DNA of 64,000 nucleotides. It comes from Armatimonadota bacterium. Lineage in GTDB: Bacteria; Armatimonadota; HRBIN16. Of this stretch, positions 1 through 64,000 are shown in pieces. The stretch spans positions 598,763 through 662,762 of the forward strand of contig BPGU01000003.1 of the NCBI GenBank assembly GCA_026003195.1, written 5' to 3'. The position numbers and the translations under genes are program-made. How positions within the stretch are numbered: position 1 is the stretch's first letter; each line of letters begins with the position of its first letter. A model generated the notes under the pieces. The model did no database searches, was not told where the DNA came from, and was given only the letters and a program-made list of their open reading frames with translations.

Positions 1-1636
1 GCACACGTATGGGACGGTTCAGGCTCTCCAACCGAAGGGTCGTGCGCAGGTTGCGAAACGCCTCGACGGCGGCAGGCTCCGTCAGAACCGGGGAATCTGC
101 CCCCTCGCGCAGGACAGGAATGGCAGCCAGCAGTGGCGCATTCAACCATTCCGAAGCCTCCTGTGCAGAGGGCAGGCGACGATCCAGCTGTTCCAGCAGC
201 AGGGAGAAGGCTGTCGCCAGCAGCGCGCCGAGTACAGCGCCCATCAGCATGTTCAGGATGCGCCGCGGCTTGACACGCTTGCCGGGCAGTTGCGCTAACT
301 CTACCACGCGCGCGTTGCCCAGTTTGACCGCCTGCGTCAGTTCTGCTTCCTGCAAGCGCTCTATCAGGAAGAGATAACGTTTTTCCAGTGCCTGTCGCTG
401 GCGCAGGAGCTGAGTGAGCTGCTTCTCCAGTTCCGGTACCGCCAGCAACTGCTGACGAATGCTATTCAGGGTCTCTTCCAGCGCGCTCATCTGTGCTTCC
501 TGCCCGACGATATCGGCAGAGAGCAGGGCGGCACTTTTGTATAACTCCTGATAGACAGGGTTAGGCAAACGCTGAACGCTCTCGATGCGGGCGGCTTCTT
601 GCTGGAGTCGCTCACGCAATGCCTCGACGCGGGCGACAGCAGACTGAACACGAGGATGCTCGTCGGTGAACTGTGCTTGTAGAGCTAGCAGGTCTGCTTC
701 TGCGGCTACCAGCTGTTTCTTGATTTCCTGCACCGTCGGGTTTTCATAGATGGTGGGCGATACCAGAGTAGAAGGCTCCTGCCCAAGCCTCCGACGTGTG
801 GCGGCGAGACGTGTGCGCAGGTCTACCAGACGCAGGTTGCCTTGCCACCGTCGGTTGCTCAGTTCCACCATCTGCAACATCAGCGCGCGTATCTGCTCGC
901 CTGCATCCAGAAACGCTTTCCTGCGCTTGAAAGACGCTAACCTCTCATCGGCTTGTGCCAGCTGTTCCCGCACTCCGCCTGGCGCATCCAGCTGGTTGCG
1001 GATAAAGCGCACCGTGTTGCGTGCTTCCTCCTTGCGCTGGTGCTCGTTTTGCCAGACGATAACCAGCGCTGCTGCATTTGCCGCGTCCTGTGCACGACGC
1101 GGCGAGGTGGACTCGGCGAACAGTTCGATGAGACCGGTATCCTCAATCAAGCGCGCCCTGAGATCCTGTTCGAACTCCTCTTCATCCTTCGGTTCGTTGG
1201 GCTTGCGCCCTTCTATCTCTGCGGCACGCGACACAATGCATCCCTCTGTGTCAGCAGGATCCGGAGTCCGACACAGTATTTTTTCAAAAAGAGACTTGAT
1301 AAGTTCTGTATTTTTGTATTGCGACAACAAGATATTATCCTGCTGAGATATGGTAACTACGGAGTCCACCAGCATCTTATAGGGGTAGGTATCTAACAAC
1401 TCCGCCTGTTCTTGAGGCACTACGCGAGTAAAACCAGCACCAAAGATATCCGTTCGCAACACAAAGCCAGAAGGTTGCTCTACCTGCACCACTGCCTTCG
1501 CGCGATAGACAGGACGTGCGGTAAAGGTGACCAGAGCGGTGCCCAGCATGACCAGCGCGAAACAGGTCAACGCATACCTGCGCCTCCTCCAGAGAATGTC
1601 TCCCATTCGCGATAACAGGGTGCGTTCACCGTACAC
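1..1636 (-). CDS. Wzz/Wzc-like polysaccharide co-polymerase with tyrosine-kinase tail (partial)
   Basis: The minus-strand frame is open to the window edge, so the C-terminus is missing. It opens with a basic stretch and a membrane helix (YALTCFALVMLGTALVTF), then a Wzz-type periplasmic domain with long coiled-coil segments, then a second helix (RILNMLMGAVLGALLATAF). The last visible residues, EAFRNLRTTLRLE, match the lead-in to the BY-kinase Walker domain of capsular exopolysaccharide family proteins. Such proteins control chain length and export of surface polysaccharide. The start is probably GTG at 1636 behind an AGGAGG, with an ATG at 1606 as alternative. It is divergent from parA. The kinase itself lies outside the window and is inferred. 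Confidence 0.8.
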   Translation of the reverse strand, partial: MYGERTLLSRMGDILWRRRRYALTCFALVMLGTALVTFTARPVYRAKAVVQVEQPSGFVLRTDIFGAGFTRVVPQEQAELLDTYPYKMLVDSVVTISQQDNILLSQYKNTELIKSLFEKILCRTPDPADTEGCIVSRAAEIEGRKPNEPKDEEEFEQDLRARLIEDTGLIELFAESTSPRRAQDAANAAALVIVWQNEHQRKEEARNTVRFIRNQLDAPGGVREQLAQADERLASFKRRKAFLDAGEQIRALMLQMVELSNRRWQGNLRLVDLRTRLAATRRRLGQEPSTLVSPTIYENPTVQEIKKQLVAAEADLLALQAQFTDEHPRVQSAVARVEALRERLQQEAARIESVQRLPNPVYQELYKSAALLSADIVGQEAQMSALEETLNSIRQQLLAVPELEKQLTQLLRQRQALEKRYLFLIERLQEAELTQAVKLGNARVVELAQLPGKRVKPRRILNMLMGAVLGALLATAFSLLLEQLDRRLPSAQEASEWLNAPLLAAIPVLREGADSPVLTEPAAVEAFRNLRTTLRLESLNRPIRV

Positions 1637-1758
1637 GACGCCGTTGAACCTCCTGAACGATTGCTTTCAGTGTAGCAACAGGCGAGGCAAAAGTCAATGT
1701 GAGAAGGAATCGGCGTTGGTCATGTGGAAGCCGAAAGACCAGAGGAGGCGACATACTG

Positions 1759-2535
1759 ATGGGCGTGCTGTATGCAGTGGTGAATCAAAAGGGCGGAGTC
1801 GGTAAGACCACCACAGCGGTCAACGTAGCTGCGGCGATTGCACTGGCAAATCGCCGGGTACTGCTGGTAGATGTGGACCCACAGGGCAACGCCACCAGTG
1901 GCGTCGGTATAGAAAAGAGCAAGCTACCCAGTAGCATCTATCATGTGCTGGTCGACGACCTCCCTATCGAGGAAGTGGTCATGGGCACGTCCATACAGGG
2001 GCTGGACATCGTACCCTCCACCCTGGATCTGGCTGGGGCGGAGATAGAGCTGATGACACGCATCAGTCGGGAGCAAGTACTGAAGCATGCTCTGGAGCCG
2101 CTCCGAAAGAAGTATGATTACATCTTCATTGACACTCCTCCGTCGCTGGGTCTATTAACGATAAACTGTTTGACGGCATGTGACAAAGCGATCGTACCTA
2201 TTCAGTGCGAGTACTATGCCCTGGAGGGCATTTCCCAGCTGATGCGCACGGTAGACCTAGTGCGCCGGCGTCTGAACCCGGTGCTACGCATCGCCCACGT
2301 CTTGCTGACCATGAAAGACCCTCGCCTGCGTTTGGCGCAACAAGTGGAGGAAGAGGTCAGGAACTATTTTGGGGACATCGTTTCTCCTGTAGTGATTCCG
2401 CGCAATGTGCGATTGAGTGAGGCACCCAGTTTCGGCTTACCGGTGGTGATTTATGACCCAAAGTCACGAGGTGCAGAGGCGTATCGGCAATTTGCTCTGG
2501 AGGTGATGCAAGATGACGCGCAGAGGACTGGGTAA
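1759..2535 (+). CDS. parA: ParA/Soj chromosome-partitioning ATPase
   Basis: A 258-residue ParA-type ATPase that, with ParB and parS, segregates replicated origins. The N-terminus shows the deviant Walker A motif KGGVGKTTT, then DVDPQGNA (Walker A') and DTPPSLG (Walker B). The length is normal for chromosomal Soj proteins without an N-terminal DNA-binding extension. The ATG at 1759 is chosen because AGAGGAGG sits about 10 bases upstream and the protein then begins just before the conserved strand; an in-frame start 60 bases earlier would add an unconserved basic stretch. The end overlaps parB by 23 bases, so the pair is co-transcribed. Confidence 0.95.
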   Translation: MGVLYAVVNQKGGVGKTTTAVNVAAAIALANRRVLLVDVDPQGNATSGVGIEKSKLPSSIYHVLVDDLPIEEVVMGTSIQGLDIVPSTLDLAGAEIELMTRISREQVLKHALEPLRKKYDYIFIDTPPSLGLLTINCLTACDKAIVPIQCEYYALEGISQLMRTVDLVRRRLNPVLRIAHVLLTMKDPRLRLAQQVEEEVRNYFGDIVSPVVIPRNVRLSEAPSFGLPVVIYDPKSRGAEAYRQFALEVMQDDAQRTG

Positions 2536-3367
2536 GGGTTTGTCCGCTCTGATTTCCGCGGGTGAGGAGTCCAGTGAAGGTGCCTCAGAGATTCCTGTGT
2601 CGTTGATTGTGCCCAATCCGGACCAGCCTCGCCGCGAGATGGATAGAGCCAGCATCGAAGAGCTCGCAGCGTCTATTCGTGAACATGGGGTGCTCCAGCC
2701 GGTGCTCGTGCAGCCTCTTCCCGACGGCAGGTATCAGCTGATAGCGGGAGAGCGACGCTGGCGAGCGGCACGGCTTGCAGGATTAACGACGATTCCGGCA
2801 GTAGTGCGGCAGGTGAGCGAAGAGGAGAGGCTGGAACTGGCTATTGTAGAGAACGTGCAGCGCGAGGATATCAATGCTGTAGAAGAAGCCGTTGCGTATC
2901 GCATGTTGATGGAGCGGTTTGGGATGACGCAGGAGCAGGTGGCTCAAAGGGTGGGGAAGAGCCGAACTGCGGTAGCCAACACCCTGCGTCTGTTGGCGCT
3001 GGAGCCTGAGATACTGGAAGGTTTGCAGCAAGGCAAGATTACAGAGGGGCACGCGCGCGCCTTGCTCATGGCACCAGAGGAGTCCAGAGTGGAGATTTAC
3101 CGTCGTACCGTGCGTGCAGGCTGGAGTGTGCGAGAGACAGAACGGGCTGCGCGTGCCGCCAGTCGGGAGAAGGAGTCTGCCACCTCTGAGAGTGTTTCAC
3201 GTGAAACATCCGCGCCAGACCCTCATGTGATGGCGCTGGAGGACAGGTTGCGCAACACTCTTGCCACGCGCGTGCAGATTCACTGCCACAACGGCAAAGG
3301 CAGTATCGAAATCCACTTCTACGACATGGAGGACCTCTCCCGCATCGTGGAGGCTATCGTCGGGTAG
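2513..3367 (+). CDS. parB: ParB/Spo0J partition protein
   Basis: A 284-residue ParB. The N-terminal CTPase/ParB box is visible as GERRWRAARLAGL followed by ENVQRED. A helix-turn-helix (MTQEQVAQRVGKSRTAVANT) binds parS, and a short C-terminal dimerisation domain ends the protein. It loads at parS, slides as a CTP clamp and recruits ParA. GGAGGTG lies 8 bases before the ATG. A perfect parS palindrome lies within the linker coding sequence, so the protein binds its own gene. The open frame is intact and length is normal. Confidence 0.95.
   Translation: MTRRGLGKGLSALISAGEESSEGASEIPVSLIVPNPDQPRREMDRASIEELAASIREHGVLQPVLVQPLPDGRYQLIAGERRWRAARLAGLTTIPAVVRQVSEEERLELAIVENVQREDINAVEEAVAYRMLMERFGMTQEQVAQRVGKSRTAVANTLRLLALEPEILEGLQQGKITEGHARALLMAPEESRVEIYRRTVRAGWSVRETERAARAASREKESATSESVSRETSAPDPHVMALEDRLRNTLATRVQIHCHNGKGSIEIHFYDMEDLSRIVEAIVG
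3193..3208. other. parS: parS centromere site inside parB
   Basis: The 16-base palindrome TGTTTCACGTGAAACA matches the known bacterial parS consensus at every position. It sits in the parB linker and encodes part of SVSRETS. parS sites cluster near oriC in most bacteria and one is known inside spo0J of Bacillus subtilis, so this region is probably origin-proximal. No dnaA gene or DnaA-box cluster is visible in the window. Confidence 0.93.
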
Positions 3368-3743
3368 ATCGGTTAGCGAGGAGAGAGTGGCACCGATACC
3401 CTATGCCTCTCCTTCGCAGGCTGGGCTCGGTTTGCGAAGGAACGGCTTCAGCGCGAGAGAGGTCAATAGATCACTGCACCGGAGGTGGAGGGGACTGCTT
3501 CGCTCACGCTCGCCATGACACGCGGAACGAAGGAGATGACTTCGCTGATGGTCTGCAGGACAAAAGGGCTAACGCCGCTTTGGGTTACTTCGTCTGAGCA
3601 GATCAAGTTCTTATTCGGACAAAGCACTCTGCACATTGTATAGCAAAAATGTGCAGGCAGTGTTGCGAAATCTCCTTTCGCCCGGCAATTCGCCCAATGT
3701 GCACACGTAATGCTCCCCTCACAGTGCTGTGAACTCAGAAAGG
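3368..3743. other. Non-coding stretch between parB and hemerythrin
   Basis: I see no convincing gene here. The stretch has an imperfect inverted repeat, CACTCTGCACATT at 3625-3637 against AATGTGCAGGCAGTG at 3648-3662, and a third copy of the AATGTGCA half-site at 3696-3703. A small hairpin (GCGAAA/TTTCGC) lies around 3665-3681. The spaced half-sites could bind a regulator, but no partner is identified. Confidence 0.4.
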
Positions 3744-4153
3744 TTATGTAGATTTTCGTTGAGCGAGAATATACTGCCCCATCTTTTTGTCCGAACCGAC
3801 CATGTGGTTCATGAGCCAGCTCTTCAAGAAGTTCATGACTTCTATCGTATTCACGGGGGCGCCGCTTTCCACCTGTGCCTTAATCTGCAGAACCTGGCGG
3901 GTGAGTTCATCGTGCTGACGTTTGTGCAGAGGATATTCGGGGTAGCGGCTCTCCTGCATCAAACGCTCTTCCGTACTGAAGTGCGACACCGTATATTGCA
4001 CCAGGTCGTTGAGTATTCGGGGGATGACCGTTTTACCTGAGCCGGACTTCATCGCTTCGTGGAGAGAGTTCACCATTTCCACCAGAGCTGGTGCTGGTTA
4101 TCTATCTCCCTCACGCCAATCTGGTAGTCCGATTGCCAGATCATAAACGCCAT
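3744..4153 (-). pseudogene. Bacteriohemerythrin, broken by a -1 frameshift
   Basis: Hemerythrins bind O2 at a di-iron site. The long open part gives HFSTEE, HKRQH and NHMVGSD, which supply the usual iron ligands (H-x3-E, H-x3-H, H-x4-D). The missing N-terminus lies just upstream in another frame: ATG at 4153 with GGAGG 9 bases before it gives MAFMIWQSDYQIGVREIDNQ, followed by HQL. That frame then hits a stop unless one base is added near 4085-4092, where the expected HQLLVEMVN reads through. So either a one-base deletion has inactivated the gene, or it is a sequencing/assembly error in CTCC-TGG. The reconstructed protein is about 136 residues, normal for the family. Confidence 0.85.
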
Positions 4154-4208
4154 ACGCTTCACCTCCAGAGGGATTCCGTTCTAATTATCGGTTTCCTCGG
4201 GCAAAAGA

Positions 4209-5369
4209 CTACCAGGACACCCCGATTACCTGTCCTGTCGGGTCTACGTCCATGCGCTTGGCAGCCGGTTCAACGGGCAAGCCCGGCATGGTCATCATAT
4301 CTCCGCACAGCACGCGCACAAAACCCGCTCCTGCAGCCAGCTGTACTTCCGAAACAGGCAGAGCGAATCCACTCGGAGCCCCTTTCAAACCGGGGTCGTG
4401 AGAAAGGGAAAACTGCGTCTTGGCGAAGCAGATGGGCAGGTGACGGAACCCCCATTTCTCAAACTGCTTCAGCTGCGAGCGCACTCCAGACTCGTAACGC
4501 ACTTCATCTGCGCCATATATCTGCGTGGCAACGGCTTCGATTTTCTGGGATAGCGAGGCATCGGCGCCATACAGCGGCTGAAAATGGCTGGTGTGTCCAT
4601 TACACACTTCACGCACCGCCTCCGCCAGCGCTATACCGCCCTCCGCACCACGCGCAAAGCATTCCGACACCGCTGCGCCCTCCGCTCCTGCAGCAATCGC
4701 CAGGTTGCGCAGCAGCTCTATCTCCGCCTCCGTATCGCTCGGGAAGCGATTCACAGCAACTACCACCGGAACACCCCATCGATGCACAATGCGGATATGC
4801 GCCTGCAGATTCGCCGCGCCCTTTTCCAGCGCGTCCAGGTCCTCTTGCTCCAGCTCTGGCGGTAAAGGTTTGCCGGAGACCACTTTGAACTTCCCGCTGT
4901 GCACTTTCAAACCGCGTACTGTGGCAACCAGCACCGCCGCGTCAGGCGATTTGCCCAGCACAGGCGACACAATGTGGCAGAACTTCTCAAAGCCCAAATC
5001 GGAGCCGAACCCCGCCTCTGTCACCGTATAGTCCGATGTGTATAAGGCTATCTGGTCAGCCAATACTGAATTGCACCCAGTGGCTGTATTGCCAAAAGGA
5101 CCGGTGTGTACCAGCAGGGGAGTGCCTTCCAGCGTTTGCACCAGGTTAGGCATCAGAGCATCTTTCAAAAGCAGGGTCATCGCGCCAGCTGCGCCAATGG
5201 CTTCTGCGGTAATGGGTTCTCCGCTCTGCGTGATACCCACCACGACCTGTCCCAAACGACGGCGCAGGTCGCCAAGGTCCGTGCTAAGTGATAGCACCGC
5301 CATAATCTCCGAAGCTGCGGTGATCTCAAAGCTCGTCTCGCGCGGTACCCCCATTGGATTTGCCACCAA
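4209..5369 (-). CDS. fhs: Formate-tetrahydrofolate ligase, C-terminal two thirds (frameshifted gene)
   Basis: This frame carries most of Fhs, which makes 10-formyl-tetrahydrofolate from formate, ATP and THF in one-carbon metabolism. Recognisable family blocks include VPRETSFEITAASE, HTGPFGN and VAVNRFPSDT. The apparent start (TTG at 5369) is not real: the true N-terminus is the neighbouring frame, and the join is at NG|VPRET. A run of five C on the plus strand (5348-5352) should hold four to keep the frame. Together the two halves make about 560 residues, the normal Fhs length. Whether the shift is biological or an assembly error cannot be decided from the sequence. Confidence 0.9.
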   Translation of the reverse strand: MVANPMGVPRETSFEITAASEIMAVLSLSTDLGDLRRRLGQVVVGITQSGEPITAEAIGAAGAMTLLLKDALMPNLVQTLEGTPLLVHTGPFGNTATGCNSVLADQIALYTSDYTVTEAGFGSDLGFEKFCHIVSPVLGKSPDAAVLVATVRGLKVHSGKFKVVSGKPLPPELEQEDLDALEKGAANLQAHIRIVHRWGVPVVVAVNRFPSDTEAEIELLRNLAIAAGAEGAAVSECFARGAEGGIALAEAVREVCNGHTSHFQPLYGADASLSQKIEAVATQIYGADEVRYESGVRSQLKQFEKWGFRHLPICFAKTQFSLSHDPGLKGAPSGFALPVSEVQLAAGAGFVRVLCGDMMTMPGLPVEPAAKRMDVDPTGQVIGVSW

Positions 5370-5877
5370 GACCGGTAATCACCTGACGCAAGGAGCGGTC
5401 TGGCACGTCCAGTACACGATTCCACCACACCCCATGCGCATCGAACCCTGCCGCGTTGCCGTGGTGAATATGCGCATCGACCATTGCTGCCAGCAGATTG
5501 TGTGCTGCAGTGACCGCGTGGATGTCACCCGTGAAGTGCAGGTTGATATCGTCCGCCGGGTATGCCTGGGCACGTCCTCCGCCAGCACCCCCTCCCTTCA
5601 CCCCGAAAACCGGTCCTAATGAGGGTTCACGGATACATACGGCGACTCGCTCGCCAATGTGGCGCAGAGCATCGCCCAGTCCCAGTGTGGTCACGGTTTT
5701 GCCCTCGCCAGCCGGAGTGGGGGTAATGGCGGTGACGACAATGAGCTTGCCCTGTGGACAAGATGCCAACCGTTCCAGCACACCCAGACGAATCTTCGCT
5801 TTGTACTCTCCGTAAGGTATCAGCTCCTCATCGAGCAAGCCCAGCAACTTCGCCACATCGCGAATGGGTGATGGCAT
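5326..5877 (-). CDS. fhs: Formate-tetrahydrofolate ligase, N-terminal third (frameshifted gene)
   Basis: The N-terminal part of Fhs holds the ATP-binding P-loop (TPTPAGEGKT), GPVFGVKGGGAGGG and the tract DINLHFTGDIHAVTAAHNLL typical of the family. AGGAGG lies just upstream of the ATG at 5877. After GLGGKSNG the frame runs into the artefactual tail GTARDEL because of one extra base in a five-C run; the correct continuation VPRET is one frame over. Fhs is single-copy and often important for purine synthesis, so an intact gene is expected in the living cell. Confidence 0.9.
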   Translation of the reverse strand: MPSPIRDVAKLLGLLDEELIPYGEYKAKIRLGVLERLASCPQGKLIVVTAITPTPAGEGKTVTTLGLGDALRHIGERVAVCIREPSLGPVFGVKGGGAGGGRAQAYPADDINLHFTGDIHAVTAAHNLLAAMVDAHIHHGNAAGFDAHGVWWNRVLDVPDRSLRQVITGLGGKSNGGTARDEL

Positions 5878-5936
5878 AGGAACCTCCTGTTTGCAGCGGA
5901 TGCATTCTGGAACTTCAACGTACTACGAGCGGTTTC

Positions 5937-6314
5937 CTACTCCGGAGGGGTGTGCAGGTCGGCAGAGGGCGTTGGCATCGGGAAGCTGAGGCTATTGTAC
6001 CCTGCGCCACAGCATTCCGGACAAAACAGAAGGAGAAATCGCCCGGGACGCTCCGGATGGGGCATGCGGACCACCCCGGGCAAAGTGTGGTCTACGGGAG
6101 TTTGCAACAGTACCAGAGGAATATGCGGGTGCAGGGCACAGAAGTACTGTACCTCCACGGGCTGCTGCTCCCGTGAGGTGCGTCGACGATACAGCGTTTT
6201 GGTGCGCCAGCGTTGTCCGCTGGGAAGCAGGTACACCTGATGGATGCGTATCCAGCGGAATACCTGCCGACGCAGTTCCCGCCTCGAAGCCGGTTCCTCG
6301 GGATGTTCTCTCAT
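5937..6314 (-). CDS. Small Cys- and Arg-rich protein of unknown function
   Basis: I do not recognise the family. The 125-residue product is basic at its N-terminus (ASRRELRRQVFRWIRIHQ) and carries FCPECCG near residue 100, which could be half of a zinc or metal site. The ATG at 6314 is chosen because GGGAGGAG lies close upstream; an in-frame start further out has no such signal. There is no signal peptide or membrane segment. It is divergent from dnaK, and its start lies about 80 bases from the HspR operator. Nothing ties it to the chaperone operon beyond position. Confidence 0.5.
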   Translation of the reverse strand: MREHPEEPASRRELRRQVFRWIRIHQVYLLPSGQRWRTKTLYRRRTSREQQPVEVQYFCALHPHIPLVLLQTPVDHTLPGVVRMPHPERPGRFLLLFCPECCGAGYNSLSFPMPTPSADLHTPPE

Positions 6315-6394
6315 GGTCTCCTCCCGATAACAGATTTTCGGCAGATGCAAGCCTTGCCTTGAGGAAAAATTCTTCAAAAATTTCCATCAAATCA

Positions 6395-6415
6395 CTTGAC
6401 AACAATACACTCAAG
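6395..6415 (+). promoter_or_regulatory. HAIR operator for HspR
   Basis: CTTGACA-N7-ACTCAAG closely matches the HspR-associated inverted repeat CTTGAGT-N7-ACTCAAG: the right half is perfect and the left half matches 5 of 7. The left half contains the -35 hexamer, so bound HspR would occlude RNA polymerase. The last gene of the operon encodes HspR, giving a feedback loop. Confidence 0.85.
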
Positions 6416-6424
6416 TGGTATAAT
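6396..6424 (+). promoter_or_regulatory. Sigma70-type promoter of dnaK operon
   Basis: TTGACA and TATAAT, both perfect consensus, are separated by 17 bases. The predicted transcript starts near 6431, about 57 bases before the dnaK ATG. The -35 box overlaps the HAIR operator, so a strong promoter is kept in check by repression. Confidence 0.88.
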
Positions 6425-6487
6425 AATGCACGGAAAAAGCGAGAGAGAACATCCTGAAAGAAGCACTCATCAGAGCGGAGGACAGAT

Positions 6488-8317
6488 ATGGCAAAGACAG
6501 TAGGAATTGACCTGGGCACAACCAACTCGGTGGTGGCGGTCATGGAAGGCGGCGAGCCGGTCGTGATTCCCAACGCCGAAGGGAGCCGCCTTACGCCGTC
6601 GGTGGTGGCGTTCACCAAGACCGGCGAACGGCTAGTGGGTGCCGCCGCCAAACGACAGGCGATTATCAACCCAGACCGCACCATTGTGTCTATCAAACGC
6701 AAGATGGGTACGCGCGAGCGCATCCGCATTGACGATAAGGAATACACGCCGGAAGAAATCTCGGCGATGATTCTGCAGAAACTGAAGGCGGATGCCGAGG
6801 CGTACCTGGGCGAGAAGGTAGAGGCTGCGGTAATCACCGTGCCGGCTTACTTCAATGACGCGCAGCGCACCGCGACCAAAAACGCAGGCGAAATCGCCGG
6901 ACTGAAGGTGCTGCGCATCATCAACGAACCGACAGCCGCAGCACTCGCTTACGGGCTGGACAAGAAGTCCAACGAGACCATCCTGGTGTTTGACCTGGGT
7001 GGCGGTACGTTTGACGTGTCCATTCTGGAGGTGGGCGATGGCGTGTTCGAAGTGAAAGCCACCTCGGGCGATACGCACCTGGGTGGCGACGACTTCGACA
7101 TGCGCATCGTCAACTGGGCGGCGGATGAGTTCAAGAAGGAGACGGGTATCGACCTGCGCAAGGACCCGCAGGCGTTGCAGCGACTGCGTGAAGCGGCGGA
7201 GAAGGCAAAGATCGAGCTCTCCAGCATGGTGGAGACCGAGATTAACCTGCCCTTCATCACCGCCGACGCCGAGGGTCCGAAGCACCTGCTGTACAAGCTC
7301 ACCCGCGCGAAGTTCGAGGAGCTCACCGCCGACCTGGTGGAGCGCCTGAAGGGCCCGTTCTATCAGGCGCTGTCGGACGCCAAGCTGGATGTGAAGGACA
7401 TCGACGAGATAATCCTCGTCGGTGGCGCCACGCGCATGCCCTGCGTGCAGGAGCTGGTGCGCAAGCTCGCCGGCAAGGAGCCGAACAAAGGCGTCAACCC
7501 CGATGAGGTGGTCGCTATCGGCGCAGCCATTCAGGCGGGCGTGCTCGGCGGCGAGGTGAAGGACGTGGTGTTGCTGGATGTGACGCCGCTGTCGCTCGGT
7601 ATTGAGACACTGGGCGGCGTGTTCACCAAGCTGATCGAGCGCAACACCACCATCCCGACGCGCAAGAGCGAAATCTTCACCACCGCTGCCGACGGGCAGA
7701 CCGAAGTGGAGATCCACGTGCTGCAGGGCGAGCGCGAGATGGCGCGCGACAACAAGACGCTGGGGCGGTTCCATCTGACCGGTATTCCGCCTGCGCCACG
7801 TGGGGTGCCCAAGATTGAGGTCACCTTCGACATCGACGCCAACGGCATCCTGCACGTGTCCGCGAAGGACTTGGGCACCGGCAAGCAGCAGGCGATTACC
7901 ATCACCGGCTCCAGCAACCTGACGCGCGAGGAGATTGACCGCATGGTGAAAGAAGCGCAGGCGCACGCAGAAGAAGACCGCCGACGCCGCGAGGAAGCCG
8001 AAGTGCGCAACCAGGCAGACTCGCTGGCATACCAGACCGAACGCATGTTGCGCGACCTCGGCGACCGCGTGCCGTCCGACGAGAAACTGCGCATCGAGCA
8101 GGCAATCTCCGACCTGCGCGACGCCATCAACAAGAACGACATCAGCCTCATCCGGCAGCGGATGGAAGCGTTGCAGCAGGAGTCGTACCAGCTGTCGCAG
8201 AGGCTGTACGAACAGGCGTCGCAGACTTACGCCGGAACCGGCGCACAGACCGGTGGCAGTAGCTCCGGCTCATCCGGCGACGGCGAGGTCATCGACGCCG
8301 AATTCAAGTCCGAGTAA
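6488..8317 (+). CDS. dnaK: Hsp70 chaperone DnaK
   Basis: A 609-residue Hsp70. The ATPase domain opens with GIDLGTTNS, contains [17 protein letters not shown] and the second phosphate loop [11 protein letters not shown], and is joined by [18 protein letters not shown] to the substrate-binding domain and helical lid. The C-terminus is a Gly/Ser-rich tail ending near GEVIDAEF, typical of bacterial DnaK. GGAGGACAGAT precedes the ATG. It works with DnaJ and normally GrpE in ATP-driven folding; dnaJ is nearby but grpE is not in this cluster. Confidence 0.98.
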
Positions 8318-8326
8318 CGGCAAAAG

Positions 8327-8350
8327 CTGCCCGCGGTTGCCCGCGGGCAG
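8327..8350. other. GC-rich hairpin between dnaK and hsp20
   Basis: CTGCCCGCGG and CCGCGGGCAG pair perfectly around a TTGC loop. No T-run follows, so it is more likely an RNA processing or stability element, setting the dnaK to hsp20 mRNA ratio, than a terminator. Confidence 0.6.
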
Positions 8351-8396
8351 ACCAAATAGCACCAAAAAACTTCAACGACGAAGGAGGTGACCGACG

Positions 8397-8852
8397 ATGG
8401 CATTGGTGCGCTGGGAGGATCCTGTGGACATGCTGAATCGCTTTGAGCGGGAGATGAGCCAGCTGATGAACCAGTTCTTCGGCAACGCGGTCGCGCGCCG
8501 CACCGAGCCGACGCTGCCTCGCGTGTGGGCGCCCGCTGTGGACGTGCGTGAGGACGACAACGAAATCACCATCCATATGGAACTGCCCGGCGTGAAGCCC
8601 GAGGAGGTGGAGATCGAGCTGACGGGCGACACGCTGTGCGTGAAGGGCGAGCGCAAGTTCCAGGACGAGGAGCGCCGCAAGGACTACGTGCGCATCGAGC
8701 GGGCGTACGGTACGTTCCAGCGCTCGTTCACGCTCGGCACACCCATCGATGCCGAGAAAGTGACGGCGCACTATAGGGACGGCGTATTGACCATCACCCT
8801 GCCCAAAGCGGAGCAGGTGCGTCCGAAGAAGGTGCAGGTGAAGGCTGGGTAA
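8397..8852 (+). CDS. Small heat-shock protein Hsp20
   Basis: A 151-residue alpha-crystallin-type holdase that binds unfolding proteins without ATP. The crystallin domain spans roughly residues 40-135 (PAVDVREDDNEITIHMELPG, GVLTITLPKAE), and the variable N-terminus has the usual DMLNRFEREM helix. The C-terminal I/V-x-I/V tail is only loosely kept (VQVKAG). AAGGAGGTGA lies just before the ATG. In many HspR operons grpE occupies this position; here hsp20 does. Confidence 0.95.
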   Translation: MALVRWEDPVDMLNRFEREMSQLMNQFFGNAVARRTEPTLPRVWAPAVDVREDDNEITIHMELPGVKPEEVEIELTGDTLCVKGERKFQDEERRKDYVRIERAYGTFQRSFTLGTPIDAEKVTAHYRDGVLTITLPKAEQVRPKKVQVKAG

Positions 8853-8879
8853 TCCCCGCCCTCACCGCTGAAAGCAGGA

Positions 8880-8914
8880 GGGGCAGGGCGGTAACGGGCT
8901 GCCCTGCCCCTTTT
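8880..8914 (+). terminator. Terminator-like hairpin between hsp20 and dnaJ
   Basis: GGGGCAGGGC and GCCCTGCCCC form a perfect 10-bp stem with an 11-base loop, followed by TTTT. The short T-run suggests partial termination, which would lower dnaJ-hspR expression relative to dnaK-hsp20. Confidence 0.6.
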
Positions 8915-8946
8915 GATAAACCCTTCGTCAAGGTGGCGAGGCAACG

Positions 8947-9981
8947 ATGAACTTCAAATACAAGGACTACTATGCCATACTCGGTGTGCCGCGCAACGCC
9001 ACCGAAAAGGAGATTAAGCAGGCGTATCGCCGACTGGCTCGGAAATACCACCCGGACGTGAACCCGGGCGATAAGAGCGCAGAGGAGAAGTTTAAGGAGA
9101 TCAGCGAGGCGTACGAAGTGCTCTCCGACCCGGAGAAGCGGGCGAAGTACGACCAGTACGGCGAGATGTGGAAATACTACAGCGAGCAGCAGCAACAGCC
9201 TGGCGGTTTCTCCGGCGGTGGCGGATGGCAGGACCTGCGCGATTTCGGTTTCGGAGGACTGGGCGACCTGTTCGCCACGCTGTTTGGTGACGCCTTTGGA
9301 CGTGGGCGCACCGCCGAGACCGATTTCGGCTCCATCTTCGATGCCTCGCTGGACGTCGAATATCCGATAGAGGTATCGCTGGAAGAAGCGTACAACGGCG
9401 CAACGCGCACGCTTTCGGTAACGCTGCAGGATGCCTGTTCACAATGCGGTGGTACCGGAGCATCGCGCACGCGCAGCGGCTTTTACACGCTGGGGCAGGT
9501 GTGTTCGAACTGCCATGGAAGAGGCACCGTTCCACGCAGTAAGCGACTGGAGGTGCGCATTCCTGCCGGCGTGCAGGACGGCTCGAAGATTCGCCTCGCT
9601 GGCGAAGGGCTGACCGGACGTGGCGGGCAACGCGGCGACCTGTACCTGATTGTGCGCATGCGTGCACATCCTGTTTTTGAACGCAAAGGTGACGACCTGT
9701 ACGTAGATGTGGATGTGCCCTATACCACCGCCGCTCTGGGAGGCGAAGTGCGCGTGCCCACTCTCAAGGGCAGCGTGACCATGAAAGTGCCCGCTGGCAC
9801 GCAAAGCGGTCAGGTATTCCGTTTGGTGGGGCAGGGGATGCCCCGTTTGAAAGGCGGCGGCTACGGCGACCTGTACGCCCGAGTGCGCATTACCGTGCCG
9901 CGCACGCTGACCGCTCGCGAACGAGAACTGTTGCAGCAGCTGGCACAGCTGCACGGCACTACAACAACTACTCGTGTCTGA
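8947..9981 (+). CDS. dnaJ: DnaJ-family co-chaperone with reduced zinc-binding region
   Basis: A 344-residue Hsp40. The J domain (residues 6-70) has the HPD motif (KYHPDVNPG) that triggers DnaK ATP hydrolysis. A Gly/Phe-rich linker follows (FSGGGG...GFGGLGDLF). Classical DnaJ has four CxxCxGxG repeats; here only two are present, CSQCGGTG and CSNCHGRG, about 20 residues apart, so at most one zinc site can form. The two beta-barrel substrate-binding domains follow, with [18 protein letters not shown] and [17 protein letters not shown]. It lies upstream of hspR in the same operon. It could equally be called a CbpA-like DnaJ. Confidence 0.93.
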
Positions 9982-10004
9982 GCAACGTCAGGGGGGATGT
10001 GAAA

Positions 10005-10382
10005 ATGGCGGATAACATTCGCGATAAGCACGAACCGGTGTATCTGATCAGTGTGGCGGCGAGGTTGTGCGATATGCACCCGCAGACGCTGCGCATGTAC
10101 GAGCGCATGGGCTTGATACGCCCCAAACGCATTAACCGCAAAAACCGTCTGTACTCCGAGGCGGACATCGAAAGGCTGCGCCAGATTCAACGACTGACCC
10201 GTGACCTGGGCGTGAATCTGGCAGGGGTGGAGATTATTCTCGATCTGCTGGACAAGGTCGAAAAGCTGCAACAGGAGCTGGAAACGCTTCAGGCGCAGAT
10301 GGAACAGATGGTGCAGGAGCGGGTAGAGCAGGCTCTTGCCGAGCGACAGACCCTTCCGGCGCGGGTGCTGCGCGAACTGTAA
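10005..10382 (+). CDS. hspR: HspR, MerR-family heat-shock repressor
   Basis: A 125-residue MerR-type regulator. The winged helix-turn-helix reads [20 protein letters not shown] followed by MGLIRPKR, the hallmark of HspR, and a C-terminal coiled coil ([20 protein letters not shown]) dimerises it. HspR represses chaperone operons at HAIR sites, usually with DnaK as co-repressor, and releases on heat shock. A matching HAIR lies at the dnaK promoter. The ATG at 10005 is preferred over the GTG two codons earlier because GGGGGG lies 8 bases before it. Confidence 0.93.
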
Positions 10383-10393
10383 CCGTCATCCCC

Positions 10394-11008
10394 CTACACC
10401 ACGCCCAGCCACCGCAAGGCGTCCTGTAGCGAGGGACGTTCCCAGAACCAGCGTACGGGTATTCTGAACCCTTTGAGTACTTCGCTATCGTACACTCCGT
10501 CTGAATCCTCGTATCTGCGCTCGTAGCGACCATCCTCGCCCAGTACGAAAAAGTCTACACGATGGGCATCGGGATCAATCACCCAGTACTCCGGGATGCC
10601 TTCCAGCTCGTACTCAGCGAACTTCTCTCCCCTGTCTCGAATAAGGCTCTCCGGGGAGGTGATTTCCACCACCAGGTCGGCACCACCTTCCAGATGGGTA
10701 TCGCGCAAACGGTGCAGGTTCTCTTTGGCGACGAAAAGGATGTCCGGCTCACGTCCGCGTTCGGTCTGAAGCAAGCGCATCTGGAAAGGCGCGGAAATCA
10801 CTTGTCCTGTACCCTGGTGGCTCACAAAAGCACCCATAACGGCAGTGAGAAAATCGGCTATGAGCTGATGCTCCAGCCTCGCTGGCGACAAAAAGACCAC
10901 CTCCCCGTCTACCCATTCCGCGAGAGTATCCTCATCCAGTTGCTGCAGGAACTCTTCGTAACTGATCTTCACCTTACCCTGCGATGTCGGCTGTGCAGGC
11001 AATGCCAT
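10394..11008 (-). CDS. Uma2-family (DUF820) PD-(D/E)XK protein
   Basis: A 204-residue member of the Uma2/DUF820 family, a restriction-endonuclease-like fold expanded in cyanobacteria and Armatimonadota with unclear biological role. Typical blocks are LAEWVDGEVVFLSPA near residue 30, EPDILFV near 90 (catalytic Asp), DLVVEITSPES near 110 (the E-x-S part of the active site) and RDRGEKFAEYE. It is divergent from the BtuF-like gene, with overlapping promoters. A second relative at 33 kb is broken and shares the same N-terminal style. Confidence 0.9.
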   Translation of the reverse strand: MALPAQPTSQGKVKISYEEFLQQLDEDTLAEWVDGEVVFLSPARLEHQLIADFLTAVMGAFVSHQGTGQVISAPFQMRLLQTERGREPDILFVAKENLHRLRDTHLEGGADLVVEITSPESLIRDRGEKFAEYELEGIPEYWVIDPDAHRVDFFVLGEDGRYERRYEDSDGVYDSEVLKGFRIPVRWFWERPSLQDALRWLGVV

Positions 11009-11029
11009 CGTATATCACCTCTCGCAAGT

Positions 11030-11058
11030 ATTATACTGCCGGTTTACAACCGCTGCAA
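11030..11058 (-). promoter_or_regulatory. Promoter for Uma2 gene
   Basis: On the minus strand, TTGCAG and TATAAT are spaced by 17 bases, and the Uma2 ATG lies about 22 bases beyond the -10 box. It overlaps the divergent promoter of the neighbouring gene, so the two polymerases should compete. Confidence 0.6.
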
Positions 11059-11071
11059 AGATTGATACACT
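11043..11071 (+). promoter_or_regulatory. Promoter for BtuF-like gene
   Basis: TTTACA and TACACT are spaced by 17 bases, about 34 bases before the chosen ATG. It overlaps the minus-strand promoter of the Uma2 gene almost completely. Confidence 0.5.
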
Positions 11072-11104
11072 GTGAGCGGAGCACTGTTGATGAGGAGGAA
11101 CCCA

Positions 11105-11935
11105 ATGCGAGTCTTTTGTGAAACGCTCGGTGTGCATACCGAACTTCCAGAGCACCCACAGCGCATAATCTGTCTGGCTTCTTCTCTCACCGAGACCCTT
11201 TTCGAGATGGGATGTGGGCATCGGGTGGCGGGCATCTCCGCGTACTGTTCCCGATATATTCCCGCCAACGACCTGCCTGTGGCAGGAGACTATCTGCGCG
11301 TGGATGAAAAGCTGCTCCAGCAAATCAATCCCGACCTGATACTGCTCACCACCGGCATCCAGCGCACGCTCGGTATCCAGCTGGCAAAGGCGGGCTATCC
11401 AGCGTATGCCCTCCCCTTACCCAGCAGCATCAGCGGCGTGATGGAAAACCTCAACTTGCTTGGGGGACTGGTGAACGAGGTGGAAACCGCCCGCCGTTTG
11501 CGCCAGCGGTGGAAGCAACAATTTCAGACGCTGTACCTGTCCGCTCCGGTGCGCCGTCCGCGCGTCTACATCGAACTGTGGTTTGGGAAGCACGTGCGCA
11601 CGGTGGGCGCTCTGAGTTTCGTACACGACCTGGTGGAAGCGGCAGGAGGAGACAATATTTTCGGGCGAGACCGCCGCGCCTACTTTACCCCGGACCTGCA
11701 GCAGGTGGAGAGGGCGAGACCCGATGTGCTTCTTTTCCACACCGAACCCGACTATCCCGTAGACGTGGCATCTCTGATTGAGGAGCGCGGCTGGCACCAC
11801 TGGAACCCCGCACCCTATGTGGTCGTGGGTACGGTGCAGAAGGGGCAAAACATTATCCACGAGGGACCGTCCATGATGGAAACGGCGACGTGGCTACAAG
11901 CACACTTCCACTTCTGGGCGAGGCACTACCGATAA
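11105..11935 (+). CDS. BtuF/FecB-like substrate-binding protein without signal peptide
   Basis: A 276-residue protein of the helical-backbone metal/vitamin B12-binding family (Peripla_BP_2). It has the lead-in PQRIICLASSLTETLFEMG, two alpha/beta lobes and HHWNPAPYVVVG near the end. GGAGG sits 7 bases before the ATG at 11105; an earlier in-frame start adds only 11 residues and no signal. There is no signal peptide or lipobox and no ABC transporter next to it, so a cytoplasmic role, or recruitment to another job such as cobinamide sensing, is possible. The ligand cannot be read from the sequence. Confidence 0.8.
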   Translation: MRVFCETLGVHTELPEHPQRIICLASSLTETLFEMGCGHRVAGISAYCSRYIPANDLPVAGDYLRVDEKLLQQINPDLILLTTGIQRTLGIQLAKAGYPAYALPLPSSISGVMENLNLLGGLVNEVETARRLRQRWKQQFQTLYLSAPVRRPRVYIELWFGKHVRTVGALSFVHDLVEAAGGDNIFGRDRRAYFTPDLQQVERARPDVLLFHTEPDYPVDVASLIEERGWHHWNPAPYVVVGTVQKGQNIIHEGPSMMETATWLQAHFHFWARHYR

Positions 11936-11945
11936 GCACGAAAGC

Positions 11946-12629
11946 TTAACTCTGTTCGACTTCGGAGTGGGTGTGCTTGTTCAACGGCTCTACCACCACC
12001 CCGTCGGGGCGCACATCCGCCACGCGCACAGGAGTATGCGCCGGTAAGAACTCCTGCTCGGTCAGCACGTGCAGGTTCACCCCGCCAATCTGCGCCATGC
12101 CTCCCGGCGTGAGGTCGGTCACCGTCACGCCTTCTGCACCGAGCAACTCGCGTTGAGCCTCCCAGCTGGCGGGCATGGAGATTTGCATCCGATGTTGCAT
12201 CTCTCGCCACAGATGGCTCTTGGGCAGGTAGACGAAAAAGACGACCATGCTCATCAAGGTCAGTATCGAAGAGACCACCAGCGCAAAGAGGGGGTGGGAT
12301 TGTATCATAATCGCCTCGCGCATCCCCGCGAAGATGCACAGGAAGCCGAGCAACGCGAAGATTCCTCGTCCGGGCAGAACGTGTGTCTCCACGATCACCA
12401 GCGCCGCTCCCAGCGCAAACACTGCCATACCCCACCACTGCGAACCGCTCCAGAGGTGAGCCACAAACACCGTGCCCAGGAACAGCATGCCGACTGTGCC
12501 CACCCAGGACCACACCGGTCGGGTCAAAAACTCCACCACCAGAAACGCTAACCCGATAAAGGTGAGCAATACGGTAGCGTAGGGTGTTTGCAACCACTGT
12601 ATCAGGCTCTCGATACTCACCGCTATCAC
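11946..12629 (-). CDS. NfeD-family membrane protein
   Basis: A 227-residue NfeD-type protein. About four membrane helices fill residues 10-135, including the block VIVETHVLPGRGIFALLGF, and a soluble OB-fold domain occupies the C-terminus (GAEGVTVTDLTPGGMAQIGG). NfeD proteins usually partner membrane proteases or SPFH proteins in membrane quality control. It starts at GTG overlapping the anti-sigma stop by 4 bases, so it is co-translated with the sigma/anti-sigma pair, which hints at membrane-stress control. Confidence 0.85.
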   Translation of the reverse strand: MIAVSIESLIQWLQTPYATVLLTFIGLAFLVVEFLTRPVWSWVGTVGMLFLGTVFVAHLWSGSQWWGMAVFALGAALVIVETHVLPGRGIFALLGFLCIFAGMREAIMIQSHPLFALVVSSILTLMSMVVFFVYLPKSHLWREMQHRMQISMPASWEAQRELLGAEGVTVTDLTPGGMAQIGGVNLHVLTEQEFLPAHTPVRVADVRPDGVVVEPLNKHTHSEVEQS

Positions 12630-13027
12630 CCCTGTGCCGAGCGACTATAGGCAGGGCGTTCAGGTTCCACGATGTAACGCGATAGTGTGATAGTCAGCTG
12701 GTATGTCACGACCTGCAAGAACAGGATGATACCATAGCACACCTGTGACACCAGACGGCTCCACTGGCGGCGCAGTCGTTGTGCGAACGGTATCTTCTGC
12801 TCGGCAACGATTTCGGCAAGCATCGGCTGGAACTCCCGCCACAGGTCGATTCTCGGCTCAGGCGCTTCCAGCTGTCGGCAAAACTCCACGAAACGGCGCA
12901 GCTCTTGATACTCCCGAGAGCACATCTCGCAAGCGTACAGGTGATGCTCCACCTGTTCCCGCTCCTCCCGGCTGAGTTGTTCGTCAATCAGCGCGCTCAG
13001 TCGTTCCTGTACCTCTTCGCAACGCAT
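12626..13027 (-). CDS. Zinc-finger anti-sigma factor (ZAS/RsiW type)
   Basis: A 133-residue anti-sigma factor. The N-terminal zf-HC2 domain has MRCEEVQERLSALID and the H-x3-C-x2-C motif HLYACEMC that binds zinc. A membrane helix near residues 95-115 (VCYGIILFLQVVTYQLTI) anchors it. It directly follows the ECF sigma gene, the usual cognate order, so it should hold that sigma factor at the membrane until a signal releases it. Which stress is sensed is not visible. Confidence 0.88.
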   Translation of the reverse strand: MRCEEVQERLSALIDEQLSREEREQVEHHLYACEMCSREYQELRRFVEFCRQLEAPEPRIDLWREFQPMLAEIVAEQKIPFAQRLRRQWSRLVSQVCYGIILFLQVVTYQLTITLSRYIVEPERPAYSRSAQG

Positions 13028-13029
13028 GG

Positions 13030-13677
13030 TTACTCACCTACCCCCTGATAGTACGACCGATAATAAGGCTCAAAAAGACGCTTGAAAGCCAATCGTGCAC
13101 GATGCAAGCGCGATTTGACATTGGCAATCGTCAATCCCGTAATGTGGCTAATCTCTTCGTAAGTCAACTGCTCGAAGTCACGCAGCACCAGCATGGTTCG
13201 GTAATCTTCGGGCAAGCGAGCCAGAACCTCGCGCACTTTACGCTGAAGTTCCTCGCGCTCCACGTGTGCTTGCAAGTCCTCGTCGGATACCGGCTCGTAG
13301 CCCCCGTTCTCTCGCTCCGCCATCTCTTCCAGCGAGTCGGTTCTCTCTCGCTTCATGTCGCGCAGGCGATTGCAACACAGATTGTGCGCGATACGCAGTA
13401 GCCAGGCGCGGAAGCTGCTGTCTCCGCGGAAGGAGCGGATGTTCTTGAAAGCGCGGATGAACACTTCCTGCGTCAGGTCGTGTGCTTCCTCGCCAGGCAC
13501 CATTCGGTATACCACGCTGTATACCAGGCGCACGTACTTGTGGTATAGCTTTTCGAAGGCTGCCGCATCGCCGTCTCCGCAGCGACGAACCAGTAAGAGG
13601 TCTTCGTCCAGCGGTGCTACCATGTTGAATGCCAGTTCCTGTGTTGCCTCCGAGGGCGTGCCAATCGCCAGAACCAT
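13030..13677 (-). CDS. ECF sigma factor (SigE/RpoE-like)
   Basis: A 215-residue group 4 sigma factor. Region 2 contains DLTQEVFIRAFKNIRSFRGD followed by SSFRAWLLRIAHNLCCNRLRD (core and -10 binding), and region 4 has LPEDYRTMLVLRDFEQLTYE then EISHITGLTIANVKSRLHRA (-35 recognition). An acidic linker separates them. GGAAGGTGACAG precedes the ATG. It is upstream of its likely anti-sigma partner and downstream, on the same strand, of the Met-rich secreted protein. No second promoter-like target site could be identified by eye. Confidence 0.92.
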   Translation of the reverse strand: MVLAIGTPSEATQELAFNMVAPLDEDLLLVRRCGDGDAAAFEKLYHKYVRLVYSVVYRMVPGEEAHDLTQEVFIRAFKNIRSFRGDSSFRAWLLRIAHNLCCNRLRDMKRERTDSLEEMAERENGGYEPVSDEDLQAHVEREELQRKVREVLARLPEDYRTMLVLRDFEQLTYEEISHITGLTIANVKSRLHRARLAFKRLFEPYYRSYYQGVGE

Positions 13678-13704
13678 CTGTCACCTTCCCTCACGAACCG
13701 TCGG

Positions 13705-13730
13705 GGGAAGGCGCGCTCTCGCGCCTTCCC
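13705..13730. other. Hairpin after Met-rich protein gene
   Basis: GGGAAGGCGCG and CGCGCCTTCCC form a perfect 11-bp stem with a 4-base loop just past the stop codon of the minus-strand gene. There is no T-run on either side, so it may stabilise mRNA or terminate only weakly before the sigma gene. Confidence 0.5.
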
Positions 13731-13735
13731 GATTT

Positions 13736-14662
13736 CTATCGTCCGGGTGCGGGTGGCGGACCGGGCGGTGGTCCTCCCATCATCTGCTGGAACATCTGCA
13801 TGCCCTGCTGTATCAGCATCTGTCGCTCTTCGGGCGACATATTCATGAACATGCGCATCCCTTCTTGCATCATTTGCATCCGCACCGAGGGGTCCATGTT
13901 CATGAACATCTGGATACCCATCCGTATCGCCCTCTGGCGCTCTTCGGGCGACATCTGCATAAACATCTGCATTCGCTGTTGCTCCAGCGCAAGCAAATCC
14001 TCTGCGCGTGCTTGTCCCTGCCTTGGTCGCTGTCCGGTCTGCGCCAGCATCGGTTGTTGATAAAATACCACATACACCGGGCGCGCCTTGAACGCCGGAA
14101 CCATTTGGCTCAGCTGTTGCTCGTAATCCGGCGGGACGGTGACGTTGCGCACGAACGAGGTGATGCGGTTACCGCTGTTATCCGTGATAATCAGCCCCTG
14201 TGCCTCGAGGTTTACCAGAGTGCGCACCCAGTTGACCAGCGTCTCCGAGGCGGGCAGCTCCATGTCCGCGCGCAGATACACCTTGCGCCATGCCGAACCG
14301 GGGATTTGCTTGACAACAGCGTCCAGAGCTGCCTGAGCGTTTTTCGCCTGAGCAGGAGGTGTCACCCGCGCCTGCAACAGCGGATCTACCACTACCTGCA
14401 ATCTGAACTGTTGAGCAATGCCTTCCAGCACCTGCCGTACGTTACTGCCGGTCTGTCGCGTCTGCTGGGGCAACTGCTGTGGAGGCGGTGCGGCAGGCGG
14501 ACCAAGGTCAGTGGGCGGCGGTGGTGGCATTACCGGCTCCGACGGCACATCCACAGGCGGCTCCGGCGGAGGCGAAGGCTCGCCGGGCTCCTGTTGTGCC
14601 CAAAGCGGGACGACAGCGCAAGTACATAACGCCACTAAAGCTGCGATCGTTTTCCAACGCAT
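13736..14662 (-). CDS. Secreted protein with STN-like region and Met-rich 19-residue tandem repeats
   Basis: A 308-residue exported protein. The ATG at 14662, with GAGGAGG upstream, gives the signal peptide MRWKTIAALVALCTCAVVPL cleaved around AQQ. A Pro-rich linker leads to a region resembling the STN/secretin N-terminal fold (VLEGIAQQFRLQVVVDPLL). Residues 227-295 are three 19-residue repeats plus a partial fourth, each starting M/I-x-M-F-M-x-M-(S/D)-P, with 20 Met in 69 residues. Such Met density could bind Cu(I) or act as an oxidation sink; neither is shown. The gene sits upstream of the ECF sigma operon on the same strand. No known family is recognised for the repeat. Confidence 0.75.
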   Translation of the reverse strand: MRWKTIAALVALCTCAVVPLWAQQEPGEPSPPPEPPVDVPSEPVMPPPPPTDLGPPAAPPPQQLPQQTRQTGSNVRQVLEGIAQQFRLQVVVDPLLQARVTPPAQAKNAQAALDAVVKQIPGSAWRKVYLRADMELPASETLVNWVRTLVNLEAQGLIITDNSGNRITSFVRNVTVPPDYEQQLSQMVPAFKARPVYVVFYQQPMLAQTGQRPRQGQARAEDLLALEQQRMQMFMQMSPEERQRAIRMGIQMFMNMDPSVRMQMMQEGMRMFMNMSPEERQMLIQQGMQMFQQMMGGPPPGPPPAPGR

Positions 14663-14874
14663 CTCCGAACGACCTCCTCGTTTCCCTCGTTTTTTATTAG
14701 ACACCGCTTGTGCACGAAAAGTTGCGCTGATTGAATAATGATGGAATCTTGCGCCACCTTGTTCACTACGTACTATTGTACCCCACCGATTGCTACAGGT
14801 GCAGGAACGGCTCCGGCTGTGAGAGAATCCGAACGGGTGACCTGTCCGCTGAAGAAATCAGGAGGAACTGTGTT

Positions 14875-16896
14875 ATGCCCAGAGCGATTACCATCGACGA
14901 CCTGTTTCGACTTCGGCTAGTCAGCGATGCGCAGGTTTCGCCCGACGGCGAGCGCATCGTGTGCGTGGTGAAAAGCGTCGACCGCGAGAAGAATAAATAC
15001 TTCAGCCATCTGTACCTGTGCGACCTGCGCACGCGCGAGGTGCGCCAGTTCACCAGCGGGGAGGTCGCCGACAGCCAGCCGCGCTGGTCACCCGACGGCA
15101 AAAGCATTGCCTTCGTCAGCAATCGCCAGAAGCCCAGGTCGCAGATATTCCTGATACCGGTGGATGGCGGCGAAGCGCGTGCGCTCACCTCGCTGGAAGA
15201 GGGCAGTATCGGCGAGATCGCCTGGTCGCCAGACGGTTCCAGGATTGCCTTTACCTTCCGCCTGACGCCTGAACAGTGGCGGGAGCAGACCGCGAAAGAG
15301 CGCAAGGAGAAGGGGCTTTCTACACCACCCCGCATGATCACACGCCCGTTCTACCGACTGGACGGTGCAGGCTATTTTGACGGCGAGTACTATCAGGTGT
15401 GGGTAGCGGATGCGCGCACCGGTGAGGCAAAACAGCTGACAAACGAAATCACATCCTGTGGCAGTCTGAGCTGGTCTTCCGACAGCAGCACCATCGCCTT
15501 TGTGTGTAACCGTAGCGAAGACCCCGACCTGAACCCGAACCTCGTGGATATCTGGCTGGTTCCCGCTGAGGGTGGTGACCTGCAGCGCGTGGAAGCACCC
15601 AAGGGACCCAAGAGCGACATCGCCTTTTCGCCCGACGGCACACGCATCGCCTATATCGGACATACGAAGGTGGATGACATCTGGGGCGTCACCAATGACC
15701 ACCTGTGGATAGCCGACCTGAACGGAGGCACCACAAAGGACATCACGGAGGGCTTCGATCGCTCGCTGGGCAACCTCACCCTCAGCGACATGCGCGATGT
15801 GGGCGGTGGAAGCCGCCCCGTATGGACCCCCGAGGGCAAGCAGATTCTGTTCCTCGCCAGCGATAGAGGCAGTACAGTGCTTTATAGCATCTCTGCCGAA
15901 GGCGGCGAACCCGTTGCCCTGCGTGGAGAACATGCGGACATCACGGGATTCTCTCTGAGCGCGGACGGCAAGCGTCTCGCCTGGTGCGAAGGCACCGCTA
16001 CACAACCGCATGAGGTGTTCACGGGTTTGCTGAGCAACGGAGCGATAGGTGACGCCAGCGCAGTGACCTGCTTCAATGCGGAGTGGCTGCAGGAGGTACA
16101 GATACAGGCTCCCGAAGAGTTCACCTGCCTCTCGCCCGACGGCAACGAGGTGCACGGCTGGATATTGCATCCGCTCGACTTTGACCCGACGCAGAAGTAT
16201 CCGCTCATCCTGGAGATACACGGCGGACCACATGCACAGTACGGCTGGGTATTCTTCCACGAGTTCCAGCTTCTGGCGGCGCAGGGCTACGTGGTGTTGT
16301 ATACCAACCCGCGCGGAAGCAAGGGCTATGGGGAATCCCACACTGCCGCTATCAAGGGGGCATGGGGTGGACCCGATTACACCGACCTGATGGCGGCGGT
16401 AGATGCAGTGATCCAGCGCGGGTATATTGATGAGACACGTATGGGCGTGATGGGCGGTTCGTACGGAGGCTACATGACCAACTGGGTGGTGTCCCACACC
16501 GACCGCTTCCGCGCCGCCATTACCGACCGCAGTGTGGTGAACCTGCATAGCATGGCGGGAACCTGCGACTTTCCCCTGCTGCCCGGTGGCGATTATTTTC
16601 GGGGCAACGCCTGGGCAGAACCAGAACACCTGTGGGAGCATTCTCCGCTGAAATACGCGGGCAACATCCACACGCCGTTGCTCATCATCCACAGCGAGGG
16701 CGACCTGCGCTGCCCCATCGAACAGGCGGAACAGTTGTTCGCCGCGCTGAAGGTGCAGAAGAAAGAGGCGGTGCTGGTGCGGTATCCGCAGGAGAGCAGT
16801 CACGGATTATCGCGCTCCGGTCCGCCCGACCTGCGCGTGCACCGGTTGCAGCAGATTGTGGACTGGTGGAAAAAATACCTGTCGGATGGTTCTTGA
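14875..16896 (+). CDS. S9 family peptidase (acylaminoacyl/dipeptidyl peptidase type)
   Basis: A 673-residue serine peptidase of the prolyl-oligopeptidase clan. Residues 1-400 form a beta-propeller built from WD/TolB-like blades (recurring WSPDGSRIAF-type strands), and the C-terminal alpha/beta hydrolase holds the nucleophile in GGSYGGYMTNW, the Asp in SEGDLRCP and the His in SSHGLSRSG. AGGAGG lies 9 bases before the ATG at 14875; the open frame extends 48 codons upstream but without a signal. There is no signal peptide, so it is probably a cytoplasmic peptide-clearing enzyme. Confidence 0.93.
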   Translation: MPRAITIDDLFRLRLVSDAQVSPDGERIVCVVKSVDREKNKYFSHLYLCDLRTREVRQFTSGEVADSQPRWSPDGKSIAFVSNRQKPRSQIFLIPVDGGEARALTSLEEGSIGEIAWSPDGSRIAFTFRLTPEQWREQTAKERKEKGLSTPPRMITRPFYRLDGAGYFDGEYYQVWVADARTGEAKQLTNEITSCGSLSWSSDSSTIAFVCNRSEDPDLNPNLVDIWLVPAEGGDLQRVEAPKGPKSDIAFSPDGTRIAYIGHTKVDDIWGVTNDHLWIADLNGGTTKDITEGFDRSLGNLTLSDMRDVGGGSRPVWTPEGKQILFLASDRGSTVLYSISAEGGEPVALRGEHADITGFSLSADGKRLAWCEGTATQPHEVFTGLLSNGAIGDASAVTCFNAEWLQEVQIQAPEEFTCLSPDGNEVHGWILHPLDFDPTQKYPLILEIHGGPHAQYGWVFFHEFQLLAAQGYVVLYTNPRGSKGYGESHTAAIKGAWGGPDYTDLMAAVDAVIQRGYIDETRMGVMGGSYGGYMTNWVVSHTDRFRAAITDRSVVNLHSMAGTCDFPLLPGGDYFRGNAWAEPEHLWEHSPLKYAGNIHTPLLIIHSEGDLRCPIEQAEQLFAALKVQKKEAVLVRYPQESSHGLSRSGPPDLRVHRLQQIVDWWKKYLSDGS

Positions 16897-16904
16897 CTTC
16901 ACCC

Positions 16905-16932
16905 TCTGGGGGGCGCGGCTCCAGCCGAGCTG
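16905..16932. repeat. Dispersed hairpin repeat, copy 1
   Basis: The stretch TCTGGGGGGCGCGGCTCC followed by AGCCGAGCTG is a degenerate copy of an element that recurs at 17056, 20996 and 24572. The core folds as GGCTC/GAGC(C). It lies right after the S9 peptidase stop. Confidence 0.6.
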
Positions 16933-16947
16933 TGGGGGTGCCCTCCA

Positions 16948-17021
16948 CCTCACCCCCTGTCCCCCTTCCCTGCGAGGGAAGGGGGAACCATAGCCTCATA
17001 GGAGAGGGGACGGGGGTGAGG
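16948..17021. repeat. Nested palindrome repeat
   Basis: Outer arms CCTCACCCCC and GGGGGTGAGG (10 bp, perfect) enclose an inner perfect stem, CCCCCTTCCCT against AGGGAAGGGGG (16961-16985). A related element with the same CCTCACCCCC lead and CCCCCTTCCC/GGGAAGGGGG stem occurs at 51400. Intergenic REP-like elements of this type are common in bacteria. It carries no coding capacity. Confidence 0.75.
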
Positions 17022-17055
17022 TTCGTCTCACCGGGAGGTTCACCGCACCATCCGC

Positions 17056-17081
17056 TTGGAGGGCGAGGCTCCTGCCGAGCC
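17056..17081. repeat. Dispersed hairpin repeat, copy 2
   Basis: TTGGAGGGCGAGGCTCC followed by TGCCGAGCC is the cleanest copy of the GGAGGG-type element; GGCTC pairs with GAGCC across CTGCC. It lies between the nested palindrome and the CDGSH gene. Confidence 0.7.
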
Positions 17082-17113
17082 GTTGCGTTCTTTGGGGGGC
17101 GTCAGAAGAACTG

Positions 17114-17305
17114 CTACTCCTGCTCTTTCTCCCCAGGCGCCTGAACGATAACGGGTCCCGTCCCCTGATATTGCCGGTGGGTGCCGTCGCAGAAGGGAAA
17201 CTTGCTGGACTTGAAGCACCGACACAACGCCACACGCTCCCCCGGTTCCAGCTCTACGGTCGTCCGCACCCGTCCTTCGCTTTCCTCGGTCGTATGCTTT
17301 GCCAT
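17114..17305 (-). CDS. CDGSH iron-sulfur domain protein
   Basis: A 63-residue mitoNEET-type protein that would hold a 2Fe-2S cluster with three Cys and one His. The motif is complete: CRC, then S-x3-P-x-CDG-T-H (CRCFKSSKFPFCDGTH). The domain fills residues 15-50, flanked by charged ends. There is no membrane anchor, unlike eukaryotic relatives, so it is a soluble electron or cluster carrier. It stands alone between repeat elements and the nusA leader. Confidence 0.9.
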   Translation of the reverse strand: MAKHTTEESEGRVRTTVELEPGERVALCRCFKSSKFPFCDGTHRQYQGTGPVIVQAPGEKEQE

Positions 17306-17386
17306 TGTCCCTCTCCCTACATCAGGATTTGCTATTCTTTTATGCTGCGAAAAGGCTCCATTCCTGCTGGGTAACGCCCGGTGCGG

Positions 17387-17416
17387 TTGCGCAAAGGGTT
17401 ACGGATATGGTATACT
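17387..17416 (+). promoter_or_regulatory. Probable promoter of nusA operon
   Basis: TTGCGC and TATACT are spaced by 18 bases. The predicted transcript would begin near 17423 and run through an intrinsic terminator before nusA, consistent with an attenuated leader. Confidence 0.55.
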
Positions 17417-17480
17417 GATGTCGGTTGAGGGGATGCAGAACAGGCAGGGCGGCAGAAGGGGGTAGCAATCATCTCGAAAG

Positions 17481-17510
17481 AGAGTGGGCAGGCGCGCCCA
17501 CTCTTTTTCT
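17481..17510 (+). terminator. Intrinsic terminator/attenuator in nusA leader
   Basis: AGAGTGGGC and GCCCACTCT pair perfectly around a 6-base loop and run straight into TTTTT. It lies about 40 bases before nusA and 60 bases after the likely promoter. No gene end lies close upstream on this strand, so it probably gates entry into the nusA operon; NusA itself modulates such hairpins. Confidence 0.8.
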
Positions 17511-17547
17511 TACCCTGAGAAGAGAGCAATTCACATAGAGGGCAGCC

Positions 17548-18627
<1,080 letters not shown>

Positions 18628-18654
18628 GAAGGAAAAACAGTTCTGGAGTTCGCG

Positions 18655-18948
18655 ATGCCTGCACGCAAACATACACCGATACGAACGTGCGTGGCGTGTC
18701 GAACCGCCGCACCGAAAAGGGGGTTGATGCGCGTCGTGCGCACCCCGGAAGGTAAAGTGGAAATAGACCCCACCGGTAAGAGGGCGGGACGTGGGGCATA
18801 CGTGTGCCGAAGTGTACCCTGCGTGCAGAAGGCACTGAAAGCGAACAAGCTGGAGCGTTCGCTGAAAGTAGCACTGCCGGCGGACACGGCACAGGAGCTG
18901 CTGCGGCTGGCTGCGCAGGCAGAAGAGGAGGAGGTGACTCGCTCGTGA
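18655..18948 (+). CDS. ylxR: YlxR/RnpM family RNA-binding protein
   Basis: A 97-residue DUF448 protein with the family signature PIRTCVACR, GRGAYVCRS and a C-terminal helix. YlxR (RnpM) binds RNA and modulates RNase P in Bacillus subtilis. Position between nusA and infB is the canonical one. Its stop codon overlaps the infB GTG start by 4 bases, so translation is coupled. Confidence 0.92.
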   Translation: MPARKHTPIRTCVACRTAAPKRGLMRVVRTPEGKVEIDPTGKRAGRGAYVCRSVPCVQKALKANKLERSLKVALPADTAQELLRLAAQAEEEEVTRS

Positions 18949-20909
18949 ACCGGATTCGTCTTGGAGATTTAGCAAAAGACCTGCAGATGAGCGTTGCGGA
19001 GCTGCTCAGCACGCTCACCGAACTGGGAGTGGAGGTGCAGAACGCCGATAGTCTGATTGACATCTCCACAGCGCAGGCGGTGCGCGCCGTGCTGGACAAA
19101 GGGCACCCGGAAGTCGAGTTGCCCCCCACCATGACCGTGCGCGAACTGGCTCAGGCACTGGAGGTACCATCCACCCAGATACAGCAAAAACTGATGAAGG
19201 TGGGGGTGCTGGCAGGGCTGAACCAGCAGCTCTCCGCCGACCAGATCGAGCGAGTCGCCTATGAACTGGGCTATAGCGTCCGCTGGACAGAAGCCAAAGA
19301 GCCGGAAGTGCCCGAAAGCGCACGCCCTCGCACCGCATCCACAGGTGGTCCCCAACCCCGCCCGCCGGTAGTGACCATTCTCGGGCACGTAGACCATGGA
19401 AAGACCACCTTGCTGGATGCCATCCGGCGCACCAACGTCGCGGAAGGCGAATATGGCGGTATCACCCAGCATATCGGTGCGTATCAGGTGGAGGTAGAGC
19501 ACGCCGGCGAGAAGGCGAAAATCACCTTTCTGGATACCCCCGGGCATGAAGCCTTTACCGCCATGCGCGCGCGGGGTGCACAGGTCACCGACATCGCGGT
19601 GCTGGTGGTTGCTGCCGATGACGGCGTGATGCCACAGACCGTAGAAGCACTGAACCACGCCAAAGCCGCTAATGTGCCCATTATCGTCGCCATCAACAAG
19701 ATAGACAAACCGGAAGCCAATCCCGATCGCGTGAAACAGCAGCTGGCGGAGCTGGGTGTGGTGCCGGAAGAGTGGGGCGGTGACACCATCTTCGTCCCTG
19801 TGTCCGCGAAGCAGCGCATCGGGCTGGGCGATTTGCTCGAAGCCATCCTGCTGGTCGCGGAGGTGCAGGAGCTTAAAGCCGACCCCAACGCTCCTGCCGA
19901 GGGGGTGGTTATCGAATCCAAACTGGATAAAGGCAGAGGTCCCGTCGCTACCATCATCGTTCAACAAGGAACCTTCAAGCAGGGCGATGCGGTGGTTGCT
20001 GGCGAGGCTTACGGGAAGATTAAAGCCCTGCTGGACGATAAGGGCAACCGCGTACCCAAAGCGACGCCTGCGATGCCGGTAGAGGTGATTGGTCTCTCGG
20101 CAGTACCCAACGCAGGTGAGAAGATGGAGGTTGTGAAGGACGAGCGCACCGCCCGACAGATTGCCATGGAGCGCGAACAACGCCACCGCCAGGAGAAGCT
20201 CGCCACTCAGCGCGCTCGCGTCACGATGAAAGACCTCAGCAGACTGATTCAGGAAGGCGAAATTAAGGAGCTGTTGGTGGTGCTCAAGGCGGACGTACAC
20301 GGCTCGGTGGAGGCGGTACGCAGCTCCCTGGAGCGGCTGGAGCACCCGGAGGTACGTCTGCGCGTGCTGCACGCGGCGGTCGGCAACATCACCGAGTCCG
20401 ATATCATGCTGGCATCCGCATCGAACGCGCTGGTTATCGGTTTCAACGTGCGCGTAGAGCCAGAAGCACAGCGCGTCGCGGAGCAGGAGCGTGTGGAAGT
20501 GCGTACCTACCGCATCATCTACGAACTGGTGGAAGACATCAAGGCAGCGATGCTGGGCATGCTACAGCCAGTGATCGAAGAGTTCCCGCTGGGCAAAGCG
20601 GAGGTGCGTGCAGTATTCAGCCTGCCGCGTGGCACGGTCGCCGGATGCTATGTGACCGAAGGCAAGATCGTGCGGAACGCCGAAGCGCGTGTGTGGCGCA
20701 AGAAAGAGCTGCTGCACACCGGAAAAATCGTTTCTCTGCGCCACCTGAAAGACGATGTGCGCGAAATCGCCCAGGGTTACGAATGCGGCATTATGGTGGA
20801 CGGCTTTGGCGACTACGAGGAAGGCGACGTCATCGAGTGCTTTGAGAAACGGGAGGTCTCCCGCGCCGGTCACACCATTACCCAGCGGAGCACAACGGCG
20901 GTCTCTTAG
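18945..20909 (+). CDS. infB: Translation initiation factor IF-2
   Basis: A 654-residue IF-2 that delivers fMet-tRNA to the ribosome. All G motifs are present: [31 protein letters not shown] and SAK. The N-terminus is short, with an IF2_N helical domain ([20 protein letters not shown]) and a second copy ([18 protein letters not shown]). C-terminal domains follow to ITQRSTTAV. The GTG at 18945 is preceded by GAGGAGGTGAC and matches the expected IF-2 N-terminus; the frame is open further upstream but that part is out-of-frame ylxR. Confidence 0.97.
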
Positions 20910-20995
20910 CAGATAGCGACGGCGAGGAGGCTCGTGCTCTGCAGTCACCGTATGGGGAGCGACGAAGTACGTCCTTCCCAATACGCGAGCATCCT

Positions 20996-21022
20996 CTGGA
21001 GGGTCACGCTCCGTCGTGACCG
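20996..21022. repeat. Dispersed hairpin repeat, copy 3
   Basis: CTGGAGGGTCACGCTCC followed by GTCGTGACCG has the same GGAGGG-n-CTCC frame as the other copies, but both stem arms have changed together: GTCACG pairs with CGTGAC. Compensating arms argue that the RNA or DNA hairpin, not the exact bases, is maintained. Confidence 0.65.
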
Positions 21023-21082
21023 AAACAGGTCGGACGGAGATTTGCCCGTCGATCAAAGACACGAGAGGCAGATACAGGTGTC

Positions 21083-21367
21083 ATGATGGTCGTGGGCGTC
21101 TTGACGGTAGAGTTGCATCTTTACGAAGCGACCTCTCTCAAAGAGAAACGACATGTGGTGCGCAGTACGCTGGACACTCTGCGCAACAAGTTCAACCTCT
21201 CTGCTGCCGAGGTGGACCATCTGGACGAATGGCAGCAAGCAACGCTCGGCTTCTCCTGCGTGGGCAATGACCGACAACACGTCAACAGCGTGTTGAACAA
21301 GGCTCTGGACTTTTTATATGCCGACCCACGCATTGAGGTGGTCGAAGTCAATCTGGAGTTGTGGTGA
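21083..21367 (+). CDS. DUF503 (YlxP-like) protein
   Basis: A 94-residue DUF503 protein with the family pattern VGVLTVELHLYEATSLKEKR, followed by VVRSTLDTLRNKFNLS and SVLNKALDFLY. YlxP-type proteins sit between infB and rbfA in many bacteria and are thought to aid ribosome maturation, though the function is not firmly established. The start at the first of two adjacent ATG codons is a choice. It is one base from the rbfA start. Confidence 0.88.
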   Translation: MMVVGVLTVELHLYEATSLKEKRHVVRSTLDTLRNKFNLSAAEVDHLDEWQQATLGFSCVGNDRQHVNSVLNKALDFLYADPRIEVVEVNLELW

Positions 21368-21368
21368 A

Positions 21369-21713
21369 ATGAGTAGCAACAGAGTATCCAAGATAGAAAG
21401 CCTGCTGGTTACGGAAATCAGCGACATCGTGCGCAACGAGTTGAAAGACCCACGCCTGCAAGGGGTGACCATCACGCAAGCAAGGGTTTCGCGTGACTTG
21501 AGCCACGCCAAAGTATATGTCAGTGCTCTGGGAGGCACCGAGGCACGGGATAAAGCGCTGGAAGTGCTGAGAAACCTTGCCGGGCGCATCCGTGGTGAGT
21601 TTGGGCGCCGCGCGCACCTGCGTGTCGTGCCGGAAATCCAGTTTGAGCCGGATGAGGGCATCGAGGCAGGAATGCGCGTGCACGAACTCTTGCGTCAGCT
21701 GGAACAGGGATGA
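21369..21713 (+). CDS. rbfA: Ribosome-binding factor A
   Basis: A 114-residue RbfA, the KH-like cold-shock factor that helps 16S rRNA 5'-end processing in the 30S subunit. Signature blocks are NRVSKIESLLVTEISDIVRN, ELKDPRL and LRVVPEIQFEPDEGIEAG. The start at 21369 is right after DUF503, and the 3' end overlaps nrnA by 4 bases (ATGA), giving translational coupling. Confidence 0.94.
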   Translation: MSSNRVSKIESLLVTEISDIVRNELKDPRLQGVTITQARVSRDLSHAKVYVSALGGTEARDKALEVLRNLAGRIRGEFGRRAHLRVVPEIQFEPDEGIEAGMRVHELLRQLEQG

Positions 21714-22705
21714 TTCGCCGCCATTTGCAACAGGCTGCTCAGGTGCTGCAGGAGGCGAAGAACGTGGTTCTCGCCTGCCACCTCAACCCCGACGGTGACA
21801 CGCTGGGATGCGCGCTGGCTCTGCAATCCGCCCTGGAGGGGCTGGGAAAGCGAGTACTCACGCTGAGCAGCGACGGGGTGCCGGAGATATACCGCTTCCT
21901 GCCCGGCTCGGAAAAGGTACTCTCCTCCACCGAGCAACGAGGCTTCGACGTGGCAGTGGTCTGTGATACCGGTATGCCGGAGCGTATCGGCAAAGCGAAG
22001 GACGCGGTCTTCTCGGCGCGAATCATTGTAGACATCGATCACCACGTCACCGAAGGCGCGTTTGGCGATATCCGCATCCAGCAACCAAAGGCGGCCGCTA
22101 CCGCCGAAATCGTCTACCGCTTGCTGAAGGCGATGAACGTGCCCATGACTCCCGCTATAGCCACGTGCCTGCTGACCGGTATCATCACCGATACCGGCTT
22201 GTACCGTTACATGAACGTGTCGCCAGCCACATTCCGTCTGAGCGCTACTCTGATGGAGGCGGGAGCATCGCCCTCGCAGATTGCGGAAGAGGTGTTCGAG
22301 CGACGCTCTTTTCCCAGCGTGAGACTGTTGGGACGCGCCCTTGAGCACATCCGACAGGAAGAGGAAGGTCGTCTGGTGTGGTCCTATCTGAGCTACGAGG
22401 ACTTCACCGAGCTGGGTGCTACCGACGAGGATACCGAAGGTATCATCACGCAGCTGCGGGCGGTACGCGACAGTGTGGTGCTCGCGTTGCTGAGGGAGGT
22501 GAAACCCGGTCGGGTGCGCGTGAGCGTTCGCAGTCGCGATGAGCGCATCGATATGTCCAGGATGGCAGAGAAGTTCGGGGGCGGCGGTCACCGGATGGCA
22601 GCAGGCTTCTGGGTGGAGGGCAGCATCGACGAGGCGAAAGAGAAAGTGATTGAGGCGCTGCGAGAATGGATGCACTCGTCAATCTCTACAAGCCAGCGGG
22701 TATGA
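21710..22705 (+). CDS. nrnA: NrnA-type DHH oligoribonuclease/pAp phosphatase
   Basis: A 331-residue DHH/DHHA1 phosphoesterase that degrades nano-RNA and 3'-phosphoadenosine 5'-phosphate. Metal motifs are HLNPDGDTLG, VVCDTG, VDIDHH and GIITDTG, and the C-terminal DHHA1 domain has GGGGHRMAAG. The gene order rbfA-nrnA-truB is common. It overlaps truB by 40 bases, an unusually long overlap that makes independent expression unlikely. Confidence 0.94.
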   Translation: MIRRHLQQAAQVLQEAKNVVLACHLNPDGDTLGCALALQSALEGLGKRVLTLSSDGVPEIYRFLPGSEKVLSSTEQRGFDVAVVCDTGMPERIGKAKDAVFSARIIVDIDHHVTEGAFGDIRIQQPKAAATAEIVYRLLKAMNVPMTPAIATCLLTGIITDTGLYRYMNVSPATFRLSATLMEAGASPSQIAEEVFERRSFPSVRLLGRALEHIRQEEEGRLVWSYLSYEDFTELGATDEDTEGIITQLRAVRDSVVLALLREVKPGRVRVSVRSRDERIDMSRMAEKFGGGGHRMAAGFWVEGSIDEAKEKVIEALREWMHSSISTSQRV

Positions 22706-23604
22706 CCTCGCGGGAGGCGGTGGACGCCGTACGGCGTATACTGGGTGTACGACGGGCGGGACATACCGGCACTCTGGACCCGGGCGCGGAGGGGGTGCTG
22801 CTCATCTGTCTGGGCAAAGCGACCCGCTTGAACGAGTTCCTGCAATGGCTGCCCAAAACATACCGCGCCACGATGGTGCTGGGTGTACAGACCGACACGC
22901 AGGACGGGGAAGGCAAGGTGATTGCGACCACCGACGCCAGCAGTATCACCCGCGAAAGGGTGGAAGCGGTGTTCCCCCAATTTACCGGCGAGATCGAACA
23001 AATTCCCCCTATGCACTCTGCCGTCCATCACGAGGGCAGACGCCTCTATGACCTCGCGCGAGAGGGCAAAGAGGTTCCCCGGCAGGCTCGCAAGGTCTGG
23101 ATACACCGCCTGCAGTTGCTTCACTTCTCGCCCGGCGAACACCCTGAAGTGGACATCGAGGTGGAGTGCTCCACCGGAACCTACATCCGCACACTCTGCG
23201 CAGACATCGGCAACGCACTGGGCGCAGGGGGATACATGAAATCGCTGGTGCGCACCGCAATCGGCGCTTTCCGCGCAGAGGACGCGGTGACCCTGCAGCA
23301 ACTGCAAACAGGGCACGGGGCAGAACACCTTATCCCGATGGTTCGTGCCATAGAGGGCATCCTTCCCGTCTGGAAGCCGCATCCTCGTGTGTTACGCCTG
23401 TTCCGCCTGGGCAGGTTTGTGCAGCCCAAGCCATTTCCGCCCATACCTTTGCCGGAAGACAAACCGCCCTATATCGCCGTGCTGGACGGAGCTGGCGAGC
23501 TGTTCGCCATCGCCACCGTACGCCGAGAGGAGGTATGGCCCTACAAGGTGTTTGGAGAGCGCGTTCTCTATCACCCTCACAGTGTGGAGGAGGATTGGGG
23601 GTGA
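22666..23604 (+). CDS. truB: tRNA pseudouridine-55 synthase TruB
   Basis: A 312-residue TruB that makes pseudouridine in the T-loop of tRNA. The catalytic Asp lies in HTGTLDPGAEGVL, and YKPAGMTSREAVDAVR, YRATMVLG and CSTGTYIRTLCADIGN are family blocks. The C-terminal 80 residues are the less conserved PUA-like domain. It starts inside nrnA and ends overlapping the ribF GTG by 4 bases. Confidence 0.95.
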   Translation: MDALVNLYKPAGMTSREAVDAVRRILGVRRAGHTGTLDPGAEGVLLICLGKATRLNEFLQWLPKTYRATMVLGVQTDTQDGEGKVIATTDASSITRERVEAVFPQFTGEIEQIPPMHSAVHHEGRRLYDLAREGKEVPRQARKVWIHRLQLLHFSPGEHPEVDIEVECSTGTYIRTLCADIGNALGAGGYMKSLVRTAIGAFRAEDAVTLQQLQTGHGAEHLIPMVRAIEGILPVWKPHPRVLRLFRLGRFVQPKPFPPIPLPEDKPPYIAVLDGAGELFAIATVRREEVWPYKVFGERVLYHPHSVEEDWG

Positions 23605-24527
23605 GCCGCCTCGCTCCTCGCTCACTGAGCCTGCGCGCCAGCGTGGTAACCATCGGTGTTTTCGATGGGGTTCACCGAGGACACAGGGCGATCCTCTCTG
23701 TAGCGGTGCAAAGAGCACAGCAACAGGGCATACCTGCGGTGGCTATCACCTTTGACCGCCATCCCCAAGAAGCCCTTCAACCCGAAAAACCACCGCCCTA
23801 TTTGACCACCCTGACCACCCGTCTGCGCTTGCTGCTGGAGAACGGGGCGCAGGACGTGCTGGTACTGCGTTTCGACCGCGATCTGGCTGCATTACACCCG
23901 GAGGAGTTTCTGCAATCGGTGCTGCACAAGCGCCTGAATGCCCGTCGCATCGTGGTGGGCGGCGATTTTCGCTTCGGATATCGGCGGCTGGGCAGTGTGG
24001 ACTACCTGCGAGAAGTGCAGAGCCGTTTCGGCTTCGAGGTAGAGGCGGTGCCGGATGTGTTGTATCGGGGAGAGCGCATCAGCAGCAGCCGTATCCGCCA
24101 GGCACTGCATGAAGGCGAAGTGCGAGAGGCTTCCCTGATGCTGGGCAGAGCGTATGCGCTGGAGGGGGTCGTGGTGCGCGGACAACAACTGGGCAGGAAA
24201 CTGGGCTACCCGACGGTCAACCTGAACCTGCTCACCCCTCAGCTGGTACCCCGAGATGGCATCTACGCAGGACGGCTGTTGCACCTGCGCACGGGCAACG
24301 TGTATCCAGCGGCAATCAGCGTGGGTGTGCGTCCCACCGTGGATGGCACAAGGCGCACCATCGAAGCGTACCTGCTGGGTTTCTCCGGCAGTCTCTACGG
24401 GGAGGAAGTGCACCTTGCCTTCTTCCACCGTCTGCGTGACGAGCGCAAATTCGAATCCCTGCACGCGCTGAAAGAGCAAATGGACAGAGATGTGCAGCAG
24501 GTGGAGGTTCTGATGGAACAGGGGTAG
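23601..24527 (+). CDS. ribF: Bifunctional riboflavin kinase/FAD synthetase
   Basis: A 308-residue RibF that makes FMN and then FAD. The N-terminal adenylyltransferase has VVTIGVFDGVHRGHRAIL (HxGH-like site) and the ISSSRIRQAL motif; the C-terminal flavokinase has GRKLGYPTVNL and YPAAISVGVRPTV. The GTG at 23601 overlaps the truB stop and puts the first conserved strand at residue 14. The frame is open far upstream, but that part is antiphase truB. ribF ends this operon. Confidence 0.94.
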   Translation: MSRLAPRSLSLRASVVTIGVFDGVHRGHRAILSVAVQRAQQQGIPAVAITFDRHPQEALQPEKPPPYLTTLTTRLRLLLENGAQDVLVLRFDRDLAALHPEEFLQSVLHKRLNARRIVVGGDFRFGYRRLGSVDYLREVQSRFGFEVEAVPDVLYRGERISSSRIRQALHEGEVREASLMLGRAYALEGVVVRGQQLGRKLGYPTVNLNLLTPQLVPRDGIYAGRLLHLRTGNVYPAAISVGVRPTVDGTRRTIEAYLLGFSGSLYGEEVHLAFFHRLRDERKFESLHALKEQMDRDVQQVEVLMEQG

Positions 24528-24571
24528 TCTGTCATTCCTTCCCCTGCACGTCCCTCCAACGCCGGAGCACG

Positions 24572-24597
24572 TGGAGGGCGATGTTCCTGCCGAGCTG
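24572..24597. repeat. Dispersed hairpin repeat, copy 4
   Basis: TGGAGGGCGATGTTCC followed by TGCCGAGCTG matches copy 2 with a few substitutions. It lies in the 100-base gap between ribF and the TPR gene. Confidence 0.6.
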
Positions 24598-24638
24598 TCT
24601 GCAATCTGTCAAAACGTCGTGGAGAGGTGGAAAGAAGA

Positions 24639-27149
24639 ATGCGACCGGTTGTTGCGGTTTTGCTCTGTGCGTTTCTCGCTTCTCTGGCATGGGGGCAAGC
24701 CCAGAAGCCCCCGACTGCGCCTCCGCAGCTTTCGGAGAAGGACAAAAAGATTATTGCGCTGTTCGAAAAGGCGGTTTCCTTGCAGCGAGCGGGTAAGGCA
24801 CAGGAAGCCATCGTGGCGTATCAGGAACTGCTCAAACTGCAGCCGAATACCCCGATGGCACGCTTCAATCTGGGTGAAATCTACATCGCGCAGGGCAACT
24901 GGAAAGCCGCCGAACAGCAGTTCCGTCAATTCGTCCAGGCGATGCCCAAAGTACCCGAAGGGTATTTCCGACTTGCTACTGTGCTTGCTCAGCAGAAGCG
25001 ATGGCGCGAGGCAACACAGATGGCGCAAAAAGGCGTGCAGCTTGCCCCCAACAACGCGGAAGGGCACTTCGTGCTGGGCGTGATCTACCTCTCCCAACAG
25101 CGCTATGCGGAAGCGGAAAAGAGCCTCCTGCGCAGTAGCCAGCTGAACCCCAAAGCGACCAATACACAGTTTAATCTGGCGTATGTGTATCTGCAGATGC
25201 GCCAACCCCGCAAGGCGATACCCGTTTTGAAAAAGCTCACCGAGCAGGAACCCAGGAATCCCGCCGCCTGGGCGGGCTTGGGCATGGCGTATGACATGGC
25301 GGGTGACCTGACACCAGCCCGCGATGCCTACCGTCGTGCCCTGGCGTTGCAACCCCAAAACGAGGACCTGAGCCTGCGTCTGGCGATGGTGCTGGGGCGC
25401 ATGAATCAGCACCGAGAGTCGCTGCAAATGCTGGAGAAACTGGTGAAAGCGCATCCCAATGACGCCGGGTTGTGGTTCGCCATCGGACAGGCGCATTTCC
25501 ACCTGCAGCAATACCGCGAGGCGGAGATAGCCTTCCGTAAGGTGCTGCAGGCACAGCCCAAGAACGTCGCGGCGCAGGCGAACCTCGCACTGTGCTTGTT
25601 GAACCAGAACCAGCTGGACAACGCCAAACGGGAGTACGAAAAGCTGCGCCAGCTCCGCCCCCAGGACACCAACGCCTTGATGGGTCTGGCGTACATCGCC
25701 GAAACACAGGGACGCTGGGAGGACGCCCTGAAAGAGTACGAACAGTGGCAGAAGCAGGAACCGAACAACCCCGAGCCGTTGCTCCGTAGCGCGCGTGTGT
25801 GGATGCAGCGGGACAAGCTTCCACAGGCGATCAGCGTGCTGGAACAGGCGGAACGAAAGTTCCCCAATAATGTGGGAGTGTTGATGCAGGTAGCGGATGT
25901 GCTGGCTCAGGCGAACCAGCAGGAAGAAGCGCTGAAGCGATACCAGCGCATCCTGAAGATGGAACCCAAACACCTGGGCGCGCTGAACGGAGCAGCTCTG
26001 GCGTGTGCCCGCCTGAAACGTAAAGCGGAGGCTCTGGGCTACTACCGACAGATTCTGAATATCGAGCCCAATAACTCGCAGGTGCTCTTTTCGATCGCAG
26101 ACCTGTACGAGGCGGATGGCGACTTCGCGGGGCTCGCTCAGGAGATGCGGCAGGTTGTGCAGAAGAACCCCAAGAACGTGGTCGCCTGGTGGAGATTATC
26201 TATCGCGCTGGAGCGTCAGAACAAAATAGACGAGGCGCTTCAGGCTTTGCGGGAAATCGAGAAGCTCACCCCCAACGATATGTTCTACCTGGTGAACATC
26301 CCGCGTCTGCTGGAGAATCAGGGCAAGACCGAAGAGGCGGTGCAGGAGTACCGCAAGCTGATTGCCCGCCAGCCCAAAGAGCCGCGCCTTTACGGGATGC
26401 TTGCCTCCCTGCACAAGAAACACCAGCGCACAGACGATGCCATAGCGGTGTACCTGCAGGGGATCCAGCAGCTGCCTCAAGACACCTACCTGCGTACACT
26501 GCTGGCGCGTACGTACGAGGAACAGAAGAAATGGCAGGAGGCGAGGCAGGTGTACGAACAGATTCTGTCCATCACCCCTGCCGAACCCGGTGCGTATAGC
26601 GGTATACAGCGAGTTCTCACCCAGCTCCAGCAGGAAGAGCAGTTTCCTGCCCTCGTCATGCCCTACATCGAGCGCGACCCATCCAATGAGGCTGCCCTGC
26701 GTGCCCTCCTCAGCTTCTACCGCGACCGGGGCAAGCCCGCCGAAGGTATCCCCGTTCTCGCCTCTCTCTCGCAAAAGCATCCTCAACAGAAGGGGATATG
26801 GCTGGCACTGGCGCAACTGCAGCAAGAAGCCGGGCAGGACGAAAACGCCTTGAACAGCTACGAAAAGGTGCTGCAGATAGATGGCACCAACCTGCAGGCA
26901 TTGCGCAGCATCGCGCAGATACACGAGAAGCGTAATGAACCGCTGAAAGCCGCCAGCATCTACGAGCGCATTCTGGCGGGCTATCCACAGGACATCCCCA
27001 CGCGCTTGCGTCTGGCGGGAATGTACGAACAGGCGGGACAGAAGGAGAAAGCGATCGAACAATACCGTGAGGTGCTCAAACGGGATGCCAACAACACCGT
27101 CGCGAAGGAGAGCCTGCAAAGATTAGGAGCACCGGCAACAGGAGGATAG
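24639..27149 (+). CDS. Large secreted tetratricopeptide-repeat protein
   Basis: An 836-residue protein with a signal peptide (MRPVVAVLLCAFLASLAWG, cleaved near AQ) and then TPR units filling almost the whole length, roughly twenty 34-residue repeats; typical units read PNNAEGHFVLGVIYLSQQRY and PRNPAAWAGLGMAYDMAGDL. The ATG at 24639 is preferred over the GTG four codons before it because the signal peptide then starts cleanly. TPR superhelices are scaffolds for protein complexes in the periplasm or outer membrane, such as polysaccharide export or pilus assembly. The partner is not visible here. Confidence 0.9.
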   Translation: MRPVVAVLLCAFLASLAWGQAQKPPTAPPQLSEKDKKIIALFEKAVSLQRAGKAQEAIVAYQELLKLQPNTPMARFNLGEIYIAQGNWKAAEQQFRQFVQAMPKVPEGYFRLATVLAQQKRWREATQMAQKGVQLAPNNAEGHFVLGVIYLSQQRYAEAEKSLLRSSQLNPKATNTQFNLAYVYLQMRQPRKAIPVLKKLTEQEPRNPAAWAGLGMAYDMAGDLTPARDAYRRALALQPQNEDLSLRLAMVLGRMNQHRESLQMLEKLVKAHPNDAGLWFAIGQAHFHLQQYREAEIAFRKVLQAQPKNVAAQANLALCLLNQNQLDNAKREYEKLRQLRPQDTNALMGLAYIAETQGRWEDALKEYEQWQKQEPNNPEPLLRSARVWMQRDKLPQAISVLEQAERKFPNNVGVLMQVADVLAQANQQEEALKRYQRILKMEPKHLGALNGAALACARLKRKAEALGYYRQILNIEPNNSQVLFSIADLYEADGDFAGLAQEMRQVVQKNPKNVVAWWRLSIALERQNKIDEALQALREIEKLTPNDMFYLVNIPRLLENQGKTEEAVQEYRKLIARQPKEPRLYGMLASLHKKHQRTDDAIAVYLQGIQQLPQDTYLRTLLARTYEEQKKWQEARQVYEQILSITPAEPGAYSGIQRVLTQLQQEEQFPALVMPYIERDPSNEAALRALLSFYRDRGKPAEGIPVLASLSQKHPQQKGIWLALAQLQQEAGQDENALNSYEKVLQIDGTNLQALRSIAQIHEKRNEPLKAASIYERILAGYPQDIPTRLRLAGMYEQAGQKEKAIEQYREVLKRDANNTVAKESLQRLGAPATGG

Positions 27150-27150
27150 C

Positions 27151-27180
27151 TTGCACTTTTTCTGATGTTTGTAATATACT
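27151..27180 (+). promoter_or_regulatory. Promoter of lectin/dockerin gene
   Basis: TTGCAC and TATACT are spaced by 18 bases. The predicted start near 27187 gives a leader of about 50 bases ending in GGAGGAGG before the ATG. Confidence 0.6.
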
Positions 27181-27237
27181 TTGGATACCAGCGGTATACC
27201 TGTAGCATTCTCCATCGTGAAAGGAGGAGGTACCCAG

Positions 27238-29253
27238 ATGTCTCGTGCTATCCGGTATGCAGCCGGTTTGCTGTGCGGGGCGCTTCTTGTCTTCCTGGTT
27301 GCCCCCGCGTTCGCGCAGATTAACTACCCCAACTTTAGTTCTTCAGCGGGATTGAATCTGGTAGGCACAGCCCAGGTCACATCAAACCGGCTCCGTCTGA
27401 CCGAGAACCGCATGAACCAGCAGGGAGCTGCCTGGTACACCACCAGGCAGAACCTGACCAACGGCTTCTCCACCACCTTCCAGTTCCAGTTCACGTCTCC
27501 GTCGCCCGAGGACGGCTTCGGCTATGGACTGGCTTTCCACGTGCAAAACGTCTCAGCCACCCTGAACGTGAACGAGAAGGGAGGCACCGGCACCTTCACC
27601 GTGAGCATTGCCACTTTCTTCCAGTTGCCGGAGGGCAACTACACCAACGTGGTGGCAGTCTACCTGAACGGCAACCTGGTGGATGCCGTCAGCCTGTTCC
27701 CGAGTACGATCAACACTACCGACCAGCAGGTGCATACTGCACGTGTGGACTATGCGGGCGGTTGGGTAACGGTGTCGGTGGACGGCAAGGCGGTGATGGC
27801 GCTGGAGATAGACCTCGCTGCGGAAGGTGTACTGGACTCCTCAGGCTCGGCGTGGGTTGGCTTCAGTGCACGCACCGTTCTTCCCTACCAGAACAATGAC
27901 GTGCTGAACTGGGTTCTCACGCCGTTCACCGCTCCGGCACGCACGCTCATTATCCTGGGCGACAACCCGTACGAGGGCGTCGCTGTTGCTGCCCCTGCCG
28001 ACCTGGTGAATACAGGCAATGGGGTCACTCCCTTCGTGCGCGTGTATCCCGCGAACGCTACCGTTACCCTGGGCGCTGCAAGCCTCGCGCCCGACGGCAA
28101 CGAGTTCGAAAAGTGGCAGATAGACGGCACCGATTACTCCGGCGACCCCGAACTGCAGATAACGCTGGACGACAACCACATCGTGACGGCGGTGTACAAA
28201 TCCACCAAGGCACCTGTGTGGGATACCGGCGCACCGAAGACGGTCATCTCCAACAATCAGGAGGTGTATCTGGGCTATCTCTCCGGTAATGCGGGGACGA
28301 ACCTGCCTCAGCGGTGGTCTGCTATCCCCTTCCGCATTCCGACAGGTGGGGCAGTGATTAGCCAGGTAGACGCGAACTGGTTCGTCGTGGAAGGGTATGA
28401 GGGTACGGAGGTGCGCTACATTATCTGGCGCCGCACCGGCTTGAACCGACCGGTGGACGGAGACCAGGTGGCGCAGGGTGTACTCGGACCGTACTCCGCA
28501 GGTGTGGACGACCCGCGCATCCCCGGTGGCGAGAACTGGCTGCACCGCTACTCGAACCTGAACATCTTCCTGCCGGAAGGCGACTACTACCTGACCATCT
28601 ACTCGGCGGGCACGGGGTTCAGCGCGCTGGCGTGGCTAACGGGTGCGGACATGCAACCGGCAGAGGTGGAGCAGGACTTCATGTGGCGGTCCGCTCAGTT
28701 TCCCAACCCGGGCTTCGAGGTGTACGCGCCCACCAGCATCCAGCCCAAGAGCGGTCAGGACCCGAAAGACCGCTGGAACTGCGCCTTCGTGCTGTATGGC
28801 AAGCTGGCGGTCATTCGCGGCAAAGTGACTCTGGGGAACTACGACGGCGACCCCTCGCTGGTGCCCATTGCCGTACGCCTGCGTCAGGAGGGCGGTAGCG
28901 AGGAGACTCGCACTATCTTCACGGACCGCAACGGCAACTACTCGCTGTGGGTGGAGCCGGGCACCTACGAGGTCTCCTTCAAAGCCGGTCACTGGCTGCG
29001 CGTGAACCTGACGGGCGTTACTCTCGGGCTGGCAGAGGAAGTTACGGGTCAGGATGTGACGCTGACGAACGGCGACATCGATGATGACAACGAGGTCACG
29101 CTGTTCGACTTCGGTGCGCTTGTGACGGCTTTCGGCAGTATGCCCGGCGATGAGAACTGGAACCCCAACGCCGACCTGGACGGAGATGACGAGGTAACGT
29201 TGTTCGACTTCGGCATCCTGGTGCAGAACTTCGGTGCGATTGGGGACGAGTAA
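27238..29253 (+). CDS. Secreted L-type lectin protein with dockerin-like C-terminus
   Basis: A 671-residue exported protein. The signal peptide (RAIRYAAGLLCGALLVFLVA, cleaved after AFA) leads to a legume-type L-lectin domain, residues about 23-240 (NYPNFSSSAGLNLVGTAQ, DGFGYGLAFHVQN). A central region includes a carboxypeptidase-regulatory-like beta sandwich (TDRNGNYSLWVEPGTYEVSF). The end carries two near-identical Ca-binding units, NGDIDDDNEVTLFDFGALV and DLDGDDEVTLFDFGILVQNF, the dockerin type I pattern. It probably binds plant or microbial glycans and may dock to a cohesin, but no cohesin is seen here. Confidence 0.85.
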   Translation: MSRAIRYAAGLLCGALLVFLVAPAFAQINYPNFSSSAGLNLVGTAQVTSNRLRLTENRMNQQGAAWYTTRQNLTNGFSTTFQFQFTSPSPEDGFGYGLAFHVQNVSATLNVNEKGGTGTFTVSIATFFQLPEGNYTNVVAVYLNGNLVDAVSLFPSTINTTDQQVHTARVDYAGGWVTVSVDGKAVMALEIDLAAEGVLDSSGSAWVGFSARTVLPYQNNDVLNWVLTPFTAPARTLIILGDNPYEGVAVAAPADLVNTGNGVTPFVRVYPANATVTLGAASLAPDGNEFEKWQIDGTDYSGDPELQITLDDNHIVTAVYKSTKAPVWDTGAPKTVISNNQEVYLGYLSGNAGTNLPQRWSAIPFRIPTGGAVISQVDANWFVVEGYEGTEVRYIIWRRTGLNRPVDGDQVAQGVLGPYSAGVDDPRIPGGENWLHRYSNLNIFLPEGDYYLTIYSAGTGFSALAWLTGADMQPAEVEQDFMWRSAQFPNPGFEVYAPTSIQPKSGQDPKDRWNCAFVLYGKLAVIRGKVTLGNYDGDPSLVPIAVRLRQEGGSEETRTIFTDRNGNYSLWVEPGTYEVSFKAGHWLRVNLTGVTLGLAEEVTGQDVTLTNGDIDDDNEVTLFDFGALVTAFGSMPGDENWNPNADLDGDDEVTLFDFGILVQNFGAIGDE

Positions 29254-29266
29254 CCCTCACCGCCTG

Positions 29267-29299
29267 CCCCTCTCCCGCCCTGCGGGAGAGGGGTTTTTT
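29267..29299 (+). terminator. Intrinsic terminator after lectin gene
   Basis: CCCCTCTCCCG and CGGGAGAGGGG form a perfect 11-bp stem around CCCTG, then TTTTTT. It ends five bases before the converging SDH-type gene. Confidence 0.9.
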
Positions 29300-29303
29300 G
29301 CTT

Positions 29304-30188
29304 TCACACGCTACGGCTCCCCCGAGTGCGTCGGCGGGGAGCAGGTTGAGGGCGAGTATCTGGCTCGTAGGGGATGGGCACATAGTCCACGCTGGCTTTA
29401 CGCTGCACAGGCTGGGGATACAGTGCCATCAGTCGGTGAATCTCTTCGGGGAAGTCGGTACTCACCGGCAGTCCCATCGCTTTCGCTTCCTCCGCGCAGA
29501 TGGGATAGTCGTGCGTCCAGGTGCCTTCGCTGAGCAGCGCTGCCAGCTGCTTCGCCTTCTCTTCGGGCATCTTGGAGGAAAGTATCTCTTCGAGCAACCG
29601 ACGCACCTGCCAGATCGCTTTGCGGGCGACATCGGCTAAGATCAGGGTGCGGTCGTCCACGCGCTCGGGACGTTTGATCTCCACCGCCCGCAGGATGGAG
29701 GCGGCGGGATACTCACCCAGCTGCGGGTCCACCGGTCCCAGCACCGCGTGGGGGTCCATCACAATCTCATCCGCAGCCAGGGCAATGAGAGTGCCTCCGG
29801 ACATCGCGTAGTGGGGGACGAACACGGTCACCTTTGCAGGATGGTTGCACAGGGCACGTGCGATTTGCTCGCTGGCAAGCACCAGCCCGCCCGGCGTGTG
29901 CAGGATAAGGTCAATGGGACGGCCCGCTGGCGTCATACGCACCGCTCGCAGCAGCTCTTCGGCGTCCTCAATATTGATGTAACGGAACAGCGGGATACCG
30001 AACAGCGCCAGTGCCTCCTGCCGATGTATCATGGCGATCACGCGCGTGCCCCGTTTCCTCTCGAAGGCAGCAATCGCCTGCAGCCGCGCCGCCTCTAACA
30101 TCCTTTGCTTCACCAGCGGCGCCAGAAACGAATATATCAGGAAGAGCCAGAATATCTGGTTCATTAATGCAGCGAAAAAGCCTTCCAT
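29304..30188 (-). CDS. Membrane-anchored SDH/SppA-like serine protease
   Basis: A 294-residue protein of the serine dehydrogenase proteinase (SDH_sah, ClpP/SppA clan) family. An N-terminal membrane helix (NQIFWLFLIYSFLAPLV) precedes the crotonase-like core with LILHTPGG, then HYAMSGGTLIALAADEIVMD (nucleophile Ser in MSGG) and VLGPVDPQLG. AAGGAGGGG lies before the ATG at 30188. Relatives are thought to cut membrane or signal peptides; substrate is unknown. The C-terminus is a basic, Pro-rich tail. Confidence 0.87.
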   Translation of the reverse strand: MEGFFAALMNQIFWLFLIYSFLAPLVKQRMLEAARLQAIAAFERKRGTRVIAMIHRQEALALFGIPLFRYINIEDAEELLRAVRMTPAGRPIDLILHTPGGLVLASEQIARALCNHPAKVTVFVPHYAMSGGTLIALAADEIVMDPHAVLGPVDPQLGEYPAASILRAVEIKRPERVDDRTLILADVARKAIWQVRRLLEEILSSKMPEEKAKQLAALLSEGTWTHDYPICAEEAKAMGLPVSTDFPEEIHRLMALYPQPVQRKASVDYVPIPYEPDTRPQPAPRRRTRGSRSV

Positions 30189-30245
30189 ACCCACACCCCT
30201 CCTTGCCCGCAACCTTTCGACGCGAACGGGACAAACTCCTGTTGC

Positions 30246-30275
30246 TTGACAGTGCTCTCCTCCCTTTCGTATACT
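30246..30275 (+). promoter_or_regulatory. Strong promoter-like sequence before xylanase remnant
   Basis: TTGACA (perfect) and TATACT are spaced by 18 bases, divergent from the SDH gene. It would drive transcription of the broken GH10 gene downstream, showing a regulatory region outliving its gene. Confidence 0.6.
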
Positions 30276-30319
30276 GGGAGGGCAAGGTTTGCCTGGGCTG
30301 CACTGCGAAAATCCGCCTT

Positions 30320-30764
30320 ATGGAACAGAAGTATCTCTTGGGGCAGAGTGCGATGGAGAACCTCCTGCCGTACGCTCCGGCAAAAGAGGGGGTAGAGAAG
30401 CATCGCAAAGGGGATGCGGTGCTGGAGTTTCGCCTGCCCATTGGTTTGCCCGCGCAGGGTGTCTCCGTCCGCGTGGTGCAACAACGTCTACTTCGGGCTG
30501 AAGGGGAGCGAAATCTGGCTGCCAGAAGGAGGACTTCTGGACGAAAACGGCACCCCACGCCCTGCGTGGCATCGCTTGCATCAGCTGATTCAACAGGAGT
30601 GGCGTACTTCTTGTTCGGCAATGACCGATAAGGAGGGAAAGATACACCTGCGGGGGTTCTTCGGGAAGTACCAGGTGGAAGCCGACTTTCGCGGACACAA
30701 ACAGGTTTTTCCTTTCCACCTGCAAAAAGGTAAAAAGCAACATGCGAAGTTTACTCTCCAGTAA
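30320..30764 (+). pseudogene. Remnant of a GH10 (xylanase-like) glycosidase, core deleted
   Basis: Two fragments in different frames abut near 30475-30485. The first starts at ATG 30320 (MEQKYLLGQSAMENLLPYAP) and ends with GLPAQGVSVRVVQQ, which resembles the N-terminal strand region before a GH10 barrel. The second, in another frame, reads IWLPEGGLLDENGTPRPAWH, then HQLIQQEWRT and LRGFFGKYQVEADF, the pattern at the C-terminal end of GH10 proteins. The catalytic barrel between them, with both Glu, is missing. No ribosome site precedes the ATG. The identification rests on pattern memory, not a search, so another glycosidase family is possible. Confidence 0.6.
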
Positions 30765-30860
30765 TACCCGAATGCTCTGAACATCATGCTGGTTGCGGTA
30801 GAGCACAGTACTCGCAAGGCAAAGATGTGACGCACTATCAGCAACAGGGAGGCGGAAAAT

Positions 30861-31865
30861 ATGCCCAAGGAGGTACCCTATCCGCGACATTACATCTGCT
30901 ATCGCGCGCGCAAACCGATAGTGATAGACGGCAAACTGGACGACGAGGCATGGCGCGACGCTGCATGGACGGAGTACTTTGTGGATATCGAAGGGGATAT
31001 TCGCCCCCGTCCGCGCTTCCGCACACGTGCTAAAATGCTGTGGGACGACCAGTACTTCTACGTGGGCGCGGAGCTGGAGGAACCGCATGTGTGGGCGACG
31101 CTGACACAGCGCGACTCCATTATCTATCACGATAACGACTTCGAGGTGTTCATCGACCCCGATGGAGACAACCACAACTACTACGAGCTGGAAATCAACG
31201 CGCTGAATACGGTGTTTGACCTCCGTCTGGAAAAACCGTACAAGGACGGTGGTACCGCCTTGATAGAGTGGGATATTCCCGGTCTGAAGACTGCGGTGCA
31301 CGTCGATGGCACGCTGAACAACCCCAACGATACAGACCGCGGCTGGAGCGTGGAGATTGCCATCCCGTGGGAGCCTCTGGCGGAATACGCGGGTTGCCCC
31401 GTGCCTCCGCGCGACGGCGACCAGTGGCGGGTGAACTTTTCGCGGGTAGAGTGGCTCGTGCGCGTGGTCAACGGGCGTTATGAGAAAGTGCCCAACATGC
31501 CGGAGGACAACTGGGTGTGGTCGCCACAGGGAGTTATCGATATGCACCGCCCCGAAACCTGGGGGTATGTGCAGTTCAGCACGGCTCCCGCCGGTAAAGC
31601 GCGTTTCCGCCCGGACCCGACGTACCCTGCCCGCAGGGAGCTGATGCGTCTGTACTATGCGCAAAAGGCGTTCTACGAGAAACACAAGCGCTGGGCGAAA
31701 AGTTTGCAGGAGCTGGAGTGGCAGCCGGAGCCGTTGCGAGGCTGCGAGCCGCCCGTTTTGCAGGTGACGGAGAAGGGTTATGTCGCCAGCATCCGCTGCA
31801 AACTGCCCGGAGGTAAAAGGGGCACGGTGAAGGTTCGCCACGACTCGAGGCTGTGGGTAGAGTAA
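30861..31865 (+). CDS. CBM9-like (DOMON-type) carbohydrate-binding protein
   Basis: A 334-residue protein dominated by a CBM9_1-type beta sandwich: PIVIDGKLDDEAWRDAAWTE at the start, RFRTRAKMLWDDQYFYVGAE, then NDFEVFIDPDGDNHNYYELE and DRGWSVEIAIPW. No signal peptide is seen, though related proteins often act on extracellular sugars. GGAGG lies 8 bases before the ATG. About 80 C-terminal residues after VQFS are less conserved. It sits between a dead glycosidase and serC; a second CBM9 protein occurs at 35.8 kb. Confidence 0.85.
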   Translation: MPKEVPYPRHYICYRARKPIVIDGKLDDEAWRDAAWTEYFVDIEGDIRPRPRFRTRAKMLWDDQYFYVGAELEEPHVWATLTQRDSIIYHDNDFEVFIDPDGDNHNYYELEINALNTVFDLRLEKPYKDGGTALIEWDIPGLKTAVHVDGTLNNPNDTDRGWSVEIAIPWEPLAEYAGCPVPPRDGDQWRVNFSRVEWLVRVVNGRYEKVPNMPEDNWVWSPQGVIDMHRPETWGYVQFSTAPAGKARFRPDPTYPARRELMRLYYAQKAFYEKHKRWAKSLQELEWQPEPLRGCEPPVLQVTEKGYVASIRCKLPGGKRGTVKVRHDSRLWVE

Positions 31866-31929
31866 GGCGTGCAAAAAGCGGGGTGGATTTGGTACCATTA
31901 TGCTGAATAACCGGAGTGAGGTATCCGTA

Positions 31930-33024
31930 ATGACCGAACGAGTTTTCAATTTTTCGCCAGGACCTGCCACTTTACCGCTGCCGGTGCTGCAGGAGGTGCA
32001 ACAGAATCTGCTTGCGCTGCCGGGGGTGGGCGCGTCTATTCTGGAAATCAGCCACCGTTCCAGGACCTTCGAAGAAATCATCGCACAGGCAGAGCAGAAC
32101 ATCCGCCAGCTGCTGAACCTGCCGCCGGAATACCACGTACTGTTCCTGCAAGGGGGAGCCAGCCTGCAGTTCTCGCAGGTGCCGATGAGCTTCCTGCGCG
32201 GCACGGAGCGTTCTGCTGATTACATTGTCACCGGCTCGTGGGCGAAGCGTGCTCTGGTGGAAGCGCAACGGGAAGGCAACGTGCGTGTGGTGTGGGACGG
32301 CAAAGGCGAGAACTACAGCCGCGTGCCCGGGCACGGCGAATACGAGATAGACCCCAACGCAGCATACGTGCACTTCACCTCCAACGAGACCATACAGGGT
32401 ATCCAGTTCCCGTCGGAACCGGAGACGGGCGGCGTGCCGCTGGTATGCGACGCCTCTTCGGACTTCCTGTCGCGTCCCATCGATGTCAAACGCTATGGGC
32501 TGATTTACGCGGGAGCGCAAAAGAACGTCGGACCGGCGGGGGTGACCATCGTCATCATCCGGCAGGACTTGCTGGAACAGGTGCCGGACAACCTGCCCAC
32601 CATGCTCAACTATAAGGTGCATGCGGAACATCGTTCACTGTACAACACGCCGCCGGTGTTCGCGGTGTACATCGTGATGCTGGTGACGCGCTGGCTACTG
32701 GAGAACATCGGTGGGTTAGAGCAGATGCATGCCATTAACGGGCAAAAGGCGCAGATGCTCTATGACGCCATCGACCGCAGTGAGGGCTTCTATCGCGGGC
32801 ATGCGCAGCCCGGTAGCCGCTCACTGATGAACGTCACCTGGCGACTGCCCAGCGAGGAGCTGGAGGCGGAGTTCGTCAAGCAGGCGAAGGAGGCTGGTCT
32901 GCACGAGCTGAAGGGACATCGCTCGGTGGGCGGTATCCGTGCCAGCATCTACAACGCCATGCCCATCGAAGGCGTGCGCACGCTGGTGGAGTTCATGCAG
33001 CACTTCCGCCAGAAGCACGCCTGA
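31930..33024 (+). CDS. serC: Phosphoserine aminotransferase
   Basis: A 364-residue class V aminotransferase that makes phosphoserine from phosphohydroxypyruvate and glutamate (serine, and possibly vitamin B6, synthesis). It begins VFNFSPGPATLPLPVLQEVQ, has FLQGGASLQFSQVPMSFL, and the PLP lysine lies in YAGAQKNVGPAG; the end GHRSVGGIRASIYNAMP is characteristic. GGAGTGAGG lies upstream of the ATG at 31930. serA and serB are not nearby. Confidence 0.96.
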   Translation: MTERVFNFSPGPATLPLPVLQEVQQNLLALPGVGASILEISHRSRTFEEIIAQAEQNIRQLLNLPPEYHVLFLQGGASLQFSQVPMSFLRGTERSADYIVTGSWAKRALVEAQREGNVRVVWDGKGENYSRVPGHGEYEIDPNAAYVHFTSNETIQGIQFPSEPETGGVPLVCDASSDFLSRPIDVKRYGLIYAGAQKNVGPAGVTIVIIRQDLLEQVPDNLPTMLNYKVHAEHRSLYNTPPVFAVYIVMLVTRWLLENIGGLEQMHAINGQKAQMLYDAIDRSEGFYRGHAQPGSRSLMNVTWRLPSEELEAEFVKQAKEAGLHELKGHRSVGGIRASIYNAMPIEGVRTLVEFMQHFRQKHA

Positions 33025-33042
33025 GCGGGGAGCAGGGATACC

Positions 33043-33699
33043 GATGGAAGCGCAGATGAACCTGTCCCCGAAACAGGCTCCGCCTGAGCGCATGACTCTG
33101 GAGGAGTTCCTTCAGTGGGCGGACGAGGACGTATGGGCAGAGTGGATAGAGGGAGAGGTGAGGTTTTTGAGTCCGGCGAGAAGAGCGCAGCTCCTCGGTC
33201 AAGCGGGAGTACATACGTGGGCAGGTCTTTGCGTTCGCGGGCACAAGCCCTGCGCATAACCGGTGTCTTCCATCTGGCGGGGATTCTGCACACTCAGTTG
33301 CGTCACACGTCCTGCAGGGGATACGCCAGCGACCTGAAGGTGCAAACGCCCGAGCAGCAGATGTTCGCCTACCCGGACCTGACGGTCGTGTGTGGAGAGC
33401 CACAGTTTCGCGATGAACAGAAGGATGTGCTGTTGAACCCCACCCTGATTGTGGAGGTGCTTTGCGGGTCCACCAAAGCACGCGACCGCGGCGAGAAGTT
33501 CCTGCAGTATATCCAGATAACTTCCTTGCGCGACTACCTGCTGGTGTCCCAGAGCGAACCGCGCCTCGAGCACTACGAACGCCAACCGGATGGACGCTGG
33601 CTGCTGAATGTGGTGCACGGTCTGGACGGGGAGGTTCACCTCGTCTCTGTCGGGTATACCCTCCGTCTGGCTGAAGTGTATGAGGGAGTACTGTCATGA
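33043..33699 (+). pseudogene. Chimeric, multiply frameshifted Uma2-family gene
   Basis: Three reading frames must be joined. The first starts MEAQMNLSPKQAPPERMTLE and reaches WAEWIEGEVRFLSPAR, like the intact Uma2 at 10.4 kb. A second frame then gives KREYIRGQVFAFAGTSPAHN, which is the N-terminal block of a different Uma2 subgroup. A third gives LHTQLRHTSCRGYASDLKV, FAYPDLTVVCG, PTLIVEVLCGSTKARDRGEK and runs to the end. So it looks like a fusion near 33180 of two Uma2 genes plus a shift near 33257. It cannot make a full protein as sequenced. The stop overlaps the DinB start. Confidence 0.75.
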
Positions 33700-34184
33700 G
33701 CCGGGTGCAGATGCTTGCCCAGTTGCTGGAACGCGCCTATCGCGATAGTCGCTACCACTCCCTGCGTCGTGCGCTGGAAGGCGTGGACGACCAGACGGCG
33801 CGATGGCGCCCTCCTCACTACAAAGGCTTCCCCTGGATGCACGGTTCCATTCTGGAAATCGCCTTCCACGCTGCCGGAGACAAGCACGCCCTGCACAACG
33901 TGGCGTTTGGAGACGGCTCACTCACATGGCAACAGATTCAGCAGCGATTCGAAGGGGACGGAGGCGACCTCGCCGCCGCTATCCGCCTTGCAGACGCCGG
34001 ACACGAGCAACTGCTGGCAACCCTCCACACCCTCACCGATGACCAGCTGGTGCAAAAAGTTCCCTATTACCACGGTAAGAAGATGTCCATAGAGGAGATT
34101 TTCCTGCTCGCTATCGAACATGATATCTACCACGCCGGGCAAATCTGGTATGTGCGTTGTCTGGTAGAGGGCATCCGGGAATAG
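33696..34184 (+). CDS. DinB-family protein
   Basis: A 162-residue four-helix DinB/YfiT-like protein. The three conserved His that bind a metal are visible in LEIAFHAAGDKHAL and EHDIYHAGQIWYV. Many DinB relatives are metal-dependent thiol transferases (for example bacillithiol-using); the actual substrate is unknown. The ATG overlaps the stop of the broken Uma2 gene (ATGA), and a hydrolase gene follows. Confidence 0.85.
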   Translation: MSRVQMLAQLLERAYRDSRYHSLRRALEGVDDQTARWRPPHYKGFPWMHGSILEIAFHAAGDKHALHNVAFGDGSLTWQQIQQRFEGDGGDLAAAIRLADAGHEQLLATLHTLTDDQLVQKVPYYHGKKMSIEEIFLLAIEHDIYHAGQIWYVRCLVEGIRE

Positions 34185-34201
34185 CAAGCAGGAGGCAAAA
34201 C

Positions 34202-34711
34202 ATGCATTATTCGGCACAGATAAACTGTCCCGTAGAGTGGGCGTTCGTGTCCTCGCGCTCTTACTCCGACCCGTTCCACGATGTGGATGTGCTCTTTACT
34301 GCGCCTGACGGCAGCGAGCAAAAGGTACCTGCCTTCTGGGCAGGGGAGCAGGAGTGGCGCGTACGCTTCGCCCCTTCGCAGGTGGGAGAGTATCGCTGGC
34401 GCACCGCCTGCACCGATAGCGGCAACCCTTCCCTGCACGGCGTGGAGGGCAAGCTGACCGTCCAACCGTATGAGGGAACCAACCCTCTGCTGCGTCGGGG
34501 CGGTCTGCAGGTCTCAGCAAACGGACGCTACCTGCAACACCGTGACGGCACACCGTTCCTCTGGTTGGGCGACACGTGGTGGATGGGTCTCAGCAAGCGG
34601 CTCTCCTTCCCCGGCGACTTTGCCGCCCTGACCGCCGACCGCGTGCAGAAGGGCTTCACGGTCATCCAGATAGTGGCGGGACTGTACCCCCGATATGGGC
34701 GCTTTCGATGA
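34202..34711 (+). CDS. DUF5060/DUF4038 glycoside hydrolase, N-terminal part (frameshifted gene)
   Basis: AGGAGG sits 6 bases before the ATG. The first 100 residues form a DUF5060 beta sandwich (VDVLFTAPDGSEQKVPAFW, SQVGEYRWRT), and the start of the DUF4038 (apiosidase-like) TIM barrel follows (DGTPFLWLGDTWWMGLSKRL). The frame breaks after IVAGLYP at a run of five C (34687-34691); with four C it would continue DMGAFDERSMNEVGF in the next frame. The full protein would be about 530 residues. No signal peptide is present. Confidence 0.82.
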   Translation: MHYSAQINCPVEWAFVSSRSYSDPFHDVDVLFTAPDGSEQKVPAFWAGEQEWRVRFAPSQVGEYRWRTACTDSGNPSLHGVEGKLTVQPYEGTNPLLRRGGLQVSANGRYLQHRDGTPFLWLGDTWWMGLSKRLSFPGDFAALTADRVQKGFTVIQIVAGLYPRYGRFR

Positions 34712-35801
34712 GCGCAGTATGAACGAGGTAGGCTTTGCCTGGGAAGAGGGCTGGCAGCGCATCCACCCGCGCTACTTCGACATGGCGGACCTGCGCATTC
34801 ACTGGCTGGTAAAGAGCGGACTGGTGCCCTGTATTGTCGGGTGCTGGGGATACTACATCCACTGGCTGGGTGTAGAGAAGATGAAAAAGCACTGGCGCTA
34901 CCTGGTGGCGCGATGGGGAGCCTATCCCGTGGTGTGGTGCCTGGCAGGCGAGGTGCTGATGCCCTTCTACGATGACCACCATCGCCCGCGCGAGTGGCAC
35001 GAGCAGTACGCTGCCCAAACCCGCGCGATGTGGGAAGAGGTTGCCCAATATGTGCGTGCGATAGACCCTTATGGTCACCCCATCACGGCACACCCCTCTG
35101 TATCCGCACGCGACAGCCTCGCCGATGAGGTGCTGGATTTCGATATGCTGCAGACCGGTCACGGCGACCGCACCAGCCTGCCCAACACTGTCCAGCAGGT
35201 GGTTCGCTCGTACAGCCGTCAACCGGTGATGCCGGTGGTAGAAGGAGAGGTGTGCTACGAAGGCATCGGCGAGGCGAGCAGGCAGGAAGTGCAGCGGATG
35301 ATGTTCTGGGCGTGCTGGCTGAACGGCGCGAAGGGCTTTACTTACGGTGCGAACGGCATCTGGCAGGTGAACACGCGCGAAAAGCCGTATGGACCCTCGC
35401 CACACGGCATGGCGTGGGGCGACACTCCCTGGGAGGAGGCGTATCAGCTACCCGGTTCTACCCAGCTGGGAATGGCGAAACGCTTGCTGGAACGTTACCC
35501 GTGGTGGCGCATCGAGCCGCACCCCGAATGGGTGGAGCCGCACTGGAATGAAGAGAACTTTTTCCTGCCTTATGCAGCGGGCATCCCGGGCGAGTTACGT
35601 CTCATCTACGCGCCGACGTACCAGTGGCGAATCACGGTGAGGTCGCTGGAGCCGGACGTCTCCTACCGGGCGTTACTGTTCGACCCCGCTGCCGGACAGG
35701 AGGTTCCCCTGGGCGAAGTGCGCCACGACGAGCAGGGCGACTGGACAACGCCCGTGCTGCCGAAGTTCCAGGATTGGCTGCTGGTGCTGGAGAGGATGTG
35801 A
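34695..35801 (+). CDS. DUF4038 glycoside hydrolase, C-terminal part (frameshifted gene)
   Basis: This frame continues the apiosidase-like barrel: WHEQYAAQTRAMWEEVAQYV, YVRAIDPYGHPITAHP, VVEGEVCYEGIG (likely catalytic Glu region) and FWACWLNGAKGFTYGANGIW are characteristic of DUF4038 hydrolases. A small C-terminal beta domain ends with FQDWLLVLERM. The ATG at 34695 lies inside the upstream frame and is probably not a real start. The substrate is likely a plant or bacterial polysaccharide side chain, which is an inference from the family. Confidence 0.82.
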   Translation: MGAFDERSMNEVGFAWEEGWQRIHPRYFDMADLRIHWLVKSGLVPCIVGCWGYYIHWLGVEKMKKHWRYLVARWGAYPVVWCLAGEVLMPFYDDHHRPREWHEQYAAQTRAMWEEVAQYVRAIDPYGHPITAHPSVSARDSLADEVLDFDMLQTGHGDRTSLPNTVQQVVRSYSRQPVMPVVEGEVCYEGIGEASRQEVQRMMFWACWLNGAKGFTYGANGIWQVNTREKPYGPSPHGMAWGDTPWEEAYQLPGSTQLGMAKRLLERYPWWRIEPHPEWVEPHWNEENFFLPYAAGIPGELRLIYAPTYQWRITVRSLEPDVSYRALLFDPAAGQEVPLGEVRHDEQGDWTTPVLPKFQDWLLVLERM

Positions 35802-35803
35802 GC

Positions 35804-37234
35804 TTACTCTGCCCACCACACCTCCAGCTTGGGGCGCCCCTCCGTATTCCAGTCGCCTGTATCGGAAGAGACAAAGTACTTGCCGCTATGGTAGTCAGAG
35901 TCCGCGCTATACAGGATGAGCCGTAGCGGTTCGCGGCGACTGTAGGCACGTGCGACCGCGTAGGAGACGTCCCATGTGCGGGGCACCCCAGGCCAGCCGG
36001 GATGTTGCGTCAAAGGTTGTACCCAGCTGCCCCCCACGTTCTCGAGGGCGAGTGGCGCATTGTTCCACGTGATGGTCTCCTCGCGCCAGTCCGCCGCGGC
36101 AATCAGCACCTGTATCCACGAAGGGCGTGCTTCGCCGGGCGCGCCCCCATTTCCAAACTGATGGAGAGTCAGGCGTGCACGTACAATCCTCTTGCCAGCA
36201 GGGATACTGTCCAGCGGAAAGGTCACATAGTATTTGGCGAAGCAGGGCCAGTCCGCCACGTCCGACTGATTCTGGATGTTAAAGTCAGGTGCTTTGCCGT
36301 AGTTGCGATTACCCCACTCGTTCCAGATGTGATACTCCTCGCCGGGACACTGGTTGGCGATAGCACCTCCCACGTCTGCATCGGGCACAAGCGGACTATT
36401 CTGTTGCGGACGGCGGATCAGTGTGTAGCCTGTCGGCAGGGCTGCTTCTTGATAGGTAGGCAGTCCGAAGTGCAAGAAGCCCCAGCACACTGGGCTATTC
36501 TGAGATGCTGAAGGCGGCCACGATTCGTAGGTGGTCGGTGGAGTGCGAGGGTCATCGCGGTCACGCACCAACACTGCGATGCGCCATAGAGCGCCCTCTG
36601 CAGGAGGCGCCGTTTCCAGACTGCTAAACGGTATGGTAAACCCCATTGCCCAGCCGCGGTCAGTGTCGTCGTCATTGTTGAGCGCGTTACCCCGCCAGCC
36701 CGGCACTGCTCGGAAGGGAACGCTGACCCTCTGCCAGCCAGCACTACTGCCCCGGTAGACCGCTTTGTAACGGTCATTCGGCTCACCATATAGCTGCGCC
36801 ACAAACCTCCAGCAAGAGGGAGACATGCGTTCGCCCCCTGAGGTATCTATCAACAGTGTCACCGCATCCCACTGGGTCAGGGTCTCCGCTTGAGGGTTCT
36901 CATCATACCAGAGGTGACGGTCAAAGATAGCAACATACACATACAGTTCTGTACTGTTATAGCCGACCCGAATATCGGCATAGTTGCGTGTAGGCGTCAC
37001 CTGTCCGAACCACGCGATGGCGGTCTGCTCGAAGGGGATAGTCCCTGTGAACCTGGGAACATTGATTCGTGGCAGAGCAGCGGGGTCACAGCGATCTCGC
37101 GGCACCGCGATGGGTGCCAGATTGCCAGACGAACATGCCACCAGAGTCAGCAACCCCCAGCCAGCGAGTAGCGCGACGAGGACCCCCATGAGAAACGCCC
37201 AGCGACGGCTGCGAGCAGAAGGTCTATGGGACAT
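35804..37234 (-). CDS. Secreted lipoprotein-like protein with CBM9 and DNRLRE domains
   Basis: A 476-residue exported protein. The N-terminal helix RRWAFLMGVLVALLAGWGLL ends in TLVACSSG, a plausible lipobox. A CBM9-like sandwich follows (LPRINVPRFTGTIPFEQTAI, STELYVYVAIFDRHLWYDEN, RGWAMGFTIPFSSLE), and the C-terminal 170 residues form a DNRLRE domain (NRNYGKAPDFN, RIVRARLTLHQFG, DWREETITWNN). DNRLRE domains are wall- or sugar-associated beta sandwiches. The start at 37234, after AAAGGAGCG, overlaps the end of the upstream beta-propeller gene by 11 bases, so the two are probably an operon. Confidence 0.85.
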   Translation of the reverse strand: MSHRPSARSRRWAFLMGVLVALLAGWGLLTLVACSSGNLAPIAVPRDRCDPAALPRINVPRFTGTIPFEQTAIAWFGQVTPTRNYADIRVGYNSTELYVYVAIFDRHLWYDENPQAETLTQWDAVTLLIDTSGGERMSPSCWRFVAQLYGEPNDRYKAVYRGSSAGWQRVSVPFRAVPGWRGNALNNDDDTDRGWAMGFTIPFSSLETAPPAEGALWRIAVLVRDRDDPRTPPTTYESWPPSASQNSPVCWGFLHFGLPTYQEAALPTGYTLIRRPQQNSPLVPDADVGGAIANQCPGEEYHIWNEWGNRNYGKAPDFNIQNQSDVADWPCFAKYYVTFPLDSIPAGKRIVRARLTLHQFGNGGAPGEARPSWIQVLIAAADWREETITWNNAPLALENVGGSWVQPLTQHPGWPGVPRTWDVSYAVARAYSRREPLRLILYSADSDYHSGKYFVSSDTGDWNTEGRPKLEVWWAE

Positions 37235-39308
37235 GGTACGCTCCTTTCTGGTGACTGTCCCCTGGTCGAATCTGCGCCGGCTCGGTGACGTAGATAACCG
37301 GGTCTCCCTGATACCAATCGATAACACCGGTAACTTCTACCGCTTGCCCGGGCACATACAGACGACCGGGCGGCAGGGGAAACTTCGCCCAATGTTCCCG
37401 CCGGATAAGCACTTTGAACGTTCCCTGATGAGGTCTGGCAAAGGCAAGCAACACGTGTTTGCCGTTGTCGACCAGATAGCGCAACCTGCCTGTGACCTTC
37501 ACCTTGCGCCCAGCCCACTCCCTCGCCTCTGTAAAGGGAATGGTGGCTACCCATGAGGTATCGGCAATAGGCTTGCGGTGAGATGCCAGATACGTGGGCT
37601 TATGCGAAGCCTGCGGGTTGCCACTGGTCAAAGCGACAATGGCGCCGTCACAGCTGCGGAAGTAAACGTTCTGGTTGCTGACTACCCACGTGGCGTATTC
37701 GCTCCAGAACCGGTCATAAACGGTACCCTGTCCATAATAGATGTAGAAACCAAAGTCATATGGTCGCGTGCAATACAGCAATTGGGAGCAATAGTGCGAC
37801 GCGCTCCAGCCGCAACCGACCTCTTCCTGCGAGGTCGCCACTGTAGCCAGTCGCTGACTGGTGATTTTGTTGGCGAAGCTACCTCGCGCATCGGAACGGT
37901 CCAGGATGCGCAGGGCGAACCCCGCTTCCCAGTGTCCACCGAACAGGATATCACCGGACATGGAGACGTTAGGCTGTTCATCGGTCAACAAATAAGGCGC
38001 CTCACTGCCCGGCGGCCAGTCGAAGGCGATGAAGCGAATCTCTCCTGCCTGCAGTCCGGGCACGGTACTGTTGTCCAGCACCATCTCGCCAAAGTGCGAG
38101 TCCCATCGGGCGTCATAAGCGTGTTTGGCTCGGACCACCGTGTACACGACCTCCTTGCCGTTGGGCAGTCGCTTGACCACCGGCTGAGGTCCCATCGGCA
38201 GGTAATCACTGTCGCCATAGCCGCCATGTCCCACGTTGCAGATAAAGGGCACAGTACCGTCATCCAGACGGAGCGCAAACAGTGCCTGCTCGCCCGGATT
38301 GCTGGAGAGAACCTGGCGGATACCGCTGTTGGTTTGCGGATATTCACGCCACAGGGTTCGCCAGTTCAATCTCACTTTGATAAGCACCAGACCGGTGCTG
38401 TCAGCGACGACTGGCCAGCCGTAGCGGTATTCCGTTGGGTCTTCGAACCGGAGGCTGGGGTGTACAGGGCGCACACGCCATCGGGCAGATCCATCGCTGT
38501 TGCGGAGGGCGTGCACGTACAGGTCAGGTTCTGTAGCCACAATCACCAGGTCACGCGAGGCGGAATAGGCTGGTGGAACCGCTACCCACACGTTGTTCCC
38601 TGCGTTATAGACCCAAATCCGCTGCATCGTCTGCTTGTTCAGGGCATACACCGAGTTGCCCATCGAGAAAATCACCCTGTCCCGCAGCAGCAGGGGCGGC
38701 AGAGGCAGGTCGCTACTTTTTCCCGTCGAGAACTGGTTCAGTACTGTGCCGTCCGAGGCTCGCAGCTGATAAAGACGCCCTGAAGAGGAAAGGGCAAAAA
38801 CGCTCTGCGTATCAGGGTCGTAGGCGACCGTAGAGCGGATGTCACCGATGCCTGCACGACGCCACACCTGCTGCCCATTATCCTCACGCAGAGCAAACAC
38901 TCCATCCACTCCTGCAGCGATATACACGCGCCCTCCTCCCGTGACCGGCTGCACGTTGCGTGGCAGAGAGCCAGTAGAGGTCACTTTGCCCAGTCCACCC
39001 ATAGCGTTAGAGCCGTTCCACACCCATCGCCAGCGCCATGGATACGGCACCACCTGTGCAGTATAGCTGGTGCGCTGAGCATCATGAGCGTGCTGATGCC
39101 ACTCTGCGGGGTTCTCAGGCACGTTCGGGGTGGGCGTGGGGCGCGGACGTGGTGGGCGAGGACGCGGCGAGCGTGGAGGAAAGGCAGATAGTGGGTTTAA
39201 AGACTTCCCCTCATCGGGTCGTTCCCCCTGAGATCCAGTCCAGCACCAGGCGGAGAGAGCAATGATGCTGAGACAGACAAGTGCAAGCATTCCCCGCGCG
39301 ATTCTCAT
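37224..39308 (-). CDS. Secreted PQQ-type beta-propeller protein with C-terminal OB-like domain
   Basis: A 694-residue protein with a signal peptide (ARGMLALVCLSIIALSAWCW), a Pro/Arg-rich linker, and a PQQ-like beta-propeller of WxxxxG blades (VQPVTGGGRVYIAAGVDGVF, LREDNGQQVWRRAG, FALSSSGRLYQLRASDGTVL). The last 100 residues (VKVTGRLRYLVDNGKHVLLA to GDPVIYVTEPAQI) resemble an OB fold of the kind found in secreted nucleic-acid or metal-binding proteins. No PQQ ligand set could be checked. It precedes the CBM9/DNRLRE lipoprotein gene and likely works with it at the cell surface. Confidence 0.82.
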   Translation of the reverse strand: MRIARGMLALVCLSIIALSAWCWTGSQGERPDEGKSLNPLSAFPPRSPRPRPPRPRPTPTPNVPENPAEWHQHAHDAQRTSYTAQVVPYPWRWRWVWNGSNAMGGLGKVTSTGSLPRNVQPVTGGGRVYIAAGVDGVFALREDNGQQVWRRAGIGDIRSTVAYDPDTQSVFALSSSGRLYQLRASDGTVLNQFSTGKSSDLPLPPLLLRDRVIFSMGNSVYALNKQTMQRIWVYNAGNNVWVAVPPAYSASRDLVIVATEPDLYVHALRNSDGSARWRVRPVHPSLRFEDPTEYRYGWPVVADSTGLVLIKVRLNWRTLWREYPQTNSGIRQVLSSNPGEQALFALRLDDGTVPFICNVGHGGYGDSDYLPMGPQPVVKRLPNGKEVVYTVVRAKHAYDARWDSHFGEMVLDNSTVPGLQAGEIRFIAFDWPPGSEAPYLLTDEQPNVSMSGDILFGGHWEAGFALRILDRSDARGSFANKITSQRLATVATSQEEVGCGWSASHYCSQLLYCTRPYDFGFYIYYGQGTVYDRFWSEYATWVVSNQNVYFRSCDGAIVALTSGNPQASHKPTYLASHRKPIADTSWVATIPFTEAREWAGRKVKVTGRLRYLVDNGKHVLLAFARPHQGTFKVLIRREHWAKFPLPPGRLYVPGQAVEVTGVIDWYQGDPVIYVTEPAQIRPGDSHQKGAYHVP

Positions 39309-39434
39309 GGCGTCGAGACACTCCGTTTTGAAAAGTCTAACGTCTTTAATCTTATCTTCGGCAAAGGCTCAATCCTCTATATAGTTTTTTGACGCAAAAA
39401 CTCTTTCCTCGCACACCTGACAATCGATGGGTGA

Positions 39435-39578
39435 CTACTGTTCGCCGAAGGCAGGCTGCGAGGGGTCTTGTCCGAAATACAGAAGAACAACGAGGATGGC
39501 GAGCAGCCAATGAATGTTCCAGAGTATCGGGAAACTGAGGGTCAGCAAGAGGATGCAGCTGAAGGGAAAAATTTTCAT
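39435..39578 (-). CDS. Small hydrophobic membrane peptide
   Basis: A 47-residue frame starting MKIFPFSCILLLTLSFPILW, followed by a second hydrophobic run (WLLAILVVLLYFG) and a short polar tail. AAGGAAGG lies about 10 bases before the ATG, and the start is 22 bases after the GH20 stop on the same strand. It could be a small membrane protein or a degenerate signal peptide. I recognise no family, and coding is inferred only from hydrophobicity, spacing and the ribosome site. Confidence 0.45.
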   Translation of the reverse strand: MKIFPFSCILLLTLSFPILWNIHWLLAILVVLLYFGQDPSQPAFGEQ

Positions 39579-39599
39579 CGCCGTGTACCTTCCTTCAGG

Positions 39600-40586
39600 T
39601 CAACTCTGCATCACTACCTTCAGTGCCTGTACCGCCTGCTTGGCGTTGTCGGAAGCCTTGGGATCGTCCAGCAAAGCGCGGGCGATGTCCCCACCGCTAG
39701 ACCACGTCGTGCACAGGTGACCGATCATTTTCTCGGTGGCGTTCTTGCGGGCGTAGTCGCGTAGGGCAATCGCCGCCTGCACATGGCGCCAGCTGGACGG
39801 AAGCACCCGAAATCCCTTTTGCTGGAAGAACGGCACCGAGGGATACTCATCGCGCAGCTCGTAGTGCCAGTCGCAAATGATAATATCCTTGGGAATCATG
39901 TCCACAGCAGGCGCAGTTCCGTTCTGGCTGGCTTCCCACTTGCCGTACTTCATCACCGAGTCGTCCAGCAATCTGTCGCCCCACATCAGCATGGTCAGCT
40001 TGCGCCTCTTGACCAGATGCTGGTGATAGTCTTTCACCGCCTTGGCAAAGAGGTCGGCGGGGTTCTTTCCGCGGCAGCGGGGGCACTGGTCGCTGGCGAT
40101 GAGGAACACCTCGTCCATGCCTACGTGAAAGGCGTCTGCCTCGAAGGCGTCTATCAGTTCGTCCATGAGCGCGAACACCACCTCGTTCACCTTCGGGTGC
40201 AGGGGACACCAGCTGCGGCAGTAGATATCCGGGTTGTCCAGCGGAATCTGGGGAGTTTCATCGAACTCGGGGTACTTCACCAGCAGGGGGAAAGTGGTCT
40301 TCGCCCACGACTGATGCCCCAGGCAGTTGAACTGTGGAATGAGGCGAATACGGTACTTGCGACACATCGCCAGGATGTCACGGATGTCCGCTTTGCTCAG
40401 CGCCCCATTCATCCGCAACTCGGGGTGCGATCGGTACTCGTAACCGTAGTTGACCTCCAGAATCAGCACGTTGATGCCCAGCGGAGCGAGAGTCTGCTCA
40501 ATCGCCCTGTTGAGCAAAGGCACATCCTCCGGACGCGGCGCCATGATGTGCACACCTTTCCACTGCTCTTTGCCCTGAAACGCCAT
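39600..40586 (-). CDS. GH20-type beta-N-acetylhexosaminidase-like protein
   Basis: A 328-residue TIM-barrel protein. The catalytic Asp-Glu pair of GH20 is visible in HVGMDEVF near residue 150; other blocks are GINVLILEVNYGYEY, IRLIPQFNCLGHQSWAK and CDWHYELRDEYP. It lacks a signal peptide and the extra domains of secreted hexosaminidases, and resembles the short cytosolic hexosaminidase-D type. A CPRCRG motif near residue 165 is unusual and could bind metal. It is divergent from a GH4 gene, suggesting coordinated sugar use. The exact substrate is not known. Confidence 0.83.
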   Translation of the reverse strand: MAFQGKEQWKGVHIMAPRPEDVPLLNRAIEQTLAPLGINVLILEVNYGYEYRSHPELRMNGALSKADIRDILAMCRKYRIRLIPQFNCLGHQSWAKTTFPLLVKYPEFDETPQIPLDNPDIYCRSWCPLHPKVNEVVFALMDELIDAFEADAFHVGMDEVFLIASDQCPRCRGKNPADLFAKAVKDYHQHLVKRRKLTMLMWGDRLLDDSVMKYGKWEASQNGTAPAVDMIPKDIIICDWHYELRDEYPSVPFFQQKGFRVLPSSWRHVQAAIALRDYARKNATEKMIGHLCTTWSSGGDIARALLDDPKASDNAKQAVQALKVVMQS

Positions 40587-40718
40587 CTCTGGTTACCTCC
40601 ATGCAGTATAGATAAGCTTTTAATTCGCACCAGATCTCGGCACTCCTGCTTCGGCAGGAAGCGCGCGACGCTTTACCGAACCGAAAGCAGAAAGAACAGA
40701 GTAGAAAGGAGCGTCTGA

Positions 40719-42020
40719 ATGCCAAAGATAACCATCATCGGCGCGGGGAGCGTGGTGTTCACCAAGAACCTGCTGGGCGACATCCTGAGCTTCCCTGAAC
40801 TGGCAGATTCGCACATCGCCCTGATGGACATTGACCCCGACCGTTTGCACACCGCGAAGCGCGTGGCGGAGAAGGTGGCGAAGGCGGTGAACGCTCATCC
40901 TACCATCACCGCCACGTTAGACCGGCGCGAGGCGCTGGACGGCGCAGATTACGTCATCAACACCATTCAGGTAGGCGGCTACAAGCCTTCTACCGTGATT
41001 GACTTCGAAATCCCCAAGAAGTACGGCTTGCGCCAGACCATTGCCGATACGCTGGGCGTGGGAGGCATCATGCGGGCACTGCGTACCATCCCCGTGTTGT
41101 TGAGCATCGCGCGGGATATGGAAGAGCTGTGTCCGAACGCGTTGTTCATCAACTACACGAACCCGATGGCGATGAACGTGTGGGCATGGTATCGCGCCTC
41201 GAAAGTGAAAGTGGTGGGGCTGTGCCACAGTGTGCAGGGCACGGCGTGGTCGCTGGCGGTGGAAGACCTCAAAATCCCCTTTGAAGAGGTCCACTATGTG
41301 TGCGCAGGCATCAATCACCATGCCTTCTACCTGCGTTTTGAGCGCAACGGCGAAGACCTGTACCCCGCTTTGCGCCAGATATATCTGGAAGGGCGCGTGC
41401 CTCATTACAACCGCGTGCGCTACGAGATGATGATGCGACTGGGCTATTTCGTCACGGAGTCCAGCGAACACTACGCGGAGTACGTGCCCTACTTCATCCG
41501 CCGCGACCGTCCCGACCTCATCGAGCGGTTCAATATCCCGCTGGATGAATACATCCGCCGTTGTGAGGAAGTGATTGCCCGCTGGGAGCGGATGCGCGTG
41601 GAGTTCGAGAGCGATGAGCCGATAGAGGTACACCGCAGCATGGAGTACGGCTCGTTGATTATCCACAGCATGGAGACAGGCATCCCGCGCGTGGTATATG
41701 GTAACGTGCGCAACGATGGTTTGATCACCAACCTGTTGCCGGGCTGTTGCGTGGAAGTGCCCTGCCTGGTGGACAAGAACGGCGTGCAACCCATACGCAT
41801 CGGCGACCTGCCCCCGCAGCTGGCGGCGATCATCTCCACCAACGTCAACGTGCAGTATCTGACGGTGGAAGCCGCGCTGACCGGCAAACGCGAGTATATC
41901 TACCACGCGGCAATGCTCGACCCGCATACCGCTGCGGAGCTCACTCTGGACGAAATCTGGTCGCTGGTAGATGACCTGCTGGAAGCGCACGGAGAGATGA
42001 TTCCTGTCGGTAAAGGATAG
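40719..42020 (+). CDS. GH4 family alpha-galactosidase/alpha-glucosidase-like
   Basis: A 433-residue NAD- and Mn-dependent family 4 glycosidase, closest in style to MelA. The NAD fold opens with KITIIGAGSVVFTKNLLGDI; INYTNPMAMNVWAW, VVGLCHSVQG and CAGINHHAFYLRF hold the metal and substrate ligands (Cys and His). GH4 enzymes work by an oxidation-elimination mechanism in the cytoplasm, so an uptake system must exist elsewhere. AAAGGAG lies before the ATG. It is divergent from the GH20 gene. Confidence 0.9.
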   Translation: MPKITIIGAGSVVFTKNLLGDILSFPELADSHIALMDIDPDRLHTAKRVAEKVAKAVNAHPTITATLDRREALDGADYVINTIQVGGYKPSTVIDFEIPKKYGLRQTIADTLGVGGIMRALRTIPVLLSIARDMEELCPNALFINYTNPMAMNVWAWYRASKVKVVGLCHSVQGTAWSLAVEDLKIPFEEVHYVCAGINHHAFYLRFERNGEDLYPALRQIYLEGRVPHYNRVRYEMMMRLGYFVTESSEHYAEYVPYFIRRDRPDLIERFNIPLDEYIRRCEEVIARWERMRVEFESDEPIEVHRSMEYGSLIIHSMETGIPRVVYGNVRNDGLITNLLPGCCVEVPCLVDKNGVQPIRIGDLPPQLAAIISTNVNVQYLTVEAALTGKREYIYHAAMLDPHTAAELTLDEIWSLVDDLLEAHGEMIPVGKG

Positions 42021-42023
42021 AGT

Positions 42024-42055
42024 AAAAAAGGCGGCAGGGTAGCTCACCCTGCCGC
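42024..42055 (-). terminator. Intrinsic terminator of minus-strand gene
   Basis: GCGGCAGGGT and ACCCTGCCGC pair perfectly with a 5-base loop. Read on the minus strand it is followed by CTTTTTT, so it terminates the 42.9-42.1 kb gene; on the plus strand it lies just after the GH4 stop and may also act weakly there. Confidence 0.85.
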
Positions 42056-42082
42056 AAACCTTCAGAGAGCTTGAGAGCGGCC

Positions 42083-42946
42083 CTATGTTCTATGCCCGAG
42101 GTTCCGTGTTGAGGTGGTCAGCTGCCGTCTCGTCGCAGGGTAGCGACCAGGCGACAGAACAAATCTCTTGAAACGCTCCCGACGCCACTGACGCCGCACC
42201 GCCTGTACCAGCGTGCTGAGCGCATGAACGTATTCATCCGCGCCTTCTGCCAGAGCCTCATTCAGCTCGCCCACAGGGTCGCTGGCGAGGATACGCACGA
42301 TTTGCGCTTTATACAGCAACAGTTCCAGCGCGTCCGCCATGCACTCGGGCACTGCACCATCCGCAGCCAGTGAGGAGGGCAGGTAACGCCAGCACACCGT
42401 TTGGCGCTTCTCCCGCTCGAAGTCTCTCACCGCCTGGAGCCATCGCCCCTCGCCCAGATAGCGGATGATGTGCAGCACGCTTGCAAGGTCGGGATAGCCA
42501 TCGGGATGTTCGGGCAGCGGCTGCGCCACCGACAGCACCCGCACACGCAGCGCAAAGCGCGACAGCGCGGCGATATAGCGGTCCAGGTCGCGCATCACAC
42601 GGCTGAACACCCGCGCCTGCACCGGGCACTGCACGTTATAGCCCACGATATAGCGGGGTGGAAACGCCGGCAGGAAGGCATCTGTCGGCACGGCAAAGAT
42701 GCGTTGTACCACTTCCTCTATGTCATCTCCTGCCTGCCAGCGATTCAGGAACTCTATCCGCAGGTCCTCCAGTTGCTTGAGACGCTGCGCATCGGGCAGG
42801 CGCAGGATCTCGCTATCTTCAAACGGCACTTCCTCCAGACCATCCACTTCCACGTGCGTAAAAAAGCGGAAGGTGGAAGCGAAATTCATGTTGCATTGAA
42901 CCTCCATGCTTTCCAGGTACACGAAAGCACATGTTCCTCCTCTCAC
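42083..42946 (-). CDS. Hypothetical protein, helical, unknown family
   Basis: A 287-residue soluble protein I do not recognise. It is rich in Arg, Glu and Leu with predicted helices (LKQLEDLRIEFLNRWQAGDD, ARVFSRVMRDLDRYIAALSR) and ends in a basic tail (RRQWRRERFKRFVLSPGRYP). The start may be the GTG/ATG at 42946 or an ATG 13 or 19 codons in; none has a clear ribosome site. It is divergent from the VWA-tubulin operon and could, but need not, belong to that island. It has its own terminator. Confidence 0.6.
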   Translation of the reverse strand: MRGGTCAFVYLESMEVQCNMNFASTFRFFTHVEVDGLEEVPFEDSEILRLPDAQRLKQLEDLRIEFLNRWQAGDDIEEVVQRIFAVPTDAFLPAFPPRYIVGYNVQCPVQARVFSRVMRDLDRYIAALSRFALRVRVLSVAQPLPEHPDGYPDLASVLHIIRYLGEGRWLQAVRDFEREKRQTVCWRYLPSSLAADGAVPECMADALELLLYKAQIVRILASDPVGELNEALAEGADEYVHALSTLVQAVRRQWRRERFKRFVLSPGRYPATRRQLTTSTRNLGHRT

Positions 42947-43197
42947 CCTCCCGGGCGAGCAACCGTTCTACGGGAAATCCTGCCGAATGCGAAAATCCTC
43001 GCGGAAACACTCTGCGGTTTCTCCTTCACTCTTTTGGATGCACAAGCGCAGGGGAATGTTTCAGTTTTCTCGAAGGAATTTGAAGCAGGGCAGAGCGAAC
43101 GCAGATGCACTGCGCGAAGCACAAGCCACAGAATGCAACAGCTCCTTCGGCTGTCAATCAGCAATAAAAGAGGTCAAAAACCGGAACATCGACGGGG
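42947..43197. other. Non-coding stretch before VWA-tubulin operon
   Basis: I see no supported gene. Several short open frames exist on both strands but none has a ribosome site or recognisable product. The stretch leads into the perfect promoter at 43198. Confidence 0.4.
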
Positions 43198-43226
43198 TTG
43201 ACAATTGCTCAGGTGTCAGATATAAT
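43198..43226 (+). promoter_or_regulatory. Perfect sigma70-type promoter of VWA-tubulin-stator operon
   Basis: TTGACA and TATAAT, both exact consensus, are spaced by exactly 17 bases. The transcript should start near 43233, leaving a 65-base leader with AAGGAGG before the first gene. No operator palindrome is obvious, so the operon may be constitutively strong. Confidence 0.88.
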
Positions 43227-43299
43227 TGCAGCAAATAGACGCAAACGCCGTGCCGTGTTGTCGCCGATGACAGAATCAAGCAAATAAGGAGGATCAGAG

Positions 43300-44616
43300 T
43301 TGCGTCTATTACTGCTTGTATTATTGCTCGCGTTCGCTACGTCCGTACTGGTAGCGCAAAGCACCCGCCAGGACAGGTTGGACGATGCCAGTATCAAACA
43401 GGCTGCTCGTACCCTCCAGGACGCTATCCGCTCGGCAGTATCTCAGGCAGGGGGAGATTTGGAGCGTCAGCACATTCACCTCGTGCTCGCCTTCAGTACG
43501 GGGCACTTTAACAAGGACCCCTTAGGTGCGCAAGCGGCTCGGCAGATTGCATGGCTGCTGGCCAGGGATTTACTTGTGGAAGGAGACAGGGTCTCCTGCT
43601 TCGCCTGGGAAATGAGCCTCTGGGACCACCTGCAGGGCAAAGAGGCAACGATGATAGTGCCCGGCAGTTCCCCAGAGCAAAAGCAACCCATCAACGACCT
43701 CTTCCCGACGACCGTGCAGGACGGCAGTCAAGGTGGGCACGATACGGAGAGAGCCATTGTCGAGATTACTCAGCGCCTGGGTGACGCGCGCGATGCAGTC
43801 ATTGTGCTCTTAACCAACGATGCGCAGAGCGTGGCGCCGAAAGGACAACAGACGCTCGGAGCAGATAACCCGACGTATCAGCAGGTGCTGCAAACGTGGC
43901 AGCGATTACCGCAGGTAAGCGAAAGCGGGGCATCACTGGTGTTACCTTTCAAGGTAATCAAGGTCGACGGCAGCACAGCCAATAGAAAGCTGGACGTTGT
44001 GATGGTAGCGCCTCAGACCTTCGCGTCGGCAGCACTGACAGGTAAACCGCGTTCAGAGCAGGTGCGTGAGCGTGTTACCTCGAGACCTCCCTCACCACCC
44101 CACGCAAAGCCGCTACAAGTTTTGCTCATGACCTTACCTTGGGTTGTGCTTGTTGCAGCACTCATCGTAATCGGCACGCTCATTGCGCGTAAACTGCTCC
44201 TGAAACAACCGAGCGCCCATGTAATGAAGATACAAGACGAACGAATTGATATTAGCCAAGTCACAGACGGAGATCCCATCTGCATTCTTGCAGGAGAAAG
44301 CTACAAGCCTACGTCGCAGGAAACGACCCCAGTGATTAAGGTAGCGAAAGGTTCAGACGCTGTACTGGCAGAGCTTTTCCGCCAGGGGAACAGGATAGAA
44401 TTGCAGCCACGAGAAGCAGAGTTACGGAAAATCGACGACGAGCGGGTTCAACAGGGATGTAGTGCTTACCCCTTAAAGATGGGGGAGCCGCACGTTCTGA
44501 GTTTCGTCCTACGTAAACCACCTAAACCGACTATGCCTGCTCGTACACAGGAAGTTGATGTACGCATCGACTGGGTGTTCACAGATCCCGGTAAATCACA
44601 GCATGAGGGAGGTTAA
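43300..44616 (+). CDS. Membrane-anchored VWA-like protein
   Basis: A 438-residue protein starting at TTG with AAGGAGG 7 bases upstream. A signal peptide (RLLLLVLLLAFATSVLVA) exports a VWA-like domain, residues about 55-240: HIHLVLAFSTGHF (first strand), SQGGHDTERAIVEI (motif with T149) and DAVIVLLTND (D174). The first MIDAS Asp is replaced by Ala/Phe, so metal binding may be lost or altered. A membrane helix (residues 274-297, LLMTLPWVVLVAALIVIG) is followed by a 140-residue cytosolic domain of unknown fold. It is two bases from the tubulin gene. Likely role is sensing or linking outside to the cytosolic tubulin-like partner. Confidence 0.82.
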   Translation: MRLLLLVLLLAFATSVLVAQSTRQDRLDDASIKQAARTLQDAIRSAVSQAGGDLERQHIHLVLAFSTGHFNKDPLGAQAARQIAWLLARDLLVEGDRVSCFAWEMSLWDHLQGKEATMIVPGSSPEQKQPINDLFPTTVQDGSQGGHDTERAIVEITQRLGDARDAVIVLLTNDAQSVAPKGQQTLGADNPTYQQVLQTWQRLPQVSESGASLVLPFKVIKVDGSTANRKLDVVMVAPQTFASAALTGKPRSEQVRERVTSRPPSPPHAKPLQVLLMTLPWVVLVAALIVIGTLIARKLLLKQPSAHVMKIQDERIDISQVTDGDPICILAGESYKPTSQETTPVIKVAKGSDAVLAELFRQGNRIELQPREAELRKIDDERVQQGCSAYPLKMGEPHVLSFVLRKPPKPTMPARTQEVDVRIDWVFTDPGKSQHEGG

Positions 44617-44618
44617 CC

Positions 44619-47600
44619 ATGCAAGTTACCAAAACGCTGGTCATTGGTCTGGGAAGTACGGGTACAGAAATCTGCGAAGCGATAGCGCGGCGCATTCAAT
44701 GGGAGTTAGGCAGTATTAGCCGCGCCCCATGGATTCAGTTTCTATGCATAGAGACTGATGGCAATAACCGTCCCGACGTTATTGCCTATGAAGACTTCAT
44801 TCCTCTTACGATTTCTGCCGAAGAGTACCAAATGCTGTTGAACAAACCTGACGCCTACGATGAGAAAATACGGTTTACTGAATGGGCGGAAATAGAGACT
44901 CTAAAAAATCTTCACGACGGCCATGTAACAGCAGGTGCAGGAAACATCCGAATGGTGGGGCGACTGGCTTTTTTCTTCCCCTCAAACTACGATAGGATAC
45001 ATAGCGCCCTCATTCTGCGTCTTAACCGGCTTCGCCAGCTGACTGTAGCAGACGTGCAAGAGAAACACGGTACGATGCCTGATGGGCAGATGCCGCAAAT
45101 TCAGTTTGCCAACAATGGCAACTTGGTGATATACGTCGTTGGCACGTTGTGTGGGGGCACCTGTAGTGGTCTTGCCTCTGACTTCGGGTTTTTCCTGAAC
45201 CGAGATACACAACCTAGCGAGCATAAGATTGGCATCTTCACGCTCCCTCACCGTAGCTTGACATCCACGACACAGAAAAGTGCTGAGCGGTTCAAACGCA
45301 ATGCGTACGCAGCCCTCGTCGAGTTGAACCAGTATCACCTGACCGATAGAGCAGACCGCAAGACCATCCGGTTCCCGGATGGCAGGGAGTCCTCACCTTC
45401 CGAGGCACCCTATAGTCTGCTCTTTATTGCCGCACCAAGACATGTAGGAAGCGAGCACAACCAGCAGCTCAACACAGCAATAGCAGATTACATCTTTCTC
45501 AACGCATTTGTCCCTTCCACGCTACCACTTGCGGATGCTATTAATGCTCCACCGATATTAGATAGAGGTAATCAAGCTCACGTCTTCTGCACTTTTGGTC
45601 TGTCAACCCTGGAGTTTCCTGCACAGCGCGTGATCGAAGCGTGTACATATCGGCTTAGTGCGTACGCTCTAGGGCAGTGGTGCCACCGAAGCGTCGAAGA
45701 AAACACCATTGAGGAGTGGCTTGACAACATAGGGCTTACTTGGGAACGGCTGAAGGATCTACTTTTCAGGGTCAACGATAAGGACGTCCGTGAAGAAGCA
45801 ACAAAGCAACCACTGGATGAGGCAATGAGAAAGGTCTGGCGTAGAACGAACGATGCTCGCCAGATAATCAACAATTCGCTCCGCCCTTTGTTCCAGCAAT
45901 CTGATGTCGCCGACGAGCTCAGTCTGCACAGTCCCGGCAGCTTGTACCAGGTAGCTATGAGAAATCGGCAGGCCGTTGCCAACCAGATAGTGAACAACAT
46001 CAGGAACCGAATCAACAGCCTCATGGCAGACTACCGGCGCGGTCCTGCGGTTGCGCTGCAGTTCCTGACAGCAATAGAACGCAGGCTAGACGAACTGAAC
46101 GAACAAGCTTCCGCGATCGGAGAACTGCCCAAGGAGGTAGATTCGACACTCCGCGATCTCGAACGATATCGCAGTAGATGGTTTAACAAGTTCCTTGGTA
46201 GAAGTAGAGTCAAAATCCTTATTGGACACCTCTATAACGCCCTACAAGACGAATTGCATGCCCGGGAGGATGGGGTTGTTGCACAGGTGTTATTGGACAG
46301 GACCAACGAAAATGGAGTCACCGAGGCTGGTGTTATCAGCCGGATTCGCAAAGAGACCAAACTTTTCCGAAACCGCACGATGAACCTTCGCGACAGATTG
46401 ATTACCCTCCAGAACAGGATGAACCATCAATCTAACGAACTGTCTCGAAATGAACCCAATATCAATGGAGTGCTCCTCTTCGATCCAGAAGTAGGTGAAC
46501 AGGGCACAGTCCCGGAGGAATTCAGCCGATGTCTCGAACTGGATGCGGTGGCAACCGGAGTTTCTTGGCAGGAACATCGGGAAAAAATTGCCTCTGAAAT
46601 TGTATCGGGCGTGTTATCGCGGTTGTCTGGTCGTGTTACCCTGCCGTCTACAGTACCTCGTGAGCAGGACTGGCTGAGTCAACCATTGGATACAAGTAAG
46701 CCACTGACTACCTTGCTTCCGGAAGACATTTTTGCAGAGATGCAGGAAAGGGCACGTGCACCCTTCTTGCGGCTGCGCAATGAGAACGTACTCGAGCGGT
46801 GGATGAACACACATGGCTTAAAAAGCCCCGAAGTGATGGCTCAGCAAGCTGCTGAAAAGGCAACGAGCTTTCTTGACCTCAACGAGACACACGCGACGTT
46901 TGGTGGGCGTTCACCAATTTTGCGGAACCGCTTGCTACTGGTTCCCGAATCAAGCCACAAACAAAAATTCGAGAGTATTGCCCGGAATCACTTCGCGAAT
47001 CCGCATGTGGACACCTCACCAGATAGCTGGCGCGTGGTGTTCGTGCAAAATCAGTTCCGGTTCCCACTACGAGGGGTGCTGAGTGTGGTCGGAGCAGATG
47101 GCATCTCACGAGCACATTGTGACGACTTTCCAACTTTCTTCACACGCAAAGACGTTGCATGGGTCGGCGTGACAGATGAGGAAGATAAGCGCGTTCGCAA
47201 GGCGGAAGAGATCCTAACAATTGCTACGCTCCTAGAAATCGTTCGTCCCGAAGGAGGAGCACTGGTTTTTGACCTGAGGACGGGTCCTGGTGACCCGGGA
47301 ATACGGAGGCTACCCTTGAGCTTCCGACATGCGGCAATGGCTCTTGCGCGCGGCGAGATAGATACGGAAGGCTATGGCTTACACCAAGCTCTGGAGATTC
47401 TTGAAGCACGCATTCAGACGAAGCGTGATGGGTTGAAAACCGAAGGAGGAGACGTTCGATTTGTCCAACACATCGATGAGCAGCTGCAAAGGCAGGTAGG
47501 CGGCGTGGTACCTGATTGGAACCGGAACTGGCTAGCTGAGCGGTTTAGCCGATATTGTGCCGCTGACGACGAACTGCTGAAAGCATACGACCAGGTATTT

Positions 47601-47822
47601 CCTCCAGACCGAGACATGATCAAACAGATGACATTCAAGAAGGGTGACCGACGCCCCGGTCAAGCAGGTATCTGCGAACAGGACGGTATCTACTGCACAA
47701 AGTGCGGGGGCTGGATTGGCAAAGACGAACAAGAGGCTGCACAAAACGGATGGCGTTGCTTTGTCAATCCGCAAAATCATTACTTCGGCTTCGGAGCTAT
47801 CATCGCAGGAGGCCAACAGTGA
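44619..47822 (+). CDS. Tubulin/FtsZ-like GTPase (Tubulin_2 type) with C-terminal zinc ribbon
   Basis: A 1067-residue protein. The nucleotide-binding fold starts TKTLVIGLGSTGTEICEAI (glycine-rich loop at 10-15), and GTLCGGTCSGLASDFGFFL (175-193) takes the place of the tubulin signature GGGTGSG, as in the Tubulin_2 (PF13809) group. A long helical middle (roughly 350-650) follows, then a C-terminal domain ending in a zinc ribbon with C1019, C1026, C1029 and C1047 (YCTKCGGWIG). Known tubulin-like proteins polymerise with GTP; polymerisation here is inferred. It lies two bases after the VWA gene and overlaps the next gene by 4 bases. Codon use and lower GC set it apart from the flanks. Confidence 0.82.
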   Translation: MQVTKTLVIGLGSTGTEICEAIARRIQWELGSISRAPWIQFLCIETDGNNRPDVIAYEDFIPLTISAEEYQMLLNKPDAYDEKIRFTEWAEIETLKNLHDGHVTAGAGNIRMVGRLAFFFPSNYDRIHSALILRLNRLRQLTVADVQEKHGTMPDGQMPQIQFANNGNLVIYVVGTLCGGTCSGLASDFGFFLNRDTQPSEHKIGIFTLPHRSLTSTTQKSAERFKRNAYAALVELNQYHLTDRADRKTIRFPDGRESSPSEAPYSLLFIAAPRHVGSEHNQQLNTAIADYIFLNAFVPSTLPLADAINAPPILDRGNQAHVFCTFGLSTLEFPAQRVIEACTYRLSAYALGQWCHRSVEENTIEEWLDNIGLTWERLKDLLFRVNDKDVREEATKQPLDEAMRKVWRRTNDARQIINNSLRPLFQQSDVADELSLHSPGSLYQVAMRNRQAVANQIVNNIRNRINSLMADYRRGPAVALQFLTAIERRLDELNEQASAIGELPKEVDSTLRDLERYRSRWFNKFLGRSRVKILIGHLYNALQDELHAREDGVVAQVLLDRTNENGVTEAGVISRIRKETKLFRNRTMNLRDRLITLQNRMNHQSNELSRNEPNINGVLLFDPEVGEQGTVPEEFSRCLELDAVATGVSWQEHREKIASEIVSGVLSRLSGRVTLPSTVPREQDWLSQPLDTSKPLTTLLPEDIFAEMQERARAPFLRLRNENVLERWMNTHGLKSPEVMAQQAAEKATSFLDLNETHATFGGRSPILRNRLLLVPESSHKQKFESIARNHFANPHVDTSPDSWRVVFVQNQFRFPLRGVLSVVGADGISRAHCDDFPTFFTRKDVAWVGVTDEEDKRVRKAEEILTIATLLEIVRPEGGALVFDLRTGPGDPGIRRLPLSFRHAAMALARGEIDTEGYGLHQALEILEARIQTKRDGLKTEGGDVRFVQHIDEQLQRQVGGVVPDWNRNWLAERFSRYCAADDELLKAYDQVFPPDRDMIKQMTFKKGDRRPGQAGICEQDGIYCTKCGGWIGKDEQEAAQNGWRCFVNPQNHYFGFGAIIAGGQQ

Positions 47823-49585
47823 ATCCCACATATTTGTTCCCAGCGCACCCATTGGGTAAAGTGATCGTGCTGGCAATAATTGCCTACAGCGCGTATATCC
47901 TGTTGCGACTGTATCTACTACTGTCCTTTTGGAGGTCCCATAATCATAGAGCCTCCGCCCCTGAAGGACGAGACGGTTATATTGCGCGTGCTCAGCAAAC
48001 CTTAAGCCGAATAAGCAACCTGGAGTATGCAGACTGGAGAGCGGTACTATTCATCCTGCGCGAAAAGGAATTAGCAAAGCTGAACTTTGCACGTCCCGCC
48101 CCAAATATTCTTCTGCTAATGGGTTTACTGGGAACTGTTCTGGGTCTAGCCGAGACTGTAGGTTCTCTTGTAAAGCCTCTCAGTAATGCACTCAACAATG
48201 CCAGCCCACAAGACGTTTTCAACCTTCTGAGCTTTACGCTGCAACAGATGGGTACGGCATTTTCCTGTACCCTGTGGGGAATACTTGCTGCGCTAATCGT
48301 TGGCTGGATATTGCGCTCCGTCACGGGAAAACTGCAATCCCTTTTGTCTGAATGGGATACCTATATTATTCAGAGTGTTATCCCTGATGTCCTACCCGAA
48401 AGCCAATCCGCTCAGATCCAGAGTTTACAGGAACTTATCAACAAGAGCCAGGAGATCGTTGCAGAAAGCCGGAGGTTTCTCGAGAGAATCGGTCCTGTCA
48501 TGCAAGAAGCAGCGGAACAGTTCAAGGGGGTCCTGACCACTGCAGGAGAGGCAATGCAACAAAGCGTTGAGAAGTTGACCCAAACTGCGCAAGAGATGCA
48601 AGAGAAACTTCAGTATGTGGCACAGGGGGTTGCTCAGAGCGCGTCTGCATTGGAGAGTAGTAGCAGAGATCTTCGCGAAAGCACCGCTGAACTAGCCCAG
48701 TACCATACCGATTTGCGTAACGCGCATCAAGAACTTCTCACCGTGTTTGAGCAGGCTCGAAGCGACCTTGAACATCAGATTAAGGGACAGTTAGAGAAGA
48801 TTGGTGCGCTGGATGAAAACTTCCGAAGGAATGCTCAAGATATCGTGGCGAGGATAAATGATGCTGGTAGGCAGTTCGGGGAGGCTACCCAAGCCTTTCG
48901 TCAAGCTGGGGACCTCTTTACCAACGAAGGAGTACAGATACACTCCCAAATTGCACACTACCACCAGTGTCTCACGGAATATGTGGAAAACCTTCTTAAG
49001 GACCACCGTTTCGCGATAGATGAGGTGGAGAAATCAGTTGCTGCGATACGAGACTCCCTCCACACCATCAAGGAATCTCCTGTATGGCAATCAAGAAACG
49101 GAAGTGATAGTGGCTGGGACAAGGTGCATGAGGTATTAACCGAGATACAACAAGTGATGGGTGAACTGAGAGAGCGACCAGTGCCACGAATGCAAGAGAT
49201 GACGGAAGCAGTAGTTCACACGCCGCGTTCGGCACCTTCGGTAGATGGTAAAGTAATAGCGGAACGTCCCTTCGTCAGCTCGGCAACTGCGACAACAGCC
49301 ATCTTAGACCAACAAGAGATCACCAAGCTGATAGAGGCGATACAAAACCTATCTAGCACCATCAGCGAATTTGGAGGCAGTGCCAGCCGCGACGAACGAC
49401 CAGTGCAAGCCGTATCGGACATCCAAGCGTTGGTTCAGAGCATTCAGTCTCTTCGCGACATAACAGCGGACCTGCACAGCGTAATGCTGGAACTCAGCGT
49501 ATCACTGAAGAGATCGCAGGTCCAACCGTCCAAGCGAAAAAGCTGGTTCTCATGGTTAATTCCTTGGAGGAAAGGGAAACGATGA
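47819..49585 (+). CDS. MotA/TolQ/ExbB-like membrane protein with long coiled coil (ZorA-like)
   Basis: A 588-residue protein; the GTG at 47819 overlaps the tubulin stop and gives MNPTYLFPAHPLGKV. Three membrane helices are visible: about 14-38, 96-117 (NILLLMGLLGTVLGLAETVG) and 145-167 (GTAFSCTLWGILAALIVGWI), the last two matching the MotA/TolQ/ExbB channel core. Residues about 185-470 are heptad-rich coiled coil in the cytoplasm, and the extreme end KRKSWFSWLIPWRKGKR is aromatic and basic, as in membrane-touching tails. The layout equals ZorA of the Zorya defence system: stator core plus long tail. The next gene supplies the MotB/ZorB partner. Confidence 0.82.
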   Translation: MNPTYLFPAHPLGKVIVLAIIAYSAYILLRLYLLLSFWRSHNHRASAPEGRDGYIARAQQTLSRISNLEYADWRAVLFILREKELAKLNFARPAPNILLLMGLLGTVLGLAETVGSLVKPLSNALNNASPQDVFNLLSFTLQQMGTAFSCTLWGILAALIVGWILRSVTGKLQSLLSEWDTYIIQSVIPDVLPESQSAQIQSLQELINKSQEIVAESRRFLERIGPVMQEAAEQFKGVLTTAGEAMQQSVEKLTQTAQEMQEKLQYVAQGVAQSASALESSSRDLRESTAELAQYHTDLRNAHQELLTVFEQARSDLEHQIKGQLEKIGALDENFRRNAQDIVARINDAGRQFGEATQAFRQAGDLFTNEGVQIHSQIAHYHQCLTEYVENLLKDHRFAIDEVEKSVAAIRDSLHTIKESPVWQSRNGSDSGWDKVHEVLTEIQQVMGELRERPVPRMQEMTEAVVHTPRSAPSVDGKVIAERPFVSSATATTAILDQQEITKLIEAIQNLSSTISEFGGSASRDERPVQAVSDIQALVQSIQSLRDITADLHSVMLELSVSLKRSQVQPSKRKSWFSWLIPWRKGKR

Positions 49586-50202
49586 ATGAGTACCCCATAA
49601 ATACAGAAGACTCCCTGAACCCCTATATTGCTTTCAGCGATGTAGGCATTAATCTCGTACTCATCCTTGTTTTCTTCATGGCTGCCGTTCTGAGTGTTGG
49701 CAGGGCTGGATGGGGAGGTATCGGCTGCACAGATTCTGAAAAAGGGGTTTACGAGGCGGTTCTCTCCGAAATGGATCCCGCATCTCGTCCTAAACACATA
49801 GATCGCAACTATCGCAACGACCCGACCTGCGTCCAGCGCTGGCACTTTGCAGGAAAGGCTCTCTTCTATCCAAACAGTGTTCAGATAACACCCGAAGGCT
49901 ATCATAGCGTTGCCAAATTTGCCGAAATCCTGGGGCGATATCGTAACCATTGGCGACGTATCCGCATTGAAGGACATACTATCCCTCCTGTTTCTGGTCA
50001 AGCGGACGATTGGGAATTATCTGCCCAAAGAGCTGCGGTAGTAGCACGCATCTTCCATAGTAGAGGCAAGATACCTGCATACTATTTAGCCGTATCCGGC
50101 CGCGCTGGGCAAGCACCATGGAACACTAAAGACAGAACCAGCCCGCAAAATGAGCGCGTCGAGATTGTTGTCGAGTTTGTGCCAAAGGTCTCTCTGAAAT
50201 GA
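49582..50202 (+). CDS. MotB/OmpA-like peptidoglycan-binding partner (ZorB-like)
   Basis: A 206-residue protein starting at ATG 49582, which overlaps the stator gene stop (ATGA). Its single membrane helix reads FSDVGINLVLILVFFMAAVL; D20 at the start of the helix is where MotB and ZorB carry the proton-binding Asp. The periplasmic C-terminal domain is OmpA-like: IRIEGHTIPP, WELSAQRAAVVARIF, YYLAVSGRAG and QNERVEIVVEF, which would bind peptidoglycan. With the preceding protein it should form an ion-driven A5B2-type stator. It ends the operon. Confidence 0.85.
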   Translation: MNEYPINTEDSLNPYIAFSDVGINLVLILVFFMAAVLSVGRAGWGGIGCTDSEKGVYEAVLSEMDPASRPKHIDRNYRNDPTCVQRWHFAGKALFYPNSVQITPEGYHSVAKFAEILGRYRNHWRRIRIEGHTIPPVSGQADDWELSAQRAAVVARIFHSRGKIPAYYLAVSGRAGQAPWNTKDRTSPQNERVEIVVEFVPKVSLK

Positions 50203-50586
50203 AAGAAAAAGTTGAGAGGAGAGACAAAATCACCCCTTTTGTCTTGTGTGCACGGTATCCATCGCATGGAGTGCTTCGTGGCAACGGGTCCTCAAGAAAC
50301 AACCCATTCCCGTAAGGTCCAAGTGGCAGAGGGGCAACGAAGCCTATGCCCTGCTATGGCGTTGCGAAAAACCTGCTCTTCAAGGATGGAAGCTTATTGA
50401 GAAAGACCTCCCGGTGGTGGATGGGTTCACTCTCGGTGTTCCGTATGGCGACGAAGTTCTCGTCGTTCCCAATGTGTTCGGCAGAGTGTGCGTGGGTAGA
50501 GCTGAGACTCCTTAAAATCCCCCAAACAGGAACTTTCCCTCCCTGTCGCCAAACTGTACTTCAAACATCTCATCAGGAGAGCGAAT
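50203..50586. other. Gap after stator operon with a doubtful small ORF
   Basis: A GTG-started frame at 50246-50515 (89 residues, ending GRVCVGRAETP) has no good ribosome site and no recognisable family; it could be a small gene or a remnant. No clear terminator was found for the operon. The base composition moves back toward that of the flanks here, so this may be the right edge of the island. Confidence 0.3.
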
Positions 50587-51393
50587 ATGGGTTCATTGAA
50601 GATTGGTGTGGCGCTGTGGTCGCTGTCGGCAGGGGAGTCGGAAGAACGGCTGATGCATGCCCTGCAAACGGCGGCGGAGATAGGCTTTCAGGGAGTACAG
50701 CTGTGGAACGTGGCGAGCTACGGACCCTGCGTGCTGGACCCCGACGTGTGTGTGGGCGCACAGCGCGCCGAGTGGCGCAAGCGGGTGGAATCGTTCGGAC
50801 TGCACATCAGCGGCTTCTGCGCACAGATGTCCGGTCCCACGCGCTTCGGCGGGTTTGACGAGGCAGAGGGCATCGAGGAGCGCATCGCCAAGACGCAACG
50901 ATGCATCGAACTGGCGGTAGACATAGGCGCGCCTATCGTCACCACACACCCGGGCGTCATCCCCGAAGACAAAAACGACCCCAGATACCCCATCATTCGC
51001 AGCGCGATAGAGCAAATCGCCAGGCACGCCGAAAAGAGAGGCGGTATCTTCTGCATCGAGACGGGCATGGAACCTGCGCCTGTGTTGAGACAGTTCATCG
51101 AAGACATCGGCAGCCCCGCGCTGAGGGTCAATTACGACCCCGCGAACCTGTTGTGGTACGGCGTGTTAGAAGGTGTGCGTGAGCTGGCACCCTACATCGT
51201 GCATACCCACGCCAAAGACCACAACCCCGAAACCAAAAAACCCACCGTCGGGCAAGGGGCAGTACCCTGGGACGAGTACATCGCTCTGCTGAAGTCTATC
51301 GGCTACGACGGCTGGTACGCAGTGGAAGACGAAAGCGGGCAAGATGTGGTAGAGTCTTTACGGCAGGGGCTGGAGTTCTTGAAGAGGTATTAA
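50587..51393 (+). CDS. Sugar phosphate isomerase/epimerase-like TIM-barrel protein
   Basis: A 268-residue protein of the AP-endonuclease-2/xylose-isomerase-like barrel family. Metal and substrate residues fit the family: GVQLWNVASYG, VTTHPGVIPEDKND, IFCIETGMEP (Glu ligand), RVNYDPANLLWYG (Asp), IVHTHAKDHNP (His) and WYAVEDESG (Glu). The substrate cannot be told apart by eye; inositol- or sugar-catabolic roles are typical. AGGAGAG lies before the ATG. It stands alone and is not obviously part of the stator operon. Confidence 0.85.
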   Translation: MGSLKIGVALWSLSAGESEERLMHALQTAAEIGFQGVQLWNVASYGPCVLDPDVCVGAQRAEWRKRVESFGLHISGFCAQMSGPTRFGGFDEAEGIEERIAKTQRCIELAVDIGAPIVTTHPGVIPEDKNDPRYPIIRSAIEQIARHAEKRGGIFCIETGMEPAPVLRQFIEDIGSPALRVNYDPANLLWYGVLEGVRELAPYIVHTHAKDHNPETKKPTVGQGAVPWDEYIALLKSIGYDGWYAVEDESGQDVVESLRQGLEFLKRY

Positions 51394-51399
51394 GGCAGA

Positions 51400-51437
51400 C
51401 CTCACCCCCCGACCCCCTTCCCCCGCAGGGAAGGGGG
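51400..51437. repeat. REP-like palindrome related to that at 16948
   Basis: A CCTCACCCCCC lead is followed by a perfect stem, CCCCCTTCCC against GGGAAGGGGG. The outer closing arm seen at 17012 is absent here. A looser second hairpin follows, up to the next gene's ribosome site. Confidence 0.65.
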
Positions 51438-51497
51438 CAGCCTTTCTCTGTGAGAGGGGAAGCAGAGGAAAGGCAGACACTACCTTGAGAGGGAACG

Positions 51498-51776
51498 ATG
51501 AATCAGAACGTTCGATGTCCCAAATGCGCTGCGGAGGTGAGTGACCCCACGCAGCCCTGTCCTCAATGTGGCTATGTGATTCAACATCCCCAGCGCAAGC
51601 GGTATCAGAGGCAGGTCATAGCGTCGGGGGTGACGACGCTGCTGGGCTACACAGTGGGCATGCTCGGCTTGCTGTTGCGCTGGGAGATGGTGGGAATAGC
51701 GGGACTGGTGATGGGCTTCGTAGGTGGCGTATGGTTCATGGTGTCGTTGTACTTTCTGCTGCGCACCGGTGTATGA
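51498..51776 (+). CDS. Zinc-ribbon membrane protein
   Basis: A 92-residue protein. An N-terminal zinc ribbon (CPKCAAEVSDPTQPCPQCG: two CxxC pairs) is followed by two membrane helices, IASGVTTLLGYTVGMLGLLL and MVGIAGLVMGFVGGVWFMV. Such small proteins are widespread and uncharacterised; a role as a membrane-bound adaptor is possible. GAGAGGGAACG precedes the ATG. Confidence 0.8.
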   Translation: MNQNVRCPKCAAEVSDPTQPCPQCGYVIQHPQRKRYQRQVIASGVTTLLGYTVGMLGLLLRWEMVGIAGLVMGFVGGVWFMVSLYFLLRTGV

Positions 51777-51831
51777 AAGCGCAGCAACGCCACTGCAGGC
51801 ACCATTCCGGTGTGTCGCCCCTTGCACACGG

Positions 51832-51861
51832 TTGACGCCCTGTCCGGTAAAGGGATATAAT
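51832..51861 (+). promoter_or_regulatory. Promoter of acyltransferase gene
   Basis: TTGACG and perfect TATAAT are spaced by 18 bases. The transcript would start about 51868, right before GAGGAGG, so the leader is only about 19 bases; this pins the true start codon near 51887. Confidence 0.75.
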
Positions 51862-51886
51862 CAGGCGGTAAGAGGAGGAAGCTGGC

Positions 51887-52954
51887 ATTCGGGTCGTTGT
51901 CGCTGGTGAGGACTGGCAGGAGAGCCTGTGCTCCGCATGGCGGGAGATACAGGCAGAGAACCCACAGGTTTCGCTCTTCCAGACGTGGGAGTGGGCGAGC
52001 CTGTGGTGGAGGCACCTTGGCAAAGGAAGAACGGCACAGGTGCTCTGCGTGCAGGACGGCGGTGAGACGGTGGGCATCGCTCCACTGTATGCCAGTTGGA
52101 CAGTGTTGGGCAAAGTGCTGCGCTGGATAGGCACTGGCATCTCCGACAGGCTGGGCATCCTCGCCCCTCCAGAACAGGAGCACGCGGTTGCTGAGGCGGT
52201 CGCGGAATGGCTGGAGAACCAGCCCTGCGCGGACCTGCACCAGATGGCGGACGGATCGTGGATGGCACGCATCGCAGAAGCACATGGCTGGCACGTAGTG
52301 GGGCAGGAGAAGTGTCCCTACGTGGTTTTGCCTGAAACGTGGGAGGCGTACTGGGGGTCTTTAAGTAAGAAGACGCGCTTCAATATCGGCTATGCCCAGA
52401 GGCAGATGCAGCGGGACCTCGGCGAGGTGCGGATGGATACCGCCGATGCAGAAAGCCTGCCCGATGCGCTGGATGCGCTGTTCGACCTGCATACGCGCCG
52501 ATGGAGGCAGAGGATGCTTCCCGGCGGGTTCTTTCAGCCGCAGGTGAGGCAGTTCCATCGGGAGTGGGCACACTGTGCCCTGCAAAACGGCTGGCTGCGT
52601 CTGCATACGCTGCGAACAGGTGGAGCGATCCGGGCGGTGCTGTACGTCTTCCATTTTGGGCGGCGTGCGTATTATTATCTGGGGGGTTTTGACCCCGCGC
52701 TGGCTCGCTACAGCATGGGCACGGTGCTCACTGCCTATGCCATCCGCAGGGCTATCGAGGAAGGCTGTGTGGTATTCGACTTCTTGCGCGGCGATGAGCC
52801 GTACAAGTACCGATGGAAGCCGCAGGTACAGTGGCATCGGCGGGCGTGCCACGCGCGAGGAATGCTGGCTTGGGCATGGCGCAAAAGGGTAGACGGAGAA
52901 ACCCGCCTGTGGTGGTGGTTACAGGCGCGTCTGCACGGAAAGGGGGCATCGTAG
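51887..52954 (+). CDS. BcsL/CelD-type GNAT acyltransferase, apparent ATT start
   Basis: A 355-residue member of the Acetyltransf_6 (CelD/BcsL, FemAB-like fold) family, which modifies polysaccharides or peptidoglycan precursors. The N-terminal blocks LFQTWEWASLWWRHLGKG and GIAPLY are essential to the fold and lie upstream of the first ATG or GTG that would give a whole domain. In this frame the only codon that fits the promoter, the GAGGAGG 8 bases upstream, and the conserved start IRVVVAGEDWQESL is ATT at 51887; a stop (TAA) lies six codons before it. Later blocks are AHCALQNGWLRL and VVFDFLRGDEPYKYRWKP. It heads a four-gene run. Confidence 0.8.
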   Translation: MRVVVAGEDWQESLCSAWREIQAENPQVSLFQTWEWASLWWRHLGKGRTAQVLCVQDGGETVGIAPLYASWTVLGKVLRWIGTGISDRLGILAPPEQEHAVAEAVAEWLENQPCADLHQMADGSWMARIAEAHGWHVVGQEKCPYVVLPETWEAYWGSLSKKTRFNIGYAQRQMQRDLGEVRMDTADAESLPDALDALFDLHTRRWRQRMLPGGFFQPQVRQFHREWAHCALQNGWLRLHTLRTGGAIRAVLYVFHFGRRAYYYLGGFDPALARYSMGTVLTAYAIRRAIEEGCVVFDFLRGDEPYKYRWKPQVQWHRRACHARGMLAWAWRKRVDGETRLWWWLQARLHGKGAS

Positions 52955-52955
52955 C

Positions 52956-53324
52956 ATGAGGGTGATTACACTCTTGCTGGCATTGGCGGCATGTGCGGGG
53001 GTGGTGTATAATTATCAGCAGCTGCGCGAGGTTCGCCAGCGGGTGGAACAGATACAGGTGAAACTTGCCAGCCAGCAGAACAGGTCAGAGCCGGCAAGCA
53101 TCACGGAGGCGAAACGTCATCTGCAGCGTGCTCTGCAGCTGATGAGCGCGGGCAAGCTGGATGAGGCGAAGAAGGAGATGGAGCAGGGTAGCAAGGCGCT
53201 GGCAGAAGCGGCTCACCAGAACGGTGATACCCAACACGCCCTGCAGCAGCTCCAGCAGATGATGGATAACGCCCGCAAGGAGCTGGCACGCTTCTGGTCT
53301 GGCAAACAGGAGAAAACACCATGA
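52956..53324 (+). CDS. Membrane-anchored coiled-coil protein
   Basis: A 122-residue protein with an N-terminal membrane or signal helix (MRVITLLLALAACAGVVYNY) and then heptad-rich coiled coil (REVRQRVEQIQVKLASQQ, LDEAKKEMEQGSKALAEAA, Gln-rich TQHALQQLQQMMDNARK). The AAC near the end of the helix is not a convincing lipobox. No known family is recognised. It is one base after the acyltransferase and overlaps the protease start by 4 bases, so it is part of the same operon. Confidence 0.75.
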   Translation: MRVITLLLALAACAGVVYNYQQLREVRQRVEQIQVKLASQQNRSEPASITEAKRHLQRALQLMSAGKLDEAKKEMEQGSKALAEAAHQNGDTQHALQQLQQMMDNARKELARFWSGKQEKTP

Positions 53325-54097
53325 CACGCACAGCATGGCTCACACGAATAGGAGTGCTCCTTCTGGTCGTGCCGACGATACTCTCACTCACGAGTTGTCG
53401 CGGTACGAACCTGCTGAGCAAACAGGACGAGATTCAGATTGGCAAAGAGGGCTCCGCAGCGATCGAGAAGGAGTACAAGCTGGACACGAACCCCGAGCGC
53501 GTGGCTCTGGTTCAGGAAATCGGACAGCGCGTGCTGGAGGGAATGCGGCAGGTGGAAGGCAAACGCGCGCCGGATTTTCCGTTCACTTTCAAGGTGCTGG
53601 ATACTCAAGAGATTAACGCCGTTTCCCTGCCCGGAGGTCCGGTCTACGTCTTTCGCGGTCTCCTGGAGCAGGTTGGCGGCGACCGCGATATGCTGGCATC
53701 GGTCATCGCGCACGAGGTGGGACACATCGTGGCACGCCATGCAGCCAAGCAGATATCCAGCAGCATTCTGGCGGACCTCGCCATCTCTCTGGGCACGAAG
53801 GGCAGCGCGCAGAAGGTGGCAAGCATTGCAACTTCACTGGTGATGTTGCAGTACAGCCGCGATGACGAATACGATGCCGACCGGCGCGGCATCCACTACA
53901 CCTACGCTGCCGGATACGATCCGGAAGGGCTGGTCCGCTTCTTCGAGAAGCTGCAGAAACTGGAGAAAAGCCCAATGAAAGGACTACTGGCGAACCTGCG
54001 CACCCACCCGCTGACCGAGAACCGCATCCTGAGGGCGAAGAAGCTGATCGCGGAACTGCCCGACCGACAAACTCCGAGTACAGCGCCGGGGCAATGA
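53321..54097 (+). CDS. M48-family metalloprotease, probable lipoprotein
   Basis: A 258-residue M48 peptidase resembling BepA/LoiP. The signal ends in LTSC (lipobox), suggesting a lipoprotein. Zinc is held by HEVGH (residues about 128-132) and the Glu in EYDADRRGI, with LPGGPVYVFRGLLEQ before it. Such proteases do quality control of outer-membrane proteins in the periplasm. It overlaps the preceding and following genes by 4 bases each. Confidence 0.92.
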   Translation: MTRTAWLTRIGVLLLVVPTILSLTSCRGTNLLSKQDEIQIGKEGSAAIEKEYKLDTNPERVALVQEIGQRVLEGMRQVEGKRAPDFPFTFKVLDTQEINAVSLPGGPVYVFRGLLEQVGGDRDMLASVIAHEVGHIVARHAAKQISSSILADLAISLGTKGSAQKVASIATSLVMLQYSRDDEYDADRRGIHYTYAAGYDPEGLVRFFEKLQKLEKSPMKGLLANLRTHPLTENRILRAKKLIAELPDRQTPSTAPGQ

Positions 54098-54771
54098 GAG
54101 TCACAGCAATTATCCCCGCCTATAACGAAGAGACCCGTCTGCCCCGGGTGCTGGAGGCGGTACGTGCAGCTGCACTGGTCGATGATATTCTGGTGGTTAG
54201 CGACGGTTCGGTAGACGGCACGTACGAGGTGGCGCGCCATTTCGATGGCGTGCGCGCGTTGCAGCTTCCCCAGAATCTCGGCAAGGGTGGAGCAATGCAT
54301 GTCGGGGCGTGCCACACAGAGGCGCCGGTGATTGTCTTTCTGGACGCCGACCTGATCGGATTAACCCCCGAACACGTAGATAGCCTGGTGGAGCCGGTAT
54401 ACCGCGGCGATGCGGACATGACGCTGGGAGTGTTTCGCGGCGGCAGACGCGCCACCGACCTTGCCCAGAAGCTATTCCCCTTCGTCAGCGGGCAGCGCGC
54501 CATCCGGCGAGAGCTGTTCCTGGAGGTGCCCAACGTGCAGTTCGCCCGTTTCGGGGTGGAGACGCAAATCACGCGCTGGGCGGTTCGCCAGCGTTGGAGG
54601 GTGCGATACGTACCGCTGGTTGGCGTCACCCACCCAATGAAGGAAGAAAAACTGGGGCGTCTGCGCGGTACGGTGGCTCGCCTGCGAATGTATGCCGATA
54701 TTGCCCGCATCTTGCTGGACGGACACGCCCCCGCTCAGGCAAAACGACTGTTTCGCCTGAGGAACAAGTAG
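54094..54771 (+). CDS. GT2-family glycosyltransferase
   Basis: A 225-residue cytoplasmic GT2 enzyme. The N-terminal nucleotide-binding strand RVTAIIPAYNEETRLPRVLE, VVSDGSVDGTYEVARHF and the DxD-like FLDADLIGL are present, and ETQITRWAVRQRWRVRYVPL sits near the acceptor side. It has no membrane segment. It overlaps the protease gene by 4 bases. Probable donor is a UDP- or GDP-sugar or a polyprenyl-linked substrate; which one is not visible. Confidence 0.88.
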   Translation: MRVTAIIPAYNEETRLPRVLEAVRAAALVDDILVVSDGSVDGTYEVARHFDGVRALQLPQNLGKGGAMHVGACHTEAPVIVFLDADLIGLTPEHVDSLVEPVYRGDADMTLGVFRGGRRATDLAQKLFPFVSGQRAIRRELFLEVPNVQFARFGVETQITRWAVRQRWRVRYVPLVGVTHPMKEEKLGRLRGTVARLRMYADIARILLDGHAPAQAKRLFRLRNK

Positions 54772-54876
54772 ATGCAACCGCCTGCGAAACGCCTCCCACC
54801 ATCCCAATGGTCACCACCCTGTGGCGCGGTTGCTGAACTGCCGACAGATTAGAGCAGATTGGGGTCGGTTGGAGAA

Positions 54877-54908
54877 GGGGAGAGGCTATGCCTCTCCCCT
54901 CTGTTTTT
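54877..54908 (+). terminator. Intrinsic terminator after GT2 gene
   Basis: GGGGAGAGGC and GCCTCTCCCC pair perfectly around TAT, then TCTGTTTTT. It ends the acyltransferase-coiled coil-protease-GT2 operon and abuts the converging small membrane gene. Confidence 0.85.
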
Positions 54909-55098
54909 ACTGGCTACCCGGCGCTACCGCGCTGGGTGGTGCTCCTCCACCGGGAACCGGCGGAGCTGCCTGTACCTCGCCTTCGCGACCGTTGCCCTGT
55001 ACCCCTCCGGTCATTCCCCGGTAGAGGAAGAAGCCGACCACGAGCAGCACCACGACGATAATCGCGATAGCTACTGGTGTGGAGATGTTCTTGTTCAT
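54907..55098 (-). CDS. Small single-pass membrane protein
   Basis: A 63-residue protein with one membrane helix (VAIAIIVVVLLVVGFFLY) and a Gly/Pro/Ala-rich tail (GGGAPPSAVAPG). GGGAGGAAAG precedes the ATG. It is 17 bases downstream of the pseudopilin gene on the same strand and probably co-transcribed. Similar small proteins following DUF1559 pseudopilins are uncharacterised. Confidence 0.75.
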   Translation of the reverse strand: MNKNISTPVAIAIIVVVLLVVGFFLYRGMTGGVQGNGREGEVQAAPPVPGGGAPPSAVAPGSQ

Positions 55099-55115
55099 TG
55101 CCTTTCCTCCCTCAC

Positions 55116-55865
55116 TTACGGAGGCGTGCAGATATCGTCAGACATCAGCACAGGATAGTAACCCCACTCGTATGGTCGATCCGACTTCGGATTGGGGTTA
55201 TCCGTGGAGCGTGCCCACTTCGCATGCCCATCGGCGTACACGAAGTTCATGCCACCCTGGTGGCGCGGATTACCCTGGTAGAACTCCCAGCCACCACGTC
55301 CTTCCGTCCAGTAGTAGCGCGGCTGGCTGTCCAGAGGACCGAGCAGGCAGTTGCGCCAGCTGAAGATGTAGTTGTTGTCGGCGATGATGCCGATGTTCGA
55401 GGGCGACTGTATTGATGCCAGGGAAGTGCCGTTGGTCAAAAGGAGCTCATTGATACCGTACTCCACGAACGGCACAATGCGCTTCTGTTCGGGGTCACCG
55501 CACACCCACAAAGCATATGCCGCCACGTAAGTGGTGCCCGCATAGCTGGGGCAGTCGAAAATGCCACCGTTCTTGACGTATGGGTAAATCAGTGTCGCCC
55601 AGTGTTGCTTGGGATGAGAGGGGTTCACCGTGAAGTAGCCGGTGTCGGGACAGCCACCGGGCCACGGCTGCACGAAGAACCGCTCATCGTAATCCTGCAC
55701 ATACATGTTGACTGCCAGTCCAATCTGCTTGGTGTTGGACAGACAGGACGTCTTGCGTGCCTGCTCGCGCGCCTGCGAGAAGACAGGGAACAGAATCGCT
55801 GCCAGTATCGCGATAATCGCGATAACCACCAGCAGCTCAATCAGCGTAAAACCGCTGCGTCGCAT
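55116..55865 (-). CDS. DUF1559-type pseudopilin (prepilin N-terminus, H-x9-DG)
   Basis: A 249-residue protein of the DUF1559 group. The type IV prepilin cleavage site and helix are clear: [20 protein letters not shown], with Glu at mature position 5. The C-terminal H-x9-DG motif ([13 protein letters not shown]) is diagnostic of the family, abundant in Planctomycetes and Armatimonadota. GAGGAGG lies 11 bases before the ATG at 55865; an ATG eight codons upstream lacks a ribosome site. Such pseudopilins may build secretion or adhesion fibres; a prepilin peptidase is not in view. Confidence 0.92.
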
Positions 55866-55937
55866 GGTTGAAACGACCTCCTCACGCATGATATTGTTTT
55901 GTTTTCTATCGCTAACGTCCGCCACAGCAGACGATGG

Positions 55938-57008
55938 CTACCTGTTGGGTTCTTCCGGTGGTGCGCACGAGGCGCGGGTGACCAGTTCCATGGGAAACCT
56001 CTCCTGCGCGACAACACGCCTGGACTGTCGCGTCGCATTTTCCAGCAACACCTGCGCTGCCCGTCTGCCCATCTGATACAGTGGCTGGCGCAGGGTAGTC
56101 AGCGGTGGATGGAGATACTGCGCTGACACGGGGTCATCGGTGCCCAGCACGCTCAGCTGGCGCGGAATAGCAATGCCCAGCTGCTCAGCCAGCGACATCA
56201 CCCCCAGAGTGAGAAAATAACCCGCGCAGAAGATAGCGGTAGGTCGATCCGGCATGAGCAACAGGTCCACCAGAGCGTTGCGCGCCGCAGGCGATAGGTG
56301 AGTATCATCATTGGGGCGAATCACCCACTGGGGCTTTGCCTCAATGCCCCATGCCCGCAGGGCGTCCAGATAACCCGCCAGACGGTCACGGCAGTTGGTG
56401 CTGTCTTCTAAACCATTGACGTATGCGATGCGCCGGTGTCCCAGATGCAGCAGGTATTCCACGCCCCGCCGCGCCCCATCGCGGTTGTCGCTGTCTACGG
56501 TGGGAAACGCTACTGGCTCCTGCCAGGACGCCCCGGCGACCACCAGCGAGATACCTTGCCTCCAGAGGGAGGTCAACACCTCCACGCTGCTGGCTGGCGG
56601 CGCCGCTACGTAGAAAGCGGTGTCCGGATAACGCTCCGGCAGGTGCTGCCACTCCGAGGCAGGGACAAAGGCTGCCATTAAGTTGATATCTGCCTCAGCA
56701 CACACATCGCATAAAGCACGAAAGAGAGGTCCATGGTAGGTGTGCTCCATCACGTCCGCAGGAGCACTCACCACGAAGGCTACCTGTTTGACGCGAGGGG
56801 TAGAGGGAACACACGCATAGACACCAGCACCGCGCTTCCATTCCAACCATCCTTCCCGACAAAGGGCATCCAGCGCACGCGATATGGTGCCCACGCTCAC
56901 ACCGAACCGCTGAGCCAGCTGCTGTTTCGTCGGCAGACGTGTACCATACCGTCCCTGCTGGATTTCCTCCAGCACCTGCTGACGTATCCACACGTGTTTG
57001 ACCTTCAC
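55938..57008 (-). CDS. GntR/LacI hybrid transcriptional regulator (AraR-like layout)
   Basis: A 356-residue regulator. The N-terminal 70 residues are a GntR winged helix (LPTKQQLAQRFGVSVGTISR, ALDALCREGWLEWKRGAGVY) fused to a LacI/periplasmic-binding sugar sensor (VEYLLHLGHRRIAYVNGLED, AIFCAGYFLTLGVMSLAEQL, TTLRQPLYQMGRRAAQVL). This arrangement is that of AraR. The GTG at 57008 follows GGGAGAGG and gives the expected N-terminus; the frame is open for 33 more codons upstream without support. It probably senses a sugar and represses itself and the divergent gene via the palindrome at 57093. Confidence 0.9.
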   Translation of the reverse strand: MKVKHVWIRQQVLEEIQQGRYGTRLPTKQQLAQRFGVSVGTISRALDALCREGWLEWKRGAGVYACVPSTPRVKQVAFVVSAPADVMEHTYHGPLFRALCDVCAEADINLMAAFVPASEWQHLPERYPDTAFYVAAPPASSVEVLTSLWRQGISLVVAGASWQEPVAFPTVDSDNRDGARRGVEYLLHLGHRRIAYVNGLEDSTNCRDRLAGYLDALRAWGIEAKPQWVIRPNDDTHLSPAARNALVDLLLMPDRPTAIFCAGYFLTLGVMSLAEQLGIAIPRQLSVLGTDDPVSAQYLHPPLTTLRQPLYQMGRRAAQVLLENATRQSRRVVAQERFPMELVTRASCAPPEEPNR

Positions 57009-57092
57009 ACTGCACCCTCTCCCATTACCAGAACATGGTTGAAACTTCATCAAAGCGTTATAGAACTGTTCTGTATCCAGTATAGATGTTCC

Positions 57093-57130
57093 TTCCCAAA
57101 AAGTCAAGTTTTTTGGAAACTTTTTGGGAA
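57093..57130. promoter_or_regulatory. Palindromic operator between regulator and divergent gene
   Basis: TTCCCAAAAAGT and ACTTTTTGGGAA form perfect 12-base arms 14 bases apart, and a nested pair AAGTTT/AAACTT (57106-57122) lies inside. It lies 85 bases before the regulator GTG and just upstream of a TATAAT (57157-57162) that could serve the plus-strand gene, so it can control both. It is the likely target of the GntR/LacI protein. Confidence 0.75.
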
Positions 57131-57290
57131 AAATTTTTGTGAATTGAACATACAGTTATAATATAGTAATGCGCCCTACTTTGTATGAAGAGAAAACTAC
57201 CTCGACGGCCAGGTTATGCAGGATTCTGCAGCAGGCTCGTGGGAATGGACTTGCTGGTATCTCACCGTGAAAGAGAGGAACATATCCGCG

Positions 57291-58544
57291 ATGTCGACAT
57301 ATCAGATAACCGATGGCGATTGGCGAAGCCACTTCAACCCGGATGGCACGCCCAAACCGCTCCGCGACCCTGCGGATCCCACCCTCTGGCCCAACCGATG
57401 GAGTAAAGCCAACTCGGACGCATGGATCGTGCGCCATCACGACCGTATCCGACAGATGCGACCGCGCGTGCTGCTGATCAACTTCTCGAACCAGGTGGAG
57501 CCGGAGAAGCCTCTTCGGCTGGCGCAACAGCTCATCGTCGCTATGCGCGAAGCCAGCCGCTACCACGGCTACCAGGAGCCGAACAGCCCACCGTTCCTCG
57601 AGTACTCCGTATGGCGGTTCGTCGACCTGCGCGACCCTGACCGCAAGGAGAAAAACAGCTCCAAATCCCCCATCAAACCGCATGTGCGCGAGCCCGAGGT
57701 GAACTGCGACTACAATGCTTTTTTCTCGGAACGGTTTGCCGAGTACATCGGCGTGCGCGACCCCAGAAACAAACGGCGTTTCCTCCGGCTGGACGAGCTG
57801 GTAGCGCAGGGTTACGTGCACGAAGTGTGGTTTACCGCCGCCGCAACAGGTGACTTCCGATGTCTGGAATGTGTGGAGTTGAAGCCGGCGTACGATGAAG
57901 GCTTCCGTCGCATCCCGGGCAAATACGTGCAGGCGGGAAACGGCGGAGACCCCGATCAGAAGTGGACGGGCAGATCGGTACGCCTCAACTGCATCAACCA
58001 CGACAGGGGCATCGGCTGCGCCATGGAGAATCTCGGTCACTCGATGGAAGGGTTAGCACACAGCGGGGCTATTCCCTATTTCACCCGTTACTTCCACGAA
58101 TATGCCGGTTTCGACCTGGACAAGCGTTACCATCTGCCGTGGAACTCCTTCTACCCACTGTGGGGAGAAGGAAAGGGTATCAGCTATCCCGACGCACAGA
58201 CCGCAGTAGTGACCGACGGCAAACAGACATGGAGGATAGAGAACTACGTAGCGGCTGGGGGCAACGTGCATTTTCCGCCCAACGCCCGGCACCACTATGA
58301 CCTGAACAACAACGAGCCGGTGCTGTCCACCATCGAGGACTGGCGCATCGGCAGCGGACCGGGTGGCAAAGACCTCGCGAAGCCATGGACATGTGAAGTG
58401 CTGAAGCGCTACGCCGACCTTGCCCCCGACTGTATGGGCAGGTGGCTGGTGTACTGGTGGCAAAACATGCCGGGGTGGCGCAACCGTTCGAAAGACGACG
58501 ACGGCAAGCCGATGAAGAACTGGTGGGTGTTCTGGTTCTATTGA
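57291..58544 (+). CDS. Hypothetical protein, Trp/Asn-rich, under GntR/LacI operator
   Basis: I do not recognise the family. The 417-residue protein is rich in Trp, Asn, Arg and His; motifs such as RVLLINFSNQVEP, CINHDRGIGCAMENLGHSME, WNSFYPLWGEGKG and VYWWQNMPGWRNRS have the look of a conserved beta-rich sugar-related or hydrolase fold. No signal peptide or membrane segment is seen. The ATG at 57291 with GAGAGG upstream is chosen; the frame is open 25 codons further. The divergent sugar-type regulator and shared palindrome suggest a role in carbohydrate use or sensing. Confidence 0.7.
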   Translation: MSTYQITDGDWRSHFNPDGTPKPLRDPADPTLWPNRWSKANSDAWIVRHHDRIRQMRPRVLLINFSNQVEPEKPLRLAQQLIVAMREASRYHGYQEPNSPPFLEYSVWRFVDLRDPDRKEKNSSKSPIKPHVREPEVNCDYNAFFSERFAEYIGVRDPRNKRRFLRLDELVAQGYVHEVWFTAAATGDFRCLECVELKPAYDEGFRRIPGKYVQAGNGGDPDQKWTGRSVRLNCINHDRGIGCAMENLGHSMEGLAHSGAIPYFTRYFHEYAGFDLDKRYHLPWNSFYPLWGEGKGISYPDAQTAVVTDGKQTWRIENYVAAGGNVHFPPNARHHYDLNNNEPVLSTIEDWRIGSGPGGKDLAKPWTCEVLKRYADLAPDCMGRWLVYWWQNMPGWRNRSKDDDGKPMKNWWVFWFY

Positions 58545-58579
58545 TCGGGGATGTGCTTCCTGGCGTGCCGGGAGGAGGG

Positions 58580-59890
58580 TCACGCTTCCTCGCGATCCTC
58601 TCCGGCACCAGCCAGCTGGAGTAACTCGCCCAGGATATCCAGAATGCGCTGTGACGCGCCCTGCTGTTCGTGTACCAGCGCCTGAGCACGCCGCGCGACC
58701 TCTTCGCGCAAAGGCTCTGCCTGCAAAAGCTCAACCACTCGCTGAGCCAGTTCCTCCGCATCTCGTGCGACCCATGCGACACGGGCTTCCCTCGCCAGCG
58801 CGGCGACATCGCGGAAGTTGTTCATGTAGGGTCCGTGTATCACCGGCTTGCCGTGTGCCAGAGGTTGCAGCAGGTTCTGCCCTCCCAGGGGCACAAAGCT
58901 CCCGCCGATAATCGCCACATCGCACACCGCGTACACCTTTCCCAGCTCGCCGAAGGTGTCCAGCACTATCTGCTCCCGCGGAGTATCCGGGGTACCCTGC
59001 GTGCGTCGCCACGGGCGAAAACCTTCCTGTTGAAGGAGCTCTACAATCGCATCTGCACGCTCCACGTGGCGAGGCGCCCATACGATGCACAGGTTCGGGA
59101 AACGCTCGCGCAGTATGCGGTAAGCGTTGGCGATAATCGCCTCCTCCTCCGGCGCACGGCTGCTACCAATGACCAGCACAGGAGCCCCTTCGGGAAGCCC
59201 CAAATCCCGACGGAGCGAAGCCGCGTCTACATCCTGTGCCCCGACCGCCGCCTGGTCAAACTTGGTGTTGCCCGCCACATGCACCCTGTCGGGGGGCGCA
59301 CCGATAGCACAAAACCGTCTGGCGTCCTCCTCCGATTGCACACATATCGCGTCCACACTGCGCAATACGTGAGCGAAGAACCATCGGAACCGCCTGTAGG
59401 TGGGCAGGCTTCGGTCAGAGAGGCGACCGTTGGCGATGAGAGTTCTCACCCCTCGGCGGTACGCCATCGTGAGCAGGTTGGGCCACAGCTCGGTCTCCAT
59501 CACAATGAGCGCATCGGGACGAACCCGCTTCAGGGCACGTCCTACCGCAAAGGGAAGGTCCGCCGGCAGATAGCCCACCGCGTCTACCAGCTTACCCAGT
59601 TGTTGACGGGCAGTGGCGTTGCCAGTAGGTGTGAGAGTGGTCAACAGCAGATGGTATTGGGGAAATCGTTCGCGAATCGCCTGCAGGAGAGGCAGAGCTG
59701 CCATCACCTCGCCCACAGACACGGCATGAACCCATATGACCCTGCGTCCCTGCGGGGACATGGGCAGTCCGCCCAGTCGTTGCCCCCATCCCTCGCGCGA
59801 TTTGCCCCGCACCACGATACGCCATAGCAGATAGACGAGCCATAGCGGAGAGGTGAGGATGAGAAAGAGGTTATACATCACGCTGAACAT
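58580..59890 (-). CDS. waaA: Kdo transferase (WaaA/KdtA, GT30)
   Basis: A 436-residue enzyme that adds Kdo to lipid A precursors. An N-terminal membrane helix (FLILTSPLWLVYLLWRIVV) anchors it; VIWVHAVSVGEVMAALPLL, ETELWPNLLTM, VIGSSRAPEEEAI and GSFVPLGGQNLLQPLAHGKP followed by VIHGPYMNNF are the family blocks. It is the last gene of the LPS run. The C-terminus, EDREEA, extends into a weak copy of the GGAGGG repeat. Confidence 0.93.
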   Translation of the reverse strand: MFSVMYNLFLILTSPLWLVYLLWRIVVRGKSREGWGQRLGGLPMSPQGRRVIWVHAVSVGEVMAALPLLQAIRERFPQYHLLLTTLTPTGNATARQQLGKLVDAVGYLPADLPFAVGRALKRVRPDALIVMETELWPNLLTMAYRRGVRTLIANGRLSDRSLPTYRRFRWFFAHVLRSVDAICVQSEEDARRFCAIGAPPDRVHVAGNTKFDQAAVGAQDVDAASLRRDLGLPEGAPVLVIGSSRAPEEEAIIANAYRILRERFPNLCIVWAPRHVERADAIVELLQQEGFRPWRRTQGTPDTPREQIVLDTFGELGKVYAVCDVAIIGGSFVPLGGQNLLQPLAHGKPVIHGPYMNNFRDVAALAREARVAWVARDAEELAQRVVELLQAEPLREEVARRAQALVHEQQGASQRILDILGELLQLAGAGEDREEA

Positions 59891-59893
59891 GGC

Positions 59894-60580
59894 TCACACT
59901 CGTTTTGCCCGAACCATCTGTTCCGCCTGTTCCTCCAGCGCGTTAATCGCCTGCTCGACCTTTTGACGCAGCTGCTCAAACTGCTGTTCGCTGATGCCTT
60001 CAGGCACATCGATAGGTTCGCCGAAAATGAACACGCCACGCGCGAACGGCAGAGGTATCATGTAGCGATCCCACGTTGGCAGCAGCTTGCGTGGGTAGGC
60101 GGCAACGCCTGCGGGAATAATGGGGCACTTTGCCTTTTGGGCAATAAAGAGCGCACCGGGCTGTACCCGCCGGCTAGGTCCACGCGGACCATCGGGAGTG
60201 AACGCCAGAATGCCTCCCTCTGCCACTCGCCGAGCAGCTTCTAGCGCAGCGCGAATGCCCCCGCGACCGGTGGAACCGCGGATGATGCGAAAACCGAATC
60301 GCCGGAAAATGTGGTTTTGTATCTCGCCGTCGCGCGAGAGGGAGATTATCGCCCAGAAGCCCCTGCCATGAAAGACGTTCGCGGGGATCAAACTGCGCCC
60401 GTGCCAGGTCACCAACACCGCTCCTTTGCCCTCTTTCGCCCGCTCCAGCACCTGCTCGAAGTTGAGCACCTTCAGACGCAGGCTCATCCCAATCGCTCGG
60501 GCAAGGCTCCACACGACGAAGCCCAGCAGCTTCGGACGCAACCGTTGCCACCAGTTTGGTTGTTCTCCTTCCTTACTCAC
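59894..60580 (-). CDS. DUF374 lysophospholipid acyltransferase-like protein
   Basis: A 228-residue DUF374 protein of the LpxL/PlsC-like superfamily. TWHGRSLIPANVFHGRGFWA, then RRFGFRIIRGSTGRGG and FTPDGPRGPSRRVQPG are characteristic; the His of WHGR corresponds to the HxxxxD site. It presumably acylates Kdo2-lipid A or a phospholipid. It lies between msbA and waaA, overlapping msbA by 8 bases, so it is co-transcribed with LPS genes. Exact acyl donor and acceptor are unknown. Confidence 0.88.
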   Translation of the reverse strand: MSKEGEQPNWWQRLRPKLLGFVVWSLARAIGMSLRLKVLNFEQVLERAKEGKGAVLVTWHGRSLIPANVFHGRGFWAIISLSRDGEIQNHIFRRFGFRIIRGSTGRGGIRAALEAARRVAEGGILAFTPDGPRGPSRRVQPGALFIAQKAKCPIIPAGVAAYPRKLLPTWDRYMIPLPFARGVFIFGEPIDVPEGISEQQFEQLRQKVEQAINALEEQAEQMVRAKRV

Positions 60581-62348
60581 CTTGCGCTACCAGCTCCTGT
60601 GTCATCTGCTCGCCCATCTGTTTGCGGAACAGTCGGGCGTATACGCCACCCTTCGCCAGCAGTTCCTGATGCGTACCCTGCTCTACAATGCGCCCATGCT
60701 CCAGTACCAGTATCCAATCGGCATTGACTATCGTGCTCAGGCGGTGGGCGATCACCAGCGTGGTGCGCCCACGCATCAACTCCTCCAGCGCCTGCTGCAC
60801 CAGTGCCTCGGAGGCGGTGTCCAGCGAGGAGGTCGCCTCGTCCAGAATGAGAATGCGCGGATCCTTCAGGATGGCCCGGGCAATGGCGATACGCTGTCGT
60901 TCCCCACCTGACAGGCGCACACCCCGCTCGCCGACAGGGGTCTCGTATCCCTTCTCCAGCCGCTGAATAAACTCGTGGGCGTGAGCTGCCTTTGCTGCCT
61001 CGATCACCTGCTCATCGGTGGCATCGGGGTCGGCATAGGCAATATTGTCGCGGATGGTGCCTCCGAACAGGAGGGTCTCCTGCGGCACGATGCCAATCTG
61101 TTTGCGCAATGAGGCTATCTGCACCATGCGGATGTCTATCCCGTCGATGAGTACCCGCCCTGAGGTGGGGTCGTAGAAGCGCGGGATCAGGTCGGCGAGG
61201 GTGCTTTTGCCCGCCCCGCTGTGTCCCACCACCGCTACCACGCTGCCGGGCTGCATCTCGAAAGAAATGTTATCCAGCACGAGGCGCCCTCCGCGGTGAT
61301 AGGCGAAGCTCACCTCCTCAAAACGCACATGCCCCACGATGGGCGGCATCGGAGGCGCATCGGGCAGTTCCTGTACCTCGGGGTGAACGTCCAGCACTTC
61401 GCGATACACGCGCTCCGCTGCTGCCAGCACCTGCTGACGGGTGACGTTGATGCTCCCCAGAGTCTGCATACTCTGAGCCACCAGGTTCAGCGTCAGCAGA
61501 AAACTGCTCAGACCGCCGAAGTCCAGCTCGCCCCGCACAATCAGATGCCCGCCATACCACAGCACGAAGGCGATCCCACCAGCACCGATCAGTTCTATCA
61601 GCGGGCGCAGTGCGGCGCTGGTGCGCACGCCGTCCATCATCGCACGGTACGACAGGTAGTTACGCTCCTTGAAACGCTGGATTTCCCTCGGTTCGGTCGC
61701 AAAGGCTTTCACCGTACGCACCCCGGCGATGGTCTCCTGCATCACCGCGGTTACGTCTTCCAGACGCAGCTGTGTCTGCTGACCGATGTAGCGCATACGC
61801 TTTCCGATAGCACGGATGATGAGCGCCATCACCGGCACACCCACCAGCGCTATCAGCGAGAGCTTCCAGGAGACCACAAACAACCACACCAGACCGCCCA
61901 CCAGCCCGATGGGCGCAGCCACCATATCCTTCAGCAGGGTGCCTCCACTGGAGATGGCGTTGATATCGTTGGTCAGTACCGACATCAGCGCGCCGGTGCG
62001 GCGATGGGTAAAGTACGAGAGCGACAAACTCTGCAGGTGCTCATACACTCTCTCACGCAGGCGCATCGTGAAACGATTGACCGCCAGGGAGAGGTAGTAG
62101 GTCTGCCCATAGGCGAAAACAAACTTGAGGAGGAATGCTCCGACAACAATCAGGCTCACGCGGTTGAGCAGGCTCACATCGTGGTAGTGCTGTGCCGCGT
62201 TGACCACGTCACGGGTGAGCGCGAAGATACGCAGGGTAATCCCCTGCGCTCCCGCTGCGCAAATCAAGCCGAGAATGATGTATTTCAGGTGAGGCTTGAG
62301 GTCTCGCCACAATCGCCTTTGTAGTTGTTTGTCATCCCGAGTCGGCAT
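60573..62348 (-). CDS. msbA: MsbA-like lipid A flippase (ABC exporter)
   Basis: A 591-residue half-transporter with six membrane helices in the first 320 residues and a C-terminal ATPase: Walker A GHSGAGKST, signature LSGGERQRIAIARA, Walker B ILILDEATSSLD and the H-loop VIAHRLSTIV. MsbA flips lipid A-core across the inner membrane. Its location between lpxB and the acyltransferase/Kdo transferase supports that job over a general multidrug role. It overlaps lpxB by 17 bases. Confidence 0.92.
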   Translation of the reverse strand: MPTRDDKQLQRRLWRDLKPHLKYIILGLICAAGAQGITLRIFALTRDVVNAAQHYHDVSLLNRVSLIVVGAFLLKFVFAYGQTYYLSLAVNRFTMRLRERVYEHLQSLSLSYFTHRRTGALMSVLTNDINAISSGGTLLKDMVAAPIGLVGGLVWLFVVSWKLSLIALVGVPVMALIIRAIGKRMRYIGQQTQLRLEDVTAVMQETIAGVRTVKAFATEPREIQRFKERNYLSYRAMMDGVRTSAALRPLIELIGAGGIAFVLWYGGHLIVRGELDFGGLSSFLLTLNLVAQSMQTLGSINVTRQQVLAAAERVYREVLDVHPEVQELPDAPPMPPIVGHVRFEEVSFAYHRGGRLVLDNISFEMQPGSVVAVVGHSGAGKSTLADLIPRFYDPTSGRVLIDGIDIRMVQIASLRKQIGIVPQETLLFGGTIRDNIAYADPDATDEQVIEAAKAAHAHEFIQRLEKGYETPVGERGVRLSGGERQRIAIARAILKDPRILILDEATSSLDTASEALVQQALEELMRGRTTLVIAHRLSTIVNADWILVLEHGRIVEQGTHQELLAKGGVYARLFRKQMGEQMTQELVAQGE

Positions 62349-63501
62349 CGCTCACTTCCAGACACTCCAGGAGCATTTGTGCGGCGCGTTCGGTCGCACC
62401 CGGCGCTCCCAGTACGGATTTTACCTCCTGCAGGGCTTCCCGTTGTAGCCGGTGACCTTCGGTGCCCGGCAAAAGATTCAAGGAGTGAGCCACGATGTTC
62501 TGTGGTGTCGCAGAATGCTGGAGCAGCTCCGGGCAAACGCTGCGCTGCGCAATCAGGTTGGGCAAGCCGATAAAGGAGAGGTTCAGCGAGCGCTTACGGA
62601 GATGGTATTCCAGCTCCATCAGCCATGAACCGCGATACAGGATAATCATCGGCGTGCCCAGTATCGCCGCCTCCAGCGTGGCGGTGCCCGAACAACACCA
62701 CAGCAGGTGGCTGTATGCCATCACATCGTACGTCCTCTCGCGGACGATTCGCCAGGGGACAGTGCATCCAGCGAAGACGCGCTGCACCTCTTCGTCCTTT
62801 ACCGCTGGCGCGAGCGCGAGCACGAACTGTGCTGCCGGTTCCTGTTCAGCGAGCCGTTCTGCTGCCTGGCGCAGGACGGGTAGTAGCGAGCGTACCTCCT
62901 GTCGTCGGCTTCCGGGCAACAGTCCTATCCGCAAGCCCTCCGGATTCAGGCTGAGCCTCTCGCAGAACTCCTTTTCATTCAGCGAGGGTTTCACCCTGTC
63001 CAGCAAGGGATGCCCGACAAAGTGCGCGTTCGCTCCCGCCTGCCTCAGCAGCTCGGCGGACCAGGGAAACGGTGTGACGATGCAATCGGTGCAGGATGGA
63101 AGGTCGTTGCGCCGGGGTAGATACCTGCGCCAGGAACCGGGCGGGAAATAATAGAACACCTTCATCCCTCTTTCTTTCGCCCACTTCGCCAGCGGCACGT
63201 TAAACGCACCGAAATCCACCAGTACCAGCAGGTCAGGAGGTTCCTGAGCCAGCCGGTGTTTCAGCTTTTGCTGTGCCAGCCACAGCGCAGGCGCAACACG
63301 CAACGCCTCTACCACACCGACCGCGCCCCACTGGCTACTATCGTACAGCAGCTGTACTCCCGCTCTCGCCATGAGTCGTCCGCCGACGCCCCAGAAGTGT
63401 ACATCAGGCAGCCGTTCACGCACTGCCTGCACGAGCGCGGCGCAACTGGCATCGCCACTGGCTTCTCCTGCCACACAGAAAATGGTTACTGGTTTGCTCA
63501 C
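62332..63501 (-). CDS. lpxB: Lipid-A-disaccharide synthase
   Basis: A 389-residue GT19 enzyme that joins lipid X to UDP-diacylglucosamine. The start VTIFCVAGEASGDASCAALV, FWGVGGRLMARAG, LVLVDFGAFNVPLAKWAKER, GLLPGSRRQEVRSLLPVL and WCCSGTATLEAAILGTPMII are classic LpxB. It overlaps lpxA by 4 bases upstream (ATGA) and msbA downstream. Confidence 0.96.
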   Translation of the reverse strand: MSKPVTIFCVAGEASGDASCAALVQAVRERLPDVHFWGVGGRLMARAGVQLLYDSSQWGAVGVVEALRVAPALWLAQQKLKHRLAQEPPDLLVLVDFGAFNVPLAKWAKERGMKVFYYFPPGSWRRYLPRRNDLPSCTDCIVTPFPWSAELLRQAGANAHFVGHPLLDRVKPSLNEKEFCERLSLNPEGLRIGLLPGSRRQEVRSLLPVLRQAAERLAEQEPAAQFVLALAPAVKDEEVQRVFAGCTVPWRIVRERTYDVMAYSHLLWCCSGTATLEAAILGTPMIILYRGSWLMELEYHLRKRSLNLSFIGLPNLIAQRSVCPELLQHSATPQNIVAHSLNLLPGTEGHRLQREALQEVKSVLGAPGATERAAQMLLECLEVSDADSG

Positions 63502-64000
63502 CGCATACCGCGAGGGTCGTTGGCACGCCCTCCAAACCCCTTACGGATACTGCGCAGGAAATCCAGCAGATAGTCGCGCTCCGGGCTGGGCTCCACCTCC
63601 TCCTCAATGGCTTCGATCGCCTGCGACATGTTCAGTTTCGAGCGGTACAGCAGTTTGTATGCCTGCCTCAGCCCCGCTCGTACCGCAGGGGGAACACCAT
63701 GTCGGCGCAGACCGATTGTGTTCAGGTCCAGCACCTCTGCGGGACGCCCATCCACCATCATGAAGGGAGGAACGTCCTGCACCACTTTGGACATCCCGCC
63801 CAGCATTGCCAGCTTGCCGATACGGGTGTACTGATGCACGCCCACCATCCCACCGAAGACCACGTGGTCTTCCACGATAACGTGCCCGCTGATGCCCGCC
63901 TGATTGGCAATGATGATGCCATTGCCCAGCTTGCAGTTGTGCCCGATATGTACATAGCCCATAATCATATTGTCATCGCCGATGACAGTGGCTTCCTCTT
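63498..64000 (-). CDS. lpxA: UDP-N-acetylglucosamine acyltransferase LpxA (partial)
   Basis: The 5' end lies beyond the window. The visible 167 residues are the C-terminal part of the left-handed beta helix (GYVHIGHNCKLGNGIIIANQ, GISGHVIVEDHVVFGGMVGV, HQYTRIGKLAMLGGMSKVVQ then DVPPF) and the helical tail. It performs the first step of lipid A synthesis. FabZ or LpxC/LpxD genes are expected just outside. The stop overlaps lpxB by 4 bases. Confidence 0.95.
   Translation of the reverse strand, partial: EEATVIGDDNMIMGYVHIGHNCKLGNGIIIANQAGISGHVIVEDHVVFGGMVGVHQYTRIGKLAMLGGMSKVVQDVPPFMMVDGRPAEVLDLNTIGLRRHGVPPAVRAGLRQAYKLLYRSKLNMSQAIEAIEEEVEPSPERDYLLDFLRSIRKGFGGRANDPRGMR

What the first reader, a model, noticed from the sequence alone, without database searches (positions are those of the whole stretch)
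43198..50202. Four-gene operon joining a VWA protein, a tubulin-like GTPase and a MotAB/ZorAB-type stator
A perfect promoter drives four genes that touch or overlap (gaps of 2, -4 and -4 bases): exported VWA-like protein with a cytosolic tail, 1067-residue Tubulin_2-like protein, MotA/TolQ-type channel with a ~280-residue coiled coil, and MotB/OmpA-type partner. Such coupling implies one machine: an ion-driven motor anchored to peptidoglycan, linked through its coiled coil to a cytosolic GTP-dependent polymer and sensed or organised by the VWA protein. I recall a bioinformatic prediction of a membrane-remodelling system pairing FtsZ-like families with VWA and OmpA proteins, so the theme may not be wholly new; the combination with a ZorA-like channel seems not to be characterised experimentally.
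Basis: partly seen in the sequence, partly recalled or inferred. Interest (0 to 1): 0.92.

Follow-up and report, generated by a model that had tools for sequence, protein, structure and literature searches.

The report
Mobile motor–tubulin–VWA gene cassette
Four overlapping genes encode what looks like one membrane machine, an ion-driven motor of the type used in Zorya anti-phage defence joined to a tubulin-like GTPase and a VWA-fold membrane protein, and in this bacterium the whole set has recently replaced a different tubulin cassette at the same chromosomal site.

Summary
In detail: a perfect sigma-70 promoter and four genes with junctions of +2, -4 and -4 bases. The second protein is Tubulin_2/FtsZl1 (PF13809, E 3e-54). 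Its AlphaFold model matches FtsZ and CetZ across both tubulin domains (Z 22-26), with a roughly 400-residue helical insertion. The third is a 3-TM channel protein; the family profile hits solved ZorA best (E 1.7e-8), well ahead of MotA or TolQ. The fourth is MotB/ZorB-like, with an invariant transmembrane Asp. The first has a VWA fold but a broken MIDAS. The same four components recur together in Armatimonadota, four Deinococcus plasmids, a cyanobacterium and Poribacteria. New here: the operon is an exchangeable cassette. Sister genomes carry an unrelated Tubulin_2 cassette between the same flanking genes; DNA homology breaks at about 43,080 and 50,330, and the last ~60 codons of the replaced gene remain as a scar. 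A third congener carries the cassette elsewhere. Makarova & Koonin (2010) already predicted FtsZl1+VWA+OmpA systems; the ZorA-like motor and the cassette exchange are additions. Function is untested. I favour an accessory, probably immune/conflict machine over housekeeping, at about even odds. A survey of neighbours found no general defence enrichment; brxL adjoins only the Thermales variants.

The parts
43080..43090 (.). left border of the exchanged cassette (approximate)
   Evidence: DNA homology to congeners L032, L033, L036, L038 (84-88%) stops at 43068-43086; alignment
43198..43226 (+). consensus sigma-70 promoter TTGACA-17-TATAAT
   Evidence: 12/12 match
43300..44616 (+). VWA-fold membrane protein: exported VWA domain with degenerate MIDAS, TM about 271-300, cytosolic beta-sandwich (weakly FHA-like)
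   Evidence: AF2 pLDDT 84; all 50 best VIA rows are VWA-type folds, best 6pyo Z 10.0; homologues in motor operons
44619..47822 (+). Tubulin_2 / FtsZl1 GTPase, 1067 aa, with ~400-residue helical insertion and C-terminal Cys motifs
   Evidence: PF13809 E 3.2e-54; AF2 pLDDT 80; CetZ/FtsZ Z 22-26 over 271-320 residues
47819..49585 (+). ZorA/MotA/TolQ-type channel subunit, 3 TM plus long cytosolic helical tail; invariant GxxGT motif (T106)
   Evidence: profile to ZorA structures E 1.7e-8; alignments A6/A10
49582..50202 (+). MotB/ZorB-type partner: one TM with invariant Asp (D20 from ATG 49582, D30 from 49552) plus OmpA-like domain
   Evidence: PF00691 E 1.1e-13; Asp invariant in 8/8 aligned and present in D. 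deserti
50327..50515 (+). scar: last ~60 codons and stop of the replaced X700 gene, marking the right border
   Evidence: 65.6% aa identity over 61 residues to L038 X700, E 2e-21; DNA homology resumes at 50329-50348

Best explanation
A horizontally exchanged four-gene cassette encoding one envelope-spanning machine. The MotA-like and OmpA proteins form a ZorAB-type ion-driven membrane motor, by analogy 5:2. Its long cytosolic tail reaches the tubulin-like GTPase, whose assembly state or position is controlled by, or acts on, the motor. The VWA-fold protein links periplasm and cytosol and acts as sensor or adaptor. Most likely the system is accessory, of the immune/conflict type: a periplasmic or envelope disturbance trips the VWA protein and motor, which remodels or releases the tubulin assembly. 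Shown: gene unit, folds, channel signature, recurrence across phyla, cassette replacement. Inferred: complex formation, ion flow, polymerisation, immune role.
For: Four-part sets, mostly colinear, in Armatimonadota (L064, L066, L068, L172, L069/L170; L055 and L174 with more divergent parts), four Deinococcus plasmids and Gloeocapsopsis; in Poribacteria in another order. ZorA is the best PDB match of the channel profile; the partner's TM Asp is invariant. Tubulin fold. VWA fold. Exchange at a fixed locus with a scar; the cassette lies at another site in a congener. Other Tubulin_2 cassettes with a vWA gene precede brxL in three Thermales genera, in one of them near HmaC. Tubulin+vWA systems were earlier predicted to be conflict systems (Kaur 2020, PMC7159879).
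Against: No nuclease, helicase or other known effector in the window operon. Of 101 neighbouring proteins scanned, almost only BrxL (Thermales) recurs among PADLOC matches. Flanks in the window are metabolic genes. No ZorC-G homologue recognised in the window operon. The motor is absent beside most Tubulin_2 genes (15 of 103 rows have it), so the tubulin can work without it.
Confidence: 0.48

Rival explanations
1. A housekeeping envelope or membrane-remodelling machine, as Makarova and Koonin proposed for FtsZl1: the motor tethered to the wall pulls or positions a tubulin-family scaffold, with no immune role.
For: FtsZl1+VWA+OmpA context and the membrane-remodelling proposal (PMC2875224); OmpA-type and membrane-anchored parts; metabolic neighbours and no broad defence enrichment.
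Against: Patchy presence, replacement by an unrelated tubulin cassette at the same site, a third location in a congener, plasmid carriage, and a broken cassette in G005 are unusual for a housekeeping machine.
Confidence: 0.33
2. A true Zorya variant: ZorA and ZorB with the tubulin and VWA proteins in place of ZorC/D or ZorE as effector and sensor.
For: ZorA is the nearest solved relative; ZorB structures match including the TM segment; NCBIfam ZorA_4 and PADLOC ZorA/ZorB hits.
Against: All Zorya family hits are far below curated cut-offs (39 bits against 500); no ZorC-G recognised in the window operon; a tubulin GTPase is not a nuclease.
Confidence: 0.12
3. Two independent modules (VWA-tubulin and a MotAB-like channel) that travel together without physical coupling.
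For: The motor label changes at least 8 times on the tubulin tree, and a few close channel-partner pairs have no tubulin gene in the contig stretch seen (L173, L177).
Against: Overlapping genes and the same order in distant lineages; in the window's own tubulin clade every member with sequence downstream has the motor.
Confidence: 0.07

Closest known systems
FtsZl1 / Tubulin_2 (PF13809) multi-gene systems, Makarova & Koonin 2010 (PMC2875224)
   Same: same tubulin family; VWA and OmpA genes in the operon; membrane association; kinase in the Deinococcus operon
   Different: that paper's main text names no MotA/TolQ/ExbB partner and found no C-terminal tubulin domain; here a ZorA-like channel is present and the model contains both tubulin domains with an insertion; no GTPase or kinase gene in the window operon
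Zorya defence motor ZorAB
   Same: 3-TM channel with long cytosolic tail, MotB-like partner with TM Asp and OmpA domain; nearest solved relative
   Different: far below family cut-offs; no ZorC/D/E/F/G recognised; tubulin and VWA instead; no phage data
GTPase-centric and vWA conflict systems, Kaur et al. 2020 (PMC7159879)
   Same: tubulin plus vWA membrane proteins, predicted multimeric effectors
   Different: no DO-GTPase, GAP1 or MoxR recognised in the window operon; an ion-channel motor instead
MotAB / TolQR / ExbBD stators
   Same: channel core motif and Asp-bearing partner
   Different: channel profile only weakly matches MotA/TolQ/ExbB (E 0.19 or worse); not next to flagellar, Tol or Ton genes

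Membership tests
FtsZl1 / Tubulin_2 (PF13809) | PF13809 match above gathering score over the full model | tested here: met
   185 bits against 27, model positions 1-353 of 356
FtsZl1 / Tubulin_2 (PF13809) | tubulin fold with GTP-binding loop | tested here: met
   GTLCGGTCSG loop; CGG invariant in 16 sequences; CetZ/FtsZ Z 22-26
FtsZl1 multi-gene system | VWA and OmpA genes in the operon | tested here: met
   VWA fold by AF2/VIA; PF00691
FtsZl1 multi-gene system | accompanying P-loop GTPase or Ser/Thr kinase | tested here: not met
   none among the window operon proteins or the neighbours scanned; kinase present in D. deserti. Frequent, not obligatory, in the published description
VWA domain | fold | tested here: met
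   139 residues to 6pyo, Z 10.0, rmsd 3.5
VWA domain | intact MIDAS (DxSxS, Thr, Asp) | tested here: not met
   AFSTG, GGHDT and LTND at the expected places; intact-looking DxSxS in relatives L055, L079, L044
Zorya | ZorA family score above cut-off | tested here: not met
   NCBIfam ZorA_4 39.2 bits against 500
Zorya | ZorA-type membrane core by profile | tested here: met
   8qyh_A E 1.7e-8, profile 2-200 to ZorA 5-212
Zorya | ZorB-like partner with TM Asp and OmpA domain | tested here: met
   8vvn_B E 3e-16 from profile position 20; invariant Asp
Zorya | ZorC/D, ZorE or ZorF/G effector gene in the operon | tested here: not met
   no PADLOC match for the other two operon proteins except a weak LmuB score
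Zorya | anti-phage activity | not testable with these tools
   needs experiment
OmpA-like peptidoglycan binding | conserved Asp of the GHTD motif | tested here: not met
   GHTI in the window, GHTM in L066, GHTQ in D. deserti; GHTD in Poribacteria and L069
Kaur et al. GTPase-centric conflict system | DO-GTPase plus GAP1 | tested here: inconclusive
   no GTPase or GAP1 recognised in the operon by Pfam/NCBIfam, but no dedicated GAP1 profile was searched

The most novel reading that the evidence does not exclude
An ion-driven rotary motor mechanically coupled to a bacterial tubulin-family polymer, working as an exchangeable immune cassette with a VWA membrane sensor: a motor-cytoskeleton coupling not described in the papers searched here.
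Probability: 0.27. Interest if true: 0.92.

Novelty: new variant of a known kind. Interest (0 to 1): 0.72.

Why it matters
In the searches made here, Tubulin_2 proteins appeared without experimental characterisation, and ZorAB-type motors without a cytoskeletal partner. A defined four-gene set, present also in cultured Deinococcus strains, makes both questions testable: what ZorA-like tails push on, and what these tubulins do. The cassette exchange at one locus is evidence that such systems are accessory and swapped, as conflict systems are.

Tried and rejected
Protein-only genome-contig scan found no relative; the alignment query worked. PDB sequence search with the VWA profile gave nothing and with the tubulin profile only coiled coils. 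X700 against tubulin: hhalign E 0.004 but probability 8%, not claimed. X700 against the Thermales 680-aa protein: no detectable homology, so the replaced cassette cannot be equated with the BREX-linked one. I first took the exported protein of the replaced cassette for a VWA protein; it shows no VWA signature and reads as a beta-rich exported domain. Foldseek on the whole VWA model gave no hit under 0.001; the VIA second look resolved it. FHA resemblance of the C-terminal domain is weak (Foldseek E 0.04-0.07) and I saw no canonical FHA residues. Only two structure jobs were allowed, so the channel protein and all complexes were not modelled. The 2026 BREX survey (PMC12839542) does not mention tubulin; the 2025 MotAB phylogeny (PMC12505986) excludes ZorAB and mentions no tubulin.
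Full report
Observation. The four genes and the promoter are as described. TTGACA-17-TATAAT lies at 43198-43226 with 12/12 matches. Genes run 43300-44616, 44619-47822, 47819-49585 and 49582-50202 with junctions +2, -4 and -4. The genome (4.58 Mb) holds one Tubulin_2 gene and two other MotA/ExbB-type genes elsewhere.

Tubulin-like protein. PF13809 matches at E 3.2e-54 over nearly the whole model. The AlphaFold2 model (16 sequences, pLDDT 80, pTM 0.63) matches CetZ (Z 24-26, 303-320 residues) and FtsZ (Z 21-23, about 270 residues) with model ranges from residue 3 to about 815. FtsZ chains align over nearly their whole length, so the C-terminal tubulin domain appears to be present, completed by residues about 765-815 after an insertion of roughly 400 mostly helical residues. 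Makarova and Koonin (2010) had found no counterpart of that domain in FtsZl1. This is a prediction; per-residue superposition was not available.

Channel pair. Pfam MotA_ExbB is marginal on the protein (E 6.6e-4, 19.9 bits against 22.9). A profile of eight homologous membrane regions finds ZorA structures first (8qyh_A E 1.7e-8, aligned 2-200 to 5-212), then 8vvn and 8vvi (E 9e-4 and 5e-3), and MotA/TolQ only at E 0.19 or worse. G102, G105 and T106 in the GxxGT motif are invariant in all eight. From general knowledge, the Thr corresponds to the channel Thr of ExbB and TolQ. The partner protein has one TM helix with an Asp invariant in 8/8 sequences and present in D. deserti, followed by an OmpA-like domain. 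Its profile matches MotB and ZorB structures, ZorB including the TM region.

VWA protein. No sequence profile recognises it, but the AF2 model (pLDDT 84) aligns to VWA-type domains in all 50 best VIA rows, best 6pyo Z 10.0. The MIDAS is degenerate: AFSTG for DxSxS, GGHDT, LTND. Proteins at this position in more distant motor operons keep DxSxS-like motifs (L055 DISGS, L079 DVSGS). The topology suggests an exported VWA domain, a TM helix and a cytosolic beta domain with a weak FHA-like match.

Conservation. Profiles of the four proteins find the set in L066 (same genus), L068, L172 and L069/L170 (Armatimonadota; the VWA gene of L069 is cut by the contig end), with more divergent parts in L055 and L174, in Gloeocapsopsis crepidinum L120 (its tubulin frame is broken once) and, in another order, in three Poribacteria. 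Four Deinococcus plasmids (D. deserti, D. actinosclerus, QL22, D. radiophilus) carry VWA, a 108-aa membrane protein, tubulin (about 33% identity over nearly the full length), channel, OmpA, a repeat protein and, as annotated in D. deserti, a kinase/SH3/beta-helix protein. On a tree of 103 tubulin domains the window sits in a 10-row clade (SH-aLRT 87): eight rows have the motor and the other two contigs end before it. Elsewhere the motor is scattered (at least 8 changes on the tree; clustered against shuffles, 0 of 500), so it has been gained or lost repeatedly. The tree is a quick build with long branches.

Cassette exchange. In same-genus genomes G002, G003, G005 and G009 the same flanking genes (GH20, GH4, a 287-aa gene; TIM barrel and GNAT genes where held; 75-98% identity) enclose a different cassette: an exported beta-rich protein, a Tubulin_2 from another major clade, and a 700-aa membrane protein (X700). 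DNA homology to the window stops at 43068-43086 and resumes at 50329-50348. There the window keeps the last ~60 codons and stop of X700 (65.6% identity, E 2e-21) as a scar after the OmpA gene. About 7.2 kb was thus replaced. In G006 (SKYG83, tubulin 81% identical) the cassette lies beside genes whose window orthologue is on another contig. In G005 the alternative cassette is broken into pieces. A misassembly is unlikely because both borders continue into congener-like sequence.

Function. Replacement, movement and plasmid carriage fit an accessory system. Three Thermales plasmids have vWA-Tubulin_2-680 aa followed by brxL, in Meiothermus also near HmaC (PADLOC E 0) and PDC-S01. Kaur et al. predicted tubulin+vWA systems to be conflict systems. 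Against this, 101 neighbours of Tubulin_2 loci show little beyond BrxL among PADLOC families, without a control set, and the window flanks are metabolic. I therefore put an immune/conflict machine somewhat ahead of a housekeeping envelope machine. Physical coupling of motor and tubulin rests on gene context only.

Known or new. The FtsZl1+VWA+OmpA theme is published. The ZorA-like channel as a recurrent partner is absent from that paper's main text and from the other papers searched here; supplements could not be read and subscription papers are mostly not held. It is a new variant of a known kind.

Noticed in passing
L168, L163, L169 (Meiothermus, Thermus, Allomeiothermus plasmids): vWA - Tubulin_2 - 680-aa protein followed by brxL (an IS element lies between in Allomeiothermus), in defence-rich surroundings (HmaC, PDC-S01, RecQ-type helicase, exonuclease): a possible BREX-linked tubulin module.
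   Followed up: partly
L036 (G005), 4868-10045: The alternative tubulin cassette of this congener is broken: tubulin in two frames and X700 in three ORFs, so cassettes also decay at this locus.
   Followed up: partly
window 49979-50010; L066; L158: The Asp of the OmpA GHTD motif is replaced by I, M or Q in the window clade and in Deinococcus, whose wall has ornithine instead of diaminopimelate (from general knowledge); possible match of binding site to wall chemistry.
   Followed up: no
L161 9504-10476: An IS630 element interrupts the tubulin gene of D. radiophilus pRadio2.
   Followed up: no
L076 9992-19103: Successive Tubulin_2 ORFs (757, 288, 1055 and 728 aa) downstream of one VWA gene in a MAG contig (RUG13580).
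   Followed up: no
L120 9959-13230: Gloeocapsopsis crepidinum tubulin reading frame is broken once; mutation or sequencing error.
   Followed up: no
L173 4903-7559; L177 8361-10647: ZorAB-like pairs in Armatimonadota without Tubulin_2 or a recognised Zorya effector among the neighbours scanned.
   Followed up: no
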